A stretch of DNA of 64,000 nt from Candidatus Nitrosotalea okcheonensis (lineage in GTDB: Archaea > Thermoproteota > Nitrososphaeria > Nitrososphaerales > Nitrosopumilaceae). The position numbers and the translations under genes were made by a program. Location: NCBI RefSeq assembly GCF_900177045.1, contig NZ_LT841358.1:637073-701072 (forward strand). Direction: 5' to 3'. How positions within the stretch are numbered: position 1 is the stretch's first letter; each line of letters starts with the position of its first letter. The notes below the pieces were generated by a model that saw nothing but the letters and a program-made list of their open reading frames with translations, searched no databases and was not told the DNA's origin. Positions 1 through 64,000 of this stretch are shown here, one piece after another.

Positions 1-203
1 CACATTGCATCGATCCAAGCTGTATGTTCTCCAGGAGCACATACATGATCACCGCAAACTACGCTGTGACCAAAGCTTGCAGTCGATATGGTGTCAAATC
101 GAGTACTTGGAGTCAAAGCACTAGCTTGTGGAACAAATACTGCGATGACAGATGTCAAAAGCACAGATGTTGTAAACAAAAGTAATGCTATTTTGTTAGA
201 CAT
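1..203 (-). CDS. Small secreted CGDH/CAPGEH protein, copy 1 (3' end cut by window)
   Basis: The gene runs off the left edge, so only its first 67 residues are visible. It opens with MSNKIALLLFTTSVLLTSVI, a hydrophobic signal peptide, followed by a short spacer and the motif VCGDHVCAPGEHTAWID. It is a clear paralogue of the next gene (289-594): same first residues and the same CGDHxCAPGEH motif with two cysteines and two histidines. A TATA box at 224-233 lies about 26 bases upstream of the ATG, so the transcript is probably leaderless. The function is unknown. The Cys/His pattern could bind a metal or form a disulfide outside the cell; that is inference. Confidence 0.7.
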   Translation of the reverse strand, partial: MSNKIALLLFTTSVLLTSVIAVFVPQASALTPSTRFDTISTASFGHSVVCGDHVCAPGEHTAWIDAM

Positions 204-223
204 GATCTAGTTTCATTTATAGG

Positions 224-233
224 CATATAAAAG
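224..233 (-). promoter_or_regulatory. TATA box of copy 1
   Basis: The minus strand reads CTTTTATATG here, about 26 bases upstream of the ATG at 203. An identical core occurs before the second copy, so the promoter appears to have been duplicated together with the gene. Confidence 0.55.
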
Positions 234-288
234 AATTATGATGAATTTATGCATCAGATAAAAATGGTTAGTGGTTAGTCCACTGGGA

Positions 289-594
289 TTATTTTGTTCC
301 ATTCATGGTGTTTGTCGCCATGTTATGCATGACATTTCCACCACTGGGCGTATTTCCAATCATACCTGCTCTTTGTGACTGCCATAATGTATTGATCCAT
401 TGTGCATGTTCACCTGGTGCGCAAAGGTGATCACCACATACTTTGCTTATACCATGGCTTGCAGTTGTAGGAGTGTCGTTTCTTATCGAAAAGTCTCTTT
501 GGATCAGAGCGTTTGCTTGTGGTAAGCTATCTACCACTACGGATGTCATTATAACAGATACAGTAAGCAAGAGTAATGCTATTTTGTTAGACAT
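289..594 (-). CDS. Small secreted CGDH/CAPGEH protein, copy 2
   Basis: This 101-residue protein has an N-terminal signal peptide (residues 1 to about 29, MSNKIALLLLTVSVIMTSVV, with a likely cleavage site near SLPQANA). It contains the motif KVCGDHLCAPGEHAQWINTL at about 52-71 and a Met/Asn/Gly-rich tail. It is a tandem paralogue of the truncated gene to its left and shares its promoter layout. I do not recognise a characterised family. Conservation is concentrated in the CGDHxCAPGEHxxWI block, which has two Cys and two His and would suit a small metal-binding or disulfide-bonded secreted domain. The export call is firm; any role is speculation. Confidence 0.75.
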   Translation of the reverse strand: MSNKIALLLLTVSVIMTSVVVDSLPQANALIQRDFSIRNDTPTTASHGISKVCGDHLCAPGEHAQWINTLWQSQRAGMIGNTPSGGNVMHNMATNTMNGTK

Positions 595-614
595 CGTTGT
601 CGATTCGTTTATGG

Positions 615-624
615 CATATAAAAG
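615..624 (-). promoter_or_regulatory. TATA box of copy 2
   Basis: CTTTTATATG on the minus strand, centred about 26 bases upstream of the ATG at 594. Flanking bases resemble the promoter at 224-233, consistent with a tandem duplication of promoter plus gene. Confidence 0.55.
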
Positions 625-720
625 ATTTATGAATCAAGGTCCTGTCGGGTTATCAAGACCTGCCATAAATAATTAATACTGACTTTACAATATTTCATTG
701 ATAAACAGGGAGATGGTATA

Positions 721-1887
721 ATGACAATAAAGTCGGTAAAGCAGATTCACACATTTCCTGATGAAATCCAGTCCATGATGGAAACATTCAAGGACATGGT
801 AAATTATTGCATAAGAATAGGGATATCTGAAAACATATCAAACCTGAATAAATTCTCGTCATTGCACTACAAGGATTTGTCCCAATTCAATATACAATCC
901 TACTACAAACTTACTGCCATGTCTCAGGCAATGGGCAGGCTAGCACAGAGGAAAAAGGCACTGAAAAATGGCAAGACAGTAAAATCACCATACATCTCAA
1001 AACCATATCTGGTCTCATGCTATGGTTTTAAAATAACAGGCATGTTGCTTTCATTTCCAATGTACCATGGTGACAAGTTCTTGGTCAAACTAAATGAGTA
1101 CACCATGTCACAATTGGAAAATGCAGAACCAAGGTCATTTGTGATAACACCTGATTCAGTATCAATCTCAGTAAGAAAACAAGTAGAGCAAATCATTCCA
1201 GAAAACGTGATTGGGATAGACAGGAACCTCAGAAACATCACAATATCAACTCCAAATCAAACTGTAATGTACAAGACTAGCAAGTTATTATCGATAAAGG
1301 AAAACACATCTCATGTGATATCATCTTTTAAAAGATTTGACGTAAGAAAAAAGAAACATTTCCAGAAAAGATTGGGCAACAGGCGTGCAAGACGTATACA
1401 GCAACACCTGCACAAGATATCAAAGGATATCATATCAAGGGCGGTACAATCAAAGTCAATGATAGTATTAGAAGATATCAAGTGCATCAGAAAATTATAC
1501 AGAAAAGGAAACGGTCAGGGAACAAAATACAGAAGGAAATTAAACTCATGGTCGTTCTATGAACTGCAAAGACAGATACAATACAAGGCAGAATGGGAAG
1601 GAATTCCTGTTGGTTTCATAGATCCTAAACGCACAAGCCAACTCTGTCCAATATGCGGAGGCAAACTCCAAGAGGACAGGTTTCACAGACGAAAATTGTT
1701 GTGCATTAATTGTAAGAAATCAATAGACAGGGATGTAGTTGCATCCATGAACATATCTTACAAGGGGTGGAGTAGGTTTTGCCATCCTAGAGGGCTTTCA
1801 GTTGAAGTGGTGAACGGGAATCTGGAAAACTTTCGGCCAGTAATCCTGCAAGTAGATGGAAGCAAGTTGGTTGAGACTCGAAAATGA
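721..1887 (+). CDS. tnpB: TnpB-family RNA-guided nuclease of a solitary IS200/IS605-type element
   Basis: The 388-residue protein has all marks of an active TnpB. The RuvC residues are D167 (in IGIDRN), E251 (in MIVLEDIK) and D338 (in SIDRDVVASMNI). A zinc ribbon is formed by C309, C312, C328 and C331. The N-terminal part matches the usual helical TnpB region and the length is typical. There is no tnpA transposase nearby, so this is a lone tnpB copy. A right-end hairpin follows at 1929-1950, and the 3' end of the reading frame should encode the guide (omega) RNA. TnpB proteins cut DNA guided by RNA from their own 3' region. The frame appears intact, so it may be functional. Confidence 0.9.
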   Translation: MTIKSVKQIHTFPDEIQSMMETFKDMVNYCIRIGISENISNLNKFSSLHYKDLSQFNIQSYYKLTAMSQAMGRLAQRKKALKNGKTVKSPYISKPYLVSCYGFKITGMLLSFPMYHGDKFLVKLNEYTMSQLENAEPRSFVITPDSVSISVRKQVEQIIPENVIGIDRNLRNITISTPNQTVMYKTSKLLSIKENTSHVISSFKRFDVRKKKHFQKRLGNRRARRIQQHLHKISKDIISRAVQSKSMIVLEDIKCIRKLYRKGNGQGTKYRRKLNSWSFYELQRQIQYKAEWEGIPVGFIDPKRTSQLCPICGGKLQEDRFHRRKLLCINCKKSIDRDVVASMNISYKGWSRFCHPRGLSVEVVNGNLENFRPVILQVDGSKLVETRK

Positions 1888-1955
1888 TCAAGATCTCGAT
1901 AATCCGACAGAACCTGAATCAAAGTTTAGTGTGAAGCCTTCAATTCACACAGAAG
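1760..1955 (+). ncRNA. Candidate omega (reRNA) guide RNA scaffold
   Basis: In TnpB elements the guide RNA scaffold overlaps the 3' end of tnpB and runs to the right end of the element. Here that would cover roughly the last 130 bases of the gene and the short hairpin beyond it. The start is a guess and I cannot fold the RNA. The guide would be whatever sequence directly follows the right end, that is, the start of the neighbouring redoxin locus. Confidence 0.35.
1929..1950 (+). repeat. Right-end hairpin of the TnpB element
   Basis: A perfect 7-bp inverted repeat (GTGTGAA at 1929-1935, TTCACAC at 1944-1950) encloses an 8-base loop. It lies 42 bases after the tnpB stop codon. Subterminal imperfect hairpins near the ends are typical of IS200/IS605-family elements, so this probably marks the right end. 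No convincing left-end partner was seen upstream of 721. Confidence 0.55.
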
Positions 1956-1990
1956 AAACAGATATCAATAATTCACAAGATGTGTTTGAC

Positions 1991-2653
1991 ATGACAGTGC
2001 AAATAGGCGCAAAAGCTCCAAATCTCCAAGTATCAGAATGGATCCAAGGATTGCCAACTAACATTGACAAGGAAAAAGACAATGTAATTCTAATTGAGGT
2101 GTTTCAAGTCAATTGTCCGGGCTGTTTCATGTATGGCATTCCGCAAGCAATTAACATTTATCAAAAATACAGAAAGGAAGGAGTTACAGTTCTTGGAATA
2201 GCAACCGCATTTGAGGATTTTGATAAAAACACGGTGGAGAATCTGAGATTGTTGCTTACAGAGGGAAAGACAATAGGTGAGACATTAAAGGCGTTGGGAC
2301 AATACGGTCAACTAGTAGATGGAAACAAGATTCCATACAAGATTCCATTTCCAGTGGCAATGGACTTGCTCAAAAAAGAGGATGGGCCAATCAGTCAATC
2401 CAGAATAAATGAAATAATCCAGGCAAACGTCCCAGGCTACGAGTCATATAGTGAAGGTCAGAAATTAGAAATAATTGAACGGGTAAAACAATATTTAAAG
2501 AGCAAGGAATATTCTGCTCATACCTTTGACGAATTTGCACTGCGTGGTACACCATCAACAATATTGATTGACAAAAAAGGAGTATTGCGAGACGTTGCAT
2601 TTGGAACTAATGACTTTCTAGAAGAGAACATCAAAAAATTATTGAGTGAATAA
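1991..2653 (+). CDS. Thioredoxin-like redoxin (AhpC/TSA-type)
   Basis: From the ATG at 1991 the product is 220 residues and begins MTVQIGAKAPNLQVSEWIQG, a normal redoxin N-terminus. It carries VFQVNCPGCFMYGIP, a CxxC redox motif after the first beta strand, and near the C-terminus RGTPSTILIDKKG, the cis-proline loop of the thioredoxin fold. An insert of about 90 residues separates these. The frame is open 45 codons further upstream, but that stretch is the tail of the TnpB element in another frame, so I rejected the longer start. Probable role: thiol-disulfide exchange or peroxide reduction. The element's insertion just upstream may have replaced the native promoter. Confidence 0.75.
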   Translation: MTVQIGAKAPNLQVSEWIQGLPTNIDKEKDNVILIEVFQVNCPGCFMYGIPQAINIYQKYRKEGVTVLGIATAFEDFDKNTVENLRLLLTEGKTIGETLKALGQYGQLVDGNKIPYKIPFPVAMDLLKKEDGPISQSRINEIIQANVPGYESYSEGQKLEIIERVKQYLKSKEYSAHTFDEFALRGTPSTILIDKKGVLRDVAFGTNDFLEENIKKLLSE

Positions 2654-2686
2654 CTTTCGTTAATTTGGAATGGCAGTTGTTTTTAC

Positions 2687-3688
2687 ATGTACACATCCTT
2701 TGATGGAACAACATTTGATAAGATAATTACGTTACTCAAATCGCACCACTCAGAATTTGTATCCGGAGAAAAACTTGGCAGGATGTTATCATTAAGCAGG
2801 ACTGCAATTTGGAAGAATATCAAAAAGCTACAATCACTCGGATACAAAATAGAATCAAAACCAAAAATAGGATATAGACTGCATGCAAACACCGGTCTTT
2901 TCTTACCATGGGAAATCACAGATGGACTGCAGACAGACATTATAGGTAAGAAAATATATTATTTTGATAAAATTGATTCGACCCAGAATTTTGCACTGGA
3001 TCTTACTCAAAGGCCCCATGAAAACGGCTCGGTTGTCATAGCACAAAGACAAACCCAAGGAAGAGGCAGACTAGATCGAAGATGGATTTCACCAAAGGGA
3101 GGCATATGGATGTCCATACTTTTGAGGCCAAACTTTGAGCCGTCATATGCATCACTATTTCCCATGCTAACATCCTTGGCTCTTGCAGTTTCGATTGAAG
3201 AGATTTTAAAGATAAAAACAGAGCTGAAATGGCCAAATGACCTTACCCTAAAGGGAAAAAAAGTTGCAGGCATACTAATTGATGCGTCCATAGAATCAAA
3301 CAAGATAGATTACATCATAATAGGAGTAGGGATTAATTTTAAAATCAAGCCGGATATAGTGACAAAATCAATCAAGAATAATAAAAGAAATTATGGCATT
3401 ACAACCTTGATAAAAAAGAATCAAAAGGGTAATCCTGTAGAACTCATACAGCAATTCCTGTTTGAGCTTGAGCAGAATTATAACAAAGTTGTATCAGATT
3501 CCACTGGACAAATTAGAAAAGAATGGGTCAAGAGATCATCCACAATTGGAAAAAATATTACTACAACAACAACCACTGGAATTCTAAAAGGCAAAGCATT
3601 AGGAATAGACAAGACAGGTGCATTACTCTTATCAAACAGGGGTAAAATACAGCGTCTTCTAGCCGGCGATATCATTTACAAAAACTAG
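2687..3688 (+). CDS. birA: Biotin-protein ligase with N-terminal HTH (BirA)
   Basis: This 333-residue protein attaches biotin, through biotinyl-AMP, to a lysine of a carboxylase carrier subunit. Residues 10-65 form a winged helix (SGEKLGRMLSLSRTAIWKNI), as in bifunctional BirA repressors. The catalytic domain has QGRGRLDRRW (about 124-133, nucleotide and biotin binding), KWPNDL (181-186) and KKVAGILID (191-199). A C-terminal SH3-like domain follows. In these archaea the target is probably the acetyl/propionyl-CoA carboxylase of CO2 fixation, which is family knowledge. The DNA-binding domain suggests self-regulation. The gene stands alone, 33 bases after the redoxin gene. Confidence 0.92.
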   Translation: MYTSFDGTTFDKIITLLKSHHSEFVSGEKLGRMLSLSRTAIWKNIKKLQSLGYKIESKPKIGYRLHANTGLFLPWEITDGLQTDIIGKKIYYFDKIDSTQNFALDLTQRPHENGSVVIAQRQTQGRGRLDRRWISPKGGIWMSILLRPNFEPSYASLFPMLTSLALAVSIEEILKIKTELKWPNDLTLKGKKVAGILIDASIESNKIDYIIIGVGINFKIKPDIVTKSIKNNKRNYGITTLIKKNQKGNPVELIQQFLFELEQNYNKVVSDSTGQIRKEWVKRSSTIGKNITTTTTTGILKGKALGIDKTGALLLSNRGKIQRLLAGDIIYKN

Positions 3689-3706
3689 ACAAACTTTTGG
3701 GGAATT

Positions 3707-3820
3707 TTACTTGTGAGTGATCAAAATAAGACTGGTGCCTATGAGAATACCCGCCATTATCTCCATCCAATGTGGAAAGAATAGTCGTCGTAGAAGGGTT
3801 TCGCCAACTCCTTGTTTCAT
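3707..3820 (-). CDS. 37-residue single-span membrane peptide
   Basis: The minus strand encodes a short protein starting MKQGVGETLLRRLFFPHWME and continuing into a hydrophobic helix (IMAGILIGTSLILI) that ends THK. An amphipathic or basic N-terminus followed by one membrane segment is typical of small membrane proteins. A TATA-like CTATTATAAT lies about 25 bases upstream of the ATG, supporting a leaderless transcript. It fills the gap between birA and the agmatinase gene, on the opposite strand to both. The role is unknown; it might be a small subunit of a membrane complex. Confidence 0.5.
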   Translation of the reverse strand: MKQGVGETLLRRLFFPHWMEIMAGILIGTSLILITHK

Positions 3821-3973
3821 AGTACAACGGTTTGAGATTCATTATAATAGTGTTTTATCAGCTCTGAGCATTAAAATTCAGCTGACTTGCTTATTTTATT
3901 GACAGGTAAGATCTAGAGATTAGATCACTTTGCCAACCTAATGAATTTTTAATAATCACAAGATCCCAACAAT

Positions 3974-4816
3974 ATGATGAATATTTGTTGGGCAAACACA
4001 GACAGTTTTGATGAGGCAGAAATTGTAATAGTCGGAATTCCTGACGAATCAAAGTCTCACGCACTTCGAAAGGGAACATCTGATGCACCACATAAGATAA
4101 GAGAAATTTCATCAATAAGAGACACCTATAAACGCGGAGACGATGTATCTATGGGCTTGCCGCTAGATGGAATTGTCAAGAAAGTTTACGATTATGGAAA
4201 CATAGAACGCAGTCAGATAGAACATACAATAAACAAGATTATTTCAAATTCCAAGATCCCAATATCAATCGGAGGAGACCATTCAATATCAATTGAAATA
4301 ATCAAGTCAGTCTCAAAAAAATATGGCCCGCTATCGTTAGTATACTTTGACGCACATCCTGATTTTATCAGTTCTATTCACGGGTATTATGGATCTGTGT
4401 TTTATGACGTCTTGCCATACATTGATGTGGATACAAGTATTCAGATAGGAATCAGGACTCCAGAAAAGGAAGAGATAGACAACATCAAAAAATATGGCCT
4501 CAAAGTCATCACACCGTTTGACATAATTCGTGATGGGATACAAAAAACTGAAGAAACAATTCTAAATAAAATAGGTAGGAATGTGTATGTATCACTTGAC
4601 ATGGATGTAATCGACCCAGCATTTGCGCCAGGGGTCTCTGTTCCGGTTCCCCTAGGCCTTGGGAATACCGAAGTGGCTCTTCTTCTCAAATCTATTGCAA
4701 AAAGAGGCATGTGTGGAATGGATCTAATGGAAGTATGTCCAAACTATGACATCAAAGACAGGACATCACATCTTGCATCAAGAATTATTGGAGAATTAAT
4801 ATCATCCACGATATAA
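3974..4816 (+). CDS. speB: Agmatinase/arginase-family (ureohydrolase) enzyme
   Basis: This 280-residue protein carries the complete di-manganese site of ureohydrolases: GGDHS (100-104), DAHPD (126-130) and SLDMDVIDPAFAPG (207-220), giving ligands H103, D126, H128, D130, D209 and D211. The family hydrolyses a guanidino group to urea, most often agmatine to putrescine in archaea. Substrate cannot be settled by eye; guanidinobutyrate and guanidine are alternatives. A TATA-like TTTTTAATA about 25 bases before the ATG implies a leaderless mRNA. The DUF2203 gene follows 44 bases later. Confidence 0.88.
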   Translation: MMNICWANTDSFDEAEIVIVGIPDESKSHALRKGTSDAPHKIREISSIRDTYKRGDDVSMGLPLDGIVKKVYDYGNIERSQIEHTINKIISNSKIPISIGGDHSISIEIIKSVSKKYGPLSLVYFDAHPDFISSIHGYYGSVFYDVLPYIDVDTSIQIGIRTPEKEEIDNIKKYGLKVITPFDIIRDGIQKTEETILNKIGRNVYVSLDMDVIDPAFAPGVSVPVPLGLGNTEVALLLKSIAKRGMCGMDLMEVCPNYDIKDRTSHLASRIIGELISSTI

Positions 4817-4860
4817 CATCACGCCAATACTTTTAACTGCCACATAATTGTTAAAAAATA

Positions 4861-5265
4861 ATGTTTTCCCATTTTACATTAGATCAAGCAAACAAAATAC
4901 TTCCATCAATCATAGAAAAATTCGACAGAGTAGTAAGCATGAAAGATCAAGTGATTAAAATCCAATCAGATTTGGAGTCAAACCCAAAATACATGACAAA
5001 TTTTAAGGATTACATCATAAAAAAGCAAGAGCTTAATTCTGCAATAACTGGTTTTTACAAATCAATTGAAGATCTAGAGGCAACTGGCGTATCAATCAAA
5101 AGCATTGATCAGGGACTGATGGATTTTCCATCTCTTATGTTCAATGAAGAAATATGGCTTTGTTGGAAACGTGGAGAGACCGAAATAAAATTCTGGCATG
5201 GAAAGGAGGAAGGGTTCAATGGAAGAAAACCCATAGAGAGTATAGATTTGGAAAAACTACGGTAG
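4861..5265 (+). CDS. DUF2203-family protein
   Basis: A 134-residue protein beginning MFSHFTLDQANKILPSIIEK, the usual DUF2203 opening. The family's C-terminal signature is present as EIWLCWKRGETEIKFWHGKE and GFNGRKPI. The middle is helical and probably coiled-coil. No biochemical function is known for the family. It lies between the ureohydrolase and the prenyltransferase genes on the same strand, so it may be co-transcribed, though the 44-base gap upstream leaves room for its own promoter. Confidence 0.85.
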   Translation: MFSHFTLDQANKILPSIIEKFDRVVSMKDQVIKIQSDLESNPKYMTNFKDYIIKKQELNSAITGFYKSIEDLEATGVSIKSIDQGLMDFPSLMFNEEIWLCWKRGETEIKFWHGKEEGFNGRKPIESIDLEKLR

Positions 5266-5310
5266 AGCAACCAAGCATATATCAAAATAATCCAATTTTT
5301 CAACAATATT

Positions 5311-6213
5311 ATGCTAAAGGTGTGGCTACGAGCTGTTAGGATAAGATTCCTTCTTGCATCAATCATCTCAGTCTGTCTTGGTCTTGCAATAAACAGCTGG
5401 CAAAACAAGACAATCGATATTGGATTTGCAGTACTTACATTTGTAGGAGTGACAGCATTACATGCAAGTGTGGATTTACTCAATGATTACTGGGACTATA
5501 AGAGACAGATAGACACAGATACCAAAAGAACAAAGTTCAGCGGCGGGACAGGAGTTTTGCCAGAAGGATTGCTCAAGCCAGAACAGGTGTACCGTGCAGG
5601 AGTACTCATGTTGGTACTGGGTTCTGCGGTGGGGGCATTTTTCATATTTGAGAGGGGAATAACAATAGCAGTAATCCTAGGATTTGCAATTGTTTCCATT
5701 TATTTTTATTCAACAAGAATAGTGGATTCTGGCCTAGGTGAAGTCTTTGTAGCAATAAAGGGTTGCATGATAGTGCTTGGTACATATTTTGTCCAGAGTT
5801 CACATATAACAATAGAACCAGTCATTGCAGGAATTATTTCAGGAATATTATCATCAACAGTCCTCTTTGTGAATTCATTTCCGGACTTTGATGCCGACAA
5901 GAAACATGGTAGAAAGACGCTGGTCATAATACTTGGAAAACAAAAAGCTGCAACAGTAATCTGGATTTTTCCAATCATCATTTATGGGATTATATTAGTA
6001 TCAACAATATCAGGAATATTTCCGTTCATAACCCTCATCACTCTGGCAACAATACCCATGGCAATAAGATCAGGCAAATCATTGATAAAAAATTATGAAA
6101 ATGTAGATGAACTTGTTCCAGTGATGCAAGGATTTGTCACATACAGTAGAATAACAGGAGCACTGTTTGTTATTTCATTTTTAATTGGCATTTTGTTAAA
6201 GATTCCACAGTAG
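5311..6213 (+). CDS. UbiA-superfamily polyprenyltransferase (MenA-like)
   Basis: This 300-residue protein has about eight membrane segments and both Asp-rich motifs of UbiA prenyltransferases: NDYWDYKRQIDTD (58-70) and FPDFDADKKHGRKTL. The spacing of the first motif resembles MenA, which prenylates dihydroxynaphthoate in menaquinone synthesis. Thaumarchaeota make menaquinones, so a quinone role is reasonable, but other UbiA enzymes attach geranylgeranyl groups to lipids or haem. Substrate is unresolved. It acts in the cytoplasmic membrane. Confidence 0.85.
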   Translation: MLKVWLRAVRIRFLLASIISVCLGLAINSWQNKTIDIGFAVLTFVGVTALHASVDLLNDYWDYKRQIDTDTKRTKFSGGTGVLPEGLLKPEQVYRAGVLMLVLGSAVGAFFIFERGITIAVILGFAIVSIYFYSTRIVDSGLGEVFVAIKGCMIVLGTYFVQSSHITIEPVIAGIISGILSSTVLFVNSFPDFDADKKHGRKTLVIILGKQKAATVIWIFPIIIYGIILVSTISGIFPFITLITLATIPMAIRSGKSLIKNYENVDELVPVMQGFVTYSRITGALFVISFLIGILLKIPQ

Positions 6214-6246
6214 GATTAAATCGTCCACGTTCTAATCCAAGTTTAC

Positions 6247-7347
6247 ATGATTTCAGGTTTTGCAACACCGGAAGGCACTGCAGGTTTTGCAAAAAGACAG
6301 TCAAAAGTATCAAAAAATCATTTCAGGCAATTTATTGGTCTCATGTTATCATCTGTCGGCATTGGTACATATCTTGGCAACCCAGACAATGCTACGGATA
6401 ACATGGTCTCAGATGCCATAAAAACATCTGTCAAATCAGGTATCAACGTAATCGACACTGCAATTAACTACAGAGCACAAAAAGCAGAGAGGTCTGTTGG
6501 AAAAGCAATTGCAGAACTCATACAATCAGGAGAAGCAAAAAGGGATGAGATCTTCATCAGCACAAAAAACGGGTACGTTACAAACGATGGAGACATTAAT
6601 GAAGATTTTTGGACCAACATACAAAATACGCTTGTAAAGCCAGGTGTGATAAAATCAGGAGACATCTCATCGGGATATCATTGTATGACAGTACCATACC
6701 TGCAAGACCAGTTAAATCGCAGCATGAAAAACATTGGACTTGATTGCATAGACCTTATGTACATACATAATGCTGCAGAAGGCCAACTCCAAGACATTTC
6801 AAAAGAAGAGTTTACAAAAAAACTAGAAGATGTTTTTGAGTTTTATGAAAACCAGAGAAAGAATGGTTCGATAAGATATTACGGAATGGCCACGTGGGAA
6901 TGTTTTAGAGTCCCAGATAACCATCCACAATATCTTTCAATTTTCGACATTACAAAAATAGCAAAACAAGTTGGCGGACAGGATAATGGATTCAGGTTCA
7001 TCCAGCTACCATACAACATGTATCTTGATCAAGCTTTAATTCTAAAAAACCAGAACTCTAACCAGCATACCATACTAGAGTCATGCATACAACTTGGCAT
7101 AGGAGTGTTTGCGAGTGTTCCTCTGATGCAAGCCAAATTGCTTGCACCAAATGTTTTACCAGAGTTTGGCAACATGTCAAAAGCATCACACAGAGCAATG
7201 CAATTTGTCAGGTCTACGCCTGGAATTATTTCTCCTCTAGTAGGACAGAAATCACGAGAACATGTACAAGAAAATCTTGATTTCATGGCAACGCCAGTTT
7301 TAAGCGAGACAGAGTTTTCAGATTTGGTAAAAAAGTTGTCATCATAA
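6247..7347 (+). CDS. Aldo/keto reductase family protein
   Basis: A 366-residue protein with the aldo/keto reductase barrel. The catalytic region GINVIDTAINYRAQKAERSV (Asp and Tyr) follows beta strand 2, and later come FISTKNGYV (Lys), LDCIDLMYIHNAAEG (His) and RYYGMATWECF. The C-terminal half is longer than usual (RFIQLPYNMYLDQALI, then a helical tail with VRSTPGIISPLVGQKSREHV). The family reduces carbonyls with NADPH. No substrate can be given; neighbours do not form an obvious pathway. Confidence 0.85.
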   Translation: MISGFATPEGTAGFAKRQSKVSKNHFRQFIGLMLSSVGIGTYLGNPDNATDNMVSDAIKTSVKSGINVIDTAINYRAQKAERSVGKAIAELIQSGEAKRDEIFISTKNGYVTNDGDINEDFWTNIQNTLVKPGVIKSGDISSGYHCMTVPYLQDQLNRSMKNIGLDCIDLMYIHNAAEGQLQDISKEEFTKKLEDVFEFYENQRKNGSIRYYGMATWECFRVPDNHPQYLSIFDITKIAKQVGGQDNGFRFIQLPYNMYLDQALILKNQNSNQHTILESCIQLGIGVFASVPLMQAKLLAPNVLPEFGNMSKASHRAMQFVRSTPGIISPLVGQKSREHVQENLDFMATPVLSETEFSDLVKKLSS

Positions 7348-7520
7348 TTGCAAGCATGCTTGGACAAAATCATACCTTAAACAAACTATAGATTCAAAAC
7401 TAGTCTAGTATTTCATAAAATACAAGATAGGCATTCTGTTTTTGAACCCTAAATACAATTGGGAAGAATATGGTATATTTTATAAGATCTTGTTATTCAT
7501 CACAGCACGAAGAGAAAAAA

Positions 7521-9080
7521 ATGGAATCAAATACAGACAATGATAGTAACAGTGTTTTGCTAGAACGGTTTCAAAAAGAGATATTGAGTAAGGTTCCGCA
7601 CCTAGAAAAAACAGATGGAATTAGGGTTATCAATGCAACGCCCCTGATTGATATTACCAAAGATTTGAAAGAGTGCGCAAAAAAAGAATTTGGTCTAAAT
7701 CTTGATGGCAAAGATCTACTAGTTTATGGCAAGTTTGATTCTAATTTACTAGCAGGCTCGATCAAAGTAAGGCCAGCTGTGAACATAATACATGATGCTA
7801 TTGTAACAGGGAAGATTGGAAGTGGACATACAATATTCGAAGCGACGTCTGGAAACTTTGGGATAGCCCTCGGACAGTTATCTAAAATCGGGCTAGATGT
7901 AGTTGCCCTTGTTTCAAGAAAGCTTCAGGAAGGAGTGTTTGAGGAATTAAGAAATGAAAAAATTCGCATCATAAATCTGGACATGGACATTTGTCCTGCT
8001 CCAGGAATGAAGGATAATCCAAATATTTTAGCGGCAAAAGCAACGGCTGCAAACATCAGATCACAACTATCTGATCTTGGTTTTGATCCAGTTATTTTTG
8101 ATAACGCAAGTACTGAGGTACAGGCTCTTTTAGTTAAACAAGACATCATAAACCTAGCTAAACTTCTTGCAAAGATCTACGATTGTTTTTGCCCAGAACA
8201 ATATGACAATGAAATGAATGTTGACGTACATAGAAAAATTACTGCTGTAGAAATAGACCAACAACTGCATGAAAAAGAACAATCATTGGAAGACTTTAGA
8301 ATTGTCTGCACGTTTGGTACTGGCGGTACATCGGGTGGCTTGAGTAGATACATGTCTGAAAAATATGGAAAAAAATCGCTGCATGTGGTATTTCCACTTG
8401 GTGATCAGGATGTTGCAGGAATTAGGACCAAAAGCAAAACGTCAGGCTTGAAGTTTTACGAGCCTGATCAATATGCAGGACAGCATGAAGTAGATTTTAA
8501 TGACGCAAAACGTTTGCTGAAGTTTTTTGTAGACAAGGGCCATGACATAGGAGAAAGCAGTGCCCTTGCACTATATGCAGTGATGCAAATGACAAACTTT
8601 GGAGGTTTTGGAGGAAGATTTGTCGTAATTGTTGCGGATGGAGTACAAAAATACAAAAAGAATCTGGTTGACACTGGAAAGAAACAGAATCGTACCCAGG
8701 TTTCCCTTCAGGAGGCAATATCCAGTGTAGATGATTATGATAAAGTAATCTGGATTCATACCCAGTATACTCCACGTGAGGAAGGAATAGAATTAATTGC
8801 AAAAACTATCGGTGTTGATAAAAACAAGGTCTTTGTGCCAAAGGCAAGAGACGTGGAGAAACTTTTAGCAACACAGCAAATTCCCGAAGAGTTGAATAAA
8901 GCTTTGGAAGGCTCTCGTAAATCACTGCTTGTTTGTATGGCAGGATACACTTCATTGAATGCGGTCAAAGTACTTGGAGACAAAGGCATTGTAACTGAAA
9001 GTTTGACAGGGGGGATATCAGCACTAGCTCAAGGAAAAGGTAAACAAATGCCAGAATTAATACGCATGGCTACAGAATAG
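7521..9080 (+). CDS. PLP-dependent cysteine-synthase-like enzyme fused to a rhodanese-like domain
   Basis: The first ~370 residues are a fold-type II PLP enzyme: the Schiff-base lysine sits in LAGSIKVRPA, the phosphate-binding loops are EATSGNFGIALG and FGTGGTSGGLSRYM, and ESSALALYA lies near the C-terminal edge. The last ~130 residues look rhodanese-like, with an internal domain (DDYDKVIWIHTQYTPREEGI) ending in a loop with a cysteine, SLLVCMAGYTSLNAVKVLG. The usual Lys-Asp-Arg after the lysine is Lys-Val-Arg. I prefer the ATG at 7521 over 7470 because a TATA-like TTTATAAG sits at 7478-7485 and GAAGAGA precedes it. A role in moving sulfur into an amino-acid-like product is inference. Confidence 0.75.
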   Translation: MESNTDNDSNSVLLERFQKEILSKVPHLEKTDGIRVINATPLIDITKDLKECAKKEFGLNLDGKDLLVYGKFDSNLLAGSIKVRPAVNIIHDAIVTGKIGSGHTIFEATSGNFGIALGQLSKIGLDVVALVSRKLQEGVFEELRNEKIRIINLDMDICPAPGMKDNPNILAAKATAANIRSQLSDLGFDPVIFDNASTEVQALLVKQDIINLAKLLAKIYDCFCPEQYDNEMNVDVHRKITAVEIDQQLHEKEQSLEDFRIVCTFGTGGTSGGLSRYMSEKYGKKSLHVVFPLGDQDVAGIRTKSKTSGLKFYEPDQYAGQHEVDFNDAKRLLKFFVDKGHDIGESSALALYAVMQMTNFGGFGGRFVVIVADGVQKYKKNLVDTGKKQNRTQVSLQEAISSVDDYDKVIWIHTQYTPREEGIELIAKTIGVDKNKVFVPKARDVEKLLATQQIPEELNKALEGSRKSLLVCMAGYTSLNAVKVLGDKGIVTESLTGGISALAQGKGKQMPELIRMATE

Positions 9081-9381
9081 CGAACGCGTAGTAATGTTTG
9101 TAAAAATACATTAGTGATATCATTTCTTTTCTGTTTTTATTGCCTACTAGATTGTAGAGTAGACGAATGTGTCTTTTGTACATGTGGTTCTTACATTGTT
9201 ATCATCACAGTCAAAACCTGGATGAAATAAGCTCTGCAAGAACAAAATTTGCCAAATCAAAAGGAGTTCAGACATACATTTCAGCTAACAAGTAAAAAAT
9301 CAAGATAACATTGTTCCGATATAGTTATCAACGAGATCCCGGTAGAAATCATCATTGAACACTAGGGTGAAAATCATCTAA
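9081..9381. other. Intergenic stretch with a possible gene remnant
   Basis: No full gene. A 42-codon plus-strand frame at 9167-9295 ends in DEISSARTKFAKSKGVQTYI, which looks coded, while another frame just upstream reads DECVFCTCGS, Cys-rich. Together they suggest a small zinc-binding protein broken by a frameshift. Confidence is low. Confidence 0.3.
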
Positions 9382-9768
9382 ATGATCTCTGAAAAAATAG
9401 TCAGTTTTCATGACAAGAACAAGGATTTGAATCAATTAGCACAGCAGATAATAACAACATTAGACGCAGATGGATACAAGACGCAATTAACAACAAATTC
9501 TCCGACAGGAATTATAATTCAGGCAAAGAAAGCAGGCATACTTAGGGACATAATCACCGCAGACAGGGCGTTTACAATTATGATTACAGGAGATTCCAAC
9601 AACTTTGCAATACACATTGGAATCGGTAAATGGGTACAAAATATTGCTGTTGCGGCGGCAGAGGCACTACTTTTGTCGGTGTTGTTTCTAGCAATAGACA
9701 TACCAGAGATGCTATGGACAAAACATGTTGAAAATGAGGTATTAAAGAAAATAATCCAGTTGATATAA
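9382..9768 (+). CDS. Hypothetical protein with C-terminal hydrophobic helix
   Basis: A 128-residue protein not recognised as a named family. The first ~95 residues look like a small alpha/beta domain (QLAQQIITTLDADGYKTQLT, then strands including GIIIQAKKAG and RAFTIMITGD). A strongly hydrophobic stretch follows (NIAVAAAEALLLSVLFLAID) and a short charged tail. This arrangement suggests a cytosolic domain with a membrane-associated helix. It has no close neighbours on its strand. The amino-acid composition supports a real gene. Confidence 0.6.
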   Translation: MISEKIVSFHDKNKDLNQLAQQIITTLDADGYKTQLTTNSPTGIIIQAKKAGILRDIITADRAFTIMITGDSNNFAIHIGIGKWVQNIAVAAAEALLLSVLFLAIDIPEMLWTKHVENEVLKKIIQLI

Positions 9769-10124
9769 TATTTATTATCACAAAATCATTATTTGAAATA
9801 TAGCAAATAGATCTAGAGTAGAATCAGAGTCAAGTATTTGTTTTCTTGTTCACAACCAGTACAAGTCCTAGATATTTTATTGGTAAGATTTGATGTAATG
9901 GCGTAGTGACTTAAGCACAGATACAGAACTCATTCCCTTTGTTTTGTAGGCATTATTTCATTAAGAAAGCCATTCCCTTTATGTGGTCTCTTTTAAAACA
10001 AGAATAAACACAATTGTCCATTTTTTGTTGAATATGATTGCTCACATTTCATCTTCCAATCTCGTATCATCGATCATGGTTTTAAGATGTAAGTTTTAAA
10101 TACAAATATCAGACGAGTTTCAAT
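9769..10124. other. 356-base intergenic region
   Basis: AT-rich and with stops in all frames. The only feature noted is a short direct repeat, CATTCCCTTT, occurring twice about 40 bases apart. The last 30 bases hold a TATA-like TTTTAAATAC (about 10094-10103) suited to the YHS gene that follows. Confidence 0.4.
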
Positions 10125-10271
10125 ATGCCAGTTGATCCAGTATGTGGAATTGAGTTAGATGAAAGTCTCGCACTGGTTCACGAATATGAAGGTAAAAAGT
10201 ATTATTTTTGCTGCCATGGATGTAAGAGAATTTTTACTAGAAAACCAAACAAGTGGAAGAAATCTAAATAG
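10125..10271 (+). CDS. YHS-domain mini-protein
   Basis: A 48-residue protein that consists of one YHS domain. It opens MPVDPVCGIELDESLA and ends in YYFCCHGCKRIFTRKPNKW, the family's paired cysteine motifs. YHS domains occur in copper ATPases and metal-trafficking proteins and probably bind a heavy metal. A TATA-like TTTTAAATAC lies about 26 bases upstream. The stop overlaps the 3' end of the convergent asparagine-synthase-like gene by 8 bases. A free-standing copper chaperone-like role would fit the copper-rich physiology of ammonia oxidisers; that is inference. Confidence 0.75.
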   Translation: MPVDPVCGIELDESLALVHEYEGKKYYFCCHGCKRIFTRKPNKWKKSK

Positions 10272-11211
10272 GAAAACTTCCGCACATGCGACAAAAATGA
10301 GAACCAAGTTTTAGTGAATAGTTGCAATAAGGACACTTGAAATCAGATTTGGCAATGGCATGTGGTACATCAAAGTACTTGCGATATAATTCATAATAGT
10401 ACAATGATTCCTTTGAAGACAAAATGACTTGTTCCTTTTCTGCATAATGCCTAGATTTTTTGGCAAAAGCAGAGTCAGTTATCATGCCATCAAGAAAAGA
10501 CGTCAAGCCACTTGTGCCAGAACCATCTTGCATTGCAGATTTATCCCTCCAGACAATTGATGTAGGGAGATCATTTTCAAATGCCTTGCGAATTATCCAT
10601 TTTCCATATTTTGTTCCCTTTTCATCATGCACTTTGAATTCAGGAGGGATCTTTTTTGCGTATTCAGACACATCATCATCCAAAAATGGAGTATGCAGTG
10701 ATATTCCAATTGATTTTGATATAGCCCTTGATGGAAAATGCATTACGTCCCAGATGCGTTCCAGATCTTTTTCCAAGTCTTTTGTAGACATTTTTTTGAA
10801 AAAATTATACCCTGCAAAGAGTTCATCTGCCCCGTCACCGGTCATCATAGACTTGAATCCAGACTCTTTGGCAGCCTTCATTGTAAGGTATACAACAATA
10901 TTGTTTCGGATTTCTATCGGATTGAACACCCCTAGTATCTTGATAGTATTCTCTGCCGCAGAAAGAAGACAGTCTACATCAGCAGTTATGATGTCAAGTT
11001 TTAGATCGTGTAGTTTTGCAGCAAGTTGTGCATGCACCAGATCTGTCGAGGTGAAATCTTTTGCAATTAGTACAAATGCTGCAGTTTTCCTGTCCACACA
11101 TGAAGCAAGAATTGAACTGTCCAATCCCCCAGAGAGTGCAATAGAGTCACACTCATGGTTTTGCACAGATTTTGTTACAAGTGTCTTGATTTGCTGCAGT
11201 ATTTCTTGCAA
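10264..11211 (-). CDS. Asparagine-synthase-like ATP pyrophosphatase with C-terminal zinc ribbon
   Basis: The 315-residue protein has the PP-loop of asparagine synthetase class B enzymes, SIALSGGLDSSILASC (about 23-38), and the second signature MTGDGADELFAGYNFF. The N-terminal glutamine amidotransferase domain is missing, so it cannot take nitrogen from glutamine by itself. The C-terminus is a zinc ribbon, CPYCNYSLKLGSHFCRMCG. The gene starts at a TTG. It probably adenylates a carboxylate; it may use free ammonia or a partner amidotransferase, or modify a macromolecule. Convergent with the YHS gene and divergent from an HTH gene. Confidence 0.8.
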   Translation of the reverse strand: MQEILQQIKTLVTKSVQNHECDSIALSGGLDSSILASCVDRKTAAFVLIAKDFTSTDLVHAQLAAKLHDLKLDIITADVDCLLSAAENTIKILGVFNPIEIRNNIVVYLTMKAAKESGFKSMMTGDGADELFAGYNFFKKMSTKDLEKDLERIWDVMHFPSRAISKSIGISLHTPFLDDDVSEYAKKIPPEFKVHDEKGTKYGKWIIRKAFENDLPTSIVWRDKSAMQDGSGTSGLTSFLDGMITDSAFAKKSRHYAEKEQVILSSKESLYYYELYRKYFDVPHAIAKSDFKCPYCNYSLKLGSHFCRMCGSFPI

Positions 11212-11295
11212 TTAAAAGATCTTTTCCACTCTCTAAAATAAGTCATCGTGAAAAATATGACTAGGTTTAAATATTTTATTACAACATTTTTTCAT

Positions 11296-11712
11296 ATGCT
11301 TCTTCCGTCAGAGATAGAAACCAAGACCCTAATACCTGCACTCAGAGCAATACTTGCAAAAAAGCTGATAGAAGAACACAAGATAAGAGAAGAGGAAGTT
11401 TCAAAGCTATTAGGAGTAACCCAAGCAGCTATTAGCAATTATGTCAGGGGAACAAGAGGCGATCCGATTCTCATAAACAAATTGCTATCTGTAAAAGAGG
11501 TATCAGATATGATCAATGATATATCAAACAATCTTGCCTCAAAAATGGCATATACTCCCGCAAGCCTTTCAAAATTCATAGGACTCTGTAACTACATCAA
11601 GTCGAGTTTATTGATATGTGACATACACCACAAGCTTGAATCAAACATAGATGAAGCAGTATGCAAAGAATGTGAAAATATGCTCTTGAAGGGATCGGGT
11701 AGTTCCTTTTAG
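11296..11712 (+). CDS. HTH transcriptional regulator with conserved cysteines
   Basis: From the ATG at 11296 the product is 138 residues. Residues 15-55 contain a Cro/XRE-like helix-turn-helix (EEEVSKLLGVTQAAISNYVR) followed by RGDPILINKL. The C-terminal part has ICDIHHKLESNIDEAVCKEC, a Cys/His set that could bind metal or sense redox state. The frame opens 48 bases earlier, but a TATA box (TTTAAATAT near 11265) 26-30 bases ahead of 11296 favours the later start. This type is common in archaea as an uncharacterised repressor family. It ends 4 bases into the convergent Alba-like gene. Confidence 0.8.
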   Translation: MLLPSEIETKTLIPALRAILAKKLIEEHKIREEEVSKLLGVTQAAISNYVRGTRGDPILINKLLSVKEVSDMINDISNNLASKMAYTPASLSKFIGLCNYIKSSLLICDIHHKLESNIDEAVCKECENMLLKGSGSSF

Positions 11713-12065
11713 TTTGTTTTCAATACTGTAATTTTAATAATTGAGACAAGTGGTCGATCTTTTTCTTCCTCGCTATCTACTACAATGTCAAGAATTTTTG
11801 AATTTCCTTTCATCATGTTTTCAGTTACAATATTTGCAACTGCTACGGCAGTAGGTATAGACTGACCACGTGCCAAAAGTGTGACCATCTTGTATTTTAC
11901 AAGTTCAGTTAGAAGATCAAGTGCACATGGAACTATGTCTTGCTGGTAAATTGTTACGATATGACCTTCTGGATGCACAGAATCATTCAACTGGATTTTT
12001 TCTACACCACTCAACAAAACTCTACCACCACCATTTATGCATTCTATTAAAGTCTTATCGACCAA
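11709..12065 (-). CDS. Alba-like nucleic-acid-binding protein
   Basis: The 118-residue protein shows the Alba fold pattern: a beta-alpha-beta start (DIVPCALDLLTELVKYKMVT), the basic-loop region LLARGQSIPTAVAVANIV and a C-terminal strand pair (KILDIVVDSE, LVSIIKITVLK). Alba proteins bind DNA or RNA and coat chromosomes in many archaea. This one has few lysines in the DNA-contact loop compared with classical Alba, so an RNA-related or structural role is possible. It lies 7 bases after rpoK and is probably co-transcribed with it. Confidence 0.65.
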   Translation of the reverse strand: MVDKTLIECINGGGRVLLSGVEKIQLNDSVHPEGHIVTIYQQDIVPCALDLLTELVKYKMVTLLARGQSIPTAVAVANIVTENMMKGNSKILDIVVDSEEEKDRPLVSIIKITVLKTN

Positions 12066-12072
12066 TCATCCA

Positions 12073-12579
12073 TCAGTCAAAAAGATCTATAGGTATATTT
12101 TGAAAGTCACCGTTTGGTAAGACTCGCCTGATTGTAATAGGAATTACACGCTTTTCAAGTTCGGCATAAGCAAGATCAAGTGATGTGGCAACGTCTTTTG
12201 GTATAGGTATGAAAGGAGGTGCTCCCAGAGACAATTGTAATGCCCTTGCACCAAGTATTCTTGCTTTTTCAAATCTTGTGAGTGTTGGCGGGCCGATCAT
12301 TATCTTGCCTTTACCCGTCATTTCATATTCTATAATTTCGTGTACTGGATCAATGTCAATAATTTCACGAGCATCAATTATCTTTCGCAATCTCTCTTGT
12401 TCTGCAATCTCTTCTGCGCTTAGTTCTTTCTTGCCTTTCTTTCCAGGCTTGACCTCTTCCTCTTCTTCAGAGGGAGATTCGGTTGTTTCAACTACTGTAG
12501 GAGCTAGAATTGGTTCTTCCTCCTCTACTGGTTGAACCTCTTCGGTATCTACACTTACTTCCTCAGGTTCATCCGACAT
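12073..12579 (-). CDS. rpoK: DNA-directed RNA polymerase subunit K (Rpb6/omega homologue)
   Basis: The core, residues about 90-168, matches archaeal RpoK: PPTLTRFEKARILGARALQL and the C-terminal PITIRRVLPNGDFQNIPIDL. RpoK/Rpb6 helps RNA polymerase assemble by clamping the largest subunit. The first ~90 residues are an extra acidic stretch (DTEEVQPVEEEEP, then SPSEEEEEVKPGKKGKKEL), much longer than the family's usual size of 60-90 residues. Acidic N-terminal tails are also seen in eukaryotic Rpb6. First gene of an operon with the Alba-like gene, divergent from the cyclophilin-fold gene. Confidence 0.9.
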   Translation of the reverse strand: MSDEPEEVSVDTEEVQPVEEEEPILAPTVVETTESPSEEEEEVKPGKKGKKELSAEEIAEQERLRKIIDAREIIDIDPVHEIIEYEMTGKGKIMIGPPTLTRFEKARILGARALQLSLGAPPFIPIPKDVATSLDLAYAELEKRVIPITIRRVLPNGDFQNIPIDLFD

Positions 12580-12630
12580 TGAGAGTTTGGATAAAGAAAC
12601 GTTATATATTCATAATCCTTGTCCTCAAAA

Positions 12631-13017
12631 ATGAGTGCAGGTTCTGTTTCCAAGCTTGATTTTGTCCTATCTTTAAAGGGTAAAGCAATTCTCAATTTAG
12701 AACTAAAGCGTCACTTGGCCCCAAAAACAGTTGGCGGTATAACTCGATCAATTCCGATAGAGGGCAATGCCCACATGATGGGAAGTGACATAGCATATGT
12801 TGACACAAACATCAAAACAGGTGGAGAAAAACTCAGGACGCAATTCAAAAAGGGAGACGTCACATTCCTTGCCGCAAATGGCTCAATCTGTTTCTTCATC
12901 GAGGATATGCAAGGTACAAAACCCATGACATTAATTGGAAAGATAACAACAAACCTAGAATCTTTGAGAAATGTAAAACCCGGAGATATATTTTCAATAA
13001 CTCAAGCTGGAACGTAA
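12631..13017 (+). CDS. Cyclophilin-like fold protein (TM1367-type)
   Basis: The product is 128 residues from the ATG at 12631. It contains SIPIEGNAHMMGSDIAYVD and GDVTFLAANGSICFFI, typical of the small beta-barrel family (Pfam Cyclophil_like) related to TM1367. No enzyme activity is established; the fold resembles cyclophilin. An earlier TTG at 12619 is in frame, but a TATA box (GTTATATATT, 12601-12610) about 26 bases before the ATG favours a leaderless start there. Its 3' end overlaps the convergent S25e gene by 16 bases. Confidence 0.75.
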   Translation: MSAGSVSKLDFVLSLKGKAILNLELKRHLAPKTVGGITRSIPIEGNAHMMGSDIAYVDTNIKTGGEKLRTQFKKGDVTFLAANGSICFFIEDMQGTKPMTLIGKITTNLESLRNVKPGDIFSITQAGT

Positions 13018-13313
13018 ACGTGGTGTCCGCTATATCCACCCACTCTTTTTACTGCTCCTTTCTTTAACAGAGCCTGTAAGAATGTATTTGCCGCAGAAAT
13101 TTTGACATTCGTTTGTCTAGACAATTCCTGAACTGTGAAAACTTTGGCACCTTTAATGAAATTCATGGCCTGTCCTTCGTCAATTATTACAGATATGTTG
13201 GTTCGTGGCTTTTGATCTTTTCTATCTCCCTTCTTTTGACCTTCCTTCTTTGCAGACTCGGCAGTCTGTGATTTTTCTGCCTGTGCCGGAGATTGTTTTT
13301 TACCGCCGCCCAT
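13002..13313 (-). CDS. rps25e: Small-subunit ribosomal protein S25e
   Basis: Residues about 45-103 form the S25e winged helix: AKVFTVQELSRQTNVKISAA and LLKKGAVKRVGGYSGHHVYV. The first 40 residues are lysine- and glutamine-rich (EKSQTAESAKKEGQKKGDRK), an unstructured basic tail that probably contacts rRNA. S25e is found in archaea and eukaryotes but not in bacteria. The gene is convergent with and overlaps the cyclophilin-fold gene. Confidence 0.88.
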   Translation of the reverse strand: MGGGKKQSPAQAEKSQTAESAKKEGQKKGDRKDQKPRTNISVIIDEGQAMNFIKGAKVFTVQELSRQTNVKISAANTFLQALLKKGAVKRVGGYSGHHVYVPA

Positions 13314-13394
13314 GTGGAATTCTTTTCCACCCCTATTTATAAACGAACAAAAAATTTGAGAAATTCTAAATACTAGAAAAAAGTGCTTTGTACC

Positions 13395-13682
13395 ATGGGT
13401 TTGGATGTTATAGAAGAAAAGAATCTAAATGACGTGATAACATATGCCCTGGATTATCCAACAATGGTAATATCAGAGGCAAAGACATGGCCAATTACAA
13501 ACATGGAAGATTTTGCCACAGGTCTTTACGTAGGACACATAGGCGGCGTATTCTTTGACGGCTTCTTGAAAAGAAATAAGAGGTTCTTGGATTCTGAAGA
13601 ATATTCCGACTTTCATGTAATAATATCCAAACGGTCTACTGAAATCAAATTAAAAATCCAGGCACACTTACACAAGAAATAA
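13395..13682 (+). CDS. Hypothetical protein, 95 residues
   Basis: A soluble small protein that opens MGLDVIEEKNLNDVITYALD and contains VGHIGGVFFDGFLKRNKRFL. I do not recognise the family. The start at 13395 is preferred over 13383 because a TATA-like TAAATACT lies about 25 bases upstream. It sits just before the DNA ligase gene (38-base gap), which could mean a shared transcript. Confidence 0.65.
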   Translation: MGLDVIEEKNLNDVITYALDYPTMVISEAKTWPITNMEDFATGLYVGHIGGVFFDGFLKRNKRFLDSEEYSDFHVIISKRSTEIKLKIQAHLHKK

Positions 13683-13720
13683 CTTTATGTCATCATCCTG
13701 TATATTGTGAGAATTCCCAG

Positions 13721-15481
13721 ATGAAATTTTCTCTTATTGCAGACACTCTAGGTTACATGGAAAATACAACCAAAAGATTAGAGTTGACACAGCATTTGGT
13801 GGACTTGTTTAAGATTACACCGTCTGACATAATATCAAAAGTCATCTATCTTTTACAGGGAAAACTAAGGCCTGACCACGAAGGAGTAGAGATTGGTATT
13901 GCGGAAAAAATTGCAATCAAGGCACTATCAAAATCATCAGGCATATCAGTTAAAAAAATAGAAGACGAATATAGAGATACGGGAGATTTTGGCCAGGTTG
14001 CCTCAAAGATACTTGAGCAAAAAACCCAGACAACGTTTCTGAGTCAAAACATTACAGTTGAACGAGTATATGATACATTATACAAAATTGCAGAGCTAAA
14101 AGGAGCAAGATCACAGGACATGAAGATGAAGTATATCTCAAGCTTGCTAAATGATGCAACCCCAATAGAAGGCGGGTTTATTGCAAAGATAATAACTTCA
14201 AATCTCAGGCTCGGCATTGCAGACTATACCATACTTGACGCATTAGCTGTTGCATACACAGGATCCAAAGAAAATAGGCCAGCATTAGAGCATGCATACA
14301 ATGTTTGCAGTGACTTGGGAAAGGTAGCCAAGTCAGTTGCAGAAAATGGTTTAGAGTCTCTAAAAGATTTTCAGGTCACAATATTCAGTCCTATTCGTCC
14401 AATGCTTGCGGAAAGAGTAAAGAGTCCACAAGAGGCCCGTGAAAAAATGGGTACTGAATTTGTATCAGAATACAAGCTTGACGGAGAAAGAGTTCAGATC
14501 CACAGACAAGAAGAAAAAATTGTATTATACTCGCGTAGCCTTGAAAACATCACAAACTACTATCCAGATATTGTAGAAAATATTGGTAAGGTGTTAAAGC
14601 CAGACGAGGTAATACTGGAGGCCGAAGTTGTTGCAATGAATGATGATACAGGCGAGTTCCTACCATTTCAAGAATTGATGCATCGAAGACGTAAATACAA
14701 GATTGCCCAAGCTGTTCAAGAGTATCCCATCACTGTAAATTTTTTCGATGTTTTATCAATGGATAAAAAAAGTTGTTTGGACTTACCATATGTTCAAAGA
14801 AGAAAACTATTAGAAAAAAATGTAATAGAAGACTCTTTTGCAAAAATAATGCCAATGGTATTTGTAAAGACAGATAGTGAGGTAGAAGACAGTTTGGAAA
14901 ATGCAATCAATGCAGGATGTGAGGGGATAATGCTAAAACAGTTGAATTCCCCATATCGCGCAGGTGCGAGAGCAAGCAACTGGCTCAAGCTCAAACGAGA
15001 GTACAGAAATGAGCTCGGGGATAGTATTGACCTGGTAATAGTGGGAGCATTTTATGGCAGAGGAAGAAGAACTGGGAGATATGGAGCTCTACTCTTGTCT
15101 GCATATGATGACAAATCAGATACATTCCCCAGTATCTGTAAGGTGGGTACTGGGTTTACGGACGACAGCCTTGACCAGTTCTACCAGATTCTTTCAGATA
15201 AAATTACAATCAGAAAGGATCCAAGAATTGAGAGTGGTCTGGAGGCAGATGTCTGGTTCGAGCCTGAAGTTGTAATAGAAATTGTGGCGTCAGAGATAAC
15301 ACTGAGTCCAATTCACAAAGTTGCCATGGATAAGATAAGAAAAGGCAGTGGACTTGCACTCAGATTCCCCAAGTTCACAGGAAAGATAAGATTTGAAAAA
15401 ACATCAGAGAATGCAACCAATATTGATGAAATAGTAACTTTATACAACAGTCAAAAACGCGTTGTACAAGATGAAAAATAA
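13721..15481 (+). CDS. lig: ATP-dependent DNA ligase
   Basis: This 586-residue replicative ligase seals nicks in DNA using ATP. The adenylated lysine is K252 in SEYKLDGERVQIHRQ (motif I). Later motifs are present: EAEVVAMNDDTGEFLPFQ (motif III region), GCEGIMLKQLNSPYRAG (motif IV) and ASNWLKLKREY (motif V). The N-terminal ~210 residues are the helical DNA-binding domain and the C-terminal part is the OB-fold domain. Length is normal for archaeal Lig. Confidence 0.96.
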   Translation: MKFSLIADTLGYMENTTKRLELTQHLVDLFKITPSDIISKVIYLLQGKLRPDHEGVEIGIAEKIAIKALSKSSGISVKKIEDEYRDTGDFGQVASKILEQKTQTTFLSQNITVERVYDTLYKIAELKGARSQDMKMKYISSLLNDATPIEGGFIAKIITSNLRLGIADYTILDALAVAYTGSKENRPALEHAYNVCSDLGKVAKSVAENGLESLKDFQVTIFSPIRPMLAERVKSPQEAREKMGTEFVSEYKLDGERVQIHRQEEKIVLYSRSLENITNYYPDIVENIGKVLKPDEVILEAEVVAMNDDTGEFLPFQELMHRRRKYKIAQAVQEYPITVNFFDVLSMDKKSCLDLPYVQRRKLLEKNVIEDSFAKIMPMVFVKTDSEVEDSLENAINAGCEGIMLKQLNSPYRAGARASNWLKLKREYRNELGDSIDLVIVGAFYGRGRRTGRYGALLLSAYDDKSDTFPSICKVGTGFTDDSLDQFYQILSDKITIRKDPRIESGLEADVWFEPEVVIEIVASEITLSPIHKVAMDKIRKGSGLALRFPKFTGKIRFEKTSENATNIDEIVTLYNSQKRVVQDEK

Positions 15482-15557
15482 GATAGTGAAAAATTTTTCT
15501 TCACCAGTCTGATTTACGCAAGGATTATTAGCCGCAGACCTAGTCTAAAATCTCTAG

Positions 15558-16214
15558 ATGTATAGCGGAGAACTTGAAGTTCAGGCAAAGAGAAAGGCCT
15601 TGGCCGTTTTACAAGACGAGATAAACAGAATTCTCAACGCAGTCAGAGATCTATCAATTCTGCCAGGTTTGATAATCAAGGCTGACAAATCTGAAATAAA
15701 ACAACTACTGGAGAGAATAAAAAATACTGAAGATGAAGTAGAGGCTCTTCGTAGAAAGATAACTAGAGAAATTTCAGATGTTGGAGGTCTCATGATGAAC
15801 CGTGAGAACCTTCTGAACTCAGCATATGCGATGGATGAAATTGCTGGTTACATCACAGGTATTGCCTTTAAACTCTCAAACATCAAGGCAGCCACACTCA
15901 AAAAGGAGAAACTTGACAAGGATCTTACTGAACTAGTTGAGCTAGCAGTAGACCAGATTCACAAGATAAATGAGATAATCCGAGCCCTTGCAAGCAACAA
16001 TAGCACAGTAGCAATTGACTTGGCTCACGAGGCACAAAAGATAGAGAGACAAGTGGATGACAAGTACAGAGCATTAAGCATCAGAGTTCTTGATGAGACT
16101 GCTACAACCAAAGAACTGCTTTTACTCAAAGATGTGGTAGAGGGAATAGAGGAAATGTCGGACAAGGTACTGCAAGTGTCAGATTCATTCATTTTACTTG
16201 CTCTGAGCCTATAA
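15558..16214 (+). CDS. PhoU-like (DUF47-type) helical protein
   Basis: A 218-residue, all-helical protein with repeated long amphipathic helices (ELEVQAKRKALAVLQDEINR, DKSEIKQLLERIKNTEDEVE). Its ending, VVEGIEEMSDKVLQVSDSFI, is the PhoU/DUF47 signature helix with the acidic metal-binding pair. Such proteins regulate phosphate uptake and usually bind metal clusters. No phosphate transporter is adjacent, so its partner is not shown. Function assigned by family only. Confidence 0.75.
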   Translation: MYSGELEVQAKRKALAVLQDEINRILNAVRDLSILPGLIIKADKSEIKQLLERIKNTEDEVEALRRKITREISDVGGLMMNRENLLNSAYAMDEIAGYITGIAFKLSNIKAATLKKEKLDKDLTELVELAVDQIHKINEIIRALASNNSTVAIDLAHEAQKIERQVDDKYRALSIRVLDETATTKELLLLKDVVEGIEEMSDKVLQVSDSFILLALSL

Positions 16215-16285
16215 AATTCAAGATATTCTTTTTCCTTTTTTTGACATTGTAAACACTAAAATCAATTGTTAAAATAAGAAATTCC

Positions 16286-16819
16286 ATGAAAGGCGATTTG
16301 CTTGAAAATAGAATAATAGTTTGGAACATTACTGATTCTAAAGCACTTTTTGTCGAGGGATATTATGGAAAACCAATCGGCATGGCAAAGCCAAAACCTG
16401 ATGAGATCAATGTACCGCTCATCTTGGACTTGATTGAAGGATATTATTTACAGGAAAAATCAAAGATCAAGGTATATCAGTCAAGAAAACTAGTATTACA
16501 GAAAGATCTCCTAGATATTTGCAGGAAAGAATATCACAATTTTGATAAAAAATATGCGGTCTACAAAGATTTTCGTGACAAGGGATACATTGTAAATCCC
16601 GGCATCAAGTTTGGATGTGATTTTGCAGTATACCAAAAGGGACCTGGAATTGATCATGCCCCATACTTGCTTCAAGTATACAATTCTACGGATACCATAT
16701 CTGCGACCAGCATAGTTCTAGCTGGAAGACTTGCAACAACAGTGAGAAAACAATTCATCTTTGCAATTCCAAAGGGCGACAAAATGGACTGTTTAGCTTT
16801 GGACTGGTGGAGAGCCTGA
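16286..16819 (+). CDS. endA: tRNA-splicing endonuclease
   Basis: The 177-residue protein excises introns from pre-tRNA at bulge-helix-bulge sites. The catalytic domain contains the conserved region KYAVYKDFRDKGYIVNPGIK, and the triad is present as Tyr in GCDFAVYQKG, His in GIDHAPYLL and Lys in TTVRKQFIFAIP. The length matches the short homotetrameric archaeal form. The N-terminal third is the usual non-catalytic mini-domain. Its stop codon abuts the convergent gene at 16820. Confidence 0.92.
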   Translation: MKGDLLENRIIVWNITDSKALFVEGYYGKPIGMAKPKPDEINVPLILDLIEGYYLQEKSKIKVYQSRKLVLQKDLLDICRKEYHNFDKKYAVYKDFRDKGYIVNPGIKFGCDFAVYQKGPGIDHAPYLLQVYNSTDTISATSIVLAGRLATTVRKQFIFAIPKGDKMDCLALDWWRA

Positions 16820-17194
16820 CTATTTTCTTATATTAAGGGCAATCCTGTCATAGACTGCAAACAGGTCCTTTGTCATTGAAAAATTACTACCATCCATCCA
16901 TTTGCCGTAAATTCGTATCCCAGCTTTTGTTGGCTCTACAACAATATGTGCATCAGCGTATGACAATTTTATCATCATGTTATGAAGAGTGTCATCAGCA
17001 TTCAGGATATCTGCAAGAGAGCCCCCAACCCATGTGACTCCAGTAACTCTCTTTGATGCAAAGTGTCCCTTTGTCTGCAACTTTGACCTAGCAAGAAAAT
17101 CATCTTCTGCAATATTACGGTGAGATTTTACAATAAAGTGTGCTTGATATCTATCTTGAGCACCCCATGAAATTGGATTGAGATCTTGTGTCAT
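16820..17194 (-). CDS. Hypothetical 124-residue protein
   Basis: A soluble protein starting MTQDLNPISWGAQDRYQAHF. It includes strands such as AHFIVKSHRN and AHIVVEPTKAGIRIYGKWMD. I do not recognise a family. It follows the next upstream gene after only 3 bases, so the two form an operon. The alternating hydrophobic strands suggest a small beta-rich domain. Confidence 0.65.
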   Translation of the reverse strand: MTQDLNPISWGAQDRYQAHFIVKSHRNIAEDDFLARSKLQTKGHFASKRVTGVTWVGGSLADILNADDTLHNMMIKLSYADAHIVVEPTKAGIRIYGKWMDGSNFSMTKDLFAVYDRIALNIRK

Positions 17195-17197
17195 TTG

Positions 17198-17434
17198 TTA
17201 ACCTTTTTGAATTATTTGTACTACATCAATGTTAGAACCCTTGAGTGCAATTGTTCCAAGGTTTGTTACCATGGAAGACGTACTGCTGAAATATTTCGAA
17301 TAACAACTTTCTTTTTCTACTTCATCCGTGTCGATTTCTTTTGCTTCAGCGTCAACGCCAATTTGTTTCAAGGCTTGTGAAAACTCTACATTTTTGTTTA
17401 CTGGTTGAAAAGTGTCAGATTCCGAATCATGCAT
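17198..17434 (-). CDS. Hypothetical 78-residue protein
   Basis: From the ATG at 17434 the product begins MHDSESDTFQPVNKNVEFSQ and ends in GTIALKGSNIDVVQIIQKG. An in-frame TTG at 17458 would add eight codons, but the TATA box (ATATTTATT) sits directly before that TTG and 26 bases before the ATG, so the ATG is preferred. First gene of a two-gene operon with the 124-residue protein. Family unknown; the acidic, Ser-rich centre (SCYSKYFSSTSS) is unremarkable. Confidence 0.55.
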   Translation of the reverse strand: MHDSESDTFQPVNKNVEFSQALKQIGVDAEAKEIDTDEVEKESCYSKYFSSTSSMVTNLGTIALKGSNIDVVQIIQKG

Positions 17435-17574
17435 AAGGGTGTTCCATCCAGCCCACAAATAAATATGTCTGTATGATCTTTTGTAGAACCACTAGATCCA
17501 AACATATTTTCTAATTGTCATACCATCACAAGCATAATCGAATAAATAGTACAGAATCATCCAAGTAGACATCC

Positions 17575-19362
17575 ATGCTAAAATTTCAAAATAAGATCAT
17601 AGTAATTACAGGAAGTGGAACCGGCATAGGAAAAGCAATAGCCATAAAATTTGCTGAAAACGGTGCAAACATTGTCATATTGGGGAGAAGGAGAGAGCCT
17701 TTAGAAGAGACAGCAAAAGAACTAGAACGCATAATTTCTTCAGTAAAGAGTAACTCATTTGTAAAAATTTTCCCAGGTGTTGATGTAAGTGACGAGGATG
17801 GAGTCTCAAAGATGTTCGAAGATCTCAAAAAATCACATGGTGCAGTGGATATAGTTGTAAACAATGCAGGAGTCTCAGGACCTGTCACTTGTTTTGCAAA
17901 TGCCCCAATCTCAGAATTTAAGAGCACAGTGGGAATTCATCTCACAGGTACATTTTGGACATCATCTCAGGCAATCAAGACAATGAAACCAGGTTCCAAG
18001 ATAGTTACAATATCCACATTCTTTACAGAAGAGCGCCCATACGAACAAAGGCCATACAGGTTTAGAAGTCCATACACTGCATCACAAGGAGCAAAGAATA
18101 GGCTTGCTGAGGCAATGTCATGGGAAATTACTGACAAAAAAATTATATCAATTGCAACAAATCCAGGACCCGTCCATTCTGACAGGATTTACAAAACAGT
18201 ATATCCAAAAGCAGCGGCAGAATTTATGAGAGTAAGCGGTTTTGAAAACCTCACACCAGAAGAAGTCGAGTCCGTAAACAATGACATACTTCCATTGCTT
18301 GGAGAAGATGAAAAAACAGTAAAAAATGGAATTTCACAGGCGGCAGATAAACTTGCGAAATTAAAATCAATCACAGCAGAATCAGACATAAAAAAACTTG
18401 TCAGTACCATTTCTGCACTACTAGCAAAGATACAGCAGATTGCAGAAAAAGTCCAGAACAACACAAGCAAAATGATTGCTGATGAACAGTTTTTGACACA
18501 GCAGCAAGTTGCAGAAACAGTTCTGATGCTTAGTGATGACAACATATCACATATTCTAAATGGCAAGGTGATACCTGGCGACCGCGTATTTTATCCAGTC
18601 AAGCCACACATTGCATGTTCCATACCAGATGTACAGCCAGATTTTGGTTCTAAAATTACAGTATTTGCACTGGATGCAACTGATGAATCAGATGTAATAA
18701 GAGCCAAACATTTGGCTGAAAAAATAGAGGATGCTGGAGGAAAGACAGTGATACTGATTTCAAAAACAAGTCCCAAGATCGCAGAAGAAAGGCTGGCAAA
18801 ATTTCATTCTCATGTGATGGACATTACAAGCCAAGAAAACGTAAAGAGAATGCTAAACACTGCAACACAAAAGGTCGGACCAATTGGCAATGTGATCTAC
18901 ATGACAGGCAAAGTTCCTCAAATCGGTAATCTAGTGGACTTGTCAAGAAAAGACTGGGATGGCCTGGTTGATAAATTCATAAACACTCCAGCTATTTTCA
19001 TGCAGGAATCACTTGGCATCTTTGTTCCAGGAGGAGCAAAAAATCCGCCGCTTTTCAAGGGCAAGGAAGGAAACATGATAATCATAGGACCAGACATGCC
19101 AGCAGGCAGTAAGACAACAGGAGTAGACAGAGCAAGAGTGGAGGTATTCAGGGGTGCACTTAGACCATTTGCAACAACTGTGAACCAAGAGCTCAGCGAC
19201 GTACTAAAATCAAGACTTCGGATATACCTAGTGCTTCCAGGAAGCGTAGATGGTACAGAATCCAGCAATGACAACATCATGAAAGCAATTAGTTATCTTA
19301 CGTCCGGAAAATCAGTAAACAATGCAGAGATTATTTACTATCCAGACGAAACAAGATCTTGA
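17575..19362 (+). CDS. Double short-chain dehydrogenase/reductase (SDR) protein, MCR N-half-like
   Basis: A 595-residue protein with two SDR-type domains. Domain 1 (1 to about 210) has the cofactor loop TGSGTGIG (12-19), NNAG (96-99) and Ser147 in ISTFF. The catalytic Tyr would be Y167 in SPYTASQGAK, but the lysine expected four residues later is Gln171. A helical insert (about 240-320) follows. Domain 2 (about 355-595) keeps the Rossmann order but has no clear active site. As I recall, this layout matches the N-terminal half of bifunctional malonyl-CoA reductase of Chloroflexus. Its stop overlaps the start of the MaoC-like gene (TGATG). A role in the 3-hydroxypropionate/4-hydroxybutyrate cycle is tempting but unproven. 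Confidence 0.75.
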   Translation: MLKFQNKIIVITGSGTGIGKAIAIKFAENGANIVILGRRREPLEETAKELERIISSVKSNSFVKIFPGVDVSDEDGVSKMFEDLKKSHGAVDIVVNNAGVSGPVTCFANAPISEFKSTVGIHLTGTFWTSSQAIKTMKPGSKIVTISTFFTEERPYEQRPYRFRSPYTASQGAKNRLAEAMSWEITDKKIISIATNPGPVHSDRIYKTVYPKAAAEFMRVSGFENLTPEEVESVNNDILPLLGEDEKTVKNGISQAADKLAKLKSITAESDIKKLVSTISALLAKIQQIAEKVQNNTSKMIADEQFLTQQQVAETVLMLSDDNISHILNGKVIPGDRVFYPVKPHIACSIPDVQPDFGSKITVFALDATDESDVIRAKHLAEKIEDAGGKTVILISKTSPKIAEERLAKFHSHVMDITSQENVKRMLNTATQKVGPIGNVIYMTGKVPQIGNLVDLSRKDWDGLVDKFINTPAIFMQESLGIFVPGGAKNPPLFKGKEGNMIIIGPDMPAGSKTTGVDRARVEVFRGALRPFATTVNQELSDVLKSRLRIYLVLPGSVDGTESSNDNIMKAISYLTSGKSVNNAEIIYYPDETRS

Positions 19363-19826
19363 TGAAAAAATTTGCAGATCTGAATATTGGTGACGAATTT
19401 TATTCGGAATGCTCCATATCTTTGGCAGAACTTGATGCATATCTTTTGTTTTCAGGAATTAAAAATATTATTTATGAAGACACTAAATCAGGCAAGGAAA
19501 AAAAGATGGTGTCAGGTCGAGCCATACTCTCAAAAATGGAAGGAGAGTTTACAAGACTCGAAGAGATGTACGGCAATCTCCTAATTTTTTATGGAATTGA
19601 CGGGGACCAAAACTGGAATAACAGGCAGACTAGATTTCTGAAACCTCTCCATACTGATGATAAATTAAAGATAAAATTTGTAATTTCTGAAAAACGTGAA
19701 ATCAATGATGAGTTTGGCTTGATAGGAGTAGATTTCGAGGGAAAAGATGGAGAAGGAAAAGTAATAGTAATTTCAAAAAGAAACCTATATCAAATCAAGA
19801 AGGACTTGTCAGCGAGTCAATTATGA
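19362..19826 (+). CDS. MaoC-like hot-dog-fold protein
   Basis: A 154-residue protein that starts MKKFADLNIGDEFYSECSIS, the usual MaoC dehydratase opening (strand, then GDEF). RFLKPLHTDDKLKIKFVISE matches the hot-dog region where a substrate tunnel forms. The usual catalytic Asp/His pair of hydratase 2 (DxNPxH) is not obvious, so activity is uncertain. It overlaps the SDR gene by one base and is translationally coupled to it, so the pair probably works on one acyl-CoA substrate. Confidence 0.65.
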   Translation: MKKFADLNIGDEFYSECSISLAELDAYLLFSGIKNIIYEDTKSGKEKKMVSGRAILSKMEGEFTRLEEMYGNLLIFYGIDGDQNWNNRQTRFLKPLHTDDKLKIKFVISEKREINDEFGLIGVDFEGKDGEGKVIVISKRNLYQIKKDLSASQL

Positions 19827-20565
19827 GTTTAGCTGCAGTGATACCAAGTACAACTATGACAAACAGGCGAAGTTTTCGTTCATCAACACGTGTAGATAAC
19901 CTACTCCCTACAAGCCCTCCTACAAATGAGCCAATTGAGAGTATTCCGGCCTCATAGTAATTTGGATGACCAAGCGCAGAGTGTACTAGCATGCCAGAGG
20001 CTGCCACAAACATCAAGATGAATTGTGACGTAGGTGCAGCAAGTTTCATGGATAATCCAATTGCAATCACCATCAATGGTACAAATACAGTACCTCCTCC
20101 AATTCCAAACAAGCTGGAGATTATACCTGCAAAAAAACTTGCACCGACTGCAAGAACCACAATCTGCTTTGATAGGTTGTATTCTCTTGGTTCCATTTTT
20201 CTTCTCAGGTAAATATACACACCTGATGACACCAGCACAGCCCCAAACAGTAATTTGAACAATTGAGATGATACATCATCGGATATGTATGCCCCGAGTA
20301 CTGTTCCAGGAATTGCAAAGAGTGCAAGCTTTATTCCAAGCGAGTATGAAATTCTTTTTTGTTTAGCATATGAGACAGTTGATGCCACCGAGTTGCTGAA
20401 TGCTGCAAAGAGACTATCGCTTGCAGCAAGTGTTGATGAGAACCCGAAAAATGTCAGTACTGGAACCATTACAAATCCGCCTCCTAGTCCTACCATGGAT
20501 CCTATGACACCAGCTACAAAACCAAGTGGTAAGAGCCACAGATATTCAAGCAATGATAATACCAA
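19795..20565 (-). CDS. tauE: TauE/SafE-family sulfite or organic-anion exporter
   Basis: A 256-residue membrane protein with about eight helices and the two repeated glycine motifs of TauE/SafE: VIGSMVGLGGGFVMVPVLTF (N-half) and ISSLFGIGGGTVFVPLMVIA (C-half). Members export sulfite, sulfoacetate or similar anions. Several sulfur genes lie elsewhere in the window (sulfite reductase, rhodaneses, TusA), but none is adjacent. It starts at TTG and overlaps the convergent MaoC-like gene by 32 bases. Confidence 0.88.
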   Translation of the reverse strand: MVLSLLEYLWLLPLGFVAGVIGSMVGLGGGFVMVPVLTFFGFSSTLAASDSLFAAFSNSVASTVSYAKQKRISYSLGIKLALFAIPGTVLGAYISDDVSSQLFKLLFGAVLVSSGVYIYLRRKMEPREYNLSKQIVVLAVGASFFAGIISSLFGIGGGTVFVPLMVIAIGLSMKLAAPTSQFILMFVAASGMLVHSALGHPNYYEAGILSIGSFVGGLVGSRLSTRVDERKLRLFVIVVLGITAAKLIIDSLTSPS

Positions 20566-20623
20566 AACCTATTTTCCCCAGATTAAAGAGTCACGTCAAC
20601 CTTCGTAAACCAAGGTGAATTAA

Positions 20624-21289
20624 TTACTTGGCAACTAAAAGCTTCCAGAGATATCCACCCTTAGTTGTAGAAAGCTCAATTTCAAAATGCTTGTTTCCAA
20701 GAGGTACAGTATGCGTAGTACTATCCGGTTGTTTCCCATTTACGTGGAAGTTTCGTAATGCGTCCATCATGTCAGAAAGAGTTGAATACCCACCAGGATT
20801 CTCCTTGTCCCAGCATTGGCAAACAGTACTGTTTAGCACAACCCCGAATACAGTCTTGACAGCAACATAGTCACTCATGGTAGGATCTAACTGGAGTGCC
20901 ACAACTACAAGCCCTGGAACATTAGGTGAACCAACCATATCAATGTCACCAAGATTTCCCTGTTTGTCTTTGAGTACTGTAGATGTACAATGTGTGACAA
21001 GTGCTTGTTTTTTTGGATCTGTGATGAAATTACAATATTGTTTAATATCAGCTGCACTGCTCAACGTGATGGGATTTGTCATGTTGATATGATGTAATGC
21101 CAGAGTAGATTTTAGATCAGAGTTTTCCTCATCATATGTGAAATCAAGAAATGCAACTTGGTTTGAAGTAGCATTTGGACTTGCCATTTGAGGAACAAGT
21201 TGAATGACTACAACGATTGCAATTATAACTATGCCAGATATTGCTGCATAAAGATACTTTTTTGGGATCACACGATAGTTTTTCTTCAA
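20624..21289 (-). CDS. Membrane-anchored extracytoplasmic protein, hypothetical
   Basis: A 221-residue protein with one N-terminal transmembrane anchor (YLYAAISGIVIIAIVVVIQL) and a long outer domain. That domain has four cysteines (IKQYCNF, VTHCTST and CQCWDKENPG) that could pair as disulfides. FEIELSTTKGGYLWKLLVAK forms the C-terminal strands. I do not recognise a family. It starts at TTG and is divergent from homoserine dehydrogenase. Confidence 0.7.
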   Translation of the reverse strand: MKKNYRVIPKKYLYAAISGIVIIAIVVVIQLVPQMASPNATSNQVAFLDFTYDEENSDLKSTLALHHINMTNPITLSSAADIKQYCNFITDPKKQALVTHCTSTVLKDKQGNLGDIDMVGSPNVPGLVVVALQLDPTMSDYVAVKTVFGVVLNSTVCQCWDKENPGGYSTLSDMMDALRNFHVNGKQPDSTTHTVPLGNKHFEIELSTTKGGYLWKLLVAK

Positions 21290-21330
21290 TGCTTTAATAA
21301 AGCAATCTCAGAATTCGTCAATCTTAATTA

Positions 21331-22374
21331 ATGCCAAAATGTGTCTTGAAAATATTGAGAATAATATTATCTGGTTTTGGAGTAGTGGGACAAAGTTTTG
21401 CAAAACTTTTGCTTTCTAGATCCGAGGACTTGTATGCAAAACACGGATTGAAACCAAGAATAGTAGGTGTCTTTGACTCAAAGGGTTCTGCAGCATCTTC
21501 AGCTGGACTTGATTTGAACAGGCTGTTAGAGATGAAGAAAAAATATGGAAACATACGAAAATATCACAATAAGGAAAGAGACGCAAATGGCCTTGACATG
21601 ATAAACGGCATGGATGCGGAAGTTCTTATAGAAACCACTCCGAGTAACTATAAAGATGCAGAGCCCGGCATGTCACATATTGTAAGTGCCATGAAAAAAG
21701 GACTTCATGTAATTACAGTAAACAAGGGACCGCTCGCACTTGCATTTCCATCGCTGATTGAACTTGCAACATATAATCAGGTCCAGTTAAAATTCAGCGG
21801 AACCGTAGGAGGAGGAACTCCAATATTGGATTATGCAAAGAATAGTTTGCGTGGAGAAAGAATAATTTCATTTCAAGGAATACTAAATGGTACCACAAAC
21901 TACATCCTGACAAACATGGCAGCAGGTCTTACATTCAAGGCAGCACTTGCAGATGCCAAGAAAAAAGGATATGTTGAGGCAGATGAGTCATTAGATATAG
22001 ACGGTTTTGATGCTGCTGCCAAACTCGTCATACTTGCCAACTGGATAATGGATATGAAAGTTACAATAAAGGACATCGAAAGAACAGGCATTAGGGATGT
22101 TACAACAGGTGATGTAAAAAAAGCGGCAGCACATAATTGTGCAATAAAACTGATTGCATCGTGCAATAGAGACCTAGTTGTATCACCAAGAGAGATAGCA
22201 CTTGATGACCCTATGTGTGTCAACGGAACCCTTAATGCCATAACGTTCAACTCGGAGCATTCTGGCCAGCAGACAATAACTGGTCGTGGCGCAGGAGGCA
22301 TTGAGACCGCCAGTTCAATTTTAAGAGATTTGTTAGATATTAAACAGGAAATGTCAAGAATTGAAATCGCATAA
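21331..22374 (+). CDS. hom: Homoserine dehydrogenase
   Basis: This 347-residue enzyme reduces aspartate semialdehyde to homoserine for threonine and methionine synthesis. An N-terminal Rossmann fold (IILSGFGVVGQSFAKLL) is followed by the family signature GTVGGGTPILDYAKNSLRGE and ILNGTTNYILTNM. DESLDIDGFDAAAKLVILAN is the substrate-binding segment. There is no C-terminal ACT domain, so threonine feedback through ACT is not expected. The next gene overlaps it by 14 bases. Confidence 0.93.
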   Translation: MPKCVLKILRIILSGFGVVGQSFAKLLLSRSEDLYAKHGLKPRIVGVFDSKGSAASSAGLDLNRLLEMKKKYGNIRKYHNKERDANGLDMINGMDAEVLIETTPSNYKDAEPGMSHIVSAMKKGLHVITVNKGPLALAFPSLIELATYNQVQLKFSGTVGGGTPILDYAKNSLRGERIISFQGILNGTTNYILTNMAAGLTFKAALADAKKKGYVEADESLDIDGFDAAAKLVILANWIMDMKVTIKDIERTGIRDVTTGDVKKAAAHNCAIKLIASCNRDLVVSPREIALDDPMCVNGTLNAITFNSEHSGQQTITGRGAGGIETASSILRDLLDIKQEMSRIEIA

Positions 22375-22837
22375 TCTTTCAAAGAGTGACATTTCAGTAA
22401 TCATTGACAAGATGACCAAACAATGGCACATCGAACTTTCAAAATCAAAGACATTGATATTGCACGAGATTGATGATAATACACACCTGATAACAGGAGA
22501 TAACATAACATCAATACAAATTGGAGACTCTTATCTTCCGTTTCTTTCAGAGACTGCATTATTGGAGAAATTTCCAAAAGCAATTGTGGATGCAGGTGCA
22601 ATCAAGTTTGTTTGCAACGGAGCAAACGTAATGCGTCCGGGAATTAAAAAATTTACAGATTTTCAAAAAGATGACATTATCTGCGTAGTTGACGAAGTAC
22701 ACAACAAATTTCTTGCAGTTGGAAAAGCCTTGATGTCAAGTGCTGAAATGTCAAACATAACAAAAGGCGAGGTTGTAAAGAATTTGCATTACATTTCTGA
22801 CAAGTATTGGGAAGCTGCAAAGATTATCAAAAAATAA
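22361..22837 (+). CDS. PUA-domain RNA-binding protein
   Basis: A 158-residue protein with an N-terminal helical domain (LSKSDISVIIDKMTKQWHIE) and a C-terminal PUA domain (PKAIVDAGAIKFVCNGANVM, RPGIKKF, FLAVGKALMS). This domain order matches the archaeal relatives of MCT-1/Tma20, which act at the ribosome during initiation or recycling. The TTG at 22361 gives the complete N-terminal domain; an ATG at 22412 is less likely. It is coupled to hom by overlap. Confidence 0.8.
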   Translation: MKSHNLSKSDISVIIDKMTKQWHIELSKSKTLILHEIDDNTHLITGDNITSIQIGDSYLPFLSETALLEKFPKAIVDAGAIKFVCNGANVMRPGIKKFTDFQKDDIICVVDEVHNKFLAVGKALMSSAEMSNITKGEVVKNLHYISDKYWEAAKIIKK

Positions 22838-23431
22838 CTAGTTTGCTGTGAATTCTCTTGTACCGTTTTTATCGACAACAAGTACATCAATTCCGTCACC
22901 ACTTGCATTATCCCTCATTATTGCAGACTTGATCGATTTTACTGCCAAGTTTACTGCATCCTTTTCATTCATCTTTGGTTTGAACTCTTGATCTAAGACT
23001 CCAAGTGCCATCTCTGCACCTGTACCGACCGAAGCATAATCATCAGGTAAAACAGAGCCTAATGGGTCCAGTGTATAGATTACTGCGTCGCCATCAACTC
23101 CCCCAACTATGACTTGAGTCAGAAGAGGATAGTAACGTCGTTCATACATCAAAGTAGACATCATCTTAGCTACAGAGTTTGGCGGAATTTCGCGTTTAAT
23201 CTCCATCTTTCGTATCTTTGTCATTGCTCTCATTTGCATTGCTAAAACTTGCATATCTGCAACCATTCCAGCACAGCATGCACCAACAAAATCAGTAATT
23301 TTGAATGTTTTTTTAGTATTCTTGCTTACGACAAAATTGCCATAAGAGATCCTTCTTTCACTTGCCATGACAACACCGCCATCATATGCAATACCCACCG
23401 CAGTAGCACCTGGCATGTACATGTAAGCCAT
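22838..23431 (-). CDS. psmB: Proteasome beta subunit
   Basis: The mature N-terminal threonine follows a 9-residue propeptide (MAYMYMPGA, then TAVGIAYDGGVVMAS). Typical sites follow: Lys in KNTKKTFKI and the SGDG loop near the end (DNASGDGIDVLVV). The protein forms the catalytic inner rings of the 20S proteasome. The frame is open 17 codons upstream, but a TATA-like TTTATTG about 28 bases before the ATG at 23431 and the normal propeptide length favour this start. Convergent with the PUA gene. Confidence 0.93.
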   Translation of the reverse strand: MAYMYMPGATAVGIAYDGGVVMASERRISYGNFVVSKNTKKTFKITDFVGACCAGMVADMQVLAMQMRAMTKIRKMEIKREIPPNSVAKMMSTLMYERRYYPLLTQVIVGGVDGDAVIYTLDPLGSVLPDDYASVGTGAEMALGVLDQEFKPKMNEKDAVNLAVKSIKSAIMRDNASGDGIDVLVVDKNGTREFTAN

Positions 23432-23550
23432 GTCTGAATTGCAAAATGAGCACAATAAAGGCCTTTCTGTGCAGTTAACCATAGATCAGCAGGTCAGAGA
23501 CAAGAGATCCCCAGATTTCTTATTCAAAAATGATCTTGTAAAAAAATCTA

Positions 23551-24897
23551 CTATGATGCAAAATTTCGAATTATTTTGCACATGCATTTAGTTGTTTTTT
23601 TGAGCAAGTCAATTCTTGCAAATTCATTTGGAGAGTGGATCCTAGAAAATATGTAGGTGCTCCCTATTGCAATACACGGAGAGCGGAGAAACTTGACAAA
23701 CGAGAACATAGGCCCTGTTCCTGCAGACGAGACGCTAAGAATAGATCTTCCAAATGATGCATCTGCTGCCTTTTTTACAGCACCTACAAAGGGATCAGAT
23801 ATTGCGGTCCTAGCTGCTGCCTCGCCGTGAATTAGTGTAACTTGAATGTCCCCAAACCCATTTTGTCGTAGATGGTTTTTCAGACGTAGAAGTTGCTTTT
23901 TCGGATTCATTTTAGGAACAAGTCTAAAATCAATTTTTACTAGAGCCTTTGATGGTAGAACTGTTTTTGCACCAGGTCCGTCATAACCCGATGCAAATCC
24001 TGCAATATTGCATGTTGGTTCTCCCACTAGAGCTTTTTTTATTGCTATCCCTTTTTTGTTCCCGACAAATTTTGTTATCCCATATTCTTTTTTAAACGAA
24101 TGTTCATCAAATGGCTCTGATGCAATTATTTTAATATCCTCTTGCGTAAACTTGTCAACCTCCTTGTACCAGTCTTTTATCAATATTCTCCCATCATCAT
24201 CACGAAGTGTCTTCAATGCTCCAACAAGCCGCCATGCAGGATTTTCTATTATCACTGCAAGACTTGAGTGAGCATCACGAATTGACTCTGTTTTTGACAA
24301 CTCGACGTAAAGTAATCCTTTCATCCCAAGACTAATTATCGGTCTGTCTTGTTCATCAACATAGCCAAACTCCCATATTACTGCATCACATGATAATTTT
24401 TCTTTGTATTTTTTTAAATAATCTTCAATGTGTACGCTTCCAATCTCTTCTTCCCCCTCAATGAAAAATTTGATGTTGCATGGTACATCGCCTGTTGTTT
24501 TCAGAAACGATTCAACTGCTTTTATTCTTGTGATTAACTCTCCCTTGTCATCAGCTGAGCCTCTGCCAAATATCTTGTTTCCTTTTATTTTCCCACTAAA
24601 CGGCTTGTCATCCCATAGCTCAACTGGCTCTTCAGGTTGTACATCATAGTGGTTATAGAACAACAGAGTCTTGTCGGGATTTTGTCTTGACGTGACTTCT
24701 CCATATATTGCAGGCGGAACACCCTTTTTGACATAGAGTATCTCAGCACGTATTCCAGACTTTCTCATCATCTGAACAATCAGTCTCGAACATTCTTCTA
24801 GTCCCACATTTTTTGCAGAAACACTTGGTTGCTGGATTAATTTCTGCAGATCCGAAATAAGGCTTGAAAAATTCTTGTCAACGTAATTTTCTTGCAT
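23551..24897 (-). CDS. M20-family metallopeptidase (dipeptidase-like)
   Basis: A 448-residue zinc exopeptidase. Ligand motifs are FYNHYDVQPEEP (His and Asp), GRGSADDKGELI (bridging Asp) and FIEGEEEIGS (catalytic Glu and ligand). The lid domain includes KGLLYVELSKTESIRDAHSS. The family cleaves dipeptides or deacylates amino acids; the length suits the dipeptidase branch. It is the last gene of a tight minus-strand run after nnrD (3-base gap). Confidence 0.88.
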   Translation of the reverse strand: MQENYVDKNFSSLISDLQKLIQQPSVSAKNVGLEECSRLIVQMMRKSGIRAEILYVKKGVPPAIYGEVTSRQNPDKTLLFYNHYDVQPEEPVELWDDKPFSGKIKGNKIFGRGSADDKGELITRIKAVESFLKTTGDVPCNIKFFIEGEEEIGSVHIEDYLKKYKEKLSCDAVIWEFGYVDEQDRPIISLGMKGLLYVELSKTESIRDAHSSLAVIIENPAWRLVGALKTLRDDDGRILIKDWYKEVDKFTQEDIKIIASEPFDEHSFKKEYGITKFVGNKKGIAIKKALVGEPTCNIAGFASGYDGPGAKTVLPSKALVKIDFRLVPKMNPKKQLLRLKNHLRQNGFGDIQVTLIHGEAAARTAISDPFVGAVKKAADASFGRSILSVSSAGTGPMFSFVKFLRSPCIAIGSTYIFSRIHSPNEFARIDLLKKTTKCMCKIIRNFAS

Positions 24898-24900
24898 GAG

Positions 24901-25764
24901 TTATTTCACTCTATCAAACGGTTTCATAGAATACGGTATAAAATCCAGCAGATCAGTTGCCATAATGTGCAATCCATATTTTTTTTGAGCCAGATATCCT
25001 GCTTTTCCATTTACAAACACCGCTGCAGACGCTGCCTGTACAGGATTTTTATTTTTGGCAAGCATCGCCGCTACAACGCCCGACAATACATCGCCTGTTC
25101 CACCCACAGTCATTGCCGCAATGTTTTTTGGATTCAAGTATGTTTGCTTACCATCAGAAACAATATCTGTCGGTCCCTTGAGCAATATTGTCACACCGTT
25201 TTCTTTTGCATGTTTTTCAACCATCCCAGTGCGTTGTTTTATTGCAGTAGGAGGCAGTTCACCAAACAGCCTTTGAAATTCTCCGGTATGAGGAGTAACA
25301 ATTACCTTCTTGTCTTTAATCTCGGGAAGAATTTCTGGCACAAGTGAGCTTGCGTCAAGGGATAATCCAACTGCCCTGTCAAGAAGAGAATGTACTAGAA
25401 TCTTTAGTGCCTCCCGGTCTTGTATCCCAAGACCCATTCCTATTGTAGCAGAATCAAGATTTTTTGGGATTATTCCAAGCAGTTTCTGGACAGAACCACG
25501 CGTCAGTTTTACATCAACCAGTGGTACAACAATCAGATTCGGGGAGAATGCACGTGTTGCCATTACATTGATCTTTGGCACACAAGTATACACTAAATCA
25601 GATCCTGTACGCAGTGCTGCAATAGACGACAGAATTGGAGCGCCGTGATAAAGATAATTCCCACCAATGACTAGTACTTTGCCATTGTCCCCTTTTCTTG
25701 ACATAGCCTTACGTGTAGGTATGAAATTTTTAACAACTTGCGATTGGAGAATTTCTTTCAACAA
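24901..25764 (-). CDS. nnrD: ADP-dependent NAD(P)H-hydrate dehydratase
   Basis: This 287-residue enzyme repairs damaged NAD(P)H hydrates. KGDNGKVLVIGGNYLYHGAP opens the ribokinase-like fold, VTPHTGEFQRLFGELP is the substrate loop and TVGGTGDVLSGVVAAMLAKN is the nucleotide-binding signature. The N-terminal epimerase domain found in fused NnrDE proteins is absent. TTG start. It lies 5 bases after trmI and 3 bases before the peptidase gene. Confidence 0.9.
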   Translation of the reverse strand: MLKEILQSQVVKNFIPTRKAMSRKGDNGKVLVIGGNYLYHGAPILSSIAALRTGSDLVYTCVPKINVMATRAFSPNLIVVPLVDVKLTRGSVQKLLGIIPKNLDSATIGMGLGIQDREALKILVHSLLDRAVGLSLDASSLVPEILPEIKDKKVIVTPHTGEFQRLFGELPPTAIKQRTGMVEKHAKENGVTILLKGPTDIVSDGKQTYLNPKNIAAMTVGGTGDVLSGVVAAMLAKNKNPVQAASAAVFVNGKAGYLAQKKYGLHIMATDLLDFIPYSMKPFDRVK

Positions 25765-25769
25765 TCATT

Positions 25770-26651
25770 TTATTTTTTGAGAGATGATAAACTTTCGTCT
25801 TCAGAGGAATCAACTTCCTCAGATTCAGTCTCTGGTTGCTCTACCGGCATCAATACTTTGCGCAAGCTAGCAGGTGTGATAACCTTCCGTGCAAATGCAA
25901 CATATGTTGTATGCCCTATTGCCCTAAACGAGTGTCTTGTTTTACCATCTCTTGCCTCGATGGTTCTTACAATTTGTTCAGTACATTCAATATCAAAGAA
26001 ATCATTTTGTCGCAATGCAGCCGCAAGTTTTTCAAGTTGATTCATAGTAGGACATATAGCAACAAATGCACCGCTTCCCTTGAGCATCTTTCTTGCTTGA
26101 GGAACAACCACCCACGGATCACCAAGATCAACTATTACCACATCTGCATCCTTTTGAGGCATTTTTTTTGCAGTCTTGAGGTCAAGTTTTGTCATGGTGA
26201 CATATTTTGAAACTCCTGCCTTTTCGATATTTTTTCGTGCGATTGCCATAAAGTTTTCGTCTACATCATAGGTGTAAACATGACCCTTTGGCTTTACAAT
26301 GCTTGCAAGAAAAGTTGTAAATGAACCGCTTCCAGTTCCAATCTCCACTATTTTGTTTCCGCTCTGCAACCCTATTCGTGCTGCAATATATCCCAAGTCT
26401 TTTGGATACACTATCTGCGTACTGCGTTGGCTCTTCATTACATAATCATAGATAGTAGGCTCGAGTGCAAAAATTATTTTACCCTTGTTTGTCTTAAGTG
26501 CACTTCCAAATGGTTTTCCTATCACTTTCTTGTGGTCTATGATTCCAACATGTGTATGGAATTTTTGTTTTGGTGTAACCCTCATAAGCCATTTTTTACT
26601 ATCATTATAAAAAAATAACACATTGTCGTTTTGCTTTATTTTCTTCAACAA
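25770..26651 (-). CDS. trmI: tRNA (adenine-N1)-methyltransferase TrmI
   Basis: A 293-residue SAM-dependent methyltransferase. The SAM loop is VEIGTGSGSFTTFLASIVKP, then VYTYDVDENFMAIARKNIEK, and the motif IV equivalent DADVVIVDLGDPWVVVPQAR. Archaeal TrmI makes m1A57/58 in the tRNA T-loop, stabilising tRNA. The C-terminal tail is acidic (ETESEEVDSSEDESL), an addition not needed for catalysis. Operon with nnrD. Confidence 0.92.
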   Translation of the reverse strand: MLKKIKQNDNVLFFYNDSKKWLMRVTPKQKFHTHVGIIDHKKVIGKPFGSALKTNKGKIIFALEPTIYDYVMKSQRSTQIVYPKDLGYIAARIGLQSGNKIVEIGTGSGSFTTFLASIVKPKGHVYTYDVDENFMAIARKNIEKAGVSKYVTMTKLDLKTAKKMPQKDADVVIVDLGDPWVVVPQARKMLKGSGAFVAICPTMNQLEKLAAALRQNDFFDIECTEQIVRTIEARDGKTRHSFRAIGHTTYVAFARKVITPASLRKVLMPVEQPETESEEVDSSEDESLSSLKK

Positions 26652-26715
26652 TTCAACCTGATCAACTGTGGATAAATATCTTGACCCTGGAAATTTTCTT
26701 TCACTTGGCTAGATT

Positions 26716-26895
26716 TTATTTGTCTGTCTTTGGTTTTCTTTTAAGCATCTTTCCAGATACAATAGATGCCACCCATAATCCCACCCCAGTCCAAACCAGT
26801 TCTTTGTGAACTGTAAACATTCCCAGTGTTGTGGAGACAAGACCGATTGCTGCAAATATGACTGGAATTATTGCTTTTTTTGGAGGCAAATACAT
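26716..26895 (-). CDS. Small two-span membrane protein
   Basis: A 59-residue protein starting MYLPPKKAIIPVIFAAIGLV with a second hydrophobic stretch (LVWTGVGLWVASIVSGKML) and a lysine-rich tail. Its ATG follows the argS stop after one base (TGAGATG), so it is translationally coupled to argS. The frame runs eight codons into argS, but the coupled start is more natural. Function unknown. Confidence 0.65.
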   Translation of the reverse strand: MYLPPKKAIIPVIFAAIGLVSTTLGMFTVHKELVWTGVGLWVASIVSGKMLKRKPKTDK

Positions 26896-26896
26896 C

Positions 26897-28777
26897 TCAC
26901 ATCCTTTCTGGTGCGTCAATCCCTAAAAGCTGTAATGCTTTTGCAAGCGTCTCCTTGAAAGAGTAGACTAGACAAAGTCTTGCATTTATGACATCTTCAG
27001 AATCTGCAGTCAACACCTTGACATGTTCATAGAAAGTATTGAAAGATACTGCAAGGTGGTAGCAATACTTGGCAATTATCTTAGGTGAGAGATTCTTTGC
27101 AGCATCTTCTACATGAAGATCAAACTTGCCAATGATTTTGATCAGGTCTTTCTCATATACAGTGTTAATATCACCAAGGCTTGCCCCAAAATTCGGGCTC
27201 TTCCCATATTTTTCCAAGATTCTCATTGCACGAGCATGTGCGTATTGGATGTATGGTCCCGTGTCACCCTCCAAGCTGAGTGATTCTGTCAGATCAAATG
27301 TAATTATCTTGTCAAGATCTTGCTTTATCATAGCATAACGCAATGCACCGATTGCCACCTGCTCTGATATTTTTACAAGACTCATTTCATCAAGTTCAGA
27401 ATTTCTCTTCTTTGTCTCATCAAATGTTCGTCCACTCAAAATGTCAAGTACATAGTCTGCACTGACATAGATTCCCTTCCTACCAGACATTTGCACTGAT
27501 TTTCCTCCAGTATCAAGATCAAGTGTCTTGGCAGTATCAGGACTGAGGGTGACTGATTCATATCCCAAGTGAATATACGAATCAGGTTTCGATTTGAAAT
27601 CAGACATTATCTTTGTTATGATGTTTTGAAGCCTTGACTGCCTGGAATCAATGACTGTAATTGCACGATCTCCTGTAAAATGCATCGTGGCCTGCTTTGA
27701 GTCAAGCGTTGTCTGCCACAAGACACGCCCTGTTTTCTGGATTGCATAATGTTTGTAATAAAATGGGTCTGCTAAAATTCCAAGTTTCCATGCAGCATAT
27801 GGTATATCTTTTGCAACGTATGTGGCAGTTCCATTGCTTCGAACCAAGACCTTGTCATCTTCCGATTCTGCTTTTATGACCCAGCATCCAGCATTTTTTC
27901 CTTCTTGTTCTAGCTCTGTTATTCCCATTGATTTCATCTTTTCAAATGCAACTTGCCACAATTTAGAATGGACTATCTGCGATTCAAAGTTGAGACAGTC
28001 ATATGTAGCACCAAGGCGCCAGCATGTTTTGAGCTGTTCTTCAAGGACGCGTCTTGTTATCTCGTCTCCAAACTTTGCAAGATCCGATGTTTCCTCTTCA
28101 AGTTCTTGCAGCACATGTGAACGCAGATCTGCAAAAGCCTTGTCTGTTTCATATCTTTCAGTGGTTTTTACATAGACTATATCACCGCAATAGTGATCAA
28201 ATTTTTGATCATCTGGCGGAGTATCAGAATATCCACCATACTTGAAACCAACAATAATATCTGCTACCTGCAGTCCTGAATCGTCTACGTAATTTAGAAC
28301 GCTGACATCATATGATGCCTTGTGTAAAATTCTGGCAACCGTATCACCAATTATTATATTTCTGATATGTCCAACATGTAAAGCCTTGTTGGGATTTACA
28401 CTTGTATGCTCTATTACCATTTTGGAATTTTTTCCAAGATTAATTGAGCCATAATTAGCTTGAAGTGATGAATGAACTACCTGTGGCACAAGTAATGAGT
28501 AGTTTGCAACAAAATTTAGATATCCAGATGCATGCGCAGAGACTTCGGAAACATATTCGCCAAGATTTTTTTTGTATTCTTCTGCAAGTGATTGGGATAT
28601 ATCAAGTGGTCTTTTCTTTAGTGTCTTTGCAAGCAAAAACCCAACATTACAACTCACATCTCCGAACTCTGGCCTTGACGCCTCTGATACATCAAATTCT
28701 ATTTCTGGATAGCCAAGTTTATGACAGGCTTGTTTTACACCGAACCTAATTTCATCATAGACTAATCGTAGCGTCAT
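26897..28777 (-). CDS. argS: Arginyl-tRNA synthetase
   Basis: A 626-residue class I synthetase. The HIGH signature appears as KALHVGHIRN, and VQMSGRKGIY stands in the KMSKS position. The N-terminal Add-1 domain (MTLRLVYDEIRFGVKQACHK) and the DALR anticodon-binding C-terminal domain (RLCLVYSFKETLAKALQLLG) are both present. It lies 7 bases after the HAD phosphatase gene in the same direction. Confidence 0.96.
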   Translation of the reverse strand: MTLRLVYDEIRFGVKQACHKLGYPEIEFDVSEASRPEFGDVSCNVGFLLAKTLKKRPLDISQSLAEEYKKNLGEYVSEVSAHASGYLNFVANYSLLVPQVVHSSLQANYGSINLGKNSKMVIEHTSVNPNKALHVGHIRNIIIGDTVARILHKASYDVSVLNYVDDSGLQVADIIVGFKYGGYSDTPPDDQKFDHYCGDIVYVKTTERYETDKAFADLRSHVLQELEEETSDLAKFGDEITRRVLEEQLKTCWRLGATYDCLNFESQIVHSKLWQVAFEKMKSMGITELEQEGKNAGCWVIKAESEDDKVLVRSNGTATYVAKDIPYAAWKLGILADPFYYKHYAIQKTGRVLWQTTLDSKQATMHFTGDRAITVIDSRQSRLQNIITKIMSDFKSKPDSYIHLGYESVTLSPDTAKTLDLDTGGKSVQMSGRKGIYVSADYVLDILSGRTFDETKKRNSELDEMSLVKISEQVAIGALRYAMIKQDLDKIITFDLTESLSLEGDTGPYIQYAHARAMRILEKYGKSPNFGASLGDINTVYEKDLIKIIGKFDLHVEDAAKNLSPKIIAKYCYHLAVSFNTFYEHVKVLTADSEDVINARLCLVYSFKETLAKALQLLGIDAPERM

Positions 28778-28784
28778 GTAATCA

Positions 28785-29480
28785 TCATTCTACCAACAAT
28801 TGTAGTTGTACTGCCTCTAATGCCTCAATCATGCCATCACCCTGATGTCCTAGAACAGACAAGGTTGCTTGAGACTGGACATTTTTTGGAGCATTTCCAA
28901 GTGCTACACTTGTTCCTGCCAACTTGAAGAGCGGTACATCAGTCTCGCTGTCCCCTATTGCAATTACATCTTCTTTTCTTGCAGAAAACATATTCATTAC
29001 TTCAACAAATCCATTTGCCTTGTCTACACCCTTGGAATTTATGTGGTATGCATATTGACTATCGGTAAGAGTTACGCCAAGGTCATTGTCAGCAAAAAGT
29101 TTCTTTCCAATATTCACATCAAAGTTTCTTTCAAGCACCACCTCAGTCATTCTTGGAAAGACTGGCTTTTCTATTGCTTCAGGAATTTTTGTTTTAAGAA
29201 ATTCGAATGCGTCTAAGCACTTTTGTTTGTTGCCAATTAACTTGTGTTCATTAGGTCCTGAAGTTATAATACCACCATTTTCACCTACCGCGATTCTTGT
29301 GGTTCCGCCAAATATTGATAACACATAAGCCTCGATAGAAGATCTTCCAGTCACATAGATTACTTTGTGTCCAAGTTTTACAAGATATCGTAATGCACCA
29401 AGTGCGTCAAGATCAACTCTTCCTCCCTTGTTGTCAGTAATGGTGCCATCAATATCTATTGCAAATATCTTTGGTTTCAT
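28785..29480 (-). CDS. HAD-family phosphatase (archaeal phosphoglycolate phosphatase type)
   Basis: A 231-residue HAD type IIB hydrolase from the ATG at 29480. Motif I is FAIDIDGTITD, motif II VIYVTGRSS and motif IV AIGDSETDVPLF. The cap and length match archaeal phosphoglycolate phosphatase (TA0175-like), which removes 2-phosphoglycolate, but sugar-phosphate phosphatases look alike. An in-frame GTG at 29489 is an alternative start. First gene of the argS operon. Confidence 0.85.
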   Translation of the reverse strand: MKPKIFAIDIDGTITDNKGGRVDLDALGALRYLVKLGHKVIYVTGRSSIEAYVLSIFGGTTRIAVGENGGIITSGPNEHKLIGNKQKCLDAFEFLKTKIPEAIEKPVFPRMTEVVLERNFDVNIGKKLFADNDLGVTLTDSQYAYHINSKGVDKANGFVEVMNMFSARKEDVIAIGDSETDVPLFKLAGTSVALGNAPKNVQSQATLSVLGHQGDGMIEALEAVQLQLLVE

Positions 29481-29546
29481 CAAAATCACGTATGATATGG
29501 GTCATAATAACTGCTATCTAAAATAGTTCAGTCCCATAAAATAAGC

Positions 29547-29780
29547 GTGGCAAGAAAAGGCATAGTTGCCGAGATTTTCAGCAAGGCCATATACAATGAC
29601 AAACCTCAATCATATATTGTAGGATACATTGATCGTGGTACAACAAAAGAGGTAACACTTGAAGAATTTTTAAAACGGTCTGAAAACTTTGAGATTATCC
29701 CCGCAACAAGAATTGCATATATCAAAAAGAAAAACAGTATTTTGTATTCAAAAACATGCAAGATCTCAAAATCATTTTAA
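29547..29780 (+). CDS. DUF504-like small protein
   Basis: A 77-residue protein starting with GTG. AKAIYND-like and YIVGYIDRGTTKEVTLEEFL match the DUF504 pattern (a strand, YIDRG, then an arm), and PATRIAYIKKK resembles its IPxHRI element. The family, present in many archaea, has no fixed function. A TATA-like TATCTAAAATAG lies about 26 bases upstream. Divergent from the HAD phosphatase gene. Confidence 0.6.
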   Translation: MARKGIVAEIFSKAIYNDKPQSYIVGYIDRGTTKEVTLEEFLKRSENFEIIPATRIAYIKKKNSILYSKTCKISKSF

Positions 29781-29823
29781 AAAATCAGGTAGTGCTATTA
29801 GTGGGTAGATTTTGTTCTAATTT

Positions 29824-30312
29824 GTGTTAATTGATTTTCTAAAGCCCATACTTGAGAATCCGTTTTTTGTGAAATATGGATTGACTGGTCTTTTTCTCAA
29901 TGCAGTTTTTGCTTCAATAGTGCCATTTCCAATCGTAGTCACATCAACTGCCTTGCTTCTGAACGGTCAAAGTGAAGCAATGGTGTTCATCATAATGTCA
30001 TCTGGTTCCGTAATAGGTGGAATTCTGACATATTACATTGGGTATGACGGCGGCAAGGTTTACAAGATTTTGAAAAGGACTCACAGAGAAGAGCAGCAAC
30101 AAAAGAGTGTCATATGGCTAAGCAAGTATGGATGGAGTATAATCTTCGCTCTTAGTTTGGTTCCAATATTGACAGAGATTGTGACGGTAATTGCAGGAGT
30201 GAAAAAATATAGTTTCAAAAAATTTTTCATATCAATGAGTATTGCAAGAGTAGCTAGTGCATTTGCCATGGTTTATTTCGGCAATATGTTTCTGCAATAC
30301 ATCAAGACATAA
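29824..30312 (+). CDS. DedA/VTT-like membrane protein
   Basis: A 162-residue protein with about four membrane helices. The re-entrant motif region reads LNAVFASIVPFPIVVTSTAL and the glycine-rich GSVIGGILTYYIGYDGGKV. These are features of the VTT (DedA/TMEM41) fold, whose members scramble or flip lipids. GTG start at 29824. Shorter than most DedA proteins (about 200), so possibly a distinct branch. Confidence 0.7.
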   Translation: MLIDFLKPILENPFFVKYGLTGLFLNAVFASIVPFPIVVTSTALLLNGQSEAMVFIIMSSGSVIGGILTYYIGYDGGKVYKILKRTHREEQQQKSVIWLSKYGWSIIFALSLVPILTEIVTVIAGVKKYSFKKFFISMSIARVASAFAMVYFGNMFLQYIKT

Positions 30313-30373
30313 AAAATCACGTGTAAACACCAGTAGTAAGATTTTATTCAGCAGAATAGTGTTAATTCTGAAG

Positions 30374-31474
30374 ATGGGAATTCCAGAAAAAATCCAGGCC
30401 ATTAAAGACGAGATGTCAAAGACACAGATAAACAAGGCTACGGAACATCACGTCGGTCTTCTCAAGGCAAAGCTTGCCAAGCTTAAAAGAGAACAAGAGG
30501 ATGTAAAATCAAGATCGAGTGGAAGCTCTGCAGGCTTTGATGTTAAAAGAACAGGTGATGCAACGGTGGTGTTCATTGGGTTACCAAGTGTTGGAAAATC
30601 AACGTTGCTCAACAGGTTGACCGGTGCAAAATCAGCGGTTGGTGCATTCCAGTTTACAACAACAACAGTAGTTCCCGGAATGATGGAGCATAGGGGTGCC
30701 AAGATTCAGATCTTGGACTTGCCTGGAATCATCAAGGGTGCATCAACTGGCAAGGGCCTTGGAAAAAGAGTTCTAGCAGTTGCAAAAAGTGCAGATCTTG
30801 TGTTGATAATTCTGGATGTGTTTCAACCATATCATGAAGATGTTATAAGGACAGAGCTTGGAAACATCGGAATTAGACTTGACCAGAAGCCCCCAGATAT
30901 CGTAATTGAAAAAACAGGGGATGGTGGAATCGCAGTCAGTCAGCAGGTCCCACTTACAAAGATGTCAATTAGTTTACTGAAGGACATACTTAGGCTGTAC
31001 GGTATGAATAATGGTAGAGTCTTGATTCGAGAGGATGTTGATGCTGACCAGATAACAGACTTTATTTCGGGCAACAAGTTTTACGTCCAATCTCTCACAA
31101 TAATGAACAAGATTGATCTTGTGAACCAGGGTTTTGTAAACGAATTACAGGAAAAATCAAAGTCAAAATTTGTTCCGATTTCTGCAGACTCTGACATCAA
31201 CATAACTGCGCTAAAAGATACCATATTTGAGAAACTAGACTTTATCAGAATTTATATGAGACCAAAAGGCGGTGAGACAGATTACAAGGAACCGTTGATA
31301 ACAAGAAATAATTCTACCGTACTGGACATATGCAACAAGCTTCATCGTGATCTCAAAAAAGATTTCAGATATGCACTTGTGTGGGGAAAGAGTGTAAAGT
31401 TTGGTGGGCAGCGAGTCAGCATAAATCATGTTTTACAAGACGAAGATGTACTCACAATAATCAAAGCAAAATAG
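30374..31474 (+). CDS. DRG-family GTPase (Obg superfamily) with TGS domain
   Basis: A 366-residue GTP-binding protein. G1 is FIGLPSVGKSTLLNRL, G3 DLPGIIKGAS and G4 NKID. An N-terminal coiled HTH-like region and the middle insertion typical of DRG proteins are present, and the C-terminus is a TGS domain (RYALVWGKSVKFGGQRVSIN). DRG GTPases associate with ribosomes in archaea and eukaryotes. The frame is open 39 codons upstream but runs across the previous gene's end, so I start at the ATG at 30374. Confidence 0.93.
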   Translation: MGIPEKIQAIKDEMSKTQINKATEHHVGLLKAKLAKLKREQEDVKSRSSGSSAGFDVKRTGDATVVFIGLPSVGKSTLLNRLTGAKSAVGAFQFTTTTVVPGMMEHRGAKIQILDLPGIIKGASTGKGLGKRVLAVAKSADLVLIILDVFQPYHEDVIRTELGNIGIRLDQKPPDIVIEKTGDGGIAVSQQVPLTKMSISLLKDILRLYGMNNGRVLIREDVDADQITDFISGNKFYVQSLTIMNKIDLVNQGFVNELQEKSKSKFVPISADSDINITALKDTIFEKLDFIRIYMRPKGGETDYKEPLITRNNSTVLDICNKLHRDLKKDFRYALVWGKSVKFGGQRVSINHVLQDEDVLTIIKAK

Positions 31475-31512
31475 CAAAAAACTCTTTTGTGCCATAAGCA
31501 TCTTTTGACATC

Positions 31513-31686
31513 ATGGAAGAAAACGAATACAGATGGTGTAAGAAATGTTTTTCCAAAACAAAACAAGAAATTATTTTCATGCCAAACATGGCAACATACA
31601 AGAGAAGAAGACAATACAAATGTACAGAGTGTGGTCAGACATCATGGTTACAAGGAAGAAGACCATCTGCAGAATCAGTTTACTAA
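31513..31686 (+). CDS. Zinc-ribbon mini-protein, 57 residues
   Basis: A short frame starting MEENEYRWCKKCFSKTKQEI. Two CxxC pairs (WCKKC at 9-12 and YKCTECGQ at 37-40) flank an arginine-rich stretch (KRRRQ), giving a Cys4 zinc ribbon with a nucleic-acid-binding look. It follows the DRG gene by 38 bases on the same strand. A longer overlapping frame from 31487 has lower coding character. Function unknown. Confidence 0.7.
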   Translation: MEENEYRWCKKCFSKTKQEIIFMPNMATYKRRRQYKCTECGQTSWLQGRRPSAESVY

Positions 31687-31801
31687 ATTTTTGATCAAAA
31701 AATTAGTTTTTTATGAAAAAAATTGTGTCTAATTACTCATCATTTAGTGTAACTTTCTTAAGTGCTACAATAGAAAAACTAGTAAATTCAACAATTGTGC
31801 A

Positions 31802-31960
31802 ATGGCAAAACGATCAACACGAGCTGTTAAAAAAAGATCAGCTGCAAAGAGAAGATCAGCTGCAAAGCGATCCGCTCCAAAGAGAAGATCTGCTCCTAAG
31901 CGAAGTGCTCCAAAGAGAAGATCAGCTGCAAAGCGAACAGCTTCAAAAAGACGAAGATAA
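31802..31960 (+). CDS. 52-residue highly basic repeat protein
   Basis: The product starts MAKRSTRAVKKRSAAKRR and repeats units like KRRSAxKRSAPKRRSA. It has 10 Lys and 15 Arg in 52 residues and no acidic residue; Ala, Ser and Pro make up most of the rest. Such composition resembles histone H1 tails, bacterial HC1/AlgP-type DNA-binding tails and some ribosome- or nucleoid-binding peptides. It should bind nucleic acid without a fold of its own; that is inference. The other frames here give repetitive Gln/Glu/Leu strings that are shadows. A perfect hairpin follows 8 bases after the stop. Confidence 0.65.
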   Translation: MAKRSTRAVKKRSAAKRRSAAKRSAPKRRSAPKRSAPKRRSAAKRTASKRRR

Positions 31961-31968
31961 AATTTTAA

Positions 31969-32001
31969 ACAGATTATCGCTTCCAGTAAGCGATAATCTG
32001 T
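31969..32001. terminator. Perfect 14-bp hairpin between convergent genes
   Basis: ACAGATTATCGCTT (31969-31982) and AAGCGATAATCTGT (31988-32001) are exact reverse complements with a 5-base loop. It lies 8 bases after the basic-protein stop and 6 bases before the stop of the convergent gene. Likely a bidirectional terminator or mRNA 3'-end stabiliser; a protein-binding inverted repeat is also possible. Confidence 0.6.
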
Positions 32002-32007
32002 AATATT

Positions 32008-32292
32008 TTAGCTAAACATTTGGCCTGGTGGGGATGACGATTTGTTTTTTACTGCATCAGGCTCTACGAAAAATTTTCTTTCATTAGGAATTATAGATAA
32101 CTTCAGCGATGCATTTACAGCATAATGTGGTGTGCCATCAGGATTTTTGTAGTTTGCTGCAATCCCAACTCTATCAAGATCAACTTTTACCTTTACAATG
32201 GTTCCATCTTCAAGCTTGAAAGTAACGTGGTCCTCTCCCACTCGTTGATGATCTAGCATCTTGAATTCTATTTTTTCTTTTGATATACTCAT
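32008..32292 (-). CDS. Hypothetical 94-residue protein
   Basis: Begins MSISKEKIEFKMLDHQRVGE at 32292. The middle is beta-rich (HVTFKLEDGTIVKVKVDLDR), and the C-terminus is flexible (KNKSSSPPGQMFS). An upstream ATG adds five codons, but a TATA-like CAAATAAC about 26 bases before 32292 favours the shorter form. I do not recognise the family. Convergent with the basic repeat protein. Confidence 0.65.
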   Translation of the reverse strand: MSISKEKIEFKMLDHQRVGEDHVTFKLEDGTIVKVKVDLDRVGIAANYKNPDGTPHYAVNASLKLSIIPNERKFFVEPDAVKNKSSSPPGQMFS

Positions 32293-32382
32293 ATCATTTG
32301 AAAACAAATTGAGTTATTTGAGGGTTGCACATCTTATTCGAATTTTTCTTTCTGACGATATGTTGTTTTTTCTTTTTCCTCT

Positions 32383-32964
32383 TCAGGTGTAATGTTCATC
32401 TTTGAGAAGACCCTTTTCTATTCCTAATATTTTAGAAATTTCTTCATAAAAATAGTCAAACTCTTGCTTTTTTCTACCCTCAAGCAAACCAAACTAATTT
32501 GTAATCCAATCAAGATAGCCCCGGCCTTCCGGTATCCAGGATCTGTTATCTATACAATGTGCAACATATCCAAGACATGAAAGGAATTCCTCCCTTGTGA
32601 TTGGGCCTTCCTTGAGGCCTTGAATGGCAGCTTGTTTGAGTGTTATTGTGAGACCATCTTTTATCTTCGTCTGTCTTGAATTCTTGTTAGTAACATTGTC
32701 AATTTTTATTTTTTTCCACATGTCATTACCGGCATCATTTTGTTCATCGCGGTATCTGCTTCCAAACGACATGATTTCTTTTAACAACATCTCATCTGTA
32801 ATGTTAGGATTTTCCACATGGTATGATGCTATTGCAAATTCGATCGGGTATAGAATATGTGAATAATTTTCTACATCAAATCTGCCCAGTATTTTTTGCT
32901 TCTTTTCATTCTTAATTCCTTGTTTCCTGTTGCTTGTTGCCTTAGATCCAGAACGAACAGACGC
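32383..32964 (-). pseudogene. Decayed gene of unknown family
   Basis: One frame is open from 32964 to 32497, with coding-like sequence (KQKILGRFDVENYSHIL, then EMLLKEIMSFGSRYRDEQND and REEFLSCLGYVAHCIDNRSW). It then meets a TAG at 32494 and continues in the same frame with FGLLEGRKKQEFDYFYEEIS to a TGA at 32383. There is no ATG or TTG before the GTG at 32817. Upstream, another frame reads NITDNHDEQIERLFVLD, also gene-like. Nonsense and frameshift damage to an older gene is the simplest reading. A surviving 107-residue product from the GTG at 32817 is the alternative. Confidence 0.45.
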
Positions 32965-32982
32965 TCAATCTGTTCATCATGG

Positions 32983-33189
32983 TTATCGGTGATATTGTTT
33001 TTCTTGTTTTTTACCACGTCTCAACAGTTTATTTCGCTCTCCGATTGCCACATTTGTATTACTTGCACGTAATGAATAATGAATCTTTTGTTCATTGTGA
33101 TCAACCGAAAATAATTTAATGAAAAAAACAAGGATCAGTACAGGAAACAGCGACCAAGTGGCATCATGAGAATGCTTGTTAATTATCAT
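32983..33189 (-). CDS. Possible small single-span membrane protein
   Basis: A 68-residue frame starting MIINKHSHDATWSLFPVLIL with a hydrophobic helix (LFPVLILVFFIKLF), then a polar, basic C-terminus ending KKQEKQYHR. It lies 39 bases after the collagen-like gene on the same strand. It may be real, or a fragment of the decayed gene downstream. Support is limited to composition and the clean membrane segment. Confidence 0.35.
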   Translation of the reverse strand: MIINKHSHDATWSLFPVLILVFFIKLFSVDHNEQKIHYSLRASNTNVAIGERNKLLRRGKKQEKQYHR

Positions 33190-33228
33190 TTTTTTGTAAA
33201 CGATTATGCCATCTGAGTTATTTACATA

Positions 33229-34857
33229 TCAGTAAAGAAAGCTCATTAATTTTATTTGCTGTTCTGTCGTCAACACATTTTTCGAAGACAAAATCTCAAG
33301 CAGTTGAGTTATCAAAGCACGTTCTTGCTCTGAGAATCCGGTTGGACCCTTGTCACCTGGAGGTCCTGGAGGACCTCGTGGACCCTGTTCGCCAGGAATT
33401 CCCTGTTGTCCTTGCGTACCTTGTGGACCCTTGTCACCTTGTGGGCCTTGTTGACCTGTCAGTCCCTTGTCACCTTGTGGACCCTGTACACCCTGAGTAC
33501 CCTTGTCACCTGGAGGTCCCTGTGGACCTTGCGGACCAGGAGGACCCGGAACTCCTTGAATTCCAGGCGGACCCTTGTCACCTGGAACACCCTGCGGACC
33601 AGTTGTACCTTTTTCACCTTGTGGACCCTGTATTCCTTGAGGACCTGGAGGACCAGAGGGACCAGACGTACCACGGGGGCCTTGATCACCAGTAGCACCA
33701 GGTAACCCCCTTGGTCCCTTGTCGCCTTGTGGACCGGGGATTCCCGTAAGGCCTTTTTCCCCCGCAGGACCTTGTGGCCCTTGCGGACCTTTTTCCCCAG
33801 GCGGACCCTGTGGACCGGTTAGTCCCTTGTCACCTTGTGGACCTTGTGGACCGGACAATCCCTTGTCGCCAGGTATACCTACTGGACCTTTTGGACCCTG
33901 TTCTCCAGGCGGACCAATAATTCCTTTATCACCGGTAGAACCTGGCGGACCAGTAGGGCCTTTTTCTCCAACCGGACCAATCTCTCCTGTGAGTCCCTTG
34001 TCGCCCTTGTCTCCCTTGTCGCCCTTGTCTCCACGCTCTCCTTTTTCTCCCTCATCACCACGTGGACCCTTGTCACCTTGTGGACCCTTGTCACCAGTAA
34101 TTCCTTTATCACCAATTGGACCCTTGTCTCCCCTGTCACCCTTGTCGCCAGGCATACCCTGAGGTCCTTTATCACCATGTGGACCGGGCGGCCCAGGAGG
34201 ACCCTTGTCACCAGTAATTCCTTTATCACCAATTGGACCCTTGTCTCCCCTGTCACCCTTGTCGCCAGGCGGTCCAGGCGGACCCTTGTCACCTTTTTCT
34301 CCAGCAGGACCTTGTGGACCCTTGTCACCCTGTATGCCCATTGGACCCGGAGGACCGGATACACCGGGTTGGCCCATCGGGCCGGGTTGACCCATAGGAC
34401 CTGCAGGACCCATAGGACCAGAGGGACCACGGTAACCTCTTTCGCTTGTAAAATGTTCCATGGTTTGTTTTGGTCTTGTATCAGAATCCGATTTTGTATA
34501 TCTAGTCGCCTCTGGTTCCGTGGCTGGTTCAACATAGCCAGAACTTATTCGCGGAACATCAACTGGAAAACTAGTATAAGATGATGAGAACTGGTCTATT
34601 ACAACAACCCAGACTAGTCCTCTCTGAAACACAGATGATGGTAGTGGGTTTTTTATAGAGCCCAAAACCTGAGAAAATTTTTTGTCTTTAACCCTAAGAT
34701 GAAAGTTATCTTTCCACAAAGCATGAAAGCTTCGTCTCTTGACATCATCGGCAGATGGGGAAGCATCGCAGAGTGCAATTTGTACCTCAAAGACACCAGA
34801 CGGGATCTTAAAAGGAGATTCACCTGAGACCTCGATAGTATTATCTTTTGATGACAT
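33229..34857 (-). CDS. Collagen-like Gly-X-Y repeat protein
   Basis: A 542-residue protein. Residues 1 to about 140 form a non-repetitive N-terminal domain ([37 protein letters not shown]). From G141 to about 507 there are roughly 120 consecutive Gly-X-Y triplets, rich in GDKG, GPPG and GPQG, i.e. charged Lys-Asp collagen without hydroxyproline. The last 35 residues ([19 protein letters not shown]) are helical and may act as a trimerising coil. There is no signal peptide or membrane segment, so the protein may be cytosolic or exported by an unknown route. Bacterial collagen-like proteins form stable triple helices; this is expected here. The gene has internal repeats, including a 72-bp duplication. 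Confidence 0.9.
34082..34153. repeat. 72-bp exact direct repeat, copy A (inside collagen-like gene)
   Basis: Identical to 34199-34270, offset by 117 bases (39 codons, 13 Gly-X-Y triplets). The unit length keeps both the frame and the triplet register, so the tract can lengthen or shorten by recombination without breaking the protein. Confidence 0.9.
34199..34270. repeat. 72-bp exact direct repeat, copy B
   Basis: Second copy of the duplication in the collagen-like gene. The flanking bases on both sides differ from copy A, so the exact match ends at these coordinates. Confidence 0.9.
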
Positions 34858-34980
34858 ATTCTACGTCTAATTCCTAAGTATTTTTGTATTTTCAATATGA
34901 TATAAAGCCCATTTGTGAATTTTTAGACACATTTGGAAACTGTTTTCTACCTTTCGTTACTGCCTAATTTTCAAACTAAT

Positions 34981-34990
34981 CTATTTATCT
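34981..34990 (+). promoter_or_regulatory. TATA box of the TPR gene
   Basis: CTATTTATCT lies about 25 bases upstream of the TTG at 35010, consistent with a leaderless mRNA beginning at or near that codon. The interval also contains the promoter of the divergent collagen-like gene. Confidence 0.45.
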
Positions 34991-35009
34991 ACGGCTAATC
35001 CACATTTTA

Positions 35010-36146
35010 TTGACCGTGAAGAAACTATTTGGAGATAAAAAAGAAGAGCCTGCAACTAAGATAACAAAGTCAGAGGAACCTACCAATACCAAACTGACAG
35101 ATTCCAACTATAACAGAAACAAACTCTACAAAAAGGGAATTTCCCTCATGGCAGACGAGAGAATGGATGATGCTGCGGTGGCTTTTGAGGGCGCCTTACG
35201 AATCGATCCAACACACATTGAATCTCTTCTGAAACTAGGATACACCCGTTTTCACATGAATGACATGTCAAGTGCCATGGAGGCTTATAACAAAGTCCAT
35301 GAGATTGACGTGACAAATGCCGAGGCGTGGAACTTGAAAGGCTTGATTTACTATAGGCAGAAAAATTATGATAAAGCATTAGACAGTGTAGAAAAGGCAA
35401 TTGATTCCAATTCCATGGATGGAATGTCATGGTACAACAAGGCATGTTATCATTCTTTGTTGAATCACATACCAGAGGCAATTGAGGCACTAAAGCGTGC
35501 AATTGAGATAGATGTAAAAAATGCAAGAAAAGCAGTAAAGGACAAAGATTTTGAGAACATCAGGGCAGATGACGGATATAGAAGAATTGTTGAAGTTGTC
35601 GTGCTGGAATCCGTAAGACAGGGATATCACAAAGTCGGACAGATTGTCTGGACCACAATGATTGGTAAGCTGGAAGTAGAAGACGCTGCAAGAAAACTAA
35701 TTGAAAAGGGATTACTTACCAAGACAGAGAAAAGTCTCGGACTTCAAAAAGTGGAAGAATATGAAATTGTTCCAGAACTTGCTGAAAAGATTGGTGTTGA
35801 GAGAAAAACTTTCTTTGGAACTACAAAAAAATCCCAACCAATTGTCATACAAAACCTCAAGGAGATAAACGAGGCTGTTCATGCTGCCAAGACATCAATT
35901 GAGAAAGGAGACATCAGTGAAATCATTTCGAAACTTGATGTGTTCATAGAACCGTCAAAGAAGGGCAGTCAGATGATCGAATATTTTTTCGAGGAGCACA
36001 GAGACATCAGGCTGTACAAGGTAAGACTCACTGACAAGGGCACCGAATATCTCCAAGTAAACAAGCAAAAAATAATTGATTTGTTTGATAATATAGAAAC
36101 CATGATAACCAAGAAACTTCGTGCAGAATCTGCCGGACAGTCCTGA
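35010..36146 (+). CDS. TPR-repeat protein with C-terminal winged-helix-like region
   Basis: A 378-residue soluble protein. After a charged lead, residues about 35-170 hold at least three tetratricopeptide repeats (ADERMDDAAVAFEGALRIDP, AWNLKGLIYYRQKNYDKALD, ALKRAIEIDV). The second half has a helical segment similar to a winged helix (ARKLIEKGLLTKTEKSLGLQ) and a long helix near the end. TPR domains mount protein-protein contacts. No partner is shown. TTG start; a GTG two codons later is possible. Confidence 0.8.
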   Translation: MTVKKLFGDKKEEPATKITKSEEPTNTKLTDSNYNRNKLYKKGISLMADERMDDAAVAFEGALRIDPTHIESLLKLGYTRFHMNDMSSAMEAYNKVHEIDVTNAEAWNLKGLIYYRQKNYDKALDSVEKAIDSNSMDGMSWYNKACYHSLLNHIPEAIEALKRAIEIDVKNARKAVKDKDFENIRADDGYRRIVEVVVLESVRQGYHKVGQIVWTTMIGKLEVEDAARKLIEKGLLTKTEKSLGLQKVEEYEIVPELAEKIGVERKTFFGTTKKSQPIVIQNLKEINEAVHAAKTSIEKGDISEIISKLDVFIEPSKKGSQMIEYFFEEHRDIRLYKVRLTDKGTEYLQVNKQKIIDLFDNIETMITKKLRAESAGQS

Positions 36147-36147
36147 T

Positions 36148-36957
36148 TTATTCTGCAGACAAGTCCCAATAGTTCGCATCCTTTTGCTGTTCTATTGGTT
36201 TTTCAAGAGATTTCCACTCTTTGAATGAGCGGACATAGAGTTTTACATTTTGCATCCCAAGTGACTTTAGTGCATAATATCCAAGTCCTGAGAGCGTACC
36301 TACACTTCCACAATATGTGATTATTTCAGAGTCTGGGAGAATGTTCCTATTTTGAATCATCCTGCGTAGATCTTCTTTCGGTCTCAGTATATTTTGCCCT
36401 GATGCAAGCATTCTGTAGGGCATATTGATTGCGCCTGGGATGTGTTGCTCTAGATAATTGAGTCGTTCCCTATTATCTACTAATATTGCTCCCCTTTCTT
36501 TGGCAGGAACAAGATAATCAGAGGTTGCAAGAATTTGTGGCTGTAACTTTAGCGAGTGGTTTGTTTTCACCAGAGTTGGTGTTTGTGAATTCACCTCAAG
36601 GCCCAGCTTTTTCCATGCACCATATGTAATATCAAGAAGTGAGACATCTTCGTGGCCGATATATTCAAGTGTCCATGCAATTCGTGATGCAAGTGCACCA
36701 AATGTATCATCATATACTACTACACGAGTCTCATCTCCAATTCCAAACGACTGTACATATTGGAGAACTTTTTCCGGGCTGTCATCTGCAAGAAGGTTTG
36801 CAAGTGGAAGATTTATCGCATCTGGGATATGGCCTTGTTTGTAATCTTCTTCTTTTCGAATATCAAGAACTTTGACACTCTTATCTCGAATTTCAGAACG
36901 TAGTTTGTCGGCTTCAACTGTAACACGAGTGGTTTTTTCTTTGCTCAAGCCGCACAT
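36148..36957 (-). CDS. Tandem-rhodanese sulfurtransferase
   Basis: A 269-residue protein with two rhodanese domains. Domain 1 has VKVLDIRKEEDYKQGHIPDA, domain 2 has GAILVDNRERLNYLEQHIPG, and the catalytic cysteine is in SEIITYCGSVGTLSGLGYYA. Two-domain rhodaneses move sulfane sulfur from thiosulfate or 3-mercaptopyruvate to cyanide, thiols or proteins. Its start overlaps the end of the sulfite reductase gene by 13 bases, so the two are coupled, placing it in sulfur assimilation or detoxification. Confidence 0.9.
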   Translation of the reverse strand: MCGLSKEKTTRVTVEADKLRSEIRDKSVKVLDIRKEEDYKQGHIPDAINLPLANLLADDSPEKVLQYVQSFGIGDETRVVVYDDTFGALASRIAWTLEYIGHEDVSLLDITYGAWKKLGLEVNSQTPTLVKTNHSLKLQPQILATSDYLVPAKERGAILVDNRERLNYLEQHIPGAINMPYRMLASGQNILRPKEDLRRMIQNRNILPDSEIITYCGSVGTLSGLGYYALKSLGMQNVKLYVRSFKEWKSLEKPIEQQKDANYWDLSAE

Positions 36958-38750
36958 TCGCCCCTTCCTGTCTTGGTGTGATAGCTTCCATCATTTCCAT
37001 AATCTGCGTAAAAGTCCGAATCTTTGTCTTTCAAAGGTATTGCGACAACGGGCTTGAGTAACTCTTTGATATCATCAATGGATTTTATTTTTGGACCTCC
37101 ATTACCTTGTATTACTCGACGTATCCACAGGTCAAGTGTCTCACCTTGTTTTTTGTCAGACTTGAATATCTCCACTATTTTTAGAATTGTCGGAATTACT
37201 CTTTTTGCCGGAACCTTGGTACACATGTGACCAAGTATGGTGTCCTCATCAGACCTGCCACCAAGTGACATAGTATACAATGGATACATATCTTTTCCAA
37301 GTCTTCCACCCCCACCATAGAATCCAATTGTTGCAATTTCATGTTGACCACAAGAATTAGGACAGCCACTTATTTTTATTGTGGAATTTCGTAGATCGTC
37401 GTCCTCGTCAATTTTTAGCTCGATGAATTTTCGCTGTACTTCTTTTGCCAATCTGTGTGAGTTTGTCAGTGCCAAGTTACATGATGTTGTTCCAGAGCAT
37501 CCAACAACGGAGGCCATTGTGAGTGCACCAGGATTTGCAAGACCGACTTCTAAGAGTTTAGAGTAAACTCTTGGGAGGTCCTCGTCTCTGACCCATCGAA
37601 ATACCATATCTTGTGTAAAACCGTTTCGTATCTGCCCGTCTGCAGTAAACTCTCGAGCCATCTCTGCAATAGCACGAAGTTGAGTTGATGTCACATCACC
37701 TGACTCTAGCGTAAGAAATACACAACTAAATCCAGGTTGTTTTTGTTTAAACGTGTTTGACTTTACCCATCTAGAATATCCCTGAGGAACTGATGGCATC
37801 TCGGAATTGATAGATATTTTTCGCATAGGTTCTTGAGTCTTGTCAACTTCGAGTTTTATCAGGACAGATAAAAGCATCTTGATCATTGCCCTCTCTTTTA
37901 GTACCAAGTTTTGGAATTTTTCCCATCCCATTTCGTTTACAAGATAACGCATTCTTGCTCGTGCCATGTTGTCTCTGTTTCCTAGCCTGTCAAAGATTCT
38001 AATCACAGCAATAATAGTATACAGCAATTGATCTTCTGATGTAAACGGCTCCAGCTGGTGACCAACAAAGGATTGTGCACCAAGTCCGCCTCCAAGAAAT
38101 ATTTTAAATCCGCGTTGGAGTTTGCCGTTTACTTCGCCTTGTTGTGGAATCAGTCCAATGTCCACCATTCTTGCCATGCCGTGTTTTTCACAACACGTGA
38201 AATTGATCTTGAACTTTCTTGGAAGTGACTGGCACAATGGATTGCGCAAAAGGAACTTGGTTGCTGCAACTGCATAAGAAGTTGGGTCAAAGACCTCTTC
38301 TGGGCAGACACCGGCAAGAGGACTGCACATTATGCTGCGAACAGAATTTCCACATGCTTCTCTTGTTGTCATTCCTGCCTCTGCAAGCCCCCTTAGAACC
38401 TCTGATACGTCTTCAAGTGCAACCCAGTGAAGTTGGAAATTTTGTCTGGTAGAGACATGTGCACTACCTATTGAGAATTGCTCGCTGAGGTCTGCAATTT
38501 TTTCTAGTTGTTCAGAGTAAACTTCACCTGCCGGAAGTTTTAGTCTAACCATGCTGTAATCATCACTCATTCTGCTGCCATAGGCTCCATGTTGCAGCCT
38601 AAACTTTCGAAAATCATCACGGTCTAGTTTTCCTTGTCGATATAGTTTTACTAGTTCTGAAAATCTTTCTGCCTCTTCTAACCTTCCCCAGTTTATCTTG
38701 TGCTTTGGTGCACTAGTGGGTTTTGATTGGCTAACGCTGGTATTACTCAA
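36945..38750 (-). CDS. Ferredoxin-type sulfite/nitrite reductase (siroheme, 4Fe-4S)
   Basis: A 601-residue enzyme with two pseudo-repeats of the sulfite/nitrite reductase fold. The cofactor cysteines are in VVGCSGTTSCNLA and KISGCPNSCGQHEIATIGFY, binding the 4Fe-4S cluster and siroheme. The family reduces sulfite to sulfide or nitrite to ammonia by six electrons. Sequence alone does not decide; the coupled rhodanese favours sulfite. TTG start with a TATA-like ATATAAATT (minus strand, 38777-38785) about 28 bases upstream. Confidence 0.9.
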   Translation of the reverse strand: MSNTSVSQSKPTSAPKHKINWGRLEEAERFSELVKLYRQGKLDRDDFRKFRLQHGAYGSRMSDDYSMVRLKLPAGEVYSEQLEKIADLSEQFSIGSAHVSTRQNFQLHWVALEDVSEVLRGLAEAGMTTREACGNSVRSIMCSPLAGVCPEEVFDPTSYAVAATKFLLRNPLCQSLPRKFKINFTCCEKHGMARMVDIGLIPQQGEVNGKLQRGFKIFLGGGLGAQSFVGHQLEPFTSEDQLLYTIIAVIRIFDRLGNRDNMARARMRYLVNEMGWEKFQNLVLKERAMIKMLLSVLIKLEVDKTQEPMRKISINSEMPSVPQGYSRWVKSNTFKQKQPGFSCVFLTLESGDVTSTQLRAIAEMAREFTADGQIRNGFTQDMVFRWVRDEDLPRVYSKLLEVGLANPGALTMASVVGCSGTTSCNLALTNSHRLAKEVQRKFIELKIDEDDDLRNSTIKISGCPNSCGQHEIATIGFYGGGGRLGKDMYPLYTMSLGGRSDEDTILGHMCTKVPAKRVIPTILKIVEIFKSDKKQGETLDLWIRRVIQGNGGPKIKSIDDIKELLKPVVAIPLKDKDSDFYADYGNDGSYHTKTGRGECAA

Positions 38751-38822
38751 TTATTGATAGCTTGTCTTCAGAAAGCATATAAATTTTGTATTATGGGAAT
38801 TTTCGCTATATTTAGTACAATC

Positions 38823-38879
38823 ATGGCAAAAGTTGCATATTTTGCATGTGATTGGTGCAAGGAAAATATGCATCTGTAA
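38823..38879 (+). CDS. Possible 18-residue CxxC peptide
   Basis: The frame encodes MAKVAYFACDWCKENMHL, a complete small peptide with one CxxC pair, lying alone between the reductase and inositol synthase genes. It could be a micro-protein, a truncated zinc-ribbon gene or chance. No ribosome-binding site is visible. Confidence 0.2.
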   Translation: MAKVAYFACDWCKENMHL

Positions 38880-38924
38880 AGAATCAGAAAAGAGTTAAAT
38901 GATCACCGGCAAGAAAAAAACAGC

Positions 38925-39941
38925 GTGTCAAATAAGATCAGTATTGCCCTAGTTGGAACAGGTAATGTTTCCAGCACACTTGTAAGAGGTTTAGAGTTTT
39001 ACAAAAATTCAATCGAAGGCCTGTGGCATCCAAAAGTGGGAGGAATTTCATTGAGTGACTTTACAATTGTTGCTGCGTACGACATAGATGCATCAAAAGT
39101 TGGAAAAAACATTTCAAGTTTGGTAAAAACCAAGTCAGACTTTGGAGACATTACAGTCCAACCCGGTATTACAGAAGATGTGACGCCCCCACACATTTCA
39201 AAAAATGGTCAGATAAGATCAGCAAGTTATGATGAATTTGTCAACTCTCTTAAAAAAGCAAAACCGGATTTTCTTGTAAACGTCATATCATCAGGAATGG
39301 AAAAAAGCAGTGGAAAATATGCTATGGCTGCACTTGATGCAGGATGTTCTTTTTTCAATGCAACTGCCGCCAAGACTTGCACAGACCAGGCAAGAAAAGA
39401 ATTTGAATCAAAAGGACTTATCATACTGGGGGATGATCTCATGAGCCAGTTTGGTGGCACTGCATTTCATAGAGGCATGATAGATTTTATGACAAGCAGA
39501 GGAATTTACTTGAAAAAAGCATACCAGCTTGATGTCGGTGGCAATCAGGATACACAAAATACCATGGCAGAGGAGACAAGAGAAAGAAAGAGGTTGATCA
39601 AGACAGAATCAATTGCAATCGAGTCACCAGTTCCCTTCATGTCAACTGCCGGAACTACAGAATATGCAGAACAGCTTGGAGATTCCAGGGTAAGTTACTA
39701 TTGGATGGAAGCAAAAGGATTTCTTGGCTCGCCAGTTGAGCTTGACTTGTCACTTCGAACAAACGACAGCACAAACGGCTGCAATGTCATAGTTGATTCC
39801 ATAAGAGCGGCAAAGAAGGCAATATCAAACAAGGAGTTTGTAAAGACAGATATTATTTCTGCATATGCATTCAAAAACCCTCCAAAGAAGATGCACATAA
39901 GAGAATGCATCAAGGCTTTTGAGGACGCGTTTACAAACTGA
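38925..39941 (+). CDS. ino1: Inositol-1-phosphate synthase
   Basis: A 338-residue NAD-dependent enzyme that makes myo-inositol-1-phosphate from glucose-6-phosphate, for inositol lipids or compatible solutes. The Rossmann loop is IALVGTGNVSSTLVRG, followed by the family segments GGTAFHRGMIDFM and QLDVGGNQDTQNTM, and LDLSLRTNDSTNG. Length matches archaeal Ino1. The start is GTG. Confidence 0.92.
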   Translation: MSNKISIALVGTGNVSSTLVRGLEFYKNSIEGLWHPKVGGISLSDFTIVAAYDIDASKVGKNISSLVKTKSDFGDITVQPGITEDVTPPHISKNGQIRSASYDEFVNSLKKAKPDFLVNVISSGMEKSSGKYAMAALDAGCSFFNATAAKTCTDQARKEFESKGLIILGDDLMSQFGGTAFHRGMIDFMTSRGIYLKKAYQLDVGGNQDTQNTMAEETRERKRLIKTESIAIESPVPFMSTAGTTEYAEQLGDSRVSYYWMEAKGFLGSPVELDLSLRTNDSTNGCNVIVDSIRAAKKAISNKEFVKTDIISAYAFKNPPKKMHIRECIKAFEDAFTN

Positions 39942-40155
39942 GCAAACTATTTAGCTAGTAAAAATACACATTAAGTTCCCATTGTCTGTTTTTCCATGAT
40001 CCTAATATTTTCTAGTCAACTGCAATCCAGTGGTCTAAATTTAACTCATTGCATACGTACATTTTTTACTCATTTACGATAATTGATAGAATATCTTTTA
40101 CTCTACAAAACAATCGTTACAATCAAGATTATTGTGGTGATACATGGTTATGCTC

Positions 40156-40175
40156 CACTATATTGAAATATAGTG
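40156..40175. promoter_or_regulatory. Palindromic operator of the toxin-antitoxin operon
   Basis: CACTATATTGAAATATAGTG is a perfect inverted repeat (9-bp arms, 2-base centre) 18 bases upstream of the antitoxin start. It overlaps a TATA-like sequence, so a bound antitoxin-toxin complex would block transcription, the usual autoregulation of type II modules. Confidence 0.6.
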
Positions 40176-40193
40176 AACGCCATCTAAATAACA

Positions 40194-40343
40194 TTGCAAC
40201 GAGTAACAAAGAAACCCAAAGAAACAGTGGACGATCTCACACCAGAGGAGATAGCAGACATTAAAGAATACGAAGATGATAAAACCAAGGGTAAGACAAA
40301 ACGAAGTAATTTAGAAGAACTACTCAAAGAATTACATAGTTAA
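40194..40343 (+). CDS. Antitoxin of a RelBE-type pair
   Basis: A 49-residue frame starting TTG (QRVTKKPKETVDDLTPEEIA), ending EELLKELHS, highly charged and helical, and directly followed by the toxin (1-base gap). Size and composition suit an antitoxin that wraps a RelE-fold toxin. No clear DNA-binding domain beyond the basic N-terminus is seen. Confidence 0.7.
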   Translation: MQRVTKKPKETVDDLTPEEIADIKEYEDDKTKGKTKRSNLEELLKELHS

Positions 40344-40344
40344 A

Positions 40345-40608
40345 TTGTGGCTACTCGCACCAAACAAGAAATTTATCAAACAATACAAGTTATTGAGTTC
40401 GGATTTACAAAAAAGGATAGATTTGGCACTTGACGAATTGGTAAGATCTGAAAACCCCATCAAACTAGGCGAGTACAAATCAAGTTTAAAAGTACATGCC
40501 TACAATCTCGATAAGAGCAACAGAATTATCTACACCGTTGATTTTTCCAATAACACAATAGAGCTCCGCAGAGTCGGCACTCATAAGCAAGCATATGGCA
40601 AGGATTAG
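40345..40608 (+). CDS. RelE/ParE-superfamily toxin
   Basis: An 87-residue protein with the RelE fold layout: N-terminal helices (NKKFIKQYKLLSSDLQKRID, LALDELVRS), then strands SSLKVHAYNL, RIIYTVDF and TIELRRVGTHKQAYG. The C-terminal Arg-Arg-x-Gly-x-His pattern fits RelE mRNA interferases. It would cut ribosome-bound mRNA when freed of antitoxin. Preceded by an antitoxin and a palindromic operator. Confidence 0.85.
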   Translation: MWLLAPNKKFIKQYKLLSSDLQKRIDLALDELVRSENPIKLGEYKSSLKVHAYNLDKSNRIIYTVDFSNNTIELRRVGTHKQAYGKD

Positions 40609-40811
40609 AAATCAAGTACGTTTTCACAAAAATCCATAAAGTCTCCAGTAGACTTGTTTGCTAACGTCTGTGGTGTTACCATAAAGAACAAATTGATACT
40701 ACAACAACAATTAAGCCAATTCTGGTTCCAGTGATTATTGAAAGATACAGTCTTTTCAAAATATACTGTTCTATACCAATCAAACTTTAAAAAATTGGCG
40801 TATCTTTCTTC

Positions 40812-41675
40812 TTGGATGAGCAAACTATTAATGTGCAAAATGGAGGAGATTTTTTCATGCAGAAAGCAACTCTTAGTGATGAAGCACCAAAGATTTTTTC
40901 TGATTTAAGGGAGGTAGAGATTACACGGGCAATAGCAAATGAGTTTCATTCAGTATTAATTGACAGATCAGATAGTGATGTAATAGTCATAGGCGCAGGT
41001 CCTGCCGGACTTACTGCAAGTAGAGAATTATCATTAATGGGATTCAAGGTACTAGTAATTGAGCAGAACAACTATCTAGGTGGAGGCTATTGGCTTGGAG
41101 GCTACATGATGAATCCAGTAACAGTTAGAGCCCCAGCACAAAAAATATGGGATGAGCTTGGAATTCCATATAAACAGGTTTCAGAGGGCCTCTTTTTAAC
41201 ACCCGGACCACATGCCGTATCCAAGTTGATTGCTGCAGCATGTGATGCAGGAGTAAAATTTTTGCAACTAACCAAGTTTGATGATCTAGTTTTGAAGAAT
41301 GGTCGTGTTTCAGGAATTGTAGTAAACTGGATGCCAGTATCAGCACTTCCAAGAAATATAACATGTGTAGATCCAATTGCACTAGAATCTAAAATGGTAA
41401 TTGATGCATCAGGCCATGATTCTGTTGCAGTAAAAAGACTAGTAGATAGAAAACTGGTAGAGTGGAAAGGAATGGATCCAATGTGGATAGATGATGGTGA
41501 GAACAGAGTTGTCTACAAGACAGGCGAGGTATATCCAGGACTGGTCATTTCCGGCATGTCCGTCACTGAAACATATGGGCTTGCAAGAATGGGTCCGACG
41601 TATGGTTCCATGTTATTATCAGGTAAAAAGGCAGCGGAAGTAACTGCCGCCAAGCTAAAAGAACTAAGAAGATAA
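40812..41675 (+). CDS. thi4: Thi4-type thiazole synthase (ADP-thiazole)
   Basis: A 287-residue FAD-fold enzyme making the thiazole part of thiamine from NAD and glycine. VIVIGAGPAGLTASRELSLM is the dinucleotide loop; NNYLGGGYWLGGYMMNPVTV and VISGMSVTETYGLARMGPTY are family signatures. At the sulfur-donor position there is a cysteine, in RNITCVDPIALE, as in the single-turnover yeast and plant enzymes; methanogen Thi4 has histidine. TTG start with a TTTAAAAA box about 26 bases upstream. No TPP riboswitch is seen. Confidence 0.92.
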   Translation: MDEQTINVQNGGDFFMQKATLSDEAPKIFSDLREVEITRAIANEFHSVLIDRSDSDVIVIGAGPAGLTASRELSLMGFKVLVIEQNNYLGGGYWLGGYMMNPVTVRAPAQKIWDELGIPYKQVSEGLFLTPGPHAVSKLIAAACDAGVKFLQLTKFDDLVLKNGRVSGIVVNWMPVSALPRNITCVDPIALESKMVIDASGHDSVAVKRLVDRKLVEWKGMDPMWIDDGENRVVYKTGEVYPGLVISGMSVTETYGLARMGPTYGSMLLSGKKAAEVTAAKLKELRR

Positions 41676-41700
41676 ATCAATTCACTTTCTAAAGTACTCG

Positions 41701-42483
41701 ATGAAGATATCTAAAATTTTTCTCTATGATGAGCCAACAGTTCCTGAAATCAAGATAGATAGACTGGCCAGATTTTTGGAGGAGACGTTATGTGTTACAG
41801 TAGAGATAAGAAAAAATTTCTTTATGCATTTCAATTCGGATAAAAATACAGCACATAATCTAGCATCATCTAGAGTTTTTAATCCATATGTTCCATTTGA
41901 AAGACACATTCCAACAAAAGAAGAGATGGATTTTGAAGAAAAGTCGCATGGGAACAATTCTAACTCAAACATAGTACTATACGACGGGTTTGAGTTGCAG
42001 AGAATTATGCAATGTATGATTCCAAACGAAGAATTGTCAAGTGAGATGTTTCACTTGGTTTTTACCACAAGACTTGGATGCACGTACGATTATGACGATT
42101 ATAGATACCATGGAAGGGCAGTAATTTGTTCAAATCCGTCATTCATCTCAACTACTGGAATAATAGAGGCGCCTGCCAAGCCCCGTGCGTACTATATCAG
42201 CATGCATCAGACCATATCGCAAGGCCTTAATTTAGATGCATTAAAGGAACAGTTTCGAGGCAGGTTTCTTGAATATCATGATAAGAATCTTGATCAAGTT
42301 GTAAGAGGATACGCCCTTCAGGCCATCCTCTATTACATTACTGCGGAGCCATTTTGTGATTCAGCAGAATGTATTTTGTACAATGCACACTGGCAAGAAG
42401 ATCTAATTTGTGCACAGATACAATCAGGAAAATTGTGTATGCACCACCAGAAAATTCTCGAGTCGATCAAAAAGCCTGAATAA
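41701..42483 (+). CDS. DUF6775-like putative metallopeptidase
   Basis: A 260-residue soluble protein. Near the C-terminus it has FCDSAECILYNAHWQEDLIC followed by SGKLCMHHQKIL, a Cys/His cluster like that in the DUF6775 and archaemetzincin group, but no classic HExxHxxGxxH site. The N-terminal part resembles a degenerate protease fold (HLVFTTRLGCTYDYDDYRYH). It lies between thi4 and trxB. I am confident that it is a real gene, less so about the family name. Confidence 0.6.
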   Translation: MKISKIFLYDEPTVPEIKIDRLARFLEETLCVTVEIRKNFFMHFNSDKNTAHNLASSRVFNPYVPFERHIPTKEEMDFEEKSHGNNSNSNIVLYDGFELQRIMQCMIPNEELSSEMFHLVFTTRLGCTYDYDDYRYHGRAVICSNPSFISTTGIIEAPAKPRAYYISMHQTISQGLNLDALKEQFRGRFLEYHDKNLDQVVRGYALQAILYYITAEPFCDSAECILYNAHWQEDLICAQIQSGKLCMHHQKILESIKKPE

Positions 42484-42513
42484 TTTAAATATGAACTTGA
42501 ACGAGTTTGATTT

Positions 42514-43476
42514 GTGCAAGCAGAAATAAGATCAGATGATAAAAAACCAGAAACTAGAAAAAAGTTTGACGTGATAATTATTGGTGCAGGTCCTGCAGGA
42601 TATACTGCTGCAATTTACACATCACGTGCAAAACGTGAAACGCTCATAATTTCAGGCATTCTCCCTGGTGGCCAGCTGATGCTTACGACGGAGGTTGAAA
42701 ATTTCCCAGGCTTTGCAAGCGGAATCATGGGACCTGAATTAATGACAACAATGCGGCAGCAGGCAGAACGAATGGGAACCACAATCATTGATGATGAAGT
42801 GGTAAACGTCGATTTCAGACACAAGCCGTTTAAGATATTAACATATTCTGAAGAATATGAGGCAGATTCAGTAATCATTGCAACAGGCGCAACCCCAAGA
42901 AAGATTGGTGCCAAAGGAGAGCAGGAGTTTAGCGCACGTGGTGTTTCATATTGCGCAACATGTGATGGACCATTTTTTAAAAATCAAGAAATTGTAGTTG
43001 CAGGTGGAGGAGATTCTGCCATGGAAGAGGCCATATTTCTCACCAAGTTTGCAAACAAGATCCACGTGATACATAGAAAAGACAAGCTTCGTGCAAGCAA
43101 GATTATGCAAGACAGGGCTTTTGAAAATCAAAAAATCCAATTCCATTGGAATACCATAATTGAAGAGATTAAAGGCAATCAAAAGGTGAATCAGATAACA
43201 GTCAAGAACACCACAACAAACAAGGTGGATACGCTGGAAGTGGGCGGAATATTTGTTGCAATAGGACACGAGCCAAATACAAAATTATTCCAAGGTCAGA
43301 TTGACTTGGATACCAATGGATACATTGCACTAAAAAATCACACACAAACAAATGTGGAAGGAGTATTTGCTGCAGGAGACGTACACGACCATAGATACAG
43401 ACAGGCAATTACCGCAGCTGCTTTTGGATGCATGGCTGCAATTGACGTAGACAAGTACCTCTCAGAACACAAATGA
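42514..43476 (+). CDS. trxB: Thioredoxin reductase
   Basis: A 320-residue FAD/NADPH enzyme reducing thioredoxin or similar. FAD loop IIGAGPAGYTAAIYTSRAKR, active-site SYCATCDGPFF (CxxC), NADPH loop VVAGGGDSAMEEAIFL and the C-terminal FAD contact GVFAAGDVHDHRYRQAI. Starts at GTG. Convergent with the cysteine-synthase-family gene; stops abut at 43476/43477. Confidence 0.95.
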   Translation: MQAEIRSDDKKPETRKKFDVIIIGAGPAGYTAAIYTSRAKRETLIISGILPGGQLMLTTEVENFPGFASGIMGPELMTTMRQQAERMGTTIIDDEVVNVDFRHKPFKILTYSEEYEADSVIIATGATPRKIGAKGEQEFSARGVSYCATCDGPFFKNQEIVVAGGGDSAMEEAIFLTKFANKIHVIHRKDKLRASKIMQDRAFENQKIQFHWNTIIEEIKGNQKVNQITVKNTTTNKVDTLEVGGIFVAIGHEPNTKLFQGQIDLDTNGYIALKNHTQTNVEGVFAAGDVHDHRYRQAITAAAFGCMAAIDVDKYLSEHK

Positions 43477-44469
43477 TTATTCTCTGACTTTTGATATGTA
43501 TCTTGAATTTTCTAATGCCGAATCGTATTCGCTTTCTGTAAGTATTTTTTGTTGAGTATAGAGGCTCTTGAACTTTCTTCCATCGTCTGCAAATATTCCA
43601 ACTACACATCCATTTGAGATATCATATTTTTTCATTGCAGTATATACAGTGGCAGAGGAAGGGCTTACAAGCATCTTTTCTTTTTGCAATATCTCCTTGA
43701 CAGAAGCAAATGCTTCTTCGTTTGTGATTGTCACCCAATCGTCTACCACTTGTTCACGTTTGATAAACAAGTCAGGTTTGGAAGACTCTTCAAAGTTTCT
43801 CAGGCCCTGAATCAGGTGATTCTGCTGTGGCTGAACTGCAATTATCTTGATGTTTGGATTCTTTTCTTTTAGATATGCACCAATACCTGTAATGGTTCCT
43901 CCGGTTCCCACTCCAGTGAAAAAGTGGGTTATCTTTCCTTGTGTTTGTTCCCAGATTTCAGGGCCTGTACCTTTGTAGTGACCCATAAAATTTGCCTCGT
44001 TTGCATATTGATTTGGAGAATAGTATTTGTCAGGCCTTGCAGATGCAATGGACCTTGCAAGAGCAATGCTTTGATCTGTTCCGGCACCTACCTTTGGGCA
44101 TAGGTCGTCTGTTGTTTGATACAAAGTAGCACCAAGTGATTCAATTATTTTTTTGGTTTCATCGCTTGCCTTTTCAGGAATTACGATTTCAACTTTGTAT
44201 CCAAGAATCTTTGCAATTCCTGCAAGTGCAATTCCCGTGTTACCCGAAGTTGGCTCTATGATTATAGTGTGACCTCTTTTGACAAGACCTCCTTCTTCAG
44301 CCATCTTGATCATCCAGTATGCAGCCCTGTCTTTCACAGAACCAAAAGGATTGTAAAATTCCAGTTTAGCAAAAAAATCAGCATTGTCTCTTGAAAGCGA
44401 TTCTAACTTTACAATTGGTGTATCACCAATTTTTATTGCCATACCAGCATCTTCTAGTGTTTCAGCCAA
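43477..44469 (-). CDS. cysM: Cysteine-synthase-family PLP enzyme
   Basis: A 330-residue fold-type II PLP enzyme that replaces a leaving group on an activated serine with sulfide. The Schiff-base lysine is in NPFGSVKDRAAYWMI, substrate loop PTSGNTGIALAGIA, phosphate loop TGVGTGGTITGIGAYL. O-acetylserine and O-phosphoserine are the possible substrates. It follows the TusA gene by 6 bases, so sulfur may be delivered by that carrier. TTG start. Confidence 0.9.
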   Translation of the reverse strand: MAETLEDAGMAIKIGDTPIVKLESLSRDNADFFAKLEFYNPFGSVKDRAAYWMIKMAEEGGLVKRGHTIIIEPTSGNTGIALAGIAKILGYKVEIVIPEKASDETKKIIESLGATLYQTTDDLCPKVGAGTDQSIALARSIASARPDKYYSPNQYANEANFMGHYKGTGPEIWEQTQGKITHFFTGVGTGGTITGIGAYLKEKNPNIKIIAVQPQQNHLIQGLRNFEESSKPDLFIKREQVVDDWVTITNEEAFASVKEILQKEKMLVSPSSATVYTAMKKYDISNGCVVGIFADDGRKFKSLYTQQKILTESEYDSALENSRYISKVRE

Positions 44470-44475
44470 GTTAGA

Positions 44476-44724
44476 TTATTTCACCTTCTTGATTGTAAAT
44501 TCTAGATCCTTGTCTGTTTTTTTAATACCAATTAATTGGTGACCAGTTCTATTCACCCATCTTGTGATATCTTCTTCAGAGGCAGGATCATCTGCAGTTA
44601 TTTTTAGGATATTTCCCACGGCCATTCTTTCCATTTCGATCTTTGTCCTAAAGACAGGCTCGGGACAGAACATGCCTCGTACATCAATGGTCTTGGTTGG
44701 AGTTAATTCTGAAATGTCAGTCAC
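44476..44724 (-). CDS. tusA: TusA/SirA-family sulfur carrier
   Basis: An 82-residue protein with the family motif RGMFCPEPVFRTKIEMERM; the cysteine of CPEP carries persulfide sulfur. The C-terminal strands (KILKITADDPASEEDITRWV) complete the two-layer fold. It precedes the cysteine-synthase-family gene in the same operon, so it may hand sulfur to cysteine or thiolation pathways. Confidence 0.92.
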   Translation of the reverse strand: MTDISELTPTKTIDVRGMFCPEPVFRTKIEMERMAVGNILKITADDPASEEDITRWVNRTGHQLIGIKKTDKDLEFTIKKVK

Positions 44725-44785
44725 CTGTAAGCAAAAAAGTGCTCACGCAATATTAAAATCTATTCATAAGTGCACAAAAATTACA

Positions 44786-45706
44786 TCATCTAAGAATCAT
44801 TGGTAGTATTGCTCGTAGATTTCTTTCATACAAAACAGTATGATCATGGTCTTTGAAGTTTATCTTGTTTGAAAGTTTTGTAATTAGACGTACTGCTACT
44901 TTGTAGGCAGTTGTCCATACAATACTATCGGGATTTGATTCAAAGGCATTAATCAAAAATCTGCACACGCCCGTCAGATGAGGATGGTGTTCTTCAAAGT
45001 ATATGAGAATGTCCTCTTTAGAGTTTTCAATCTTGTACAATGCATGTTCTATCATTTCTCGGCTCGTGATGTAGCCTGTATCACCTATTGTAACGTTACC
45101 ATGACGTAGTGCATACAATATATCATCAAGATTATTCTCTGAATCAATCATGTTTGTGCATCTGCCAAGTGTGGATGCAACATGTGAATCACTTCCCACG
45201 ACTTCTACAAGGTTTGATGCTTTAGCAAAATGGTATGCTCTAAGATTAGAGTACCGGTCCACGTTATTGCTGTTAAAGACCTCAATCAGATCACACAGAG
45301 CAGCTTTTTCCCTTAAACCATTACTGAGCCCAAATGGATGTGGAGCACAAGAAACTGCACCTTGGGATTGTATGTTATCCAGTATTTCCTCGAGACTACT
45401 CCCGGCCTTTATTGTTTGATTTAAACCAAATGCAAGGACATGTATTCCCTGATCAGTTGTTATTTCTTCTCCAGGATATACGCGAATTTTTTTGTATTTA
45501 TCATGATTCTGCTGATATTCCAAAAGGGAGCCGTATCCGTTCAAGGTATTGTGATTTGTAATGAAAAATGCATCAAGATCGGTGTCATGTGCTTTATCTA
45601 GCTGCTGCATAACTGTAACACCGCAATCATATGGAGTCTCTTTTGGTCCAAGTTGAAAGTTTGAAAATTCGTTATGACAATGTAATTCGATTTTTAATCC
45701 TGCCAA
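44786..45706 (-). CDS. PHP-domain phosphoesterase
   Basis: A 306-residue protein with the PHP metal motifs: KIELHCHNEFSNFQLG, AFFITNHNTLNGYG, PGEEITTDQGIHVLAFGL, VSCAPHPFGLSNGLR and VVGSDSHVASTLGR. PHP proteins hydrolyse phosphate mono- or diesters with a trinuclear metal centre. Substrate unknown. TTG start. The gene follows cofE by 54 bases. Confidence 0.85.
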   Translation of the reverse strand: MAGLKIELHCHNEFSNFQLGPKETPYDCGVTVMQQLDKAHDTDLDAFFITNHNTLNGYGSLLEYQQNHDKYKKIRVYPGEEITTDQGIHVLAFGLNQTIKAGSSLEEILDNIQSQGAVSCAPHPFGLSNGLREKAALCDLIEVFNSNNVDRYSNLRAYHFAKASNLVEVVGSDSHVASTLGRCTNMIDSENNLDDILYALRHGNVTIGDTGYITSREMIEHALYKIENSKEDILIYFEEHHPHLTGVCRFLINAFESNPDSIVWTTAYKVAVRLITKLSNKINFKDHDHTVLYERNLRAILPMILR

Positions 45707-45760
45707 TGTTTATCGAATCCACCCATCAATGCATATAATCTTTGTTTCCAGAATTTTTGT

Positions 45761-46501
45761 TTATCGGAACAGATCAAGAGATTTGATGCGCAGTAGATCT
45801 TGGAGACGTCCATTTTTTTTGTCAAACGGATAATTGCGTACAATTGCAATTGGTGTGTAAAACGTCTTTCCCCTAACCAGCTCTGTGGCAGAACAGATTT
45901 CATCTGCAGCTGCAATTGCCGTAACCCTAAGAATCTTCTGGAAGTTGTCTTGTTTTCCTTCATAATTAACCACAGGGGACATTCCAGATAGCCCTATTGC
46001 AACATCGGTTTGACCTTCTCGAAACGGCCTCCCAAATGTATCAGATATTAACACCGCAACATTTTTCCCAGTCTTTGCCTTGATGCGTCTTCTAAGCCTT
46101 CGAGCAGAGTTGTCGGCATTTTTTGGAAGAAGTGTAGCAAATCCTTTTTCCATGTTGCTTTCATCAATTCCCGCATTTGCGCAGACAAGACCATGTCGCG
46201 TTTGTGATATTATTATACCATTTTTCATGCGAATAATTCTTTTTGTTTCATCAAGAATTAGTTGTACGATTCTCGGATCTTTTTTGTATGCGCTTGCAAT
46301 TCCTGTTGCAAGAAGTGTTGGCTTGACTTTGGTCAAGTCAGTTTTTTGCCCCTCTTGTTTTGAGATTATCTTTTGCGTAAATACTAGAATGTCACCTTCC
46401 TTCAATTCCCTACCGGCTTTTGTTTTAAGCAAAATCTCAACTAGGTCATCCCCAAGTTCTACGTCACAGGATATCTTGACCGGTATTATTTGCAGTGACA
46501 T
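45761..46501 (-). CDS. cofE: Coenzyme F420-0:L-glutamate ligase
   Basis: A 246-residue enzyme that adds glutamates to F420-0 with GTP. The family segments are GDILVFTQKIISKQEG, KNGIIISQTRHGLVCANAGI and VLISDTFGRPFREGQTDVAI. CofE is present in archaea that make F420, consistent with thaumarchaeal use of this cofactor. Minus-strand, downstream of the phosphatase gene. Confidence 0.92.
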   Translation of the reverse strand: MSLQIIPVKISCDVELGDDLVEILLKTKAGRELKEGDILVFTQKIISKQEGQKTDLTKVKPTLLATGIASAYKKDPRIVQLILDETKRIIRMKNGIIISQTRHGLVCANAGIDESNMEKGFATLLPKNADNSARRLRRRIKAKTGKNVAVLISDTFGRPFREGQTDVAIGLSGMSPVVNYEGKQDNFQKILRVTAIAAADEICSATELVRGKTFYTPIAIVRNYPFDKKNGRLQDLLRIKSLDLFR

Positions 46502-46540
46502 ATACCAAGTCAGTTTTTACTGCTTAAAATGATATCTTGT

Positions 46541-47191
46541 TTAGGCAAATGCTTGTAGTGATATTTTCAGACCATAGTGTTTGTTTATCAGTCCTATAAT
46601 CTTTGAGAGATCTTTTTCTTCTAGTGTGACAGTTGCTAGCTCCTTTACCATATCCTGGGCTCGAAATGCAATACCAAGACCGCAGATGTTAAACAGTTTA
46701 ACATCATTTGCACCATCTACTACTACCACAACATTCTCTTTTTTTTCTTTCCATTCATTTATTTTTATAATTGCGGATTTTGACTTGTCAGAGTCAACAT
46801 CAATTGTTACACCGTCAAGCTTTCCGTCCTTGAATAGCAGATTGTTTGAAAAAACATAGTCAAGATCTAATTCCTCTTTCAATCTATCAGTCATAAGTGT
46901 AAAGCCTCCCGATACTGCCATGATTTTCCAGCCTGCTGCCTTCAATGCCCGGCATGCCTCTTTTGCACCAGTCATTATTTTAAGTGAGTCAGATACTTCC
47001 TTGCAGGTCTCATAGTCAATGCCACGAAGAAGATCAATTCTTTTCTTCAATCCTTCTTCCCAGTTTATCTTACCTTCAATTCCTTGTCTTGTGATTGCCC
47101 AGATTTCATCTTGCTTGTTAATTTTTTCGGCAAGTATTGGAAGAAATTCTGCGTCAAGTAATACGCCTTCAACATCAAAGATTGCTAACAT
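46541..47191 (-). CDS. SerB-like HAD phosphatase with altered motif I
   Basis: A 216-residue HAD protein, start MLAIFDVEGVLLDAEFLPIL. In motif I the second aspartate (general acid) is replaced by Glu: D6-V7-E8. Motif II is MAVSGGFTLMTDRL, motif III VDSDKSKSAIIKINE and motif IV VVVDGANDVKLF. It resembles phosphoserine phosphatase overall. The Glu change could alter chemistry or substrate. Confidence 0.8.
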   Translation of the reverse strand: MLAIFDVEGVLLDAEFLPILAEKINKQDEIWAITRQGIEGKINWEEGLKKRIDLLRGIDYETCKEVSDSLKIMTGAKEACRALKAAGWKIMAVSGGFTLMTDRLKEELDLDYVFSNNLLFKDGKLDGVTIDVDSDKSKSAIIKINEWKEKKENVVVVVDGANDVKLFNICGLGIAFRAQDMVKELATVTLEEKDLSKIIGLINKHYGLKISLQAFA

Positions 47192-47292
47192 CAGTTTCTT
47201 CTTTCAACCATAAATCAGATTATATTAATCTTAAGCGATTATCAGATCTTTTTACCACTAGTAATATATTCAAGGTTATCAAGCTGACAAAT

Positions 47293-47577
47293 ATGGCAGA
47301 GCTTCCACACAAATACGAAGTACCAGTAAAAGTCGTTGCAAAAGCTATCAAATTGTCAGATGAAACAAAAGAAGAACTCAAGGCATCAGGCATGATGGAT
47401 GATAAAGGAAAACTCAAGCTAAAAGGAGTCAGCCCAAAAATGCTCAAGCGCATGAAAGAAGAGGCAGTAGATTGCCCTGTTTTAAAAAATGAACTTCCAT
47501 TCATACAATGTTTTGTATGCTCCAATTTCCAGAGCAGAGTATCAGGAAAGGTGCTCTGTAAAGGCGATCCGCTCTAA
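47293..47577 (+). CDS. 94-residue protein with C-terminal Cys4 site
   Basis: Begins MAELPHKYEVPVKVVAKAIK. The C-terminal third has four cysteines (EAVDCPVL, IQCFVCSNFQSRV and KVLCKGDPL), probably binding zinc. A TATA-like TAATATATT about 26 bases upstream of this ATG makes it the likely start; the longer frame overlaps the serB-like gene. Family not recognised. Confidence 0.65.
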   Translation: MAELPHKYEVPVKVVAKAIKLSDETKEELKASGMMDDKGKLKLKGVSPKMLKRMKEEAVDCPVLKNELPFIQCFVCSNFQSRVSGKVLCKGDPL

Positions 47578-47620
47578 AAACCAGAAAAGCTCATTAGTGT
47601 AACTAAAAGAAAGACTGGAA

Positions 47621-49063
47621 TTGAGCAAAGAGATAGGAATCACAGTAAAGAAAGATGAAAATTTTAGTGAATGGTACACACAGGTAGTACTGAAAGCACA
47701 TCTTGCAGATTATGCCCCAGTAAAAGGCCTCATTGTCCTTAGACCCTACGGATATTCAATATGGGAATCGTTGAAATCTTCACTTGATCAAAAGTTAAAA
47801 GCAACAGGCCATGAAAACGGTTTTCTCCCAGTCCTAATACCAGAGTCATTACTAAGTAAAGAGTCGGATCACTTTGCTGGATTTACACCAGAGGTATTCT
47901 GGGTTACACATTCTGGGGAGACAGAGATTGGGGACAAACTTGCACTGAGACCTACTTCGGAGGCCCTTGCATATTCAATGTATGCAAAATGGATAAAGAG
48001 TTGGAGAGACCTGCCACTCAAGATTAATTTCTGGAATACCGCATTGAGGGCAGAGATAAAGGCAACTAAACCATTTTTGAGAACATCAGAATTTCTCTGG
48101 CAAGAAGGTCACACTGTACATGCTACAAAAGAAGAGGCAGAGCAAGAAGTTATGTCAATACTTGAAATGTACAAAAAAACAGTTGAAGAAGAACTTGCAA
48201 TTCCTGTGATCACTGGCAAAAAAAGTGAAAAAGAGAAATTTGTTGGTGCAGTATACACCACAACAATGGAGTCAATCATGCCAGACGGTAAAGCACTCCA
48301 GATGGGTACATCCCACTTTTTGGGACAAAACTTCTCCAAACCATTCGATGTAAAGTTCCTGGACAAGCAAAATGTAGAGACGTTTGCATGGCAGACATCA
48401 TGGGGAATTTCATGGCGTCTAATAGGAGCACTAATTATGATCCATGGTGATGACAAGGGACTAGTTCTGCCACCTCGCGTTGCACCAATACAGGTAGTCA
48501 TAGTACCAATTTATTATTCACCACAAGACATGGAGATTGTTCTCAGTAAGGTTTCTGAAATAAAACAAGCCCTGACAAAGCACAATCTTCGCGTACACAT
48601 GGATGTAAGAGATGAAGTTACTCCAGGATACAAATTCCACGATTGGGAGATGAAGGGCGTACCGTTACGAGTTGAGATAGGCCCAAAGGACATCGCAAAA
48701 GGTAAGATGGTTCTTGTTCGCAGAGACAATCTCAAGAAAATGGATCTGGCATTCAAAGATACAGAGAACGGAATTCTCTGCGTGTTAGATGAGATTCAGC
48801 AGAATCTCTTTGAAAATGCCAAGAATCTTTTAAGAGAAAAAACAAGAGAAGTGACAGACTTTGATGAATTCAAGTCAGAGATGGAAACGGGTACATTTCT
48901 TTATTCACCATGGTGTGGACAGACAAAATGCGAAGAGATCATAAAAGAGTCAACAGGTGCAGACATTAGAGTAATTCCATTTGATGCAAAGATACAAGAC
49001 TCCAAGTGTATCATATGCAAGAATCAGACCACCATACATGCAATTTTTGCAAGAAGTTATTAG
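47621..49063 (+). CDS. proS: Prolyl-tRNA synthetase
   Basis: A 480-residue class II synthetase of the archaeal/eukaryotic type. Motif 2 is in EIKATKPFLRTSEFLWQEGH, motif 3 in TSWGISWRLIGALIMIHGDD. The anticodon-binding domain (PRVAPIQVVIVPIYYSPQDM) is followed by the zinc-binding C-terminal domain (SPWCGQTKCEE and DSKCIICKNQ). TTG start. The family charges tRNA-Pro. Confidence 0.95.
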   Translation: MSKEIGITVKKDENFSEWYTQVVLKAHLADYAPVKGLIVLRPYGYSIWESLKSSLDQKLKATGHENGFLPVLIPESLLSKESDHFAGFTPEVFWVTHSGETEIGDKLALRPTSEALAYSMYAKWIKSWRDLPLKINFWNTALRAEIKATKPFLRTSEFLWQEGHTVHATKEEAEQEVMSILEMYKKTVEEELAIPVITGKKSEKEKFVGAVYTTTMESIMPDGKALQMGTSHFLGQNFSKPFDVKFLDKQNVETFAWQTSWGISWRLIGALIMIHGDDKGLVLPPRVAPIQVVIVPIYYSPQDMEIVLSKVSEIKQALTKHNLRVHMDVRDEVTPGYKFHDWEMKGVPLRVEIGPKDIAKGKMVLVRRDNLKKMDLAFKDTENGILCVLDEIQQNLFENAKNLLREKTREVTDFDEFKSEMETGTFLYSPWCGQTKCEEIIKESTGADIRVIPFDAKIQDSKCIICKNQTTIHAIFARSY

Positions 49064-49125
49064 CGATGAGACTAGAGCATCATGACAGTCAGACATTATA
49101 TTATACCAAGAAGGTAATGTAACCA

Positions 49126-49440
49126 ATGTCAGGATCAAACCCTTATCGTGACAGAATATACATAATCAAGGATATCATTCTGACACTAGTTCAATATGGA
49201 GAACTCAATCAGACAGCCCTTGTAAGCTTTTGCGGTCTGAATTTAAAAAAACATAAATCGATACTTGAAGAACTCGAATCAAACAATCTTATTCGAAGTG
49301 AGGAAAGGCATCTTGGAAAACGCATCATAACTATGTACAAGCCATCTCCACAAGGAATAGAATTTTGCAAGACAATCTTGGATCCTTATGAAACATTATT
49401 TCCAAGAAAGAAGAAAGACCAGTCAAAAAATGAGATCTAG
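49126..49440 (+). CDS. Winged-helix DNA-binding protein
   Basis: A 104-residue protein with a typical archaeal winged helix (IKDIILTLVQYGELNQTALV, KHKSILEELESNNLIRSEER) and a wing (GKRIITMYKPSPQGIEFCK). Such one-domain regulators are common in Nitrososphaerota. No effector domain is seen. Its end overlaps the convergent membrane gene by 4 bases. Confidence 0.8.
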   Translation: MSGSNPYRDRIYIIKDIILTLVQYGELNQTALVSFCGLNLKKHKSILEELESNNLIRSEERHLGKRIITMYKPSPQGIEFCKTILDPYETLFPRKKKDQSKNEI

Positions 49441-49820
49441 TCGGGGTCCAAGCCATACTGTGACGCAATCTTTTTGTCAATCTCATCTTTTTGTTGGAGA
49501 TATTCATTATATTTTCTATTCCAGGATTTTAATGTCTTATATTGTCTGATTCCAGTTATCATCCAGCCTACAGATATTGCAATTATTAATCCAAGCAGTA
49601 TGCTCAGTGCTACTCCAAAGTCATATTCATTATCAAGAACAATGACAAAATTTTTGTGAGTTAACAGGAATACAGAAAGTCCTATTGCAAAAGGTGCCAA
49701 TATAAAACCAGAGAGTGATACTCCAAGAAGAATTCGTCTCAATTCAAGAATTTTACTTATGAAACTATCCATTAAATCAAGTATATCAAAGCGAGAGCGT
49801 TGTATCTCATCATCAGTCAT
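49437..49820 (-). CDS. Two-span membrane protein, hypothetical
   Basis: A 127-residue protein: an N-terminal amphipathic helix (SRFDILDLMDSFISKILELR), two membrane helices (ILLGVSLSGFILAPFAIGLS and FGVALSILLGLIIAISVGWM), and a charged coiled-coil tail (YNEYLQQKDEIDKKIASQYG). No known family. Probably oligomeric through the tail; inference. Confidence 0.65.
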   Translation of the reverse strand: MTDDEIQRSRFDILDLMDSFISKILELRRILLGVSLSGFILAPFAIGLSVFLLTHKNFVIVLDNEYDFGVALSILLGLIIAISVGWMITGIRQYKTLKSWNRKYNEYLQQKDEIDKKIASQYGLDPD

Positions 49821-49880
49821 ATCGATTTGGCCTTTCCTGCTTATTGTTGCAATGGTTTCTAAATATTTTGGCTGTCAATT

Positions 49881-50372
49881 TCATGGATCCACGGTTATTG
49901 TGCCGTTCATTTCAGGATGTATTTTAGAATAATATTTAAAACTGCCAACCTTGTCTGCAACAAAGTTTATGGTCTGAGCCTCAAAATACTTTAGATGTCT
50001 TGTATGAACATTAAATGCATCAATGTTCAAATCTTGGGCTGAGCCAGTATCCTTGTCTTCATTTATCACATGCAATGCAACCAGTGTTCCTTCTGGAATA
50101 TGAATTGCAGGATCAAAATTCGTGCCAGAAAATGCTTTCTTTCCAGTTTTAGTAGATTGTTCATCATACGAGTATCCTTGGGCATTGTGAATTGCAAGTA
50201 TGTAGATATTGGTAGCTGTTGCAAATACTGGATGATCTACATTTACAGGAATTGAAGAGTTCCAGATATAATAAGCACCACCAGCTACAGCTAGCGCAAT
50301 AACTGCAACAGTCATTATCAAACCCTTAGAAATAGGATTAGACTTGGCCTTGTTCTTTTGTTTTTTTCCCAC
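49881..50372 (-). CDS. Membrane-anchored cupredoxin-like protein lacking the copper Cys
   Basis: A 163-residue protein: an anchor helix at about 17-37 (LIMTVAVIALAVAGGAYYIW), then a single cupredoxin-like domain outside the membrane. Candidate copper ligands are His123/His126 (NVHTRHLKYF), His152 and Met155 (YYSKIHPEMNG). The place normally held by Cys in blue-copper and CuA sites is Ser149. Without Cys a type 1 or CuA centre is unlikely; a different copper site or a structural role is possible. It lies upstream of and divergent from the HtrA-type protease. Confidence 0.75.
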   Translation of the reverse strand: MGKKQKNKAKSNPISKGLIMTVAVIALAVAGGAYYIWNSSIPVNVDHPVFATATNIYILAIHNAQGYSYDEQSTKTGKKAFSGTNFDPAIHIPEGTLVALHVINEDKDTGSAQDLNIDAFNVHTRHLKYFEAQTINFVADKVGSFKYYSKIHPEMNGTITVDP

Positions 50373-50529
50373 TATAAAACCAGTGAATCGTGTGTATATT
50401 TATGTAATGATTACCAAAGTTTAGCAAAATATATTACTGAAAAATTAGTGGTTAACTCGACAATTAGATGGAACATTTGATAGTAAAACATAATATTTTG
50501 ATATGCAGAATTTGTGCAGAGGTTTCAAC

Positions 50530-51729
50530 ATGAAAAGACTTGAGATCATACTTGTTGGCGTAATCATTGTTTTGGCTGCTACAGTTGTATTGCAATTTAG
50601 TAATGGAAAAATGTTGAACGATGTTTCACAGGGTGCAATCCAAGGACCTCCAGGACCTCAAGGTCCACCCGGTCCACAGGGACCTCCAGGACCTGGATCA
50701 AGTCTTGCCGCACAGGGTGCCATCCTTACACAGATTTACAAGAACACTGAGAATTCAGTAGTACAAATAACGAGCAAAGTCTCAACAGTAGACAACAGTT
50801 TCATACTAAATGGCCAGCCACTTAAAGGTCAGTCTACAAGACTTGGGTCAGGTTTCATATATGATACAGATGGAAGAATAATTACAAACAATCATGTCGT
50901 AGAAGGATCAAAGACTGTGAATGTTTCATTTATTGACGGAAATACATATACTGCCAAAGTAGTAGGAACGGATCCTGGAAATGATATTGCAGTAATACAA
51001 ATAATAGACAACTTTTCGGATGAGCATATTGTTCCCCTGACCCTTGGAAACTCATCAAATCTGAATGTCGGACAGCAAGTCATTGCAATAGGCAATCCGT
51101 TTGGACTAAGTGATACAATGACAACAGGAATAATTAGTCAGATTGGAAGACTGCTTCCAGATGGCAGTTCCATAGGATTTTCAATACCAGATGTCATACA
51201 AGTCGATGCCGCAATAAATCCAGGAAATTCAGGCGGGCCATTGCTAGACCTCAATGGCCAAGTAGTAGGCATGAATACTGCAATCAGTACTAACACTGGA
51301 GATTTTGCAGGAGTTGGATTTGCGGTACCTGCAGATGCAATAAACAGAATAGCCCCAGTTTTGATTAAAAATGGCACATATAATCACCCATATCTTGGCA
51401 TATCAGGAAGAAGCCTTGACTCTGATGTAGCACTCGCAAACGGACTAGCAAGAAATTTCAAGGGGGTGATAATCGAAAGTGTTGTCAAGGGAGGACCTGC
51501 AGACAAGGCAGGGATAACCCCAGCTACGCCAGATCAGAATAACATTCTTCACGGTGGAGACATCATAACAGCGATAGATGGACATCCAGTCAAGACAATC
51601 TATGATGTCATTGCGTATCTAGATGAAAAGAAAAATGTAGGCGACAAGGTAGTTTTGACAGTATATAGACAAGGCAAGTCAGTAGATTTGACTGCTACAC
51701 TTGGTGCAAGACCCAATCCATCATCCTAG
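50530..51729 (+). CDS. HtrA/DegP-type serine protease with a Gly-Pro-Pro stalk
   Basis: The product is 399 residues from the ATG at 50530, which is preceded by AGAGGT about 8 bases upstream. Residues 5-22 are a membrane anchor. A collagen-like linker ([18 protein letters not shown], about 39-56) separates it from the trypsin-like domain, with triad His122 (NNHVVEG), Asp152 (GNDIAVIQI) and Ser234 (NPGNSGGPLL). A PDZ domain ends the protein (GVIIESVVKGGPADKAGITP). It should degrade or chaperone misfolded exported proteins. The stalk is unusual for this family. Its stop overlaps the convergent mpg gene by 4 bases. Confidence 0.92.
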   Translation: MKRLEIILVGVIIVLAATVVLQFSNGKMLNDVSQGAIQGPPGPQGPPGPQGPPGPGSSLAAQGAILTQIYKNTENSVVQITSKVSTVDNSFILNGQPLKGQSTRLGSGFIYDTDGRIITNNHVVEGSKTVNVSFIDGNTYTAKVVGTDPGNDIAVIQIIDNFSDEHIVPLTLGNSSNLNVGQQVIAIGNPFGLSDTMTTGIISQIGRLLPDGSSIGFSIPDVIQVDAAINPGNSGGPLLDLNGQVVGMNTAISTNTGDFAGVGFAVPADAINRIAPVLIKNGTYNHPYLGISGRSLDSDVALANGLARNFKGVIIESVVKGGPADKAGITPATPDQNNILHGGDIITAIDGHPVKTIYDVIAYLDEKKNVGDKVVLTVYRQGKSVDLTATLGARPNPSS

Positions 51730-52307
51730 TTTTCTTCAAAGACATTTTTTGTAGCCTGAAAGTTCCACATCTTGTCGATTGCTTTTTTTATTCCAATCCT
51801 TGGACCTATCAAAATCTCAGACTTTTTCATTTCAAATCCATCGGTGATGTACAAGCTGGATTTTTTCGTCAGGTCTTCGCAGTATTCTTTTTTTGTTATC
51901 ATCAATGCCTGGGTGAGCTTGGCAGGACCATTTGTTAGGTTAGACATGTCACAAACATTACGCCGTATCAACATAAAATCAATTCCTTGTCGTGGTACAA
52001 TGGATCTGATTAATACAGCACCTGCATCATAATCTTGACTTTTAGCCACTGCATTTACACAATAATGCATTCCATATGTAAAATAGACATATGCCCTTCC
52101 TACAGGCCCAAACATTGCCTGATTTCTCCTAGTCATTCCACCATAGGCATGACTTGCAGGATCATCTTTGTATCTATAAGCTTCAGTTTCTACGATTACT
52201 CCAGACATGATATTTCCATTAATTTTTCTAACCAGTATCTTTCCAATCAAGGCTTGTGCAACATCCACAGTATCTTGGTCATAAAATGAACGGGGGAGTA
52301 CCTTCAT
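51726..52307 (-). CDS. mpg: 3-methyladenine DNA glycosylase (AAG/Mpg type)
   Basis: A 193-residue base-excision repair enzyme. Signature blocks: DVAQALIGKILVRK, SGVIVETEAYRYKDDPASHA, GRAYVYFTYGMHYCVNAVAK and GAVLIRSIVPRQGI. It removes alkylated and deaminated purines. The start overlaps the uracil-DNA glycosylase stop by 4 bases, so the two repair genes are coupled. Confidence 0.9.
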   Translation of the reverse strand: MKVLPRSFYDQDTVDVAQALIGKILVRKINGNIMSGVIVETEAYRYKDDPASHAYGGMTRRNQAMFGPVGRAYVYFTYGMHYCVNAVAKSQDYDAGAVLIRSIVPRQGIDFMLIRRNVCDMSNLTNGPAKLTQALMITKKEYCEDLTKKSSLYITDGFEMKKSEILIGPRIGIKKAIDKMWNFQATKNVFEEN

Positions 52308-52885
52308 TGTGAGATTTCTACGTCAAAACCCTTTCTTAATTTATCCAAAGATTTTGCAAGTAAGACAAAGTCATCCTTGAGGACTTGTCTTAGACCGGGA
52401 TTATATATCACAGCGGCGGGATGGACCGTGACAAAATAAAGTTGGCCGTTGTTTTTTACAATCTTGCCACGATTTTTTATTATTGCATGACCATCAAGTA
52501 ATGAATTGTAGGCCGTGTTTCCAAGTATACAAATTATTTTTGGTTTTATGATCTCAAGTTCTTCTGACAAATAGGGTTTGCACGCAGTTCGTTCTTCTGC
52601 CAGAGGCTGCCTATTATCGGGCGGCCTGCATTTTACTACATTTGTTATGTAGACATGATCTCTTTCAAATCCTGCATATTCAAGTGCCTCAGAAAGAATT
52701 TGCCCCGCAGCGCCTACAAACGGCTTTCCTTTGAGATCCTCGTTTCTTCCAGGAGCTTCGCCGACAAAAATGACGTCAGAGTTTTTATCACCATCACCTG
52801 GCACAGCATTTACCCTTGATTTTGAAAGACTGCAATTAACGCAAGAGATTACTCTATTTCGGATATTATCGAGTTTATCAGACAT
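52304..52885 (-). CDS. udg: Type 4 uracil-DNA glycosylase
   Basis: A 193-residue Fe-S glycosylase removing uracil from DNA. Motif VIFVGEAPGRNEDLKGKPFV, cluster cysteines in VISCVNCSLSKS, VKCRPP and a C-terminal VTVHPAAVIYNPG. Cluster spacing is normal for the archaeal type 4 form. Located between tldD (1-base gap) and mpg. Confidence 0.92.
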   Translation of the reverse strand: MSDKLDNIRNRVISCVNCSLSKSRVNAVPGDGDKNSDVIFVGEAPGRNEDLKGKPFVGAAGQILSEALEYAGFERDHVYITNVVKCRPPDNRQPLAEERTACKPYLSEELEIIKPKIICILGNTAYNSLLDGHAIIKNRGKIVKNNGQLYFVTVHPAAVIYNPGLRQVLKDDFVLLAKSLDKLRKGFDVEISQ

Positions 52886-52886
52886 T

Positions 52887-54305
52887 TTATGTTACCACGC
52901 TTTTTACAATCGACTTGCCACGTATATGTGGACCTCCATTTCCCATCCTCATGATTTGCATAGGATCACCTTTTCCACAGTTTGTGATTGGTCTTACCTG
53001 AAAATCTTTTCCTCTTGCATCAATTGACCCGAAAAATTCTGGCGCGTTGCCCATTACAATGACATCTCGCAGTAGATCACCCAATTCTCCGTTTTCAATT
53101 TTTTGTGCATATTGACATGAGATACTCCAGTTGTAGCGCATCATATCTATTGATGGAATTTTCATATTACAGATAAGAAATCCATTTTTCACATCCCTTA
53201 TCATTTCTGCAGGATCCCAATTTCCAGGTGAGATGCACGTGCATGCCATTCTCACAAGAGGCATGAATGAGTACCCAGTTGATCGCATTGAAGAGTTTGG
53301 CGTGGCGTCAAACATTGACGCAGTCTCTCTGCTGTGCATGTGATTACATAGTATTCCATCTTTTATCAACAATTTTTTTGTTGCAGGTACGCCTTCATCG
53401 TCATACTTGTACCACCCAAGACTAGACGGTATTGTCGGATCATCAATTACATTTAGCTCAGATGAACCAATTTTTGTTCCGAGTTTTCCTGCCCACCATG
53501 CACCTCCTGCCCATGCCATTTCTTTTCCAAGTACTCTGTCTGCCTCTGATGGATGTCCAAGAATTTCATGTGAAAGCAATGCGACAAAATCAGGATTCAT
53601 CACCACAGTAGACTTTTCTTCCTTTACAGTCTTTGCGTCAAGCAGTGCATCAGCTTTTTCAGATAGTGACTGGGATACAGCAAGTATGTCATTTTTACCT
53701 GTAAGCATCTCGAGTCCACCCCTTCCACCCTCAGTGGTACTTACAGATTCTGTCAATCCAGAACAGTGTGCAGTTGCAGACATGTTTGCTATCATGTCAT
53801 CAAAGTTTTGAGTTATTTTTGATCCTTCACTGTTTACAAAATACTTGTGAAACTTGTCATGATGTATTGATACAGACGATTTTATTATTCTCTTTTTGTC
53901 ACGAATCGTCTTGTCAGACTCTAAACCAAGTTTCATCAGCTCGTCGACATTTGGATCTACTAGTACATTGAATCGCACATCGTCAACAAAAGAGCGAACT
54001 TCGGCAAGCCTCACTTTATATTTTTTATATTCTGAATAATATTTGGTCGCCTTGACAGTGTCAACAATGTTCTGTTTTATACCATCAAATGATTTTGGCT
54101 CAGAGATAGAGTAAAATCCCCATGACCCGTTCACTAGAACCCGAATTCCAAGACCGGAATCATACGATGAAACAAAATTTTCAACCTCGCCGTTTTCAAT
54201 GACAAACCCTTCAGTCTTGACAGACTCAGCCCTCACATCACAATACTGGGAACCAGCATCAAGCGCAATCCGAATCGCCTTTTCGGCATAATCTTCAATC
54301 GACAT
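52887..54305 (-). CDS. tldD: TldD-type metalloprotease
   Basis: A 472-residue protein of the TldD/PmbA family. The zinc motif HExxxH is in LLSHEILGHPSEADRVLGKE. The N-terminal half has the family's beta-rich fold with EGFVIENGEVENF. TldD normally pairs with TldE to cleave peptides; no tldE-like gene is adjacent in this window. First gene of the operon tldD-udg-mpg. Confidence 0.88.
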   Translation of the reverse strand: MSIEDYAEKAIRIALDAGSQYCDVRAESVKTEGFVIENGEVENFVSSYDSGLGIRVLVNGSWGFYSISEPKSFDGIKQNIVDTVKATKYYSEYKKYKVRLAEVRSFVDDVRFNVLVDPNVDELMKLGLESDKTIRDKKRIIKSSVSIHHDKFHKYFVNSEGSKITQNFDDMIANMSATAHCSGLTESVSTTEGGRGGLEMLTGKNDILAVSQSLSEKADALLDAKTVKEEKSTVVMNPDFVALLSHEILGHPSEADRVLGKEMAWAGGAWWAGKLGTKIGSSELNVIDDPTIPSSLGWYKYDDEGVPATKKLLIKDGILCNHMHSRETASMFDATPNSSMRSTGYSFMPLVRMACTCISPGNWDPAEMIRDVKNGFLICNMKIPSIDMMRYNWSISCQYAQKIENGELGDLLRDVIVMGNAPEFFGSIDARGKDFQVRPITNCGKGDPMQIMRMGNGGPHIRGKSIVKSVVT

Positions 54306-54327
54306 AAATTCATCAGTATAACTTATC

Positions 54328-56202
54328 CTATATTGGCGTTCTAGTTGTCTCTATCTTTGGAATTGTAAATGAAAATGTTGTACCTTTGGATGATGTACTT
54401 TGCATCCAGATGGTCCCGCCATGAGCCTCCACAATTCCCTTGCAGATGGACAAACCAAGTCCACTTCCGCCCTTTTCCCTAGTGCTTGTTGTATCAGTCT
54501 GATAGAATTTTTTGAAGATCTTGTCATTTGCATCAGGCGGGATGCCTTTTCCATTATCCTTGACTGAAACCACTACTTCACTTTCTTTTTCATCAAGTTG
54601 TATCTCCACCACACCTGTCTTTGGAGAAGTTGCCTTTAGACTATTTTTTATCAAGTTGGTAAGTACTTGTTTTATCCTGTCATCATCATAATATGCATAG
54701 ATATCTTTCCTTGGAGCATATGTGAGCGATATATCATCAATAGTTGCTTGTGGTTGCATTCCAAGTATTGCTTTTTCTACACTTTCCTTGAGATTGTTTT
54801 TTTCTTTTTTGATTCTAAGCTGCCCAAGATCTAGCTTCTGTGCATCAAGTAAATCAGAGATTAGTTCCAACAGAGTAGTTGCACTTGAGCTTATGATTTT
54901 TAGTCTCTCTTTCTGAGTTGCATTCAGAGGCCCAAGGTGTTCCCCAAGCAATATATCAGAATATCCTTGGATTGGCACAAGTGGAGTTTTTAGTTCATGT
55001 GTAACCATCGCAAGGAATTCATCTTTTGCAATTTCTATTTTCTTTGCCTCTTCTTCTTTTTTCTGAATTGTGAGAGACATCGAGTTGAATGTTTCTGCAA
55101 GTTCACCTATTTCATCTTTGGATGAATAGGCAATTTTATCCCCGTAAGCTCCTTCCTTGATATGCCCTATTGCCTTGATCAATGTGGCAAGAGGTGCCAA
55201 TGATTTTCTAATTGACAATATAACAATAACAAATATCACAATATCTGCAATGATAAACAGTTGTACTATCAGTATTTTGTCATGTAATTGAGAATCAATC
55301 ATTCCGTTCCATTCATCTACAAAATCAGATGTTGTGCTAAGCAGCACATTTCTTTGAGAGTTCAATTGTGATAATGCAGTTCCAAAGTTTTTTGACAGTA
55401 ATGTATTTGATTCGATGTAAATCAGCTTTACATTGACAGATTCCCAGAGAGGATCAAGTTGTCGTATAGAACCAGAATTTTCTCTAGGAATTGCTTGTAA
55501 GGTTTCAGGCATTATGCCATAGGTTGCATATATAGGATCATCTAGTGGCAAACCTTCCAATTTTTTGAGATCAGCATCAAATAGTACGCGGTCTTTTTTG
55601 AGCGAGGCAGTAACATTTCCTCCCTCGCCAATGGAATACAATAATGTTTTTTCTCCAATATCTTTTGCAGTGTTTACCATTTCAAGTGCAATTATTTTCT
55701 GCCTGTTGTAATTCCTGTCCAATGGTGCAAGATCATTTTCAACACCATTTGTTAAAGAAGTCAGATCACCGTTTTTACGGAGCACGTATGCCAAGTCATC
55801 TTTTACTTTTGGATCAAATATGCTTTCTTGTTTTATTTTCTCAGCATCTTCTTTGTATAACCCCCACGCATCACCAACTTTTTGATATGCGGGAATCAAT
55901 CCTTGTGGAACCGCTACCACATTGAGACCATCAATGTTTCCGCCCGTCCCAAGTTGTGCATAAGTGGTATCAAAATTAGTCAGTTGTTGTTCCAACATTA
56001 CCCTGTCTCCCTCATTGCCACTTGCAATCGAATTTGCAGTACTTCCAATTCTTTCAACTATCACCTTCAGATCGCTTGCATAGCTTATAGAATGCAATAT
56101 GTCTTGATTTTGCTGTGATGTAAATATCAGGAGAAAAAAATTGACTGCAGAAACGCCAATTATTACAGCTAGTAAAAGATATGTTTTTTGAGTAAGCTTC
56201 AC
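54328..56202 (-). CDS. Membrane sensor histidine kinase
   Basis: From the GTG at 56202 the protein is 624 residues. It has two membrane helices (TYLLLAVIIGVSAVNFFLLI and one before about 350) flanking an extracytoplasmic helical sensor, then HAMP (GAYGDKIAYSSKDEIGELAE), the HisKA box with the phospho-His in FLAMVTHELKTPLVPIQGYS, and an ATPase (NGKGIPPDAND, GGSGLGLSICKGIV). The longer frame from 56298 overlaps the divergent Hpt gene. TATA-like TTTTATAC lies about 26 bases upstream. Its partner may be the Hpt and CheY proteins encoded divergently. Confidence 0.9.
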   Translation of the reverse strand: MKLTQKTYLLLAVIIGVSAVNFFLLIFTSQQNQDILHSISYASDLKVIVERIGSTANSIASGNEGDRVMLEQQLTNFDTTYAQLGTGGNIDGLNVVAVPQGLIPAYQKVGDAWGLYKEDAEKIKQESIFDPKVKDDLAYVLRKNGDLTSLTNGVENDLAPLDRNYNRQKIIALEMVNTAKDIGEKTLLYSIGEGGNVTASLKKDRVLFDADLKKLEGLPLDDPIYATYGIMPETLQAIPRENSGSIRQLDPLWESVNVKLIYIESNTLLSKNFGTALSQLNSQRNVLLSTTSDFVDEWNGMIDSQLHDKILIVQLFIIADIVIFVIVILSIRKSLAPLATLIKAIGHIKEGAYGDKIAYSSKDEIGELAETFNSMSLTIQKKEEEAKKIEIAKDEFLAMVTHELKTPLVPIQGYSDILLGEHLGPLNATQKERLKIISSSATTLLELISDLLDAQKLDLGQLRIKKEKNNLKESVEKAILGMQPQATIDDISLTYAPRKDIYAYYDDDRIKQVLTNLIKNSLKATSPKTGVVEIQLDEKESEVVVSVKDNGKGIPPDANDKIFKKFYQTDTTSTREKGGSGLGLSICKGIVEAHGGTIWMQSTSSKGTTFSFTIPKIETTRTPI

Positions 56203-56222
56203 AAGAGGGAAAAGACAGAGAC

Positions 56223-56246
56223 GCGTATAAAAGTTAGTATAAAAGA
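56223..56246. promoter_or_regulatory. Back-to-back promoters of kinase and Hpt genes
   Basis: Two GTATAAAAG copies lie 13 bases apart. One (56239-56246) is about 24 bases before the Hpt ATG on the plus strand. The other, read on the minus strand, is about 26 bases before the kinase GTG. The tight spacing suggests that the two genes compete or are jointly controlled. Confidence 0.45.
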
Positions 56247-56265
56247 TACGTAGTAAGTAGTTAAA

Positions 56266-56634
56266 ATGTCTGACGAGTTTCTCAGAATGGCAAGACAAGA
56301 GATACAGTCAGAGTTAGAGAATTTGAACAAGATCTTTCTTTCTTGCGTAAATGATGAACAACTCAGTAATAGATCTGTAGAAATTGCAAGACATATGCAC
56401 AAGATTAAGGGTCTAGCACCCATGATGGGTCAAGAAAAAATGGGAGAGATTGCAAAAATAAGTGACATGGTCGTAAAACATATTTCAAGTCACGGCATAC
56501 TGAAAGGTGCTCAGGGCATAATCCTAGATGCTGTAAAGAGAATGTCCAGCCTTTGTAACGGACAAACAGATATCCAGGTAGATGATTTTAAAAAACATGT
56601 AATGAGTACATGGCCAGACATTTTTGAATTTTAA
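56266..56634 (+). CDS. Histidine phosphotransfer (Hpt) protein
   Basis: A 122-residue helical protein. The phospho-accepting histidine is in IARHMHKIKGLAPMMG, the HxxKG signature of Hpt domains, as in the P1 domain of CheA. It has no kinase domain, so it relays phosphate between a kinase and a response regulator. Both candidates are neighbours: the divergent sensor kinase and the CheY-like protein 43 bases downstream. Confidence 0.82.
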   Translation: MSDEFLRMARQEIQSELENLNKIFLSCVNDEQLSNRSVEIARHMHKIKGLAPMMGQEKMGEIAKISDMVVKHISSHGILKGAQGIILDAVKRMSSLCNGQTDIQVDDFKKHVMSTWPDIFEF

Positions 56635-56677
56635 ATGATGCTTGTAATTATATATCTCAGCCTTGATGAGACATAAC

Positions 56678-57049
56678 ATGGTCAATGTCATGGTAGTAGA
56701 TGATTCTGATGCCATTAGGATGGTCTTAAAGGACATACTAGTCATAGGCCAACACAAATTAGTTGCAGAGCTTGCAAGTGGCATAGATGTTTTGGAAGAA
56801 TATGCAAAGACAAAACCGGACATTGTCCTGCTCGACATGGCAATGCCAAAAAAAGATGGTCTCACAGCCCTCAAAGAAATTATTGCATACGATCCAAAAG
56901 CAAAGGTCATCATGATTTCAGCCAGTGATAATCAAGAGACTGTCAGAGAATGTATCAAAACAGGGGCCAGCACATATGTGCTAAAGCCGTTTAATTTTCA
57001 AGAAGTGTTGAAAATAATTAATAGGGTAGTAAAATCACAGTCCAGATAA
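56678..57049 (+). CDS. CheY-like response regulator
   Basis: A 123-residue single receiver domain. Acidic pocket in VMVVDDSDAIR, phospho-acceptor Asp in DIVLLDMAMPKKDG, Thr/Ser in VIMISAS and Lys in YVLKPFNFQ. The ATG at 56678 is preferred over 56663 because a TATA box (TAATTATATAT, about 56645-56655) lies 26-30 bases before it. No output domain, so it probably acts by binding a partner. Confidence 0.92.
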   Translation: MVNVMVVDDSDAIRMVLKDILVIGQHKLVAELASGIDVLEEYAKTKPDIVLLDMAMPKKDGLTALKEIIAYDPKAKVIMISASDNQETVRECIKTGASTYVLKPFNFQEVLKIINRVVKSQSR

Positions 57050-57938
57050 CTTGTATCCAGCACTTGTGACCCATTTTACCTTTTCCAGCGGAAACCTATT
57101 GTTACATTTTATACACAAAAAATCCTGCGACGGATCGGAAAACTTGTCTCCACAGTCATTACACATGTAATAGTTATCCATTGTTTTGTAATCAACTCCC
57201 AGAATTTTTATTTCCTTATGACATTTCGGATATTTATTTTCTTTGTAGGAATTCTCAACTGAAACATTTCCACACTTAAAATGTTCAATTAATTTACCTT
57301 ATACAAAGTTTGTTCCATTACAGACAGGACATGAAAAATTGGGAAAAATTCACAATGAATTACATGGAATACAAGAAACTTACTTCATGTCGGAAACTTT
57401 TATTATCTTTTTTTCAGTTTCAAGTTGTGATAGATATTTCTTAAGTCACTATTAATTTCAGAATATTCGGCTAGTCTTGCAAAACTTATACGAGTGGATG
57501 ATTTTATATGAAACATTACCCTTTCAAGATCATCTGAAGGTTTTTCTTCCAGGATATCTTTTTCCAGTGTTTCGAATACATTTTTTAGAGTATCACATCT
57601 TATTGGTTTTTCAATATACAAATAAGCCCCTCCTCTTAACACATTTTTTATTTGCTCATCTGACTCGAGTCAGCAGTTTCAAGAATTATCTTTGCGTCAG
57701 GATGAATAGCAAATATGCCGGTCATTATTTCATTGCAGTCATGTCAAGAAGATGAAAATCCAAAAGAACAATCTGTCGCCTGCCAGCATTTTCAAGATCA
57801 GAGAACAACGGTGTATGCCAGATTTTCCAGTATCACATGTCTTGATGTTTTCACATCCTATTTTTTTAGAAAATCCCATAACAGAATGGTTGTTGTCATG
57901 CTATCCTCAATTATAAGAACGTCATTTTTGTCGCTCAT
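57035..57938 (-). pseudogene. Wrecked response regulator with a TackOD1-like zinc output domain
   Basis: The ATG at 57938 begins MSDKNDVLIIEDSMTTTI, a receiver domain. Frameshifts and stops then interrupt it: IVLLDFHLLDMT, PDAKIILETAD and GGAYLYIEKPI occur in different frames. The C-terminal part keeps FSCPVCNGTNF, a TAA stop, then GKLIEHFKCG, MDNYYMCNDCGDKFSDP and FLCIKCNNRFPLEK. The repeated CxxC pairs, VDYK and the order match the thaumarchaeal output domain 1 (TackOD1) as I recall it. Its end overlaps the CheY gene by 15 bases. At least three disruptions make it a pseudogene. Confidence 0.75.
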
Positions 57939-57993
57939 AAGACGTAGTTTTGTATCAGATTATGTCATTTGTAAATACAGTTATGATTAAAAG

Positions 57994-59823
57994 GTGCAGA
58001 AACTGAGTACATTTGTGGAAAAATTCGTAGTAGACACTAGCATCATAATTGATGGAGAGATTACCAAGTTAATCGAAGCCGGTACCATGACAAATTGTGA
58101 GATAATAATACCGGTTGCTGTTTTAGACGAGTTACAATCACAGGCATCTCAGCACAAAGACCATGGTTTTGTAGGATTAGAGCAGATCAAAAAAATTCGT
58201 GAGTTGTCAGAGAAAAATAACATTGTCATCAAATTTGAGGGCGAGCGTCCCAGTATGGACGATATCAGACTTGCAAGGCATGGTAGAATTGATGCAATTA
58301 TAAAAGATATTGCAAAAAAAAATGGTGCCACATTTTATACCGCAGATTATGTACAGGCCCTAGTAGCACAGGCAGAGGGAGTAAAGACAAGCTATTCCAA
58401 ACCTCAGATCAAGATTTCAGACCTAGAATTTGAGAGATATTTTGATGATAAGACAATGAGTATTCATCTCAAGGATGGGACATTTCCGCTTGCAAAGCGT
58501 GGCAAACCTGGATCATTTTCCCTAGCACCCGTAGGAGACACATTACTAACAAAAGAATACTTGGAAGGAATCACTAGTGAAATTTTGGAAGCATCAAGGG
58601 CAACACAGCTTGGAATAATTGAAATATCAAAGTCAGGTGCTCTTGTAATACAATACAAAGACTTTAGGGTAGTTGTAACGCATTCACCATTTTCAAATAG
58701 TTATGAAATTACAATAACACATCCAATAGTAAAGATGTCATTAGATCAGTATACTGTTTCTGAAAAACTTATGCAACGCCTTTCTGAAAAAGCCGAGGGA
58801 ATACTGATATCAGGATCACCTGGCTCTGGCAAAAGTACGCTTGCATCAAGCCTTGCAAACTATTACTCGACAAAGGGCAAGATTGTAAAGACATTCGAGT
58901 CCCCAAGAGACTTGCAAGTAAATAATCAGGTAACCCAATACACACATCTTGAAGGCAGTTTTGAAAATGCTGCAGACATTCTTCTTCTTGTAAGACCAGA
59001 TTACACAATATTTGACGAGGTCAGGAGATATCAAGACTTTAGAGTATTTTCAGACCTGAGACTGGCAGGGGTAGGCATGATAGGGGTAGTACATGCTCAT
59101 GCACCACTTGACGCGATTCAAAGATTCATAGGCAAGGTGGAACTTGGAATGATTCCTCACATATTAGATACAGTGGTTTTTGTCAAGGCAGGCCAGATCT
59201 CAAAAGTGTACGAGTTGGAGTTCAAGGTAAAGGTACCAACGGGAATGACAGAGCAAGACCTGGCAAGACCAGTAATCGAGATTAGAAACTTTGATGACCA
59301 CAACTTGGAATATGAAATTTATACGTATGGTGATGAAAATATCGTAATTCCAGTATCTAAAGAAAATAAGAGCGGCGGTATTGAAAAACTGGCAGAGGCA
59401 AAGATCAAGGATGCAATACGAAGGTTTGATTCTAATGCAGAGATTGAGATTTTATCAAACAATAGCATACGTGTACGGGTGGACAAGGAATCCATGCCAA
59501 CAATTATTGGCAGGGGCGGAGCAACAATAAATGATCTTGAAAAGACATTAGGGGTTCACATAGATGTAGAACAAAAAGAGAAAGGATCCTCAAGAGGTGG
59601 AGAATGGTTTGAAATGTCAGAGTCGGGAAATAATTTTGTTTTAGAAATTGATATTTCAAAATCCGGCATGGATGCAGATGTTTATGTAAATGACAAAAAC
59701 ATCACATCTGTAAGGGTCGGAAAAAACGGTAGAATAATAATTCCAAAAAAATCCACTGCCGGTAGGAGATTGATCAGTGCAGTAATGTCAAAAGAAAATA
59801 TTCAGATAACTGTTCATGACTAG
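57994..59823 (+). CDS. PIN-domain / ATPase / KH protein
   Basis: A 609-residue archaeal protein in three parts. Residues 1 to about 140 are a PIN nuclease domain (EKFVVDTSIIIDGEITKLIE, HGRIDAIIKDIAK, GATFYTADY). The centre is a PilT/VirB11-like ATPase (ISGSPGSGKSTLASSLANYY, ILLLVRPDYTIFDEVRRYQD). The end is a KH domain (MPTIIGRGGATINDLEKTLG) and a short basic tail. Likely an RNA-processing or RNA-degrading machine. GTG start. Conserved across many archaea but little studied. Confidence 0.9.
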   Translation: MQKLSTFVEKFVVDTSIIIDGEITKLIEAGTMTNCEIIIPVAVLDELQSQASQHKDHGFVGLEQIKKIRELSEKNNIVIKFEGERPSMDDIRLARHGRIDAIIKDIAKKNGATFYTADYVQALVAQAEGVKTSYSKPQIKISDLEFERYFDDKTMSIHLKDGTFPLAKRGKPGSFSLAPVGDTLLTKEYLEGITSEILEASRATQLGIIEISKSGALVIQYKDFRVVVTHSPFSNSYEITITHPIVKMSLDQYTVSEKLMQRLSEKAEGILISGSPGSGKSTLASSLANYYSTKGKIVKTFESPRDLQVNNQVTQYTHLEGSFENAADILLLVRPDYTIFDEVRRYQDFRVFSDLRLAGVGMIGVVHAHAPLDAIQRFIGKVELGMIPHILDTVVFVKAGQISKVYELEFKVKVPTGMTEQDLARPVIEIRNFDDHNLEYEIYTYGDENIVIPVSKENKSGGIEKLAEAKIKDAIRRFDSNAEIEILSNNSIRVRVDKESMPTIIGRGGATINDLEKTLGVHIDVEQKEKGSSRGGEWFEMSESGNNFVLEIDISKSGMDADVYVNDKNITSVRVGKNGRIIIPKKSTAGRRLISAVMSKENIQITVHD

Positions 59824-60279
59824 CTATTGGAAATTTTCTAAAATTTTTGGATTTGATTTGAGGAATGTGACAAACTTGCGTAGCTGTTTTATTGTTTGTG
59901 GGTTTAGGTGATGCTCTATTCCTTCAACATCCTGATTTGCAACATCATGGCTAATTCCAAGCATCCTGAAGAACTCTAGCAACGTACCATGTTTTTGACG
60001 TACAGCATCTGCCAACGCAGAACCCTTCTGAGTCAGGTTGATTCCCCTATATTTTTCATATTCTAGATACCCTCCTTCTGCAAGCTTTTGGAGCATCTTT
60101 GTGACAGATGGGGCACTTACTGTGAGGTATCTTGAGATGTCAAGAGTGTTTGCATACCCTTTGAGTTCCACAAGTTCAGATATCACCTCCAGGTAGTCCT
60201 CCATTCTAGAATAATCAGTTTTTGTCGATTTGTGTGCCTCTTTTATGGATTCTAGCCTCTCAGCGCGTTTTTCCTTCAT
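59824..60279 (-). CDS. DtxR/MntR-type metal-dependent repressor
   Basis: From the ATG at 60279 the product is 151 residues. N-terminal winged helix (SRMEDYLEVISELVELKGYA, APSVTKMLQKLAEGGYLEYE) and the dimerisation/metal domain (HDVANQDVEGIEHHLNPQTI) with conserved Glu/His ligands. No SH3-like third domain. A TATA-like GTTATATGA 26-30 bases upstream of this ATG argues against the longer frame from 60327. Controls iron or manganese genes by family; target unknown. Confidence 0.85.
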   Translation of the reverse strand: MKEKRAERLESIKEAHKSTKTDYSRMEDYLEVISELVELKGYANTLDISRYLTVSAPSVTKMLQKLAEGGYLEYEKYRGINLTQKGSALADAVRQKHGTLLEFFRMLGISHDVANQDVEGIEHHLNPQTIKQLRKFVTFLKSNPKILENFQ

Positions 60280-60396
60280 GTTTTTGTTGGTTATACACGA
60301 AATCATATAACCTAATCTCTTGATCATAATTGTTCACTCAGTTGTAATTGATCTTTTGCATGGAGTTTTAACTATATTTTCAAAAAGAAGGGACGC

Positions 60397-60741
60397 ATGG
60401 ATGAGGGAGTCAGACAGGGTATTGATAAAATAAAAAAAGTAAGCGATTCCCTTCACAGAAGGGCTAGAATTTACTCGGAGCTTGGGAAGATAGACGACAA
60501 GGGTACTGCACGTGCTCTTGGTTCACTGCAAAGAGCACCATCACCAGGAAAAAAGATCACAAAGATTGGATTCATTTTTCTTTTCTCACCAGACCCATTT
60601 ACTACGCCCATTGGCATCCCAATGATAGTTGCCGGAAAATATCTAGAAAAAGTGTACAATGGTGCCACCATCAAAGACATTGGTCATGAGGCAAAGAGTT
60701 TTTTCAGTGACTATTCCAATATAAAAAACAAGATGCGGTAA
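60397..60741 (+). CDS. Hypothetical 114-residue protein
   Basis: Starts MDEGVRQGIDKIKKVSDSLH. The middle has a hydrophobic stretch (IGFIFLFSPDPFTTPIGIPM) that may insert in or touch the membrane, and the end is helical (HEAKSFFSDYSNIKNKMR). Family not recognised. The gene lies between the DtxR-type repressor and the DUF192 gene. Confidence 0.6.
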   Translation: MDEGVRQGIDKIKKVSDSLHRRARIYSELGKIDDKGTARALGSLQRAPSPGKKITKIGFIFLFSPDPFTTPIGIPMIVAGKYLEKVYNGATIKDIGHEAKSFFSDYSNIKNKMR

Positions 60742-60797
60742 TACTCTTCGTTATTTTTTGCATTAGTTTTTAACTAGATATCGACCCCTAGTGTTTT

Positions 60798-61292
60798 GTG
60801 GCAACAAGGGCACAGGTTCTAATTCCGATTGCAATTGCAGCAGTAATAGTTGGAATAGTTGGAGTCATTACAATCCCTGCAGATTCCAAGCTTGAAGAGG
60901 TCAAGTTTCCAAGAGGTACAATCAAGCTTGATGACAAGATTTTAGATGTGCAGATTGCAGAAACAAATGCACAGAAGATAAGAGGCCTGATGTTTCAAAA
61001 CAAACTACCAGATGATCAGGGGATGATCTTTGTATTCAGTCAGGCCCAGGTTGTACCAATATGGATGTTAAACATGCAATTTCCGCTTGACATAATTTGG
61101 TTTGATTCAAACGGAAATGTAATCCACATTGCAAAAAATGTTGCACCATGCAAGTCTGCACTTGAGACTGCCACATGTACTGTTCAGAATGCAGATGGTA
61201 AAATGGCAAAGTACGTTTTAGAGGTGACAGGTGGATTTACCGACAAGTTTCACATTACCGAGAATTCCAAGATGCAGATAATTTCAATTTAG
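60798..61292 (+). CDS. DUF192-family exported protein
   Basis: A 164-residue protein with an N-terminal membrane anchor or signal (AQVLIPIAIAAVIVGIVGVI). The DUF192 domain has KIRGLMFQNKLPDDQGMIFV, PIWMLNMQFPLDIIWFDSNG and YVLEVTGGFTDKF. Function of the family is unknown; it is often outside the membrane. GTG start. Its stop overlaps the convergent acs gene by 4 bases. Confidence 0.85.
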   Translation: MATRAQVLIPIAIAAVIVGIVGVITIPADSKLEEVKFPRGTIKLDDKILDVQIAETNAQKIRGLMFQNKLPDDQGMIFVFSQAQVVPIWMLNMQFPLDIIWFDSNGNVIHIAKNVAPCKSALETATCTVQNADGKMAKYVLEVTGGFTDKFHITENSKMQIISI

Positions 61293-63196
61293 GATCTCCC
61301 AAGTGTGTGTTGCAAGTCTGCAAGTGCAGATTTTATTTCATCAACAGACGCCTCATCTTCCAACGTACTAACATCATTAATTTTTTCATCTTGAGTAATT
61401 GCTTTGAGTAATCTTCTCATTATTTTACCGCTTCTAGTCTTTGGAAGTTTTTTGACAAAAAACAGTTGGTCAGGCGATGCAATAGGGCCTATTGTCTTTC
61501 GTATGTGTGTTACAAGATCTTTTTTTAGCTGTTGTGTTGGAGTAATACCATCTTTTAGAACTACAAACGCAATGATTGATTCTCCCTTGACCTCATGCGG
61601 CACTCCACACACTGCTGCTTCTGCAACTGTCTTGTGCGATACAAAACCGCTTTCAATCTCTGCAGTACCAAGCCTGTGACCTGCCACTTTGAGTACATCA
61701 TCTGCACGTCCAAGCATCCAGACATATCCATCCTTGTCTTGCATTGCATAATCGCCTGCATAGTACATGTGTTTGTATTTTGACCAATAAACTGTCTTGT
61801 ACTTTTCATCATTGCCCCACAATGTGAGAAGCATTCCAGGCCATGGGTTTTCTACTACGAGATATCCCTTGGAATCTTTAGGTACTTGTTTACCATCATC
61901 ATCAACAACAGATATGCAAATTCCCGGTACAGGTCTTGCTGCAGAGCCTGGCTTGAGTCGAATCGTTTCAATTCCAGGAAGTGGTGAGATCATTGCAGCT
62001 CCTGTTTCGGTCTGCCACCATGTATCAACAATGGGGCATTTTTCCTTGCCAATTGTTTTAAAATACCATTTCCAGACTTGAGGATTAATTGGCTCACCTA
62101 CCGTTCCAAGCAGCCTCAAGCTTGTCAAATTGTTAGAGTTTGGAAATTTGTCTCCAGACTTCATAAACATTCTGAGTGCAGTTGGAGTGGTATACAAGAT
62201 TGTAACTCTATATCGTGAAATAATTTCCCAGATTCTTGCGGGTGTGTCATAATCAAGTGCTCCCTCATACATCACCTGTGTTGCACCATGCATAAGAGGA
62301 CCATAAACTACATAGCTGTGACCTGTAACCCATCCAATGTCAGCTGTGCAAAAATAAACATCGGAATCACGAATGTCAAAAATCCACTTGAATGTTGCAA
62401 AGACATGAGTGAGATATCCACCAGTACCATGTAGAACACCTTTTGGTTTTCCCGTTGTTCCTGAAGTATATAGAATGTAAAGCGGGTGACTGCTGTCAAG
62501 CATCTCTGCATTGCATAATGGTTCCATAGAATCAACAAATTCGTTCCATTTCTTGTCCTTTGCATTGTATGTGATTTGGTTTCCAGTATGTTCTAGAACA
62601 ATTACGCTTTGTATAAAATCAAGGCCTTCAATGGCATCATCTACAACATTTTTTAACTGTATTATGGTACCACGTCTCCTTCCGCCATCGGCAGTGATTA
62701 TCACACTTGATTTAGAATCAATGACCCTGTCCCGAATCGACTGCGCACTGAATCCTGAAAATATCACGGTATGAATAGCACCTATTCGGGCACATGCTAA
62801 AAGTGAAATTATCAGTTCAGGTACCATTGGGAGGTATATTGTTACCCTATCACCTTTTTTGACTCCAAGTTTTTTCAAGGCATTTGCAAGTTTTGCCACT
62901 TTGAAAAGCAGGTCTTGGTATGTGAGTGTCCTATTTGATCCGTCTTCACCTTCCCAGAGTATTGCCTTTTTGTGTGGATTTTTCTTTACTGCTACATCCA
63001 GTGCATTGTATGATGCATTGGTTTTACCCCCAACAAACCATCTTGCAAATGGAGGATTCCACTCCAGCGCTCTATGCCATCGTTCAGACCAGAAAAGATT
63101 CTCAGCTTGTGATTCCCAGAATTTGACATTATCTTGATTTGCCAACGCCCTTATTGTGGAATCATTATTTCCAAGACCAATATCATAGGAATCCAA
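61289..63196 (-). CDS. acs: Acetyl-CoA synthetase (AMP-forming)
   Basis: A 635-residue ANL-superfamily enzyme that makes acetyl-CoA from acetate, ATP and CoA. Signature segments: ILYTSGTTGKPKGVLHGTGG (A3), DTWWQTETGAAMISPLPG (A5), YYAGDYAMQDKDGYVWMLGR (A7/A8) and PKTRSGKIMRRLLKAI (A10 lysine). Length is normal for Acs; a short-chain acyl substrate such as propionate or 3-hydroxypropionate cannot be excluded. It is transcribed away from the hairpin at 63230-63254. Confidence 0.9.
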   Translation of the reverse strand: MDSYDIGLGNNDSTIRALANQDNVKFWESQAENLFWSERWHRALEWNPPFARWFVGGKTNASYNALDVAVKKNPHKKAILWEGEDGSNRTLTYQDLLFKVAKLANALKKLGVKKGDRVTIYLPMVPELIISLLACARIGAIHTVIFSGFSAQSIRDRVIDSKSSVIITADGGRRRGTIIQLKNVVDDAIEGLDFIQSVIVLEHTGNQITYNAKDKKWNEFVDSMEPLCNAEMLDSSHPLYILYTSGTTGKPKGVLHGTGGYLTHVFATFKWIFDIRDSDVYFCTADIGWVTGHSYVVYGPLMHGATQVMYEGALDYDTPARIWEIISRYRVTILYTTPTALRMFMKSGDKFPNSNNLTSLRLLGTVGEPINPQVWKWYFKTIGKEKCPIVDTWWQTETGAAMISPLPGIETIRLKPGSAARPVPGICISVVDDDGKQVPKDSKGYLVVENPWPGMLLTLWGNDEKYKTVYWSKYKHMYYAGDYAMQDKDGYVWMLGRADDVLKVAGHRLGTAEIESGFVSHKTVAEAAVCGVPHEVKGESIIAFVVLKDGITPTQQLKKDLVTHIRKTIGPIASPDQLFFVKKLPKTRSGKIMRRLLKAITQDEKINDVSTLEDEASVDEIKSALADLQHTLGRS

Positions 63197-63229
63197 TACA
63201 GACTTTTAGTGTACATGTCAAAAAAAAGG

Positions 63230-63254
63230 TTCGCTCAAACGGATTGGGAGCGAA
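63230..63254. terminator. Short hairpin between the acs and coiled-coil genes
   Basis: TTCGCTC (63230-63236) and GAGCGAA (63248-63254) are exact reverse complements around an 11-base loop. On the minus strand the arm is followed by CCTTTTTTTT, a T-run after the stem, so it probably terminates the upstream coiled-coil gene. Confidence 0.55.
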
Positions 63255-63277
63255 TCCTTCGGTCCCAGCAGACTATA

Positions 63278-64000
63278 TTAAGACGAGGATATTCGCTTAA
63301 GCCAGTCTGAATCTTCGGAGACTTCATCACCATCGGCTCCAATTGCTACAGGCTTTGCTGTTGGCACAGTGGGAATACTGGGACCAACCCCAATGTCAGT
63401 AGATATAGGAGTCTTTGGCTGTGAAGGAGAAGGACTTTCTACCTTTCCAAGATATGAAATGGCTGCTGAATGAACGTCCTGCTTTGGACTTTCTACACGC
63501 TCCCCACTCTCAACTGAAAGATCGTTGATGCGACGTTGGATGTTTGTTATCTCTGCTTTTTCATGTTCGATGTGTTCTATGATTTCAACCGTGTGAGTCT
63601 TGACCAAATCAAACTTGGCGTCAGATATCTCATTGCTCTTGTTTTGCAACTTGGCGTCAAATCGTAGCATCCGAATTGACTTGAGTTGCCCATCAAGTTC
63701 TCCGAGTCTTTTCTCAAGTTTTTCTCTGATCTGTCTCTCGGTCTCATCAAGAGTTAACAATTTCATCTTATATTTTTCATGGATCAATTCAGCATCCTCT
63801 TTCATGTCATCGTTTTCAGATACGATATCCATCAGGGCACGTATACGACGCATGGTAAGCCCCTTTTCTCGCAACAGTCTCTGGGCATCTAATCTCCATC
63901 TAGGGATAAAGATTACATATTGTCCCTGAATGACCAGTTGTTCGAATGCTATCTGCTTGAGTCCTTCAGAACCACAATCAACACCAACGGTTTGTACACT
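63278..64000 (-). CDS. Coiled-coil protein, 5' end beyond window
   Basis: The frame is open without break to the right edge, so the gene starts outside. The visible 240 residues begin SVQTVGVDCGSEGLKQIAFE, include QYVIFIPRWRLDAQRLLREK, then a long helical and coiled-coil region (EDAELIHEKYKMKLLTLDET, RQIREKLEKRLGELDGQLKS, EHIEHEKAEITNIQRRINDL). A Pro/Ser-rich linker and a short conserved-looking tail (SEDSDWLKRISSS) end it. Function unknown. An internal TTG at 63874 should not be taken as the start. Confidence 0.75.
   Translation of the reverse strand, partial: SVQTVGVDCGSEGLKQIAFEQLVIQGQYVIFIPRWRLDAQRLLREKGLTMRRIRALMDIVSENDDMKEDAELIHEKYKMKLLTLDETERQIREKLEKRLGELDGQLKSIRMLRFDAKLQNKSNEISDAKFDLVKTHTVEIIEHIEHEKAEITNIQRRINDLSVESGERVESPKQDVHSAAISYLGKVESPSPSQPKTPISTDIGVGPSIPTVPTAKPVAIGADGDEVSEDSDWLKRISSS

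What the first reader, a model, noticed from the sequence alone, without database searches (positions are those of the whole stretch)
33229..34857. Long archaeal collagen-like protein without a signal peptide
About 120 uninterrupted Gly-X-Y triplets, dominated by Lys-Asp-Gly-Pro units, sit between a 140-residue N-terminal domain and a short helical C-terminus. Collagen repeats are uncommon in archaea. Lys/Asp pairs can stabilise triple helices without hydroxyproline. With no signal peptide, the protein is either cytosolic, which would be unusual for collagen, or uses an unknown export route.
Basis: partly seen in the sequence, partly recalled or inferred. Interest (0 to 1): 0.65.

Follow-up and report, generated by a model that had tools for sequence, protein, structure and literature searches.

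The report
Conserved, signal-less archaeal collagen-like rod
Almost every member of the ammonia-oxidising archaeal family Nitrosopumilaceae carries one copy of a collagen-like protein of nearly fixed length and no secretion signal, paired head-to-head with the gene of a partner that also lacks one, so it looks like a collagen rod working inside the cell rather than the usual surface fibre.

Summary
In detail: 33229-34857(-) encodes 542 aa with 140 N-terminal residues, 123 uninterrupted Gly-X-Y triplets and a 33-residue helical C-terminus; an in-frame TAG two codons before the ATG excludes an upstream signal peptide. One detail is wrong: the unit is Gly-Asp-Lys-Gly-Pro (KDG never occurs). The genome is Nitrosotalea-like. 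The gene is a single-copy core gene of Nitrosopumilaceae (43 of 44 genomes in a phylum-wide sample, 0 of the other 256). None of 51 homologues checked has a signal peptide, while all 11 other collagen-repeat proteins sampled from relatives start with a hydrophobic segment. Triplet number is nearly fixed (117-125 in 40 of 70, 98-104 in 19); X/Y positions are under strong purifying selection (dN/dS 0.02-0.08). The head is predicted to be a beta-sandwich without a close structural match. In nearly all genomes the gene is divergent from a TPR/winged-helix protein gene. Best explanation: an intracellular homotrimeric rod about 105 nm long holding its two ends apart. Trimerisation, localisation and TPR binding are inferred, not shown. 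The nearest NCBI model (LPXTG-anchored SclB adhesin) does not fit. Non-canonical export is the main rival.

The parts
34546..34857 (-). N-terminal head domain, residues 1-104, beta-rich (Ig/FnIII-like sandwich predicted)
   Evidence: AF2 model pLDDT above 90 over residues 11-100, strands 8-13, 21-30, 48-57, 60-65, 81-88, 94-100; conserved family-wide; no Pfam family for this protein
34438..34545 (-). Variable, probably disordered linker, residues 105-140
   Evidence: pLDDT about 50-60; sequence not conserved, length 31-52 aa in the clades compared
33331..34437 (-). Collagen-like rod: 123 uninterrupted Gly-X-Y triplets, residues 141-509
   Evidence: conserved length and X/Y residues
33232..33330 (-). 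C-terminal helical cap, residues 510-542 ([33 protein letters not shown])
   Evidence: most conserved segment, up to the last Tyr; occurs only once in this genome; helical nature is from sequence, not modelled
34858..35009 (.). Divergent intergenic region with conserved AT-rich promoter-like elements in both directions
   Evidence: alignment of 19 loci: AAATACAAAAATACT towards the collagen gene, TATTTATCTACGG towards the TPR gene; both also recognisable in marine loci
35010..36146 (+). Divergent neighbour gene: TPR domain, then winged-helix-like domain, then helical C-terminal domain; no signal peptide seen
   Evidence: Pfam TPR; AF2 model mean pLDDT 80; head-to-head in nearly all loci; family-wide presence
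32008..32307 (-). Small 94-99 aa gene, often 12-47 bp downstream of the collagen gene; conserved neighbour, not a dedicated partner
   Evidence: absent from most g11 (Nitrosopumilus-type) genomes and present in other Thermoproteota

Best explanation
An intracellular, homotrimeric, near-fixed-length collagen rod. Three identical chains would form a triple helix of 123 triplets (about 105 nm at 0.286 nm per residue) with a beta-sandwich head at each N-terminus and a helical cap at the C-terminus. It would act as a rigid strut or tether that keeps whatever binds its two ends a set distance apart. The divergently transcribed TPR/winged-helix protein is the most likely partner, perhaps docking on the conserved C-terminus. 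Shown here: the sequence architecture, absence of signal peptide and membrane segments, single-copy family-wide conservation, length constancy, purifying selection, conserved divergent pairing. Inferred: trimerisation, stability without hydroxyproline, intracellular location, binding to the TPR protein, and the spacer role.
For: No signal peptide in 51 of 51 homologues examined, even when every upstream in-frame start is allowed; 0 of 73 have LPXTG near the C-terminus or RR in the first 40 residues. By contrast, all 11 collagen-repeat loci from relatives that are not this gene begin with a hydrophobic segment (12-residue hydropathy 2.0 or more). Triplet number 117-125 in 40 of 70 complete genes and 98-104 in 19; exactly 101 in nine of nine clade-B genes and 123-124 in twelve of twelve clade-A genes. 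dN/dS of X/Y positions 0.02-0.08, as low as the head; X/Y residues position-specific (majority-triplet frequency 0.64-0.82 against 0.21-0.29 shuffled). Divergent TPR gene next to it in nearly all loci with conserved intergenic elements; the TPR C-terminal part is found in all 30 sampled family genomes. C-terminal cap near invariant. No PF13640 hydroxylase found, and seven K-G-D/E steps.
Against: No experiment on location, assembly or binding. A published N. maritimus protein, NmPin, is reported at the outer membrane face (PMC4922055), so unusual export may exist in this family. Length is not universal: 84-90, 140, 163 and 185 triplets also occur. Head-to-head pairing suggests co-regulation but does not prove interaction, and conserved synteny can be inherited passively. 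The TPR gene also exists in a sister family without the collagen gene, so it has another role too.
Confidence: 0.5

Rival explanations
1. It is exported by a non-canonical route and forms fibres between membrane and S-layer or on the cell surface, like other prokaryotic collagen-like proteins.
For: Most characterised prokaryotic collagen-like proteins are surface-exposed (own knowledge). NmPin of N. maritimus is reported on the outer membrane face (PMC4922055). In a related Nitrosotenuis strain, genes labelled LPXTG-anchored collagen-like adhesins are highly expressed at low salinity and one was detected in the proteome (PMC13037477), though it is not known which gene that is.
Against: Other collagen-repeat proteins in the same lineage use ordinary hydrophobic N-termini. 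Paired with a TPR/winged-helix gene without signal peptide. No Tat motif, no membrane segment, few N-glycosylation sequons. Near-fixed length is unlike typical repeat-variable surface adhesins (own knowledge).
Confidence: 0.25
2. The repeat does not form a triple helix: it is a charged, flexible linker between head and C-terminal cap.
For: No trimerisation evidence; no PF13640 hydroxylase found; only 19% Pro in Y.
Against: Not one Gly lost in 117-125 triplets across dozens of genomes with high synonymous divergence, and position-specific X/Y conservation. The real linker before the rod varies in sequence and, between genera, in length.
Confidence: 0.1
3. A domesticated phage or virus tail-fibre gene.
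For: Best PHROGs matches are tail fibres and many viral contigs encode collagen repeats.
Against: All matches lie in the repeat; head and cap profiles find nothing significant in 80 viral loci, the head finds nothing in viral contigs, PHROGs or phage records. Neighbours are housekeeping genes. Near universal in the family.
Confidence: 0.05
4. An LPXTG-anchored SclB-type adhesin, as the nearest NCBIfam model suggests.
For: NCBIfam NF038329 matches at 1.2e-72.
Against: Score 245 is below the curated cut-off of 325; no signal peptide, no LPXTG.
Confidence: 0.02

Closest known systems
Streptococcal-type collagen-like adhesins (SclA/SclB; NCBIfam NF038329/NF038330)
   Same: Long uninterrupted Gly-X-Y rod rich in charged residues, non-collagenous N-terminal domain
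   Different: No signal peptide, no LPXTG anchor, different N-terminal domain, conserved helical C-terminus, near-fixed length; below the curated score
Exosporium collagen BclA of Bacillus (own knowledge)
   Same: Precedent for a collagen-like protein made without a classical signal peptide
   Different: BclA has a C-terminal jelly-roll trimer domain and a spore context; here the cap is a short helical segment and there are no spores
Phage tail-fibre collagen repeats (PHROGs, e.g. phrog_5073)
   Same: Gly-X-Y repeats in cytoplasmically made proteins
   Different: Head and cap not found in the viruses searched; chromosomal core gene
Collagen-repeat proteins with hydrophobic N-termini in Nitrososphaeria (e.g. 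L145, L147, L160)
   Same: Gly-X-Y repeats in the same archaeal class
   Different: They carry N-terminal hydrophobic segments, mostly shorter repeats and other domains; unrelated ends

Membership tests
Collagen triple-helix repeat proteins (PF01391) | Long uninterrupted Gly-X-Y repeat above Pfam gathering score | tested here: met
   206 bits against 27.2; 123 triplets
Collagen triple-helix repeat proteins (PF01391) | Actually forms a triple helix | not testable with these tools
   needs CD, melting or structure
LPXTG-anchored SclB adhesin (NF038329) | Score at or above curated cut-off of 325 bits | tested here: not met
   245.3 bits
LPXTG-anchored SclB adhesin (NF038329) | N-terminal signal peptide | tested here: not met
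   stop codon two codons upstream of ATG
LPXTG-anchored SclB adhesin (NF038329) | C-terminal LPXTG sorting signal | tested here: not met
   0 of 73 homologues
Phage tail fibre | Head or C-terminal domain shared with viral fibres | tested here: inconclusive
   none found in PHROGs, phage records or viral contigs; absence does not exclude
Phage tail fibre | Phage gene neighbourhood | tested here: not met
   tRNA synthetase, methyltransferase, GTPase, sulfite reductase, rhodanese neighbours
Ig/FnIII-like beta-sandwich (head domain) | Clear structural match to a solved structure | tested here: inconclusive
   best Z 7.0 over 88 residues, rmsd 3.3; several unrelated proteins tied; no Foldseek match at E 0.001 in PDB

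The most novel reading that the evidence does not exclude
A collagen triple helix works as an intracellular cytoskeletal or scaffold element: a near-fixed-length ruler or strut of about 87-105 nm, roughly half the 0.17-0.22 um diameter reported for N. maritimus (PMC4922055), that organises cell architecture in Nitrosopumilaceae together with a TPR/winged-helix adaptor.
Probability: 0.25. Interest if true: 0.9.

Novelty: new variant of a known kind. Interest (0 to 1): 0.66.

Why it matters
Collagen is generally regarded as an extracellular material. A core, single-copy, signal-less collagen-like protein in the Nitrosopumilaceae, which include the cultured Nitrosopumilus maritimus, would be a strong candidate for an intracellular collagen. 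It also offers a hydroxyproline-free repeat of near-fixed length for protein design, and a candidate structural element in small rod-shaped archaea. In the held literature no study of this gene was found; the nearest mention is a label of surface adhesin.

Tried and rejected
Upstream start with signal peptide: rejected, in-frame stop. SHOCT-like C-terminus (a resemblance from memory): not among Pfam matches for any of 26 members at E up to 5. Relation of the head to a remembered bacterial fibre-domain consensus: no useful match in plasmids or phages, unresolved. Head against PDB sequences: none at E up to 10. Foldseek and VIA-align on the head: only generic beta-sandwiches. The 94-aa downstream gene as a dedicated partner: rejected by its different phylogenetic distribution. 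The TPR neighbour model: structural matches cover the TPR part only; the winged-helix and C-terminal parts were barely tested by that search. Apparent short rod in L047 and broken frames in L048 and L049: L047 and L049 contain unresolved bases and the frames of L048/L049 are split, so not interpreted. Viral loci found with the full-length profile share only the repeat. Papers: no study of this gene found.

Full report
Observation. The ORF at 33229-34857 on the minus strand is real: 542 aa from ATG, Pfam Collagen at 3.9e-62, 140 residues before and 33 after 123 uninterrupted Gly-X-Y triplets. The strand reads TAG-AAT-ATG just upstream, so a longer start with a signal peptide is impossible.

Where it lives. 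The window lies in a genome of 1.97 Mb in one contig whose nearest relatives are Nitrosotalea. A search with the N-terminal domain found it in 54 of 101 genomes, all in the same family; among the 60 family members other than the window's genome 53 have it, and the misses are mostly incomplete genomes. In a phylum-wide sample, 43 of 44 family genomes have exactly one copy and none of the other 256 genomes does. A scan of about 85,000 species returned 57 relatives, all titled as thaumarchaeal or Nitrosopumilales records or, in two cases, only as archaeon; that scan rests on one peptide pattern and can miss divergent members. One locus (L172) comes from a single contig of 1,645,259 bases, which I recognise as the size of the N. 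maritimus SCM1 chromosome (own knowledge).

Anatomy. Every complete homologue has the same order: head, variable linker, uninterrupted rod, helical cap. The head aligns at 50% mean column identity and is predicted with high confidence as a beta-rich domain; the best structural matches are generic beta-sandwiches with Z up to 7.0 and no clear homologue. The cap ends in the near-invariant TxEQIKLxSxLY and is unique in this genome.

Selection and length. Between close relatives, X and Y residues have dN/dS of 0.02-0.08 in the pairs where dS could be measured, as low as the head; the cap is close to zero in most pairs. Right-aligned triplets are position-specific, 0.64-0.82 majority frequency against 0.21-0.29 after shuffling within proteins. 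Triplet number is 117-125 in 40 of 70 complete genes and 98-104 in 19. Clade A of Nitrosotalea has 123-124 in twelve of twelve; clade B has 101 in nine of nine. DNA repeats change length easily, so this constancy suggests selection on length; it is not absolute, as 84-90, 140, 163 and 185 also occur. Within clades A and B the linker length varies by only a few residues as well, so the contrast between linker and rod is clearest in sequence.

Location. No homologue has a signal peptide under any in-frame upstream start, and none has LPXTG near the C-terminus or RR in the first 40 residues. The highest 19-residue hydropathy in the set is 1.65, in a reading that I attribute to untranslated upstream sequence; the median maximum is 1.17. 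As a control, all 11 other collagen-repeat proteins sampled from related archaea start with a hydrophobic segment. N-glycosylation sequons are few. This favours a cytoplasmic protein but is not proof: NmPin is reported at the outer membrane face in N. maritimus (PMC4922055).

Neighbourhood. The gene is divergent from a TPR-protein gene in nearly all loci where the region is available, with conserved AT-rich elements pointing both ways in the intergenic region. The TPR protein is predicted to have a TPR domain, a winged-helix-like domain and a helical C-terminus. Its C-terminal half is in all 30 sampled family genomes, one genome of another family of the order, and weakly one more. In that other genome the TPR gene has no collagen gene beside it, though a HAD phosphatase lies nearby as in the window, so the collagen gene probably arose next to an older TPR gene. 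The downstream 94-aa gene is a frequent neighbour but its distribution does not match. Other neighbours are housekeeping genes.

Mechanism. Steps shown: architecture, conservation, selection, missing export signals, divergent pairing. Steps inferred: trimer formation, stabilisation by Lys/Asp and Pro in place of hydroxyproline (no PF13640 gene found in the genome), cytoplasmic location, binding of the TPR protein, and use as a strut about 105 nm long. N. maritimus is 0.17-0.22 um wide (PMC4922055), so the rod would span about half the cell; that comparison is suggestive only.

Literature. No paper in the held library studies this gene. One 2026 paper on a Nitrosotenuis strain reports LPXTG-anchored collagen-like adhesins highly expressed at low salinity, one seen in the proteome (PMC13037477). 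That label matches the NCBIfam SclB model which our protein hits below cut-off. Whether it is this gene is unknown, because genomes of genus g17, which I take to be Nitrosotenuis, also carry other collagen-repeat proteins.

Verdict. The protein is a real, conserved, near-fixed-length collagen-like core protein of one archaeal family; an intracellular role is the best-supported reading at about even odds, and it should not be filed as a surface adhesin on present evidence.

Noticed in passing
window 32310-33215: About 890 bp insertion between the collagen gene and the 94-aa gene, flanked by a 10-bp direct repeat (TGAGTTATTT) and absent from close relatives L063-L065; single copy in the genome; contains a 107-aa ORF at 32494-32817(-).
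   Followed up: partly
window 31713-32003 (+): 96-aa ORF with 33-bp tandem repeats (QLQREDQLQS type); related sequence found in several Nitrosotalea loci and in the N. maritimus-sized genome L172.
   Followed up: no
L048 (G042) and L049 (G050): Collagen frame split across reading frames with the C-terminal cap still present; could be assembly errors or gene decay.
   Followed up: partly
L141 (G365 C1 about 1250779-1255803): A 2518-aa open frame with very long collagen repeats and a hydrophobic N-terminus in a family member: a separate, apparently secreted collagen-like protein.
   Followed up: no
L146, L148, L160, L161: Short collagen repeats right after an N-terminal hydrophobic segment in proteins that also carry CxxCH motifs (multihaem cytochrome-like), in another family of the order.
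   Followed up: no
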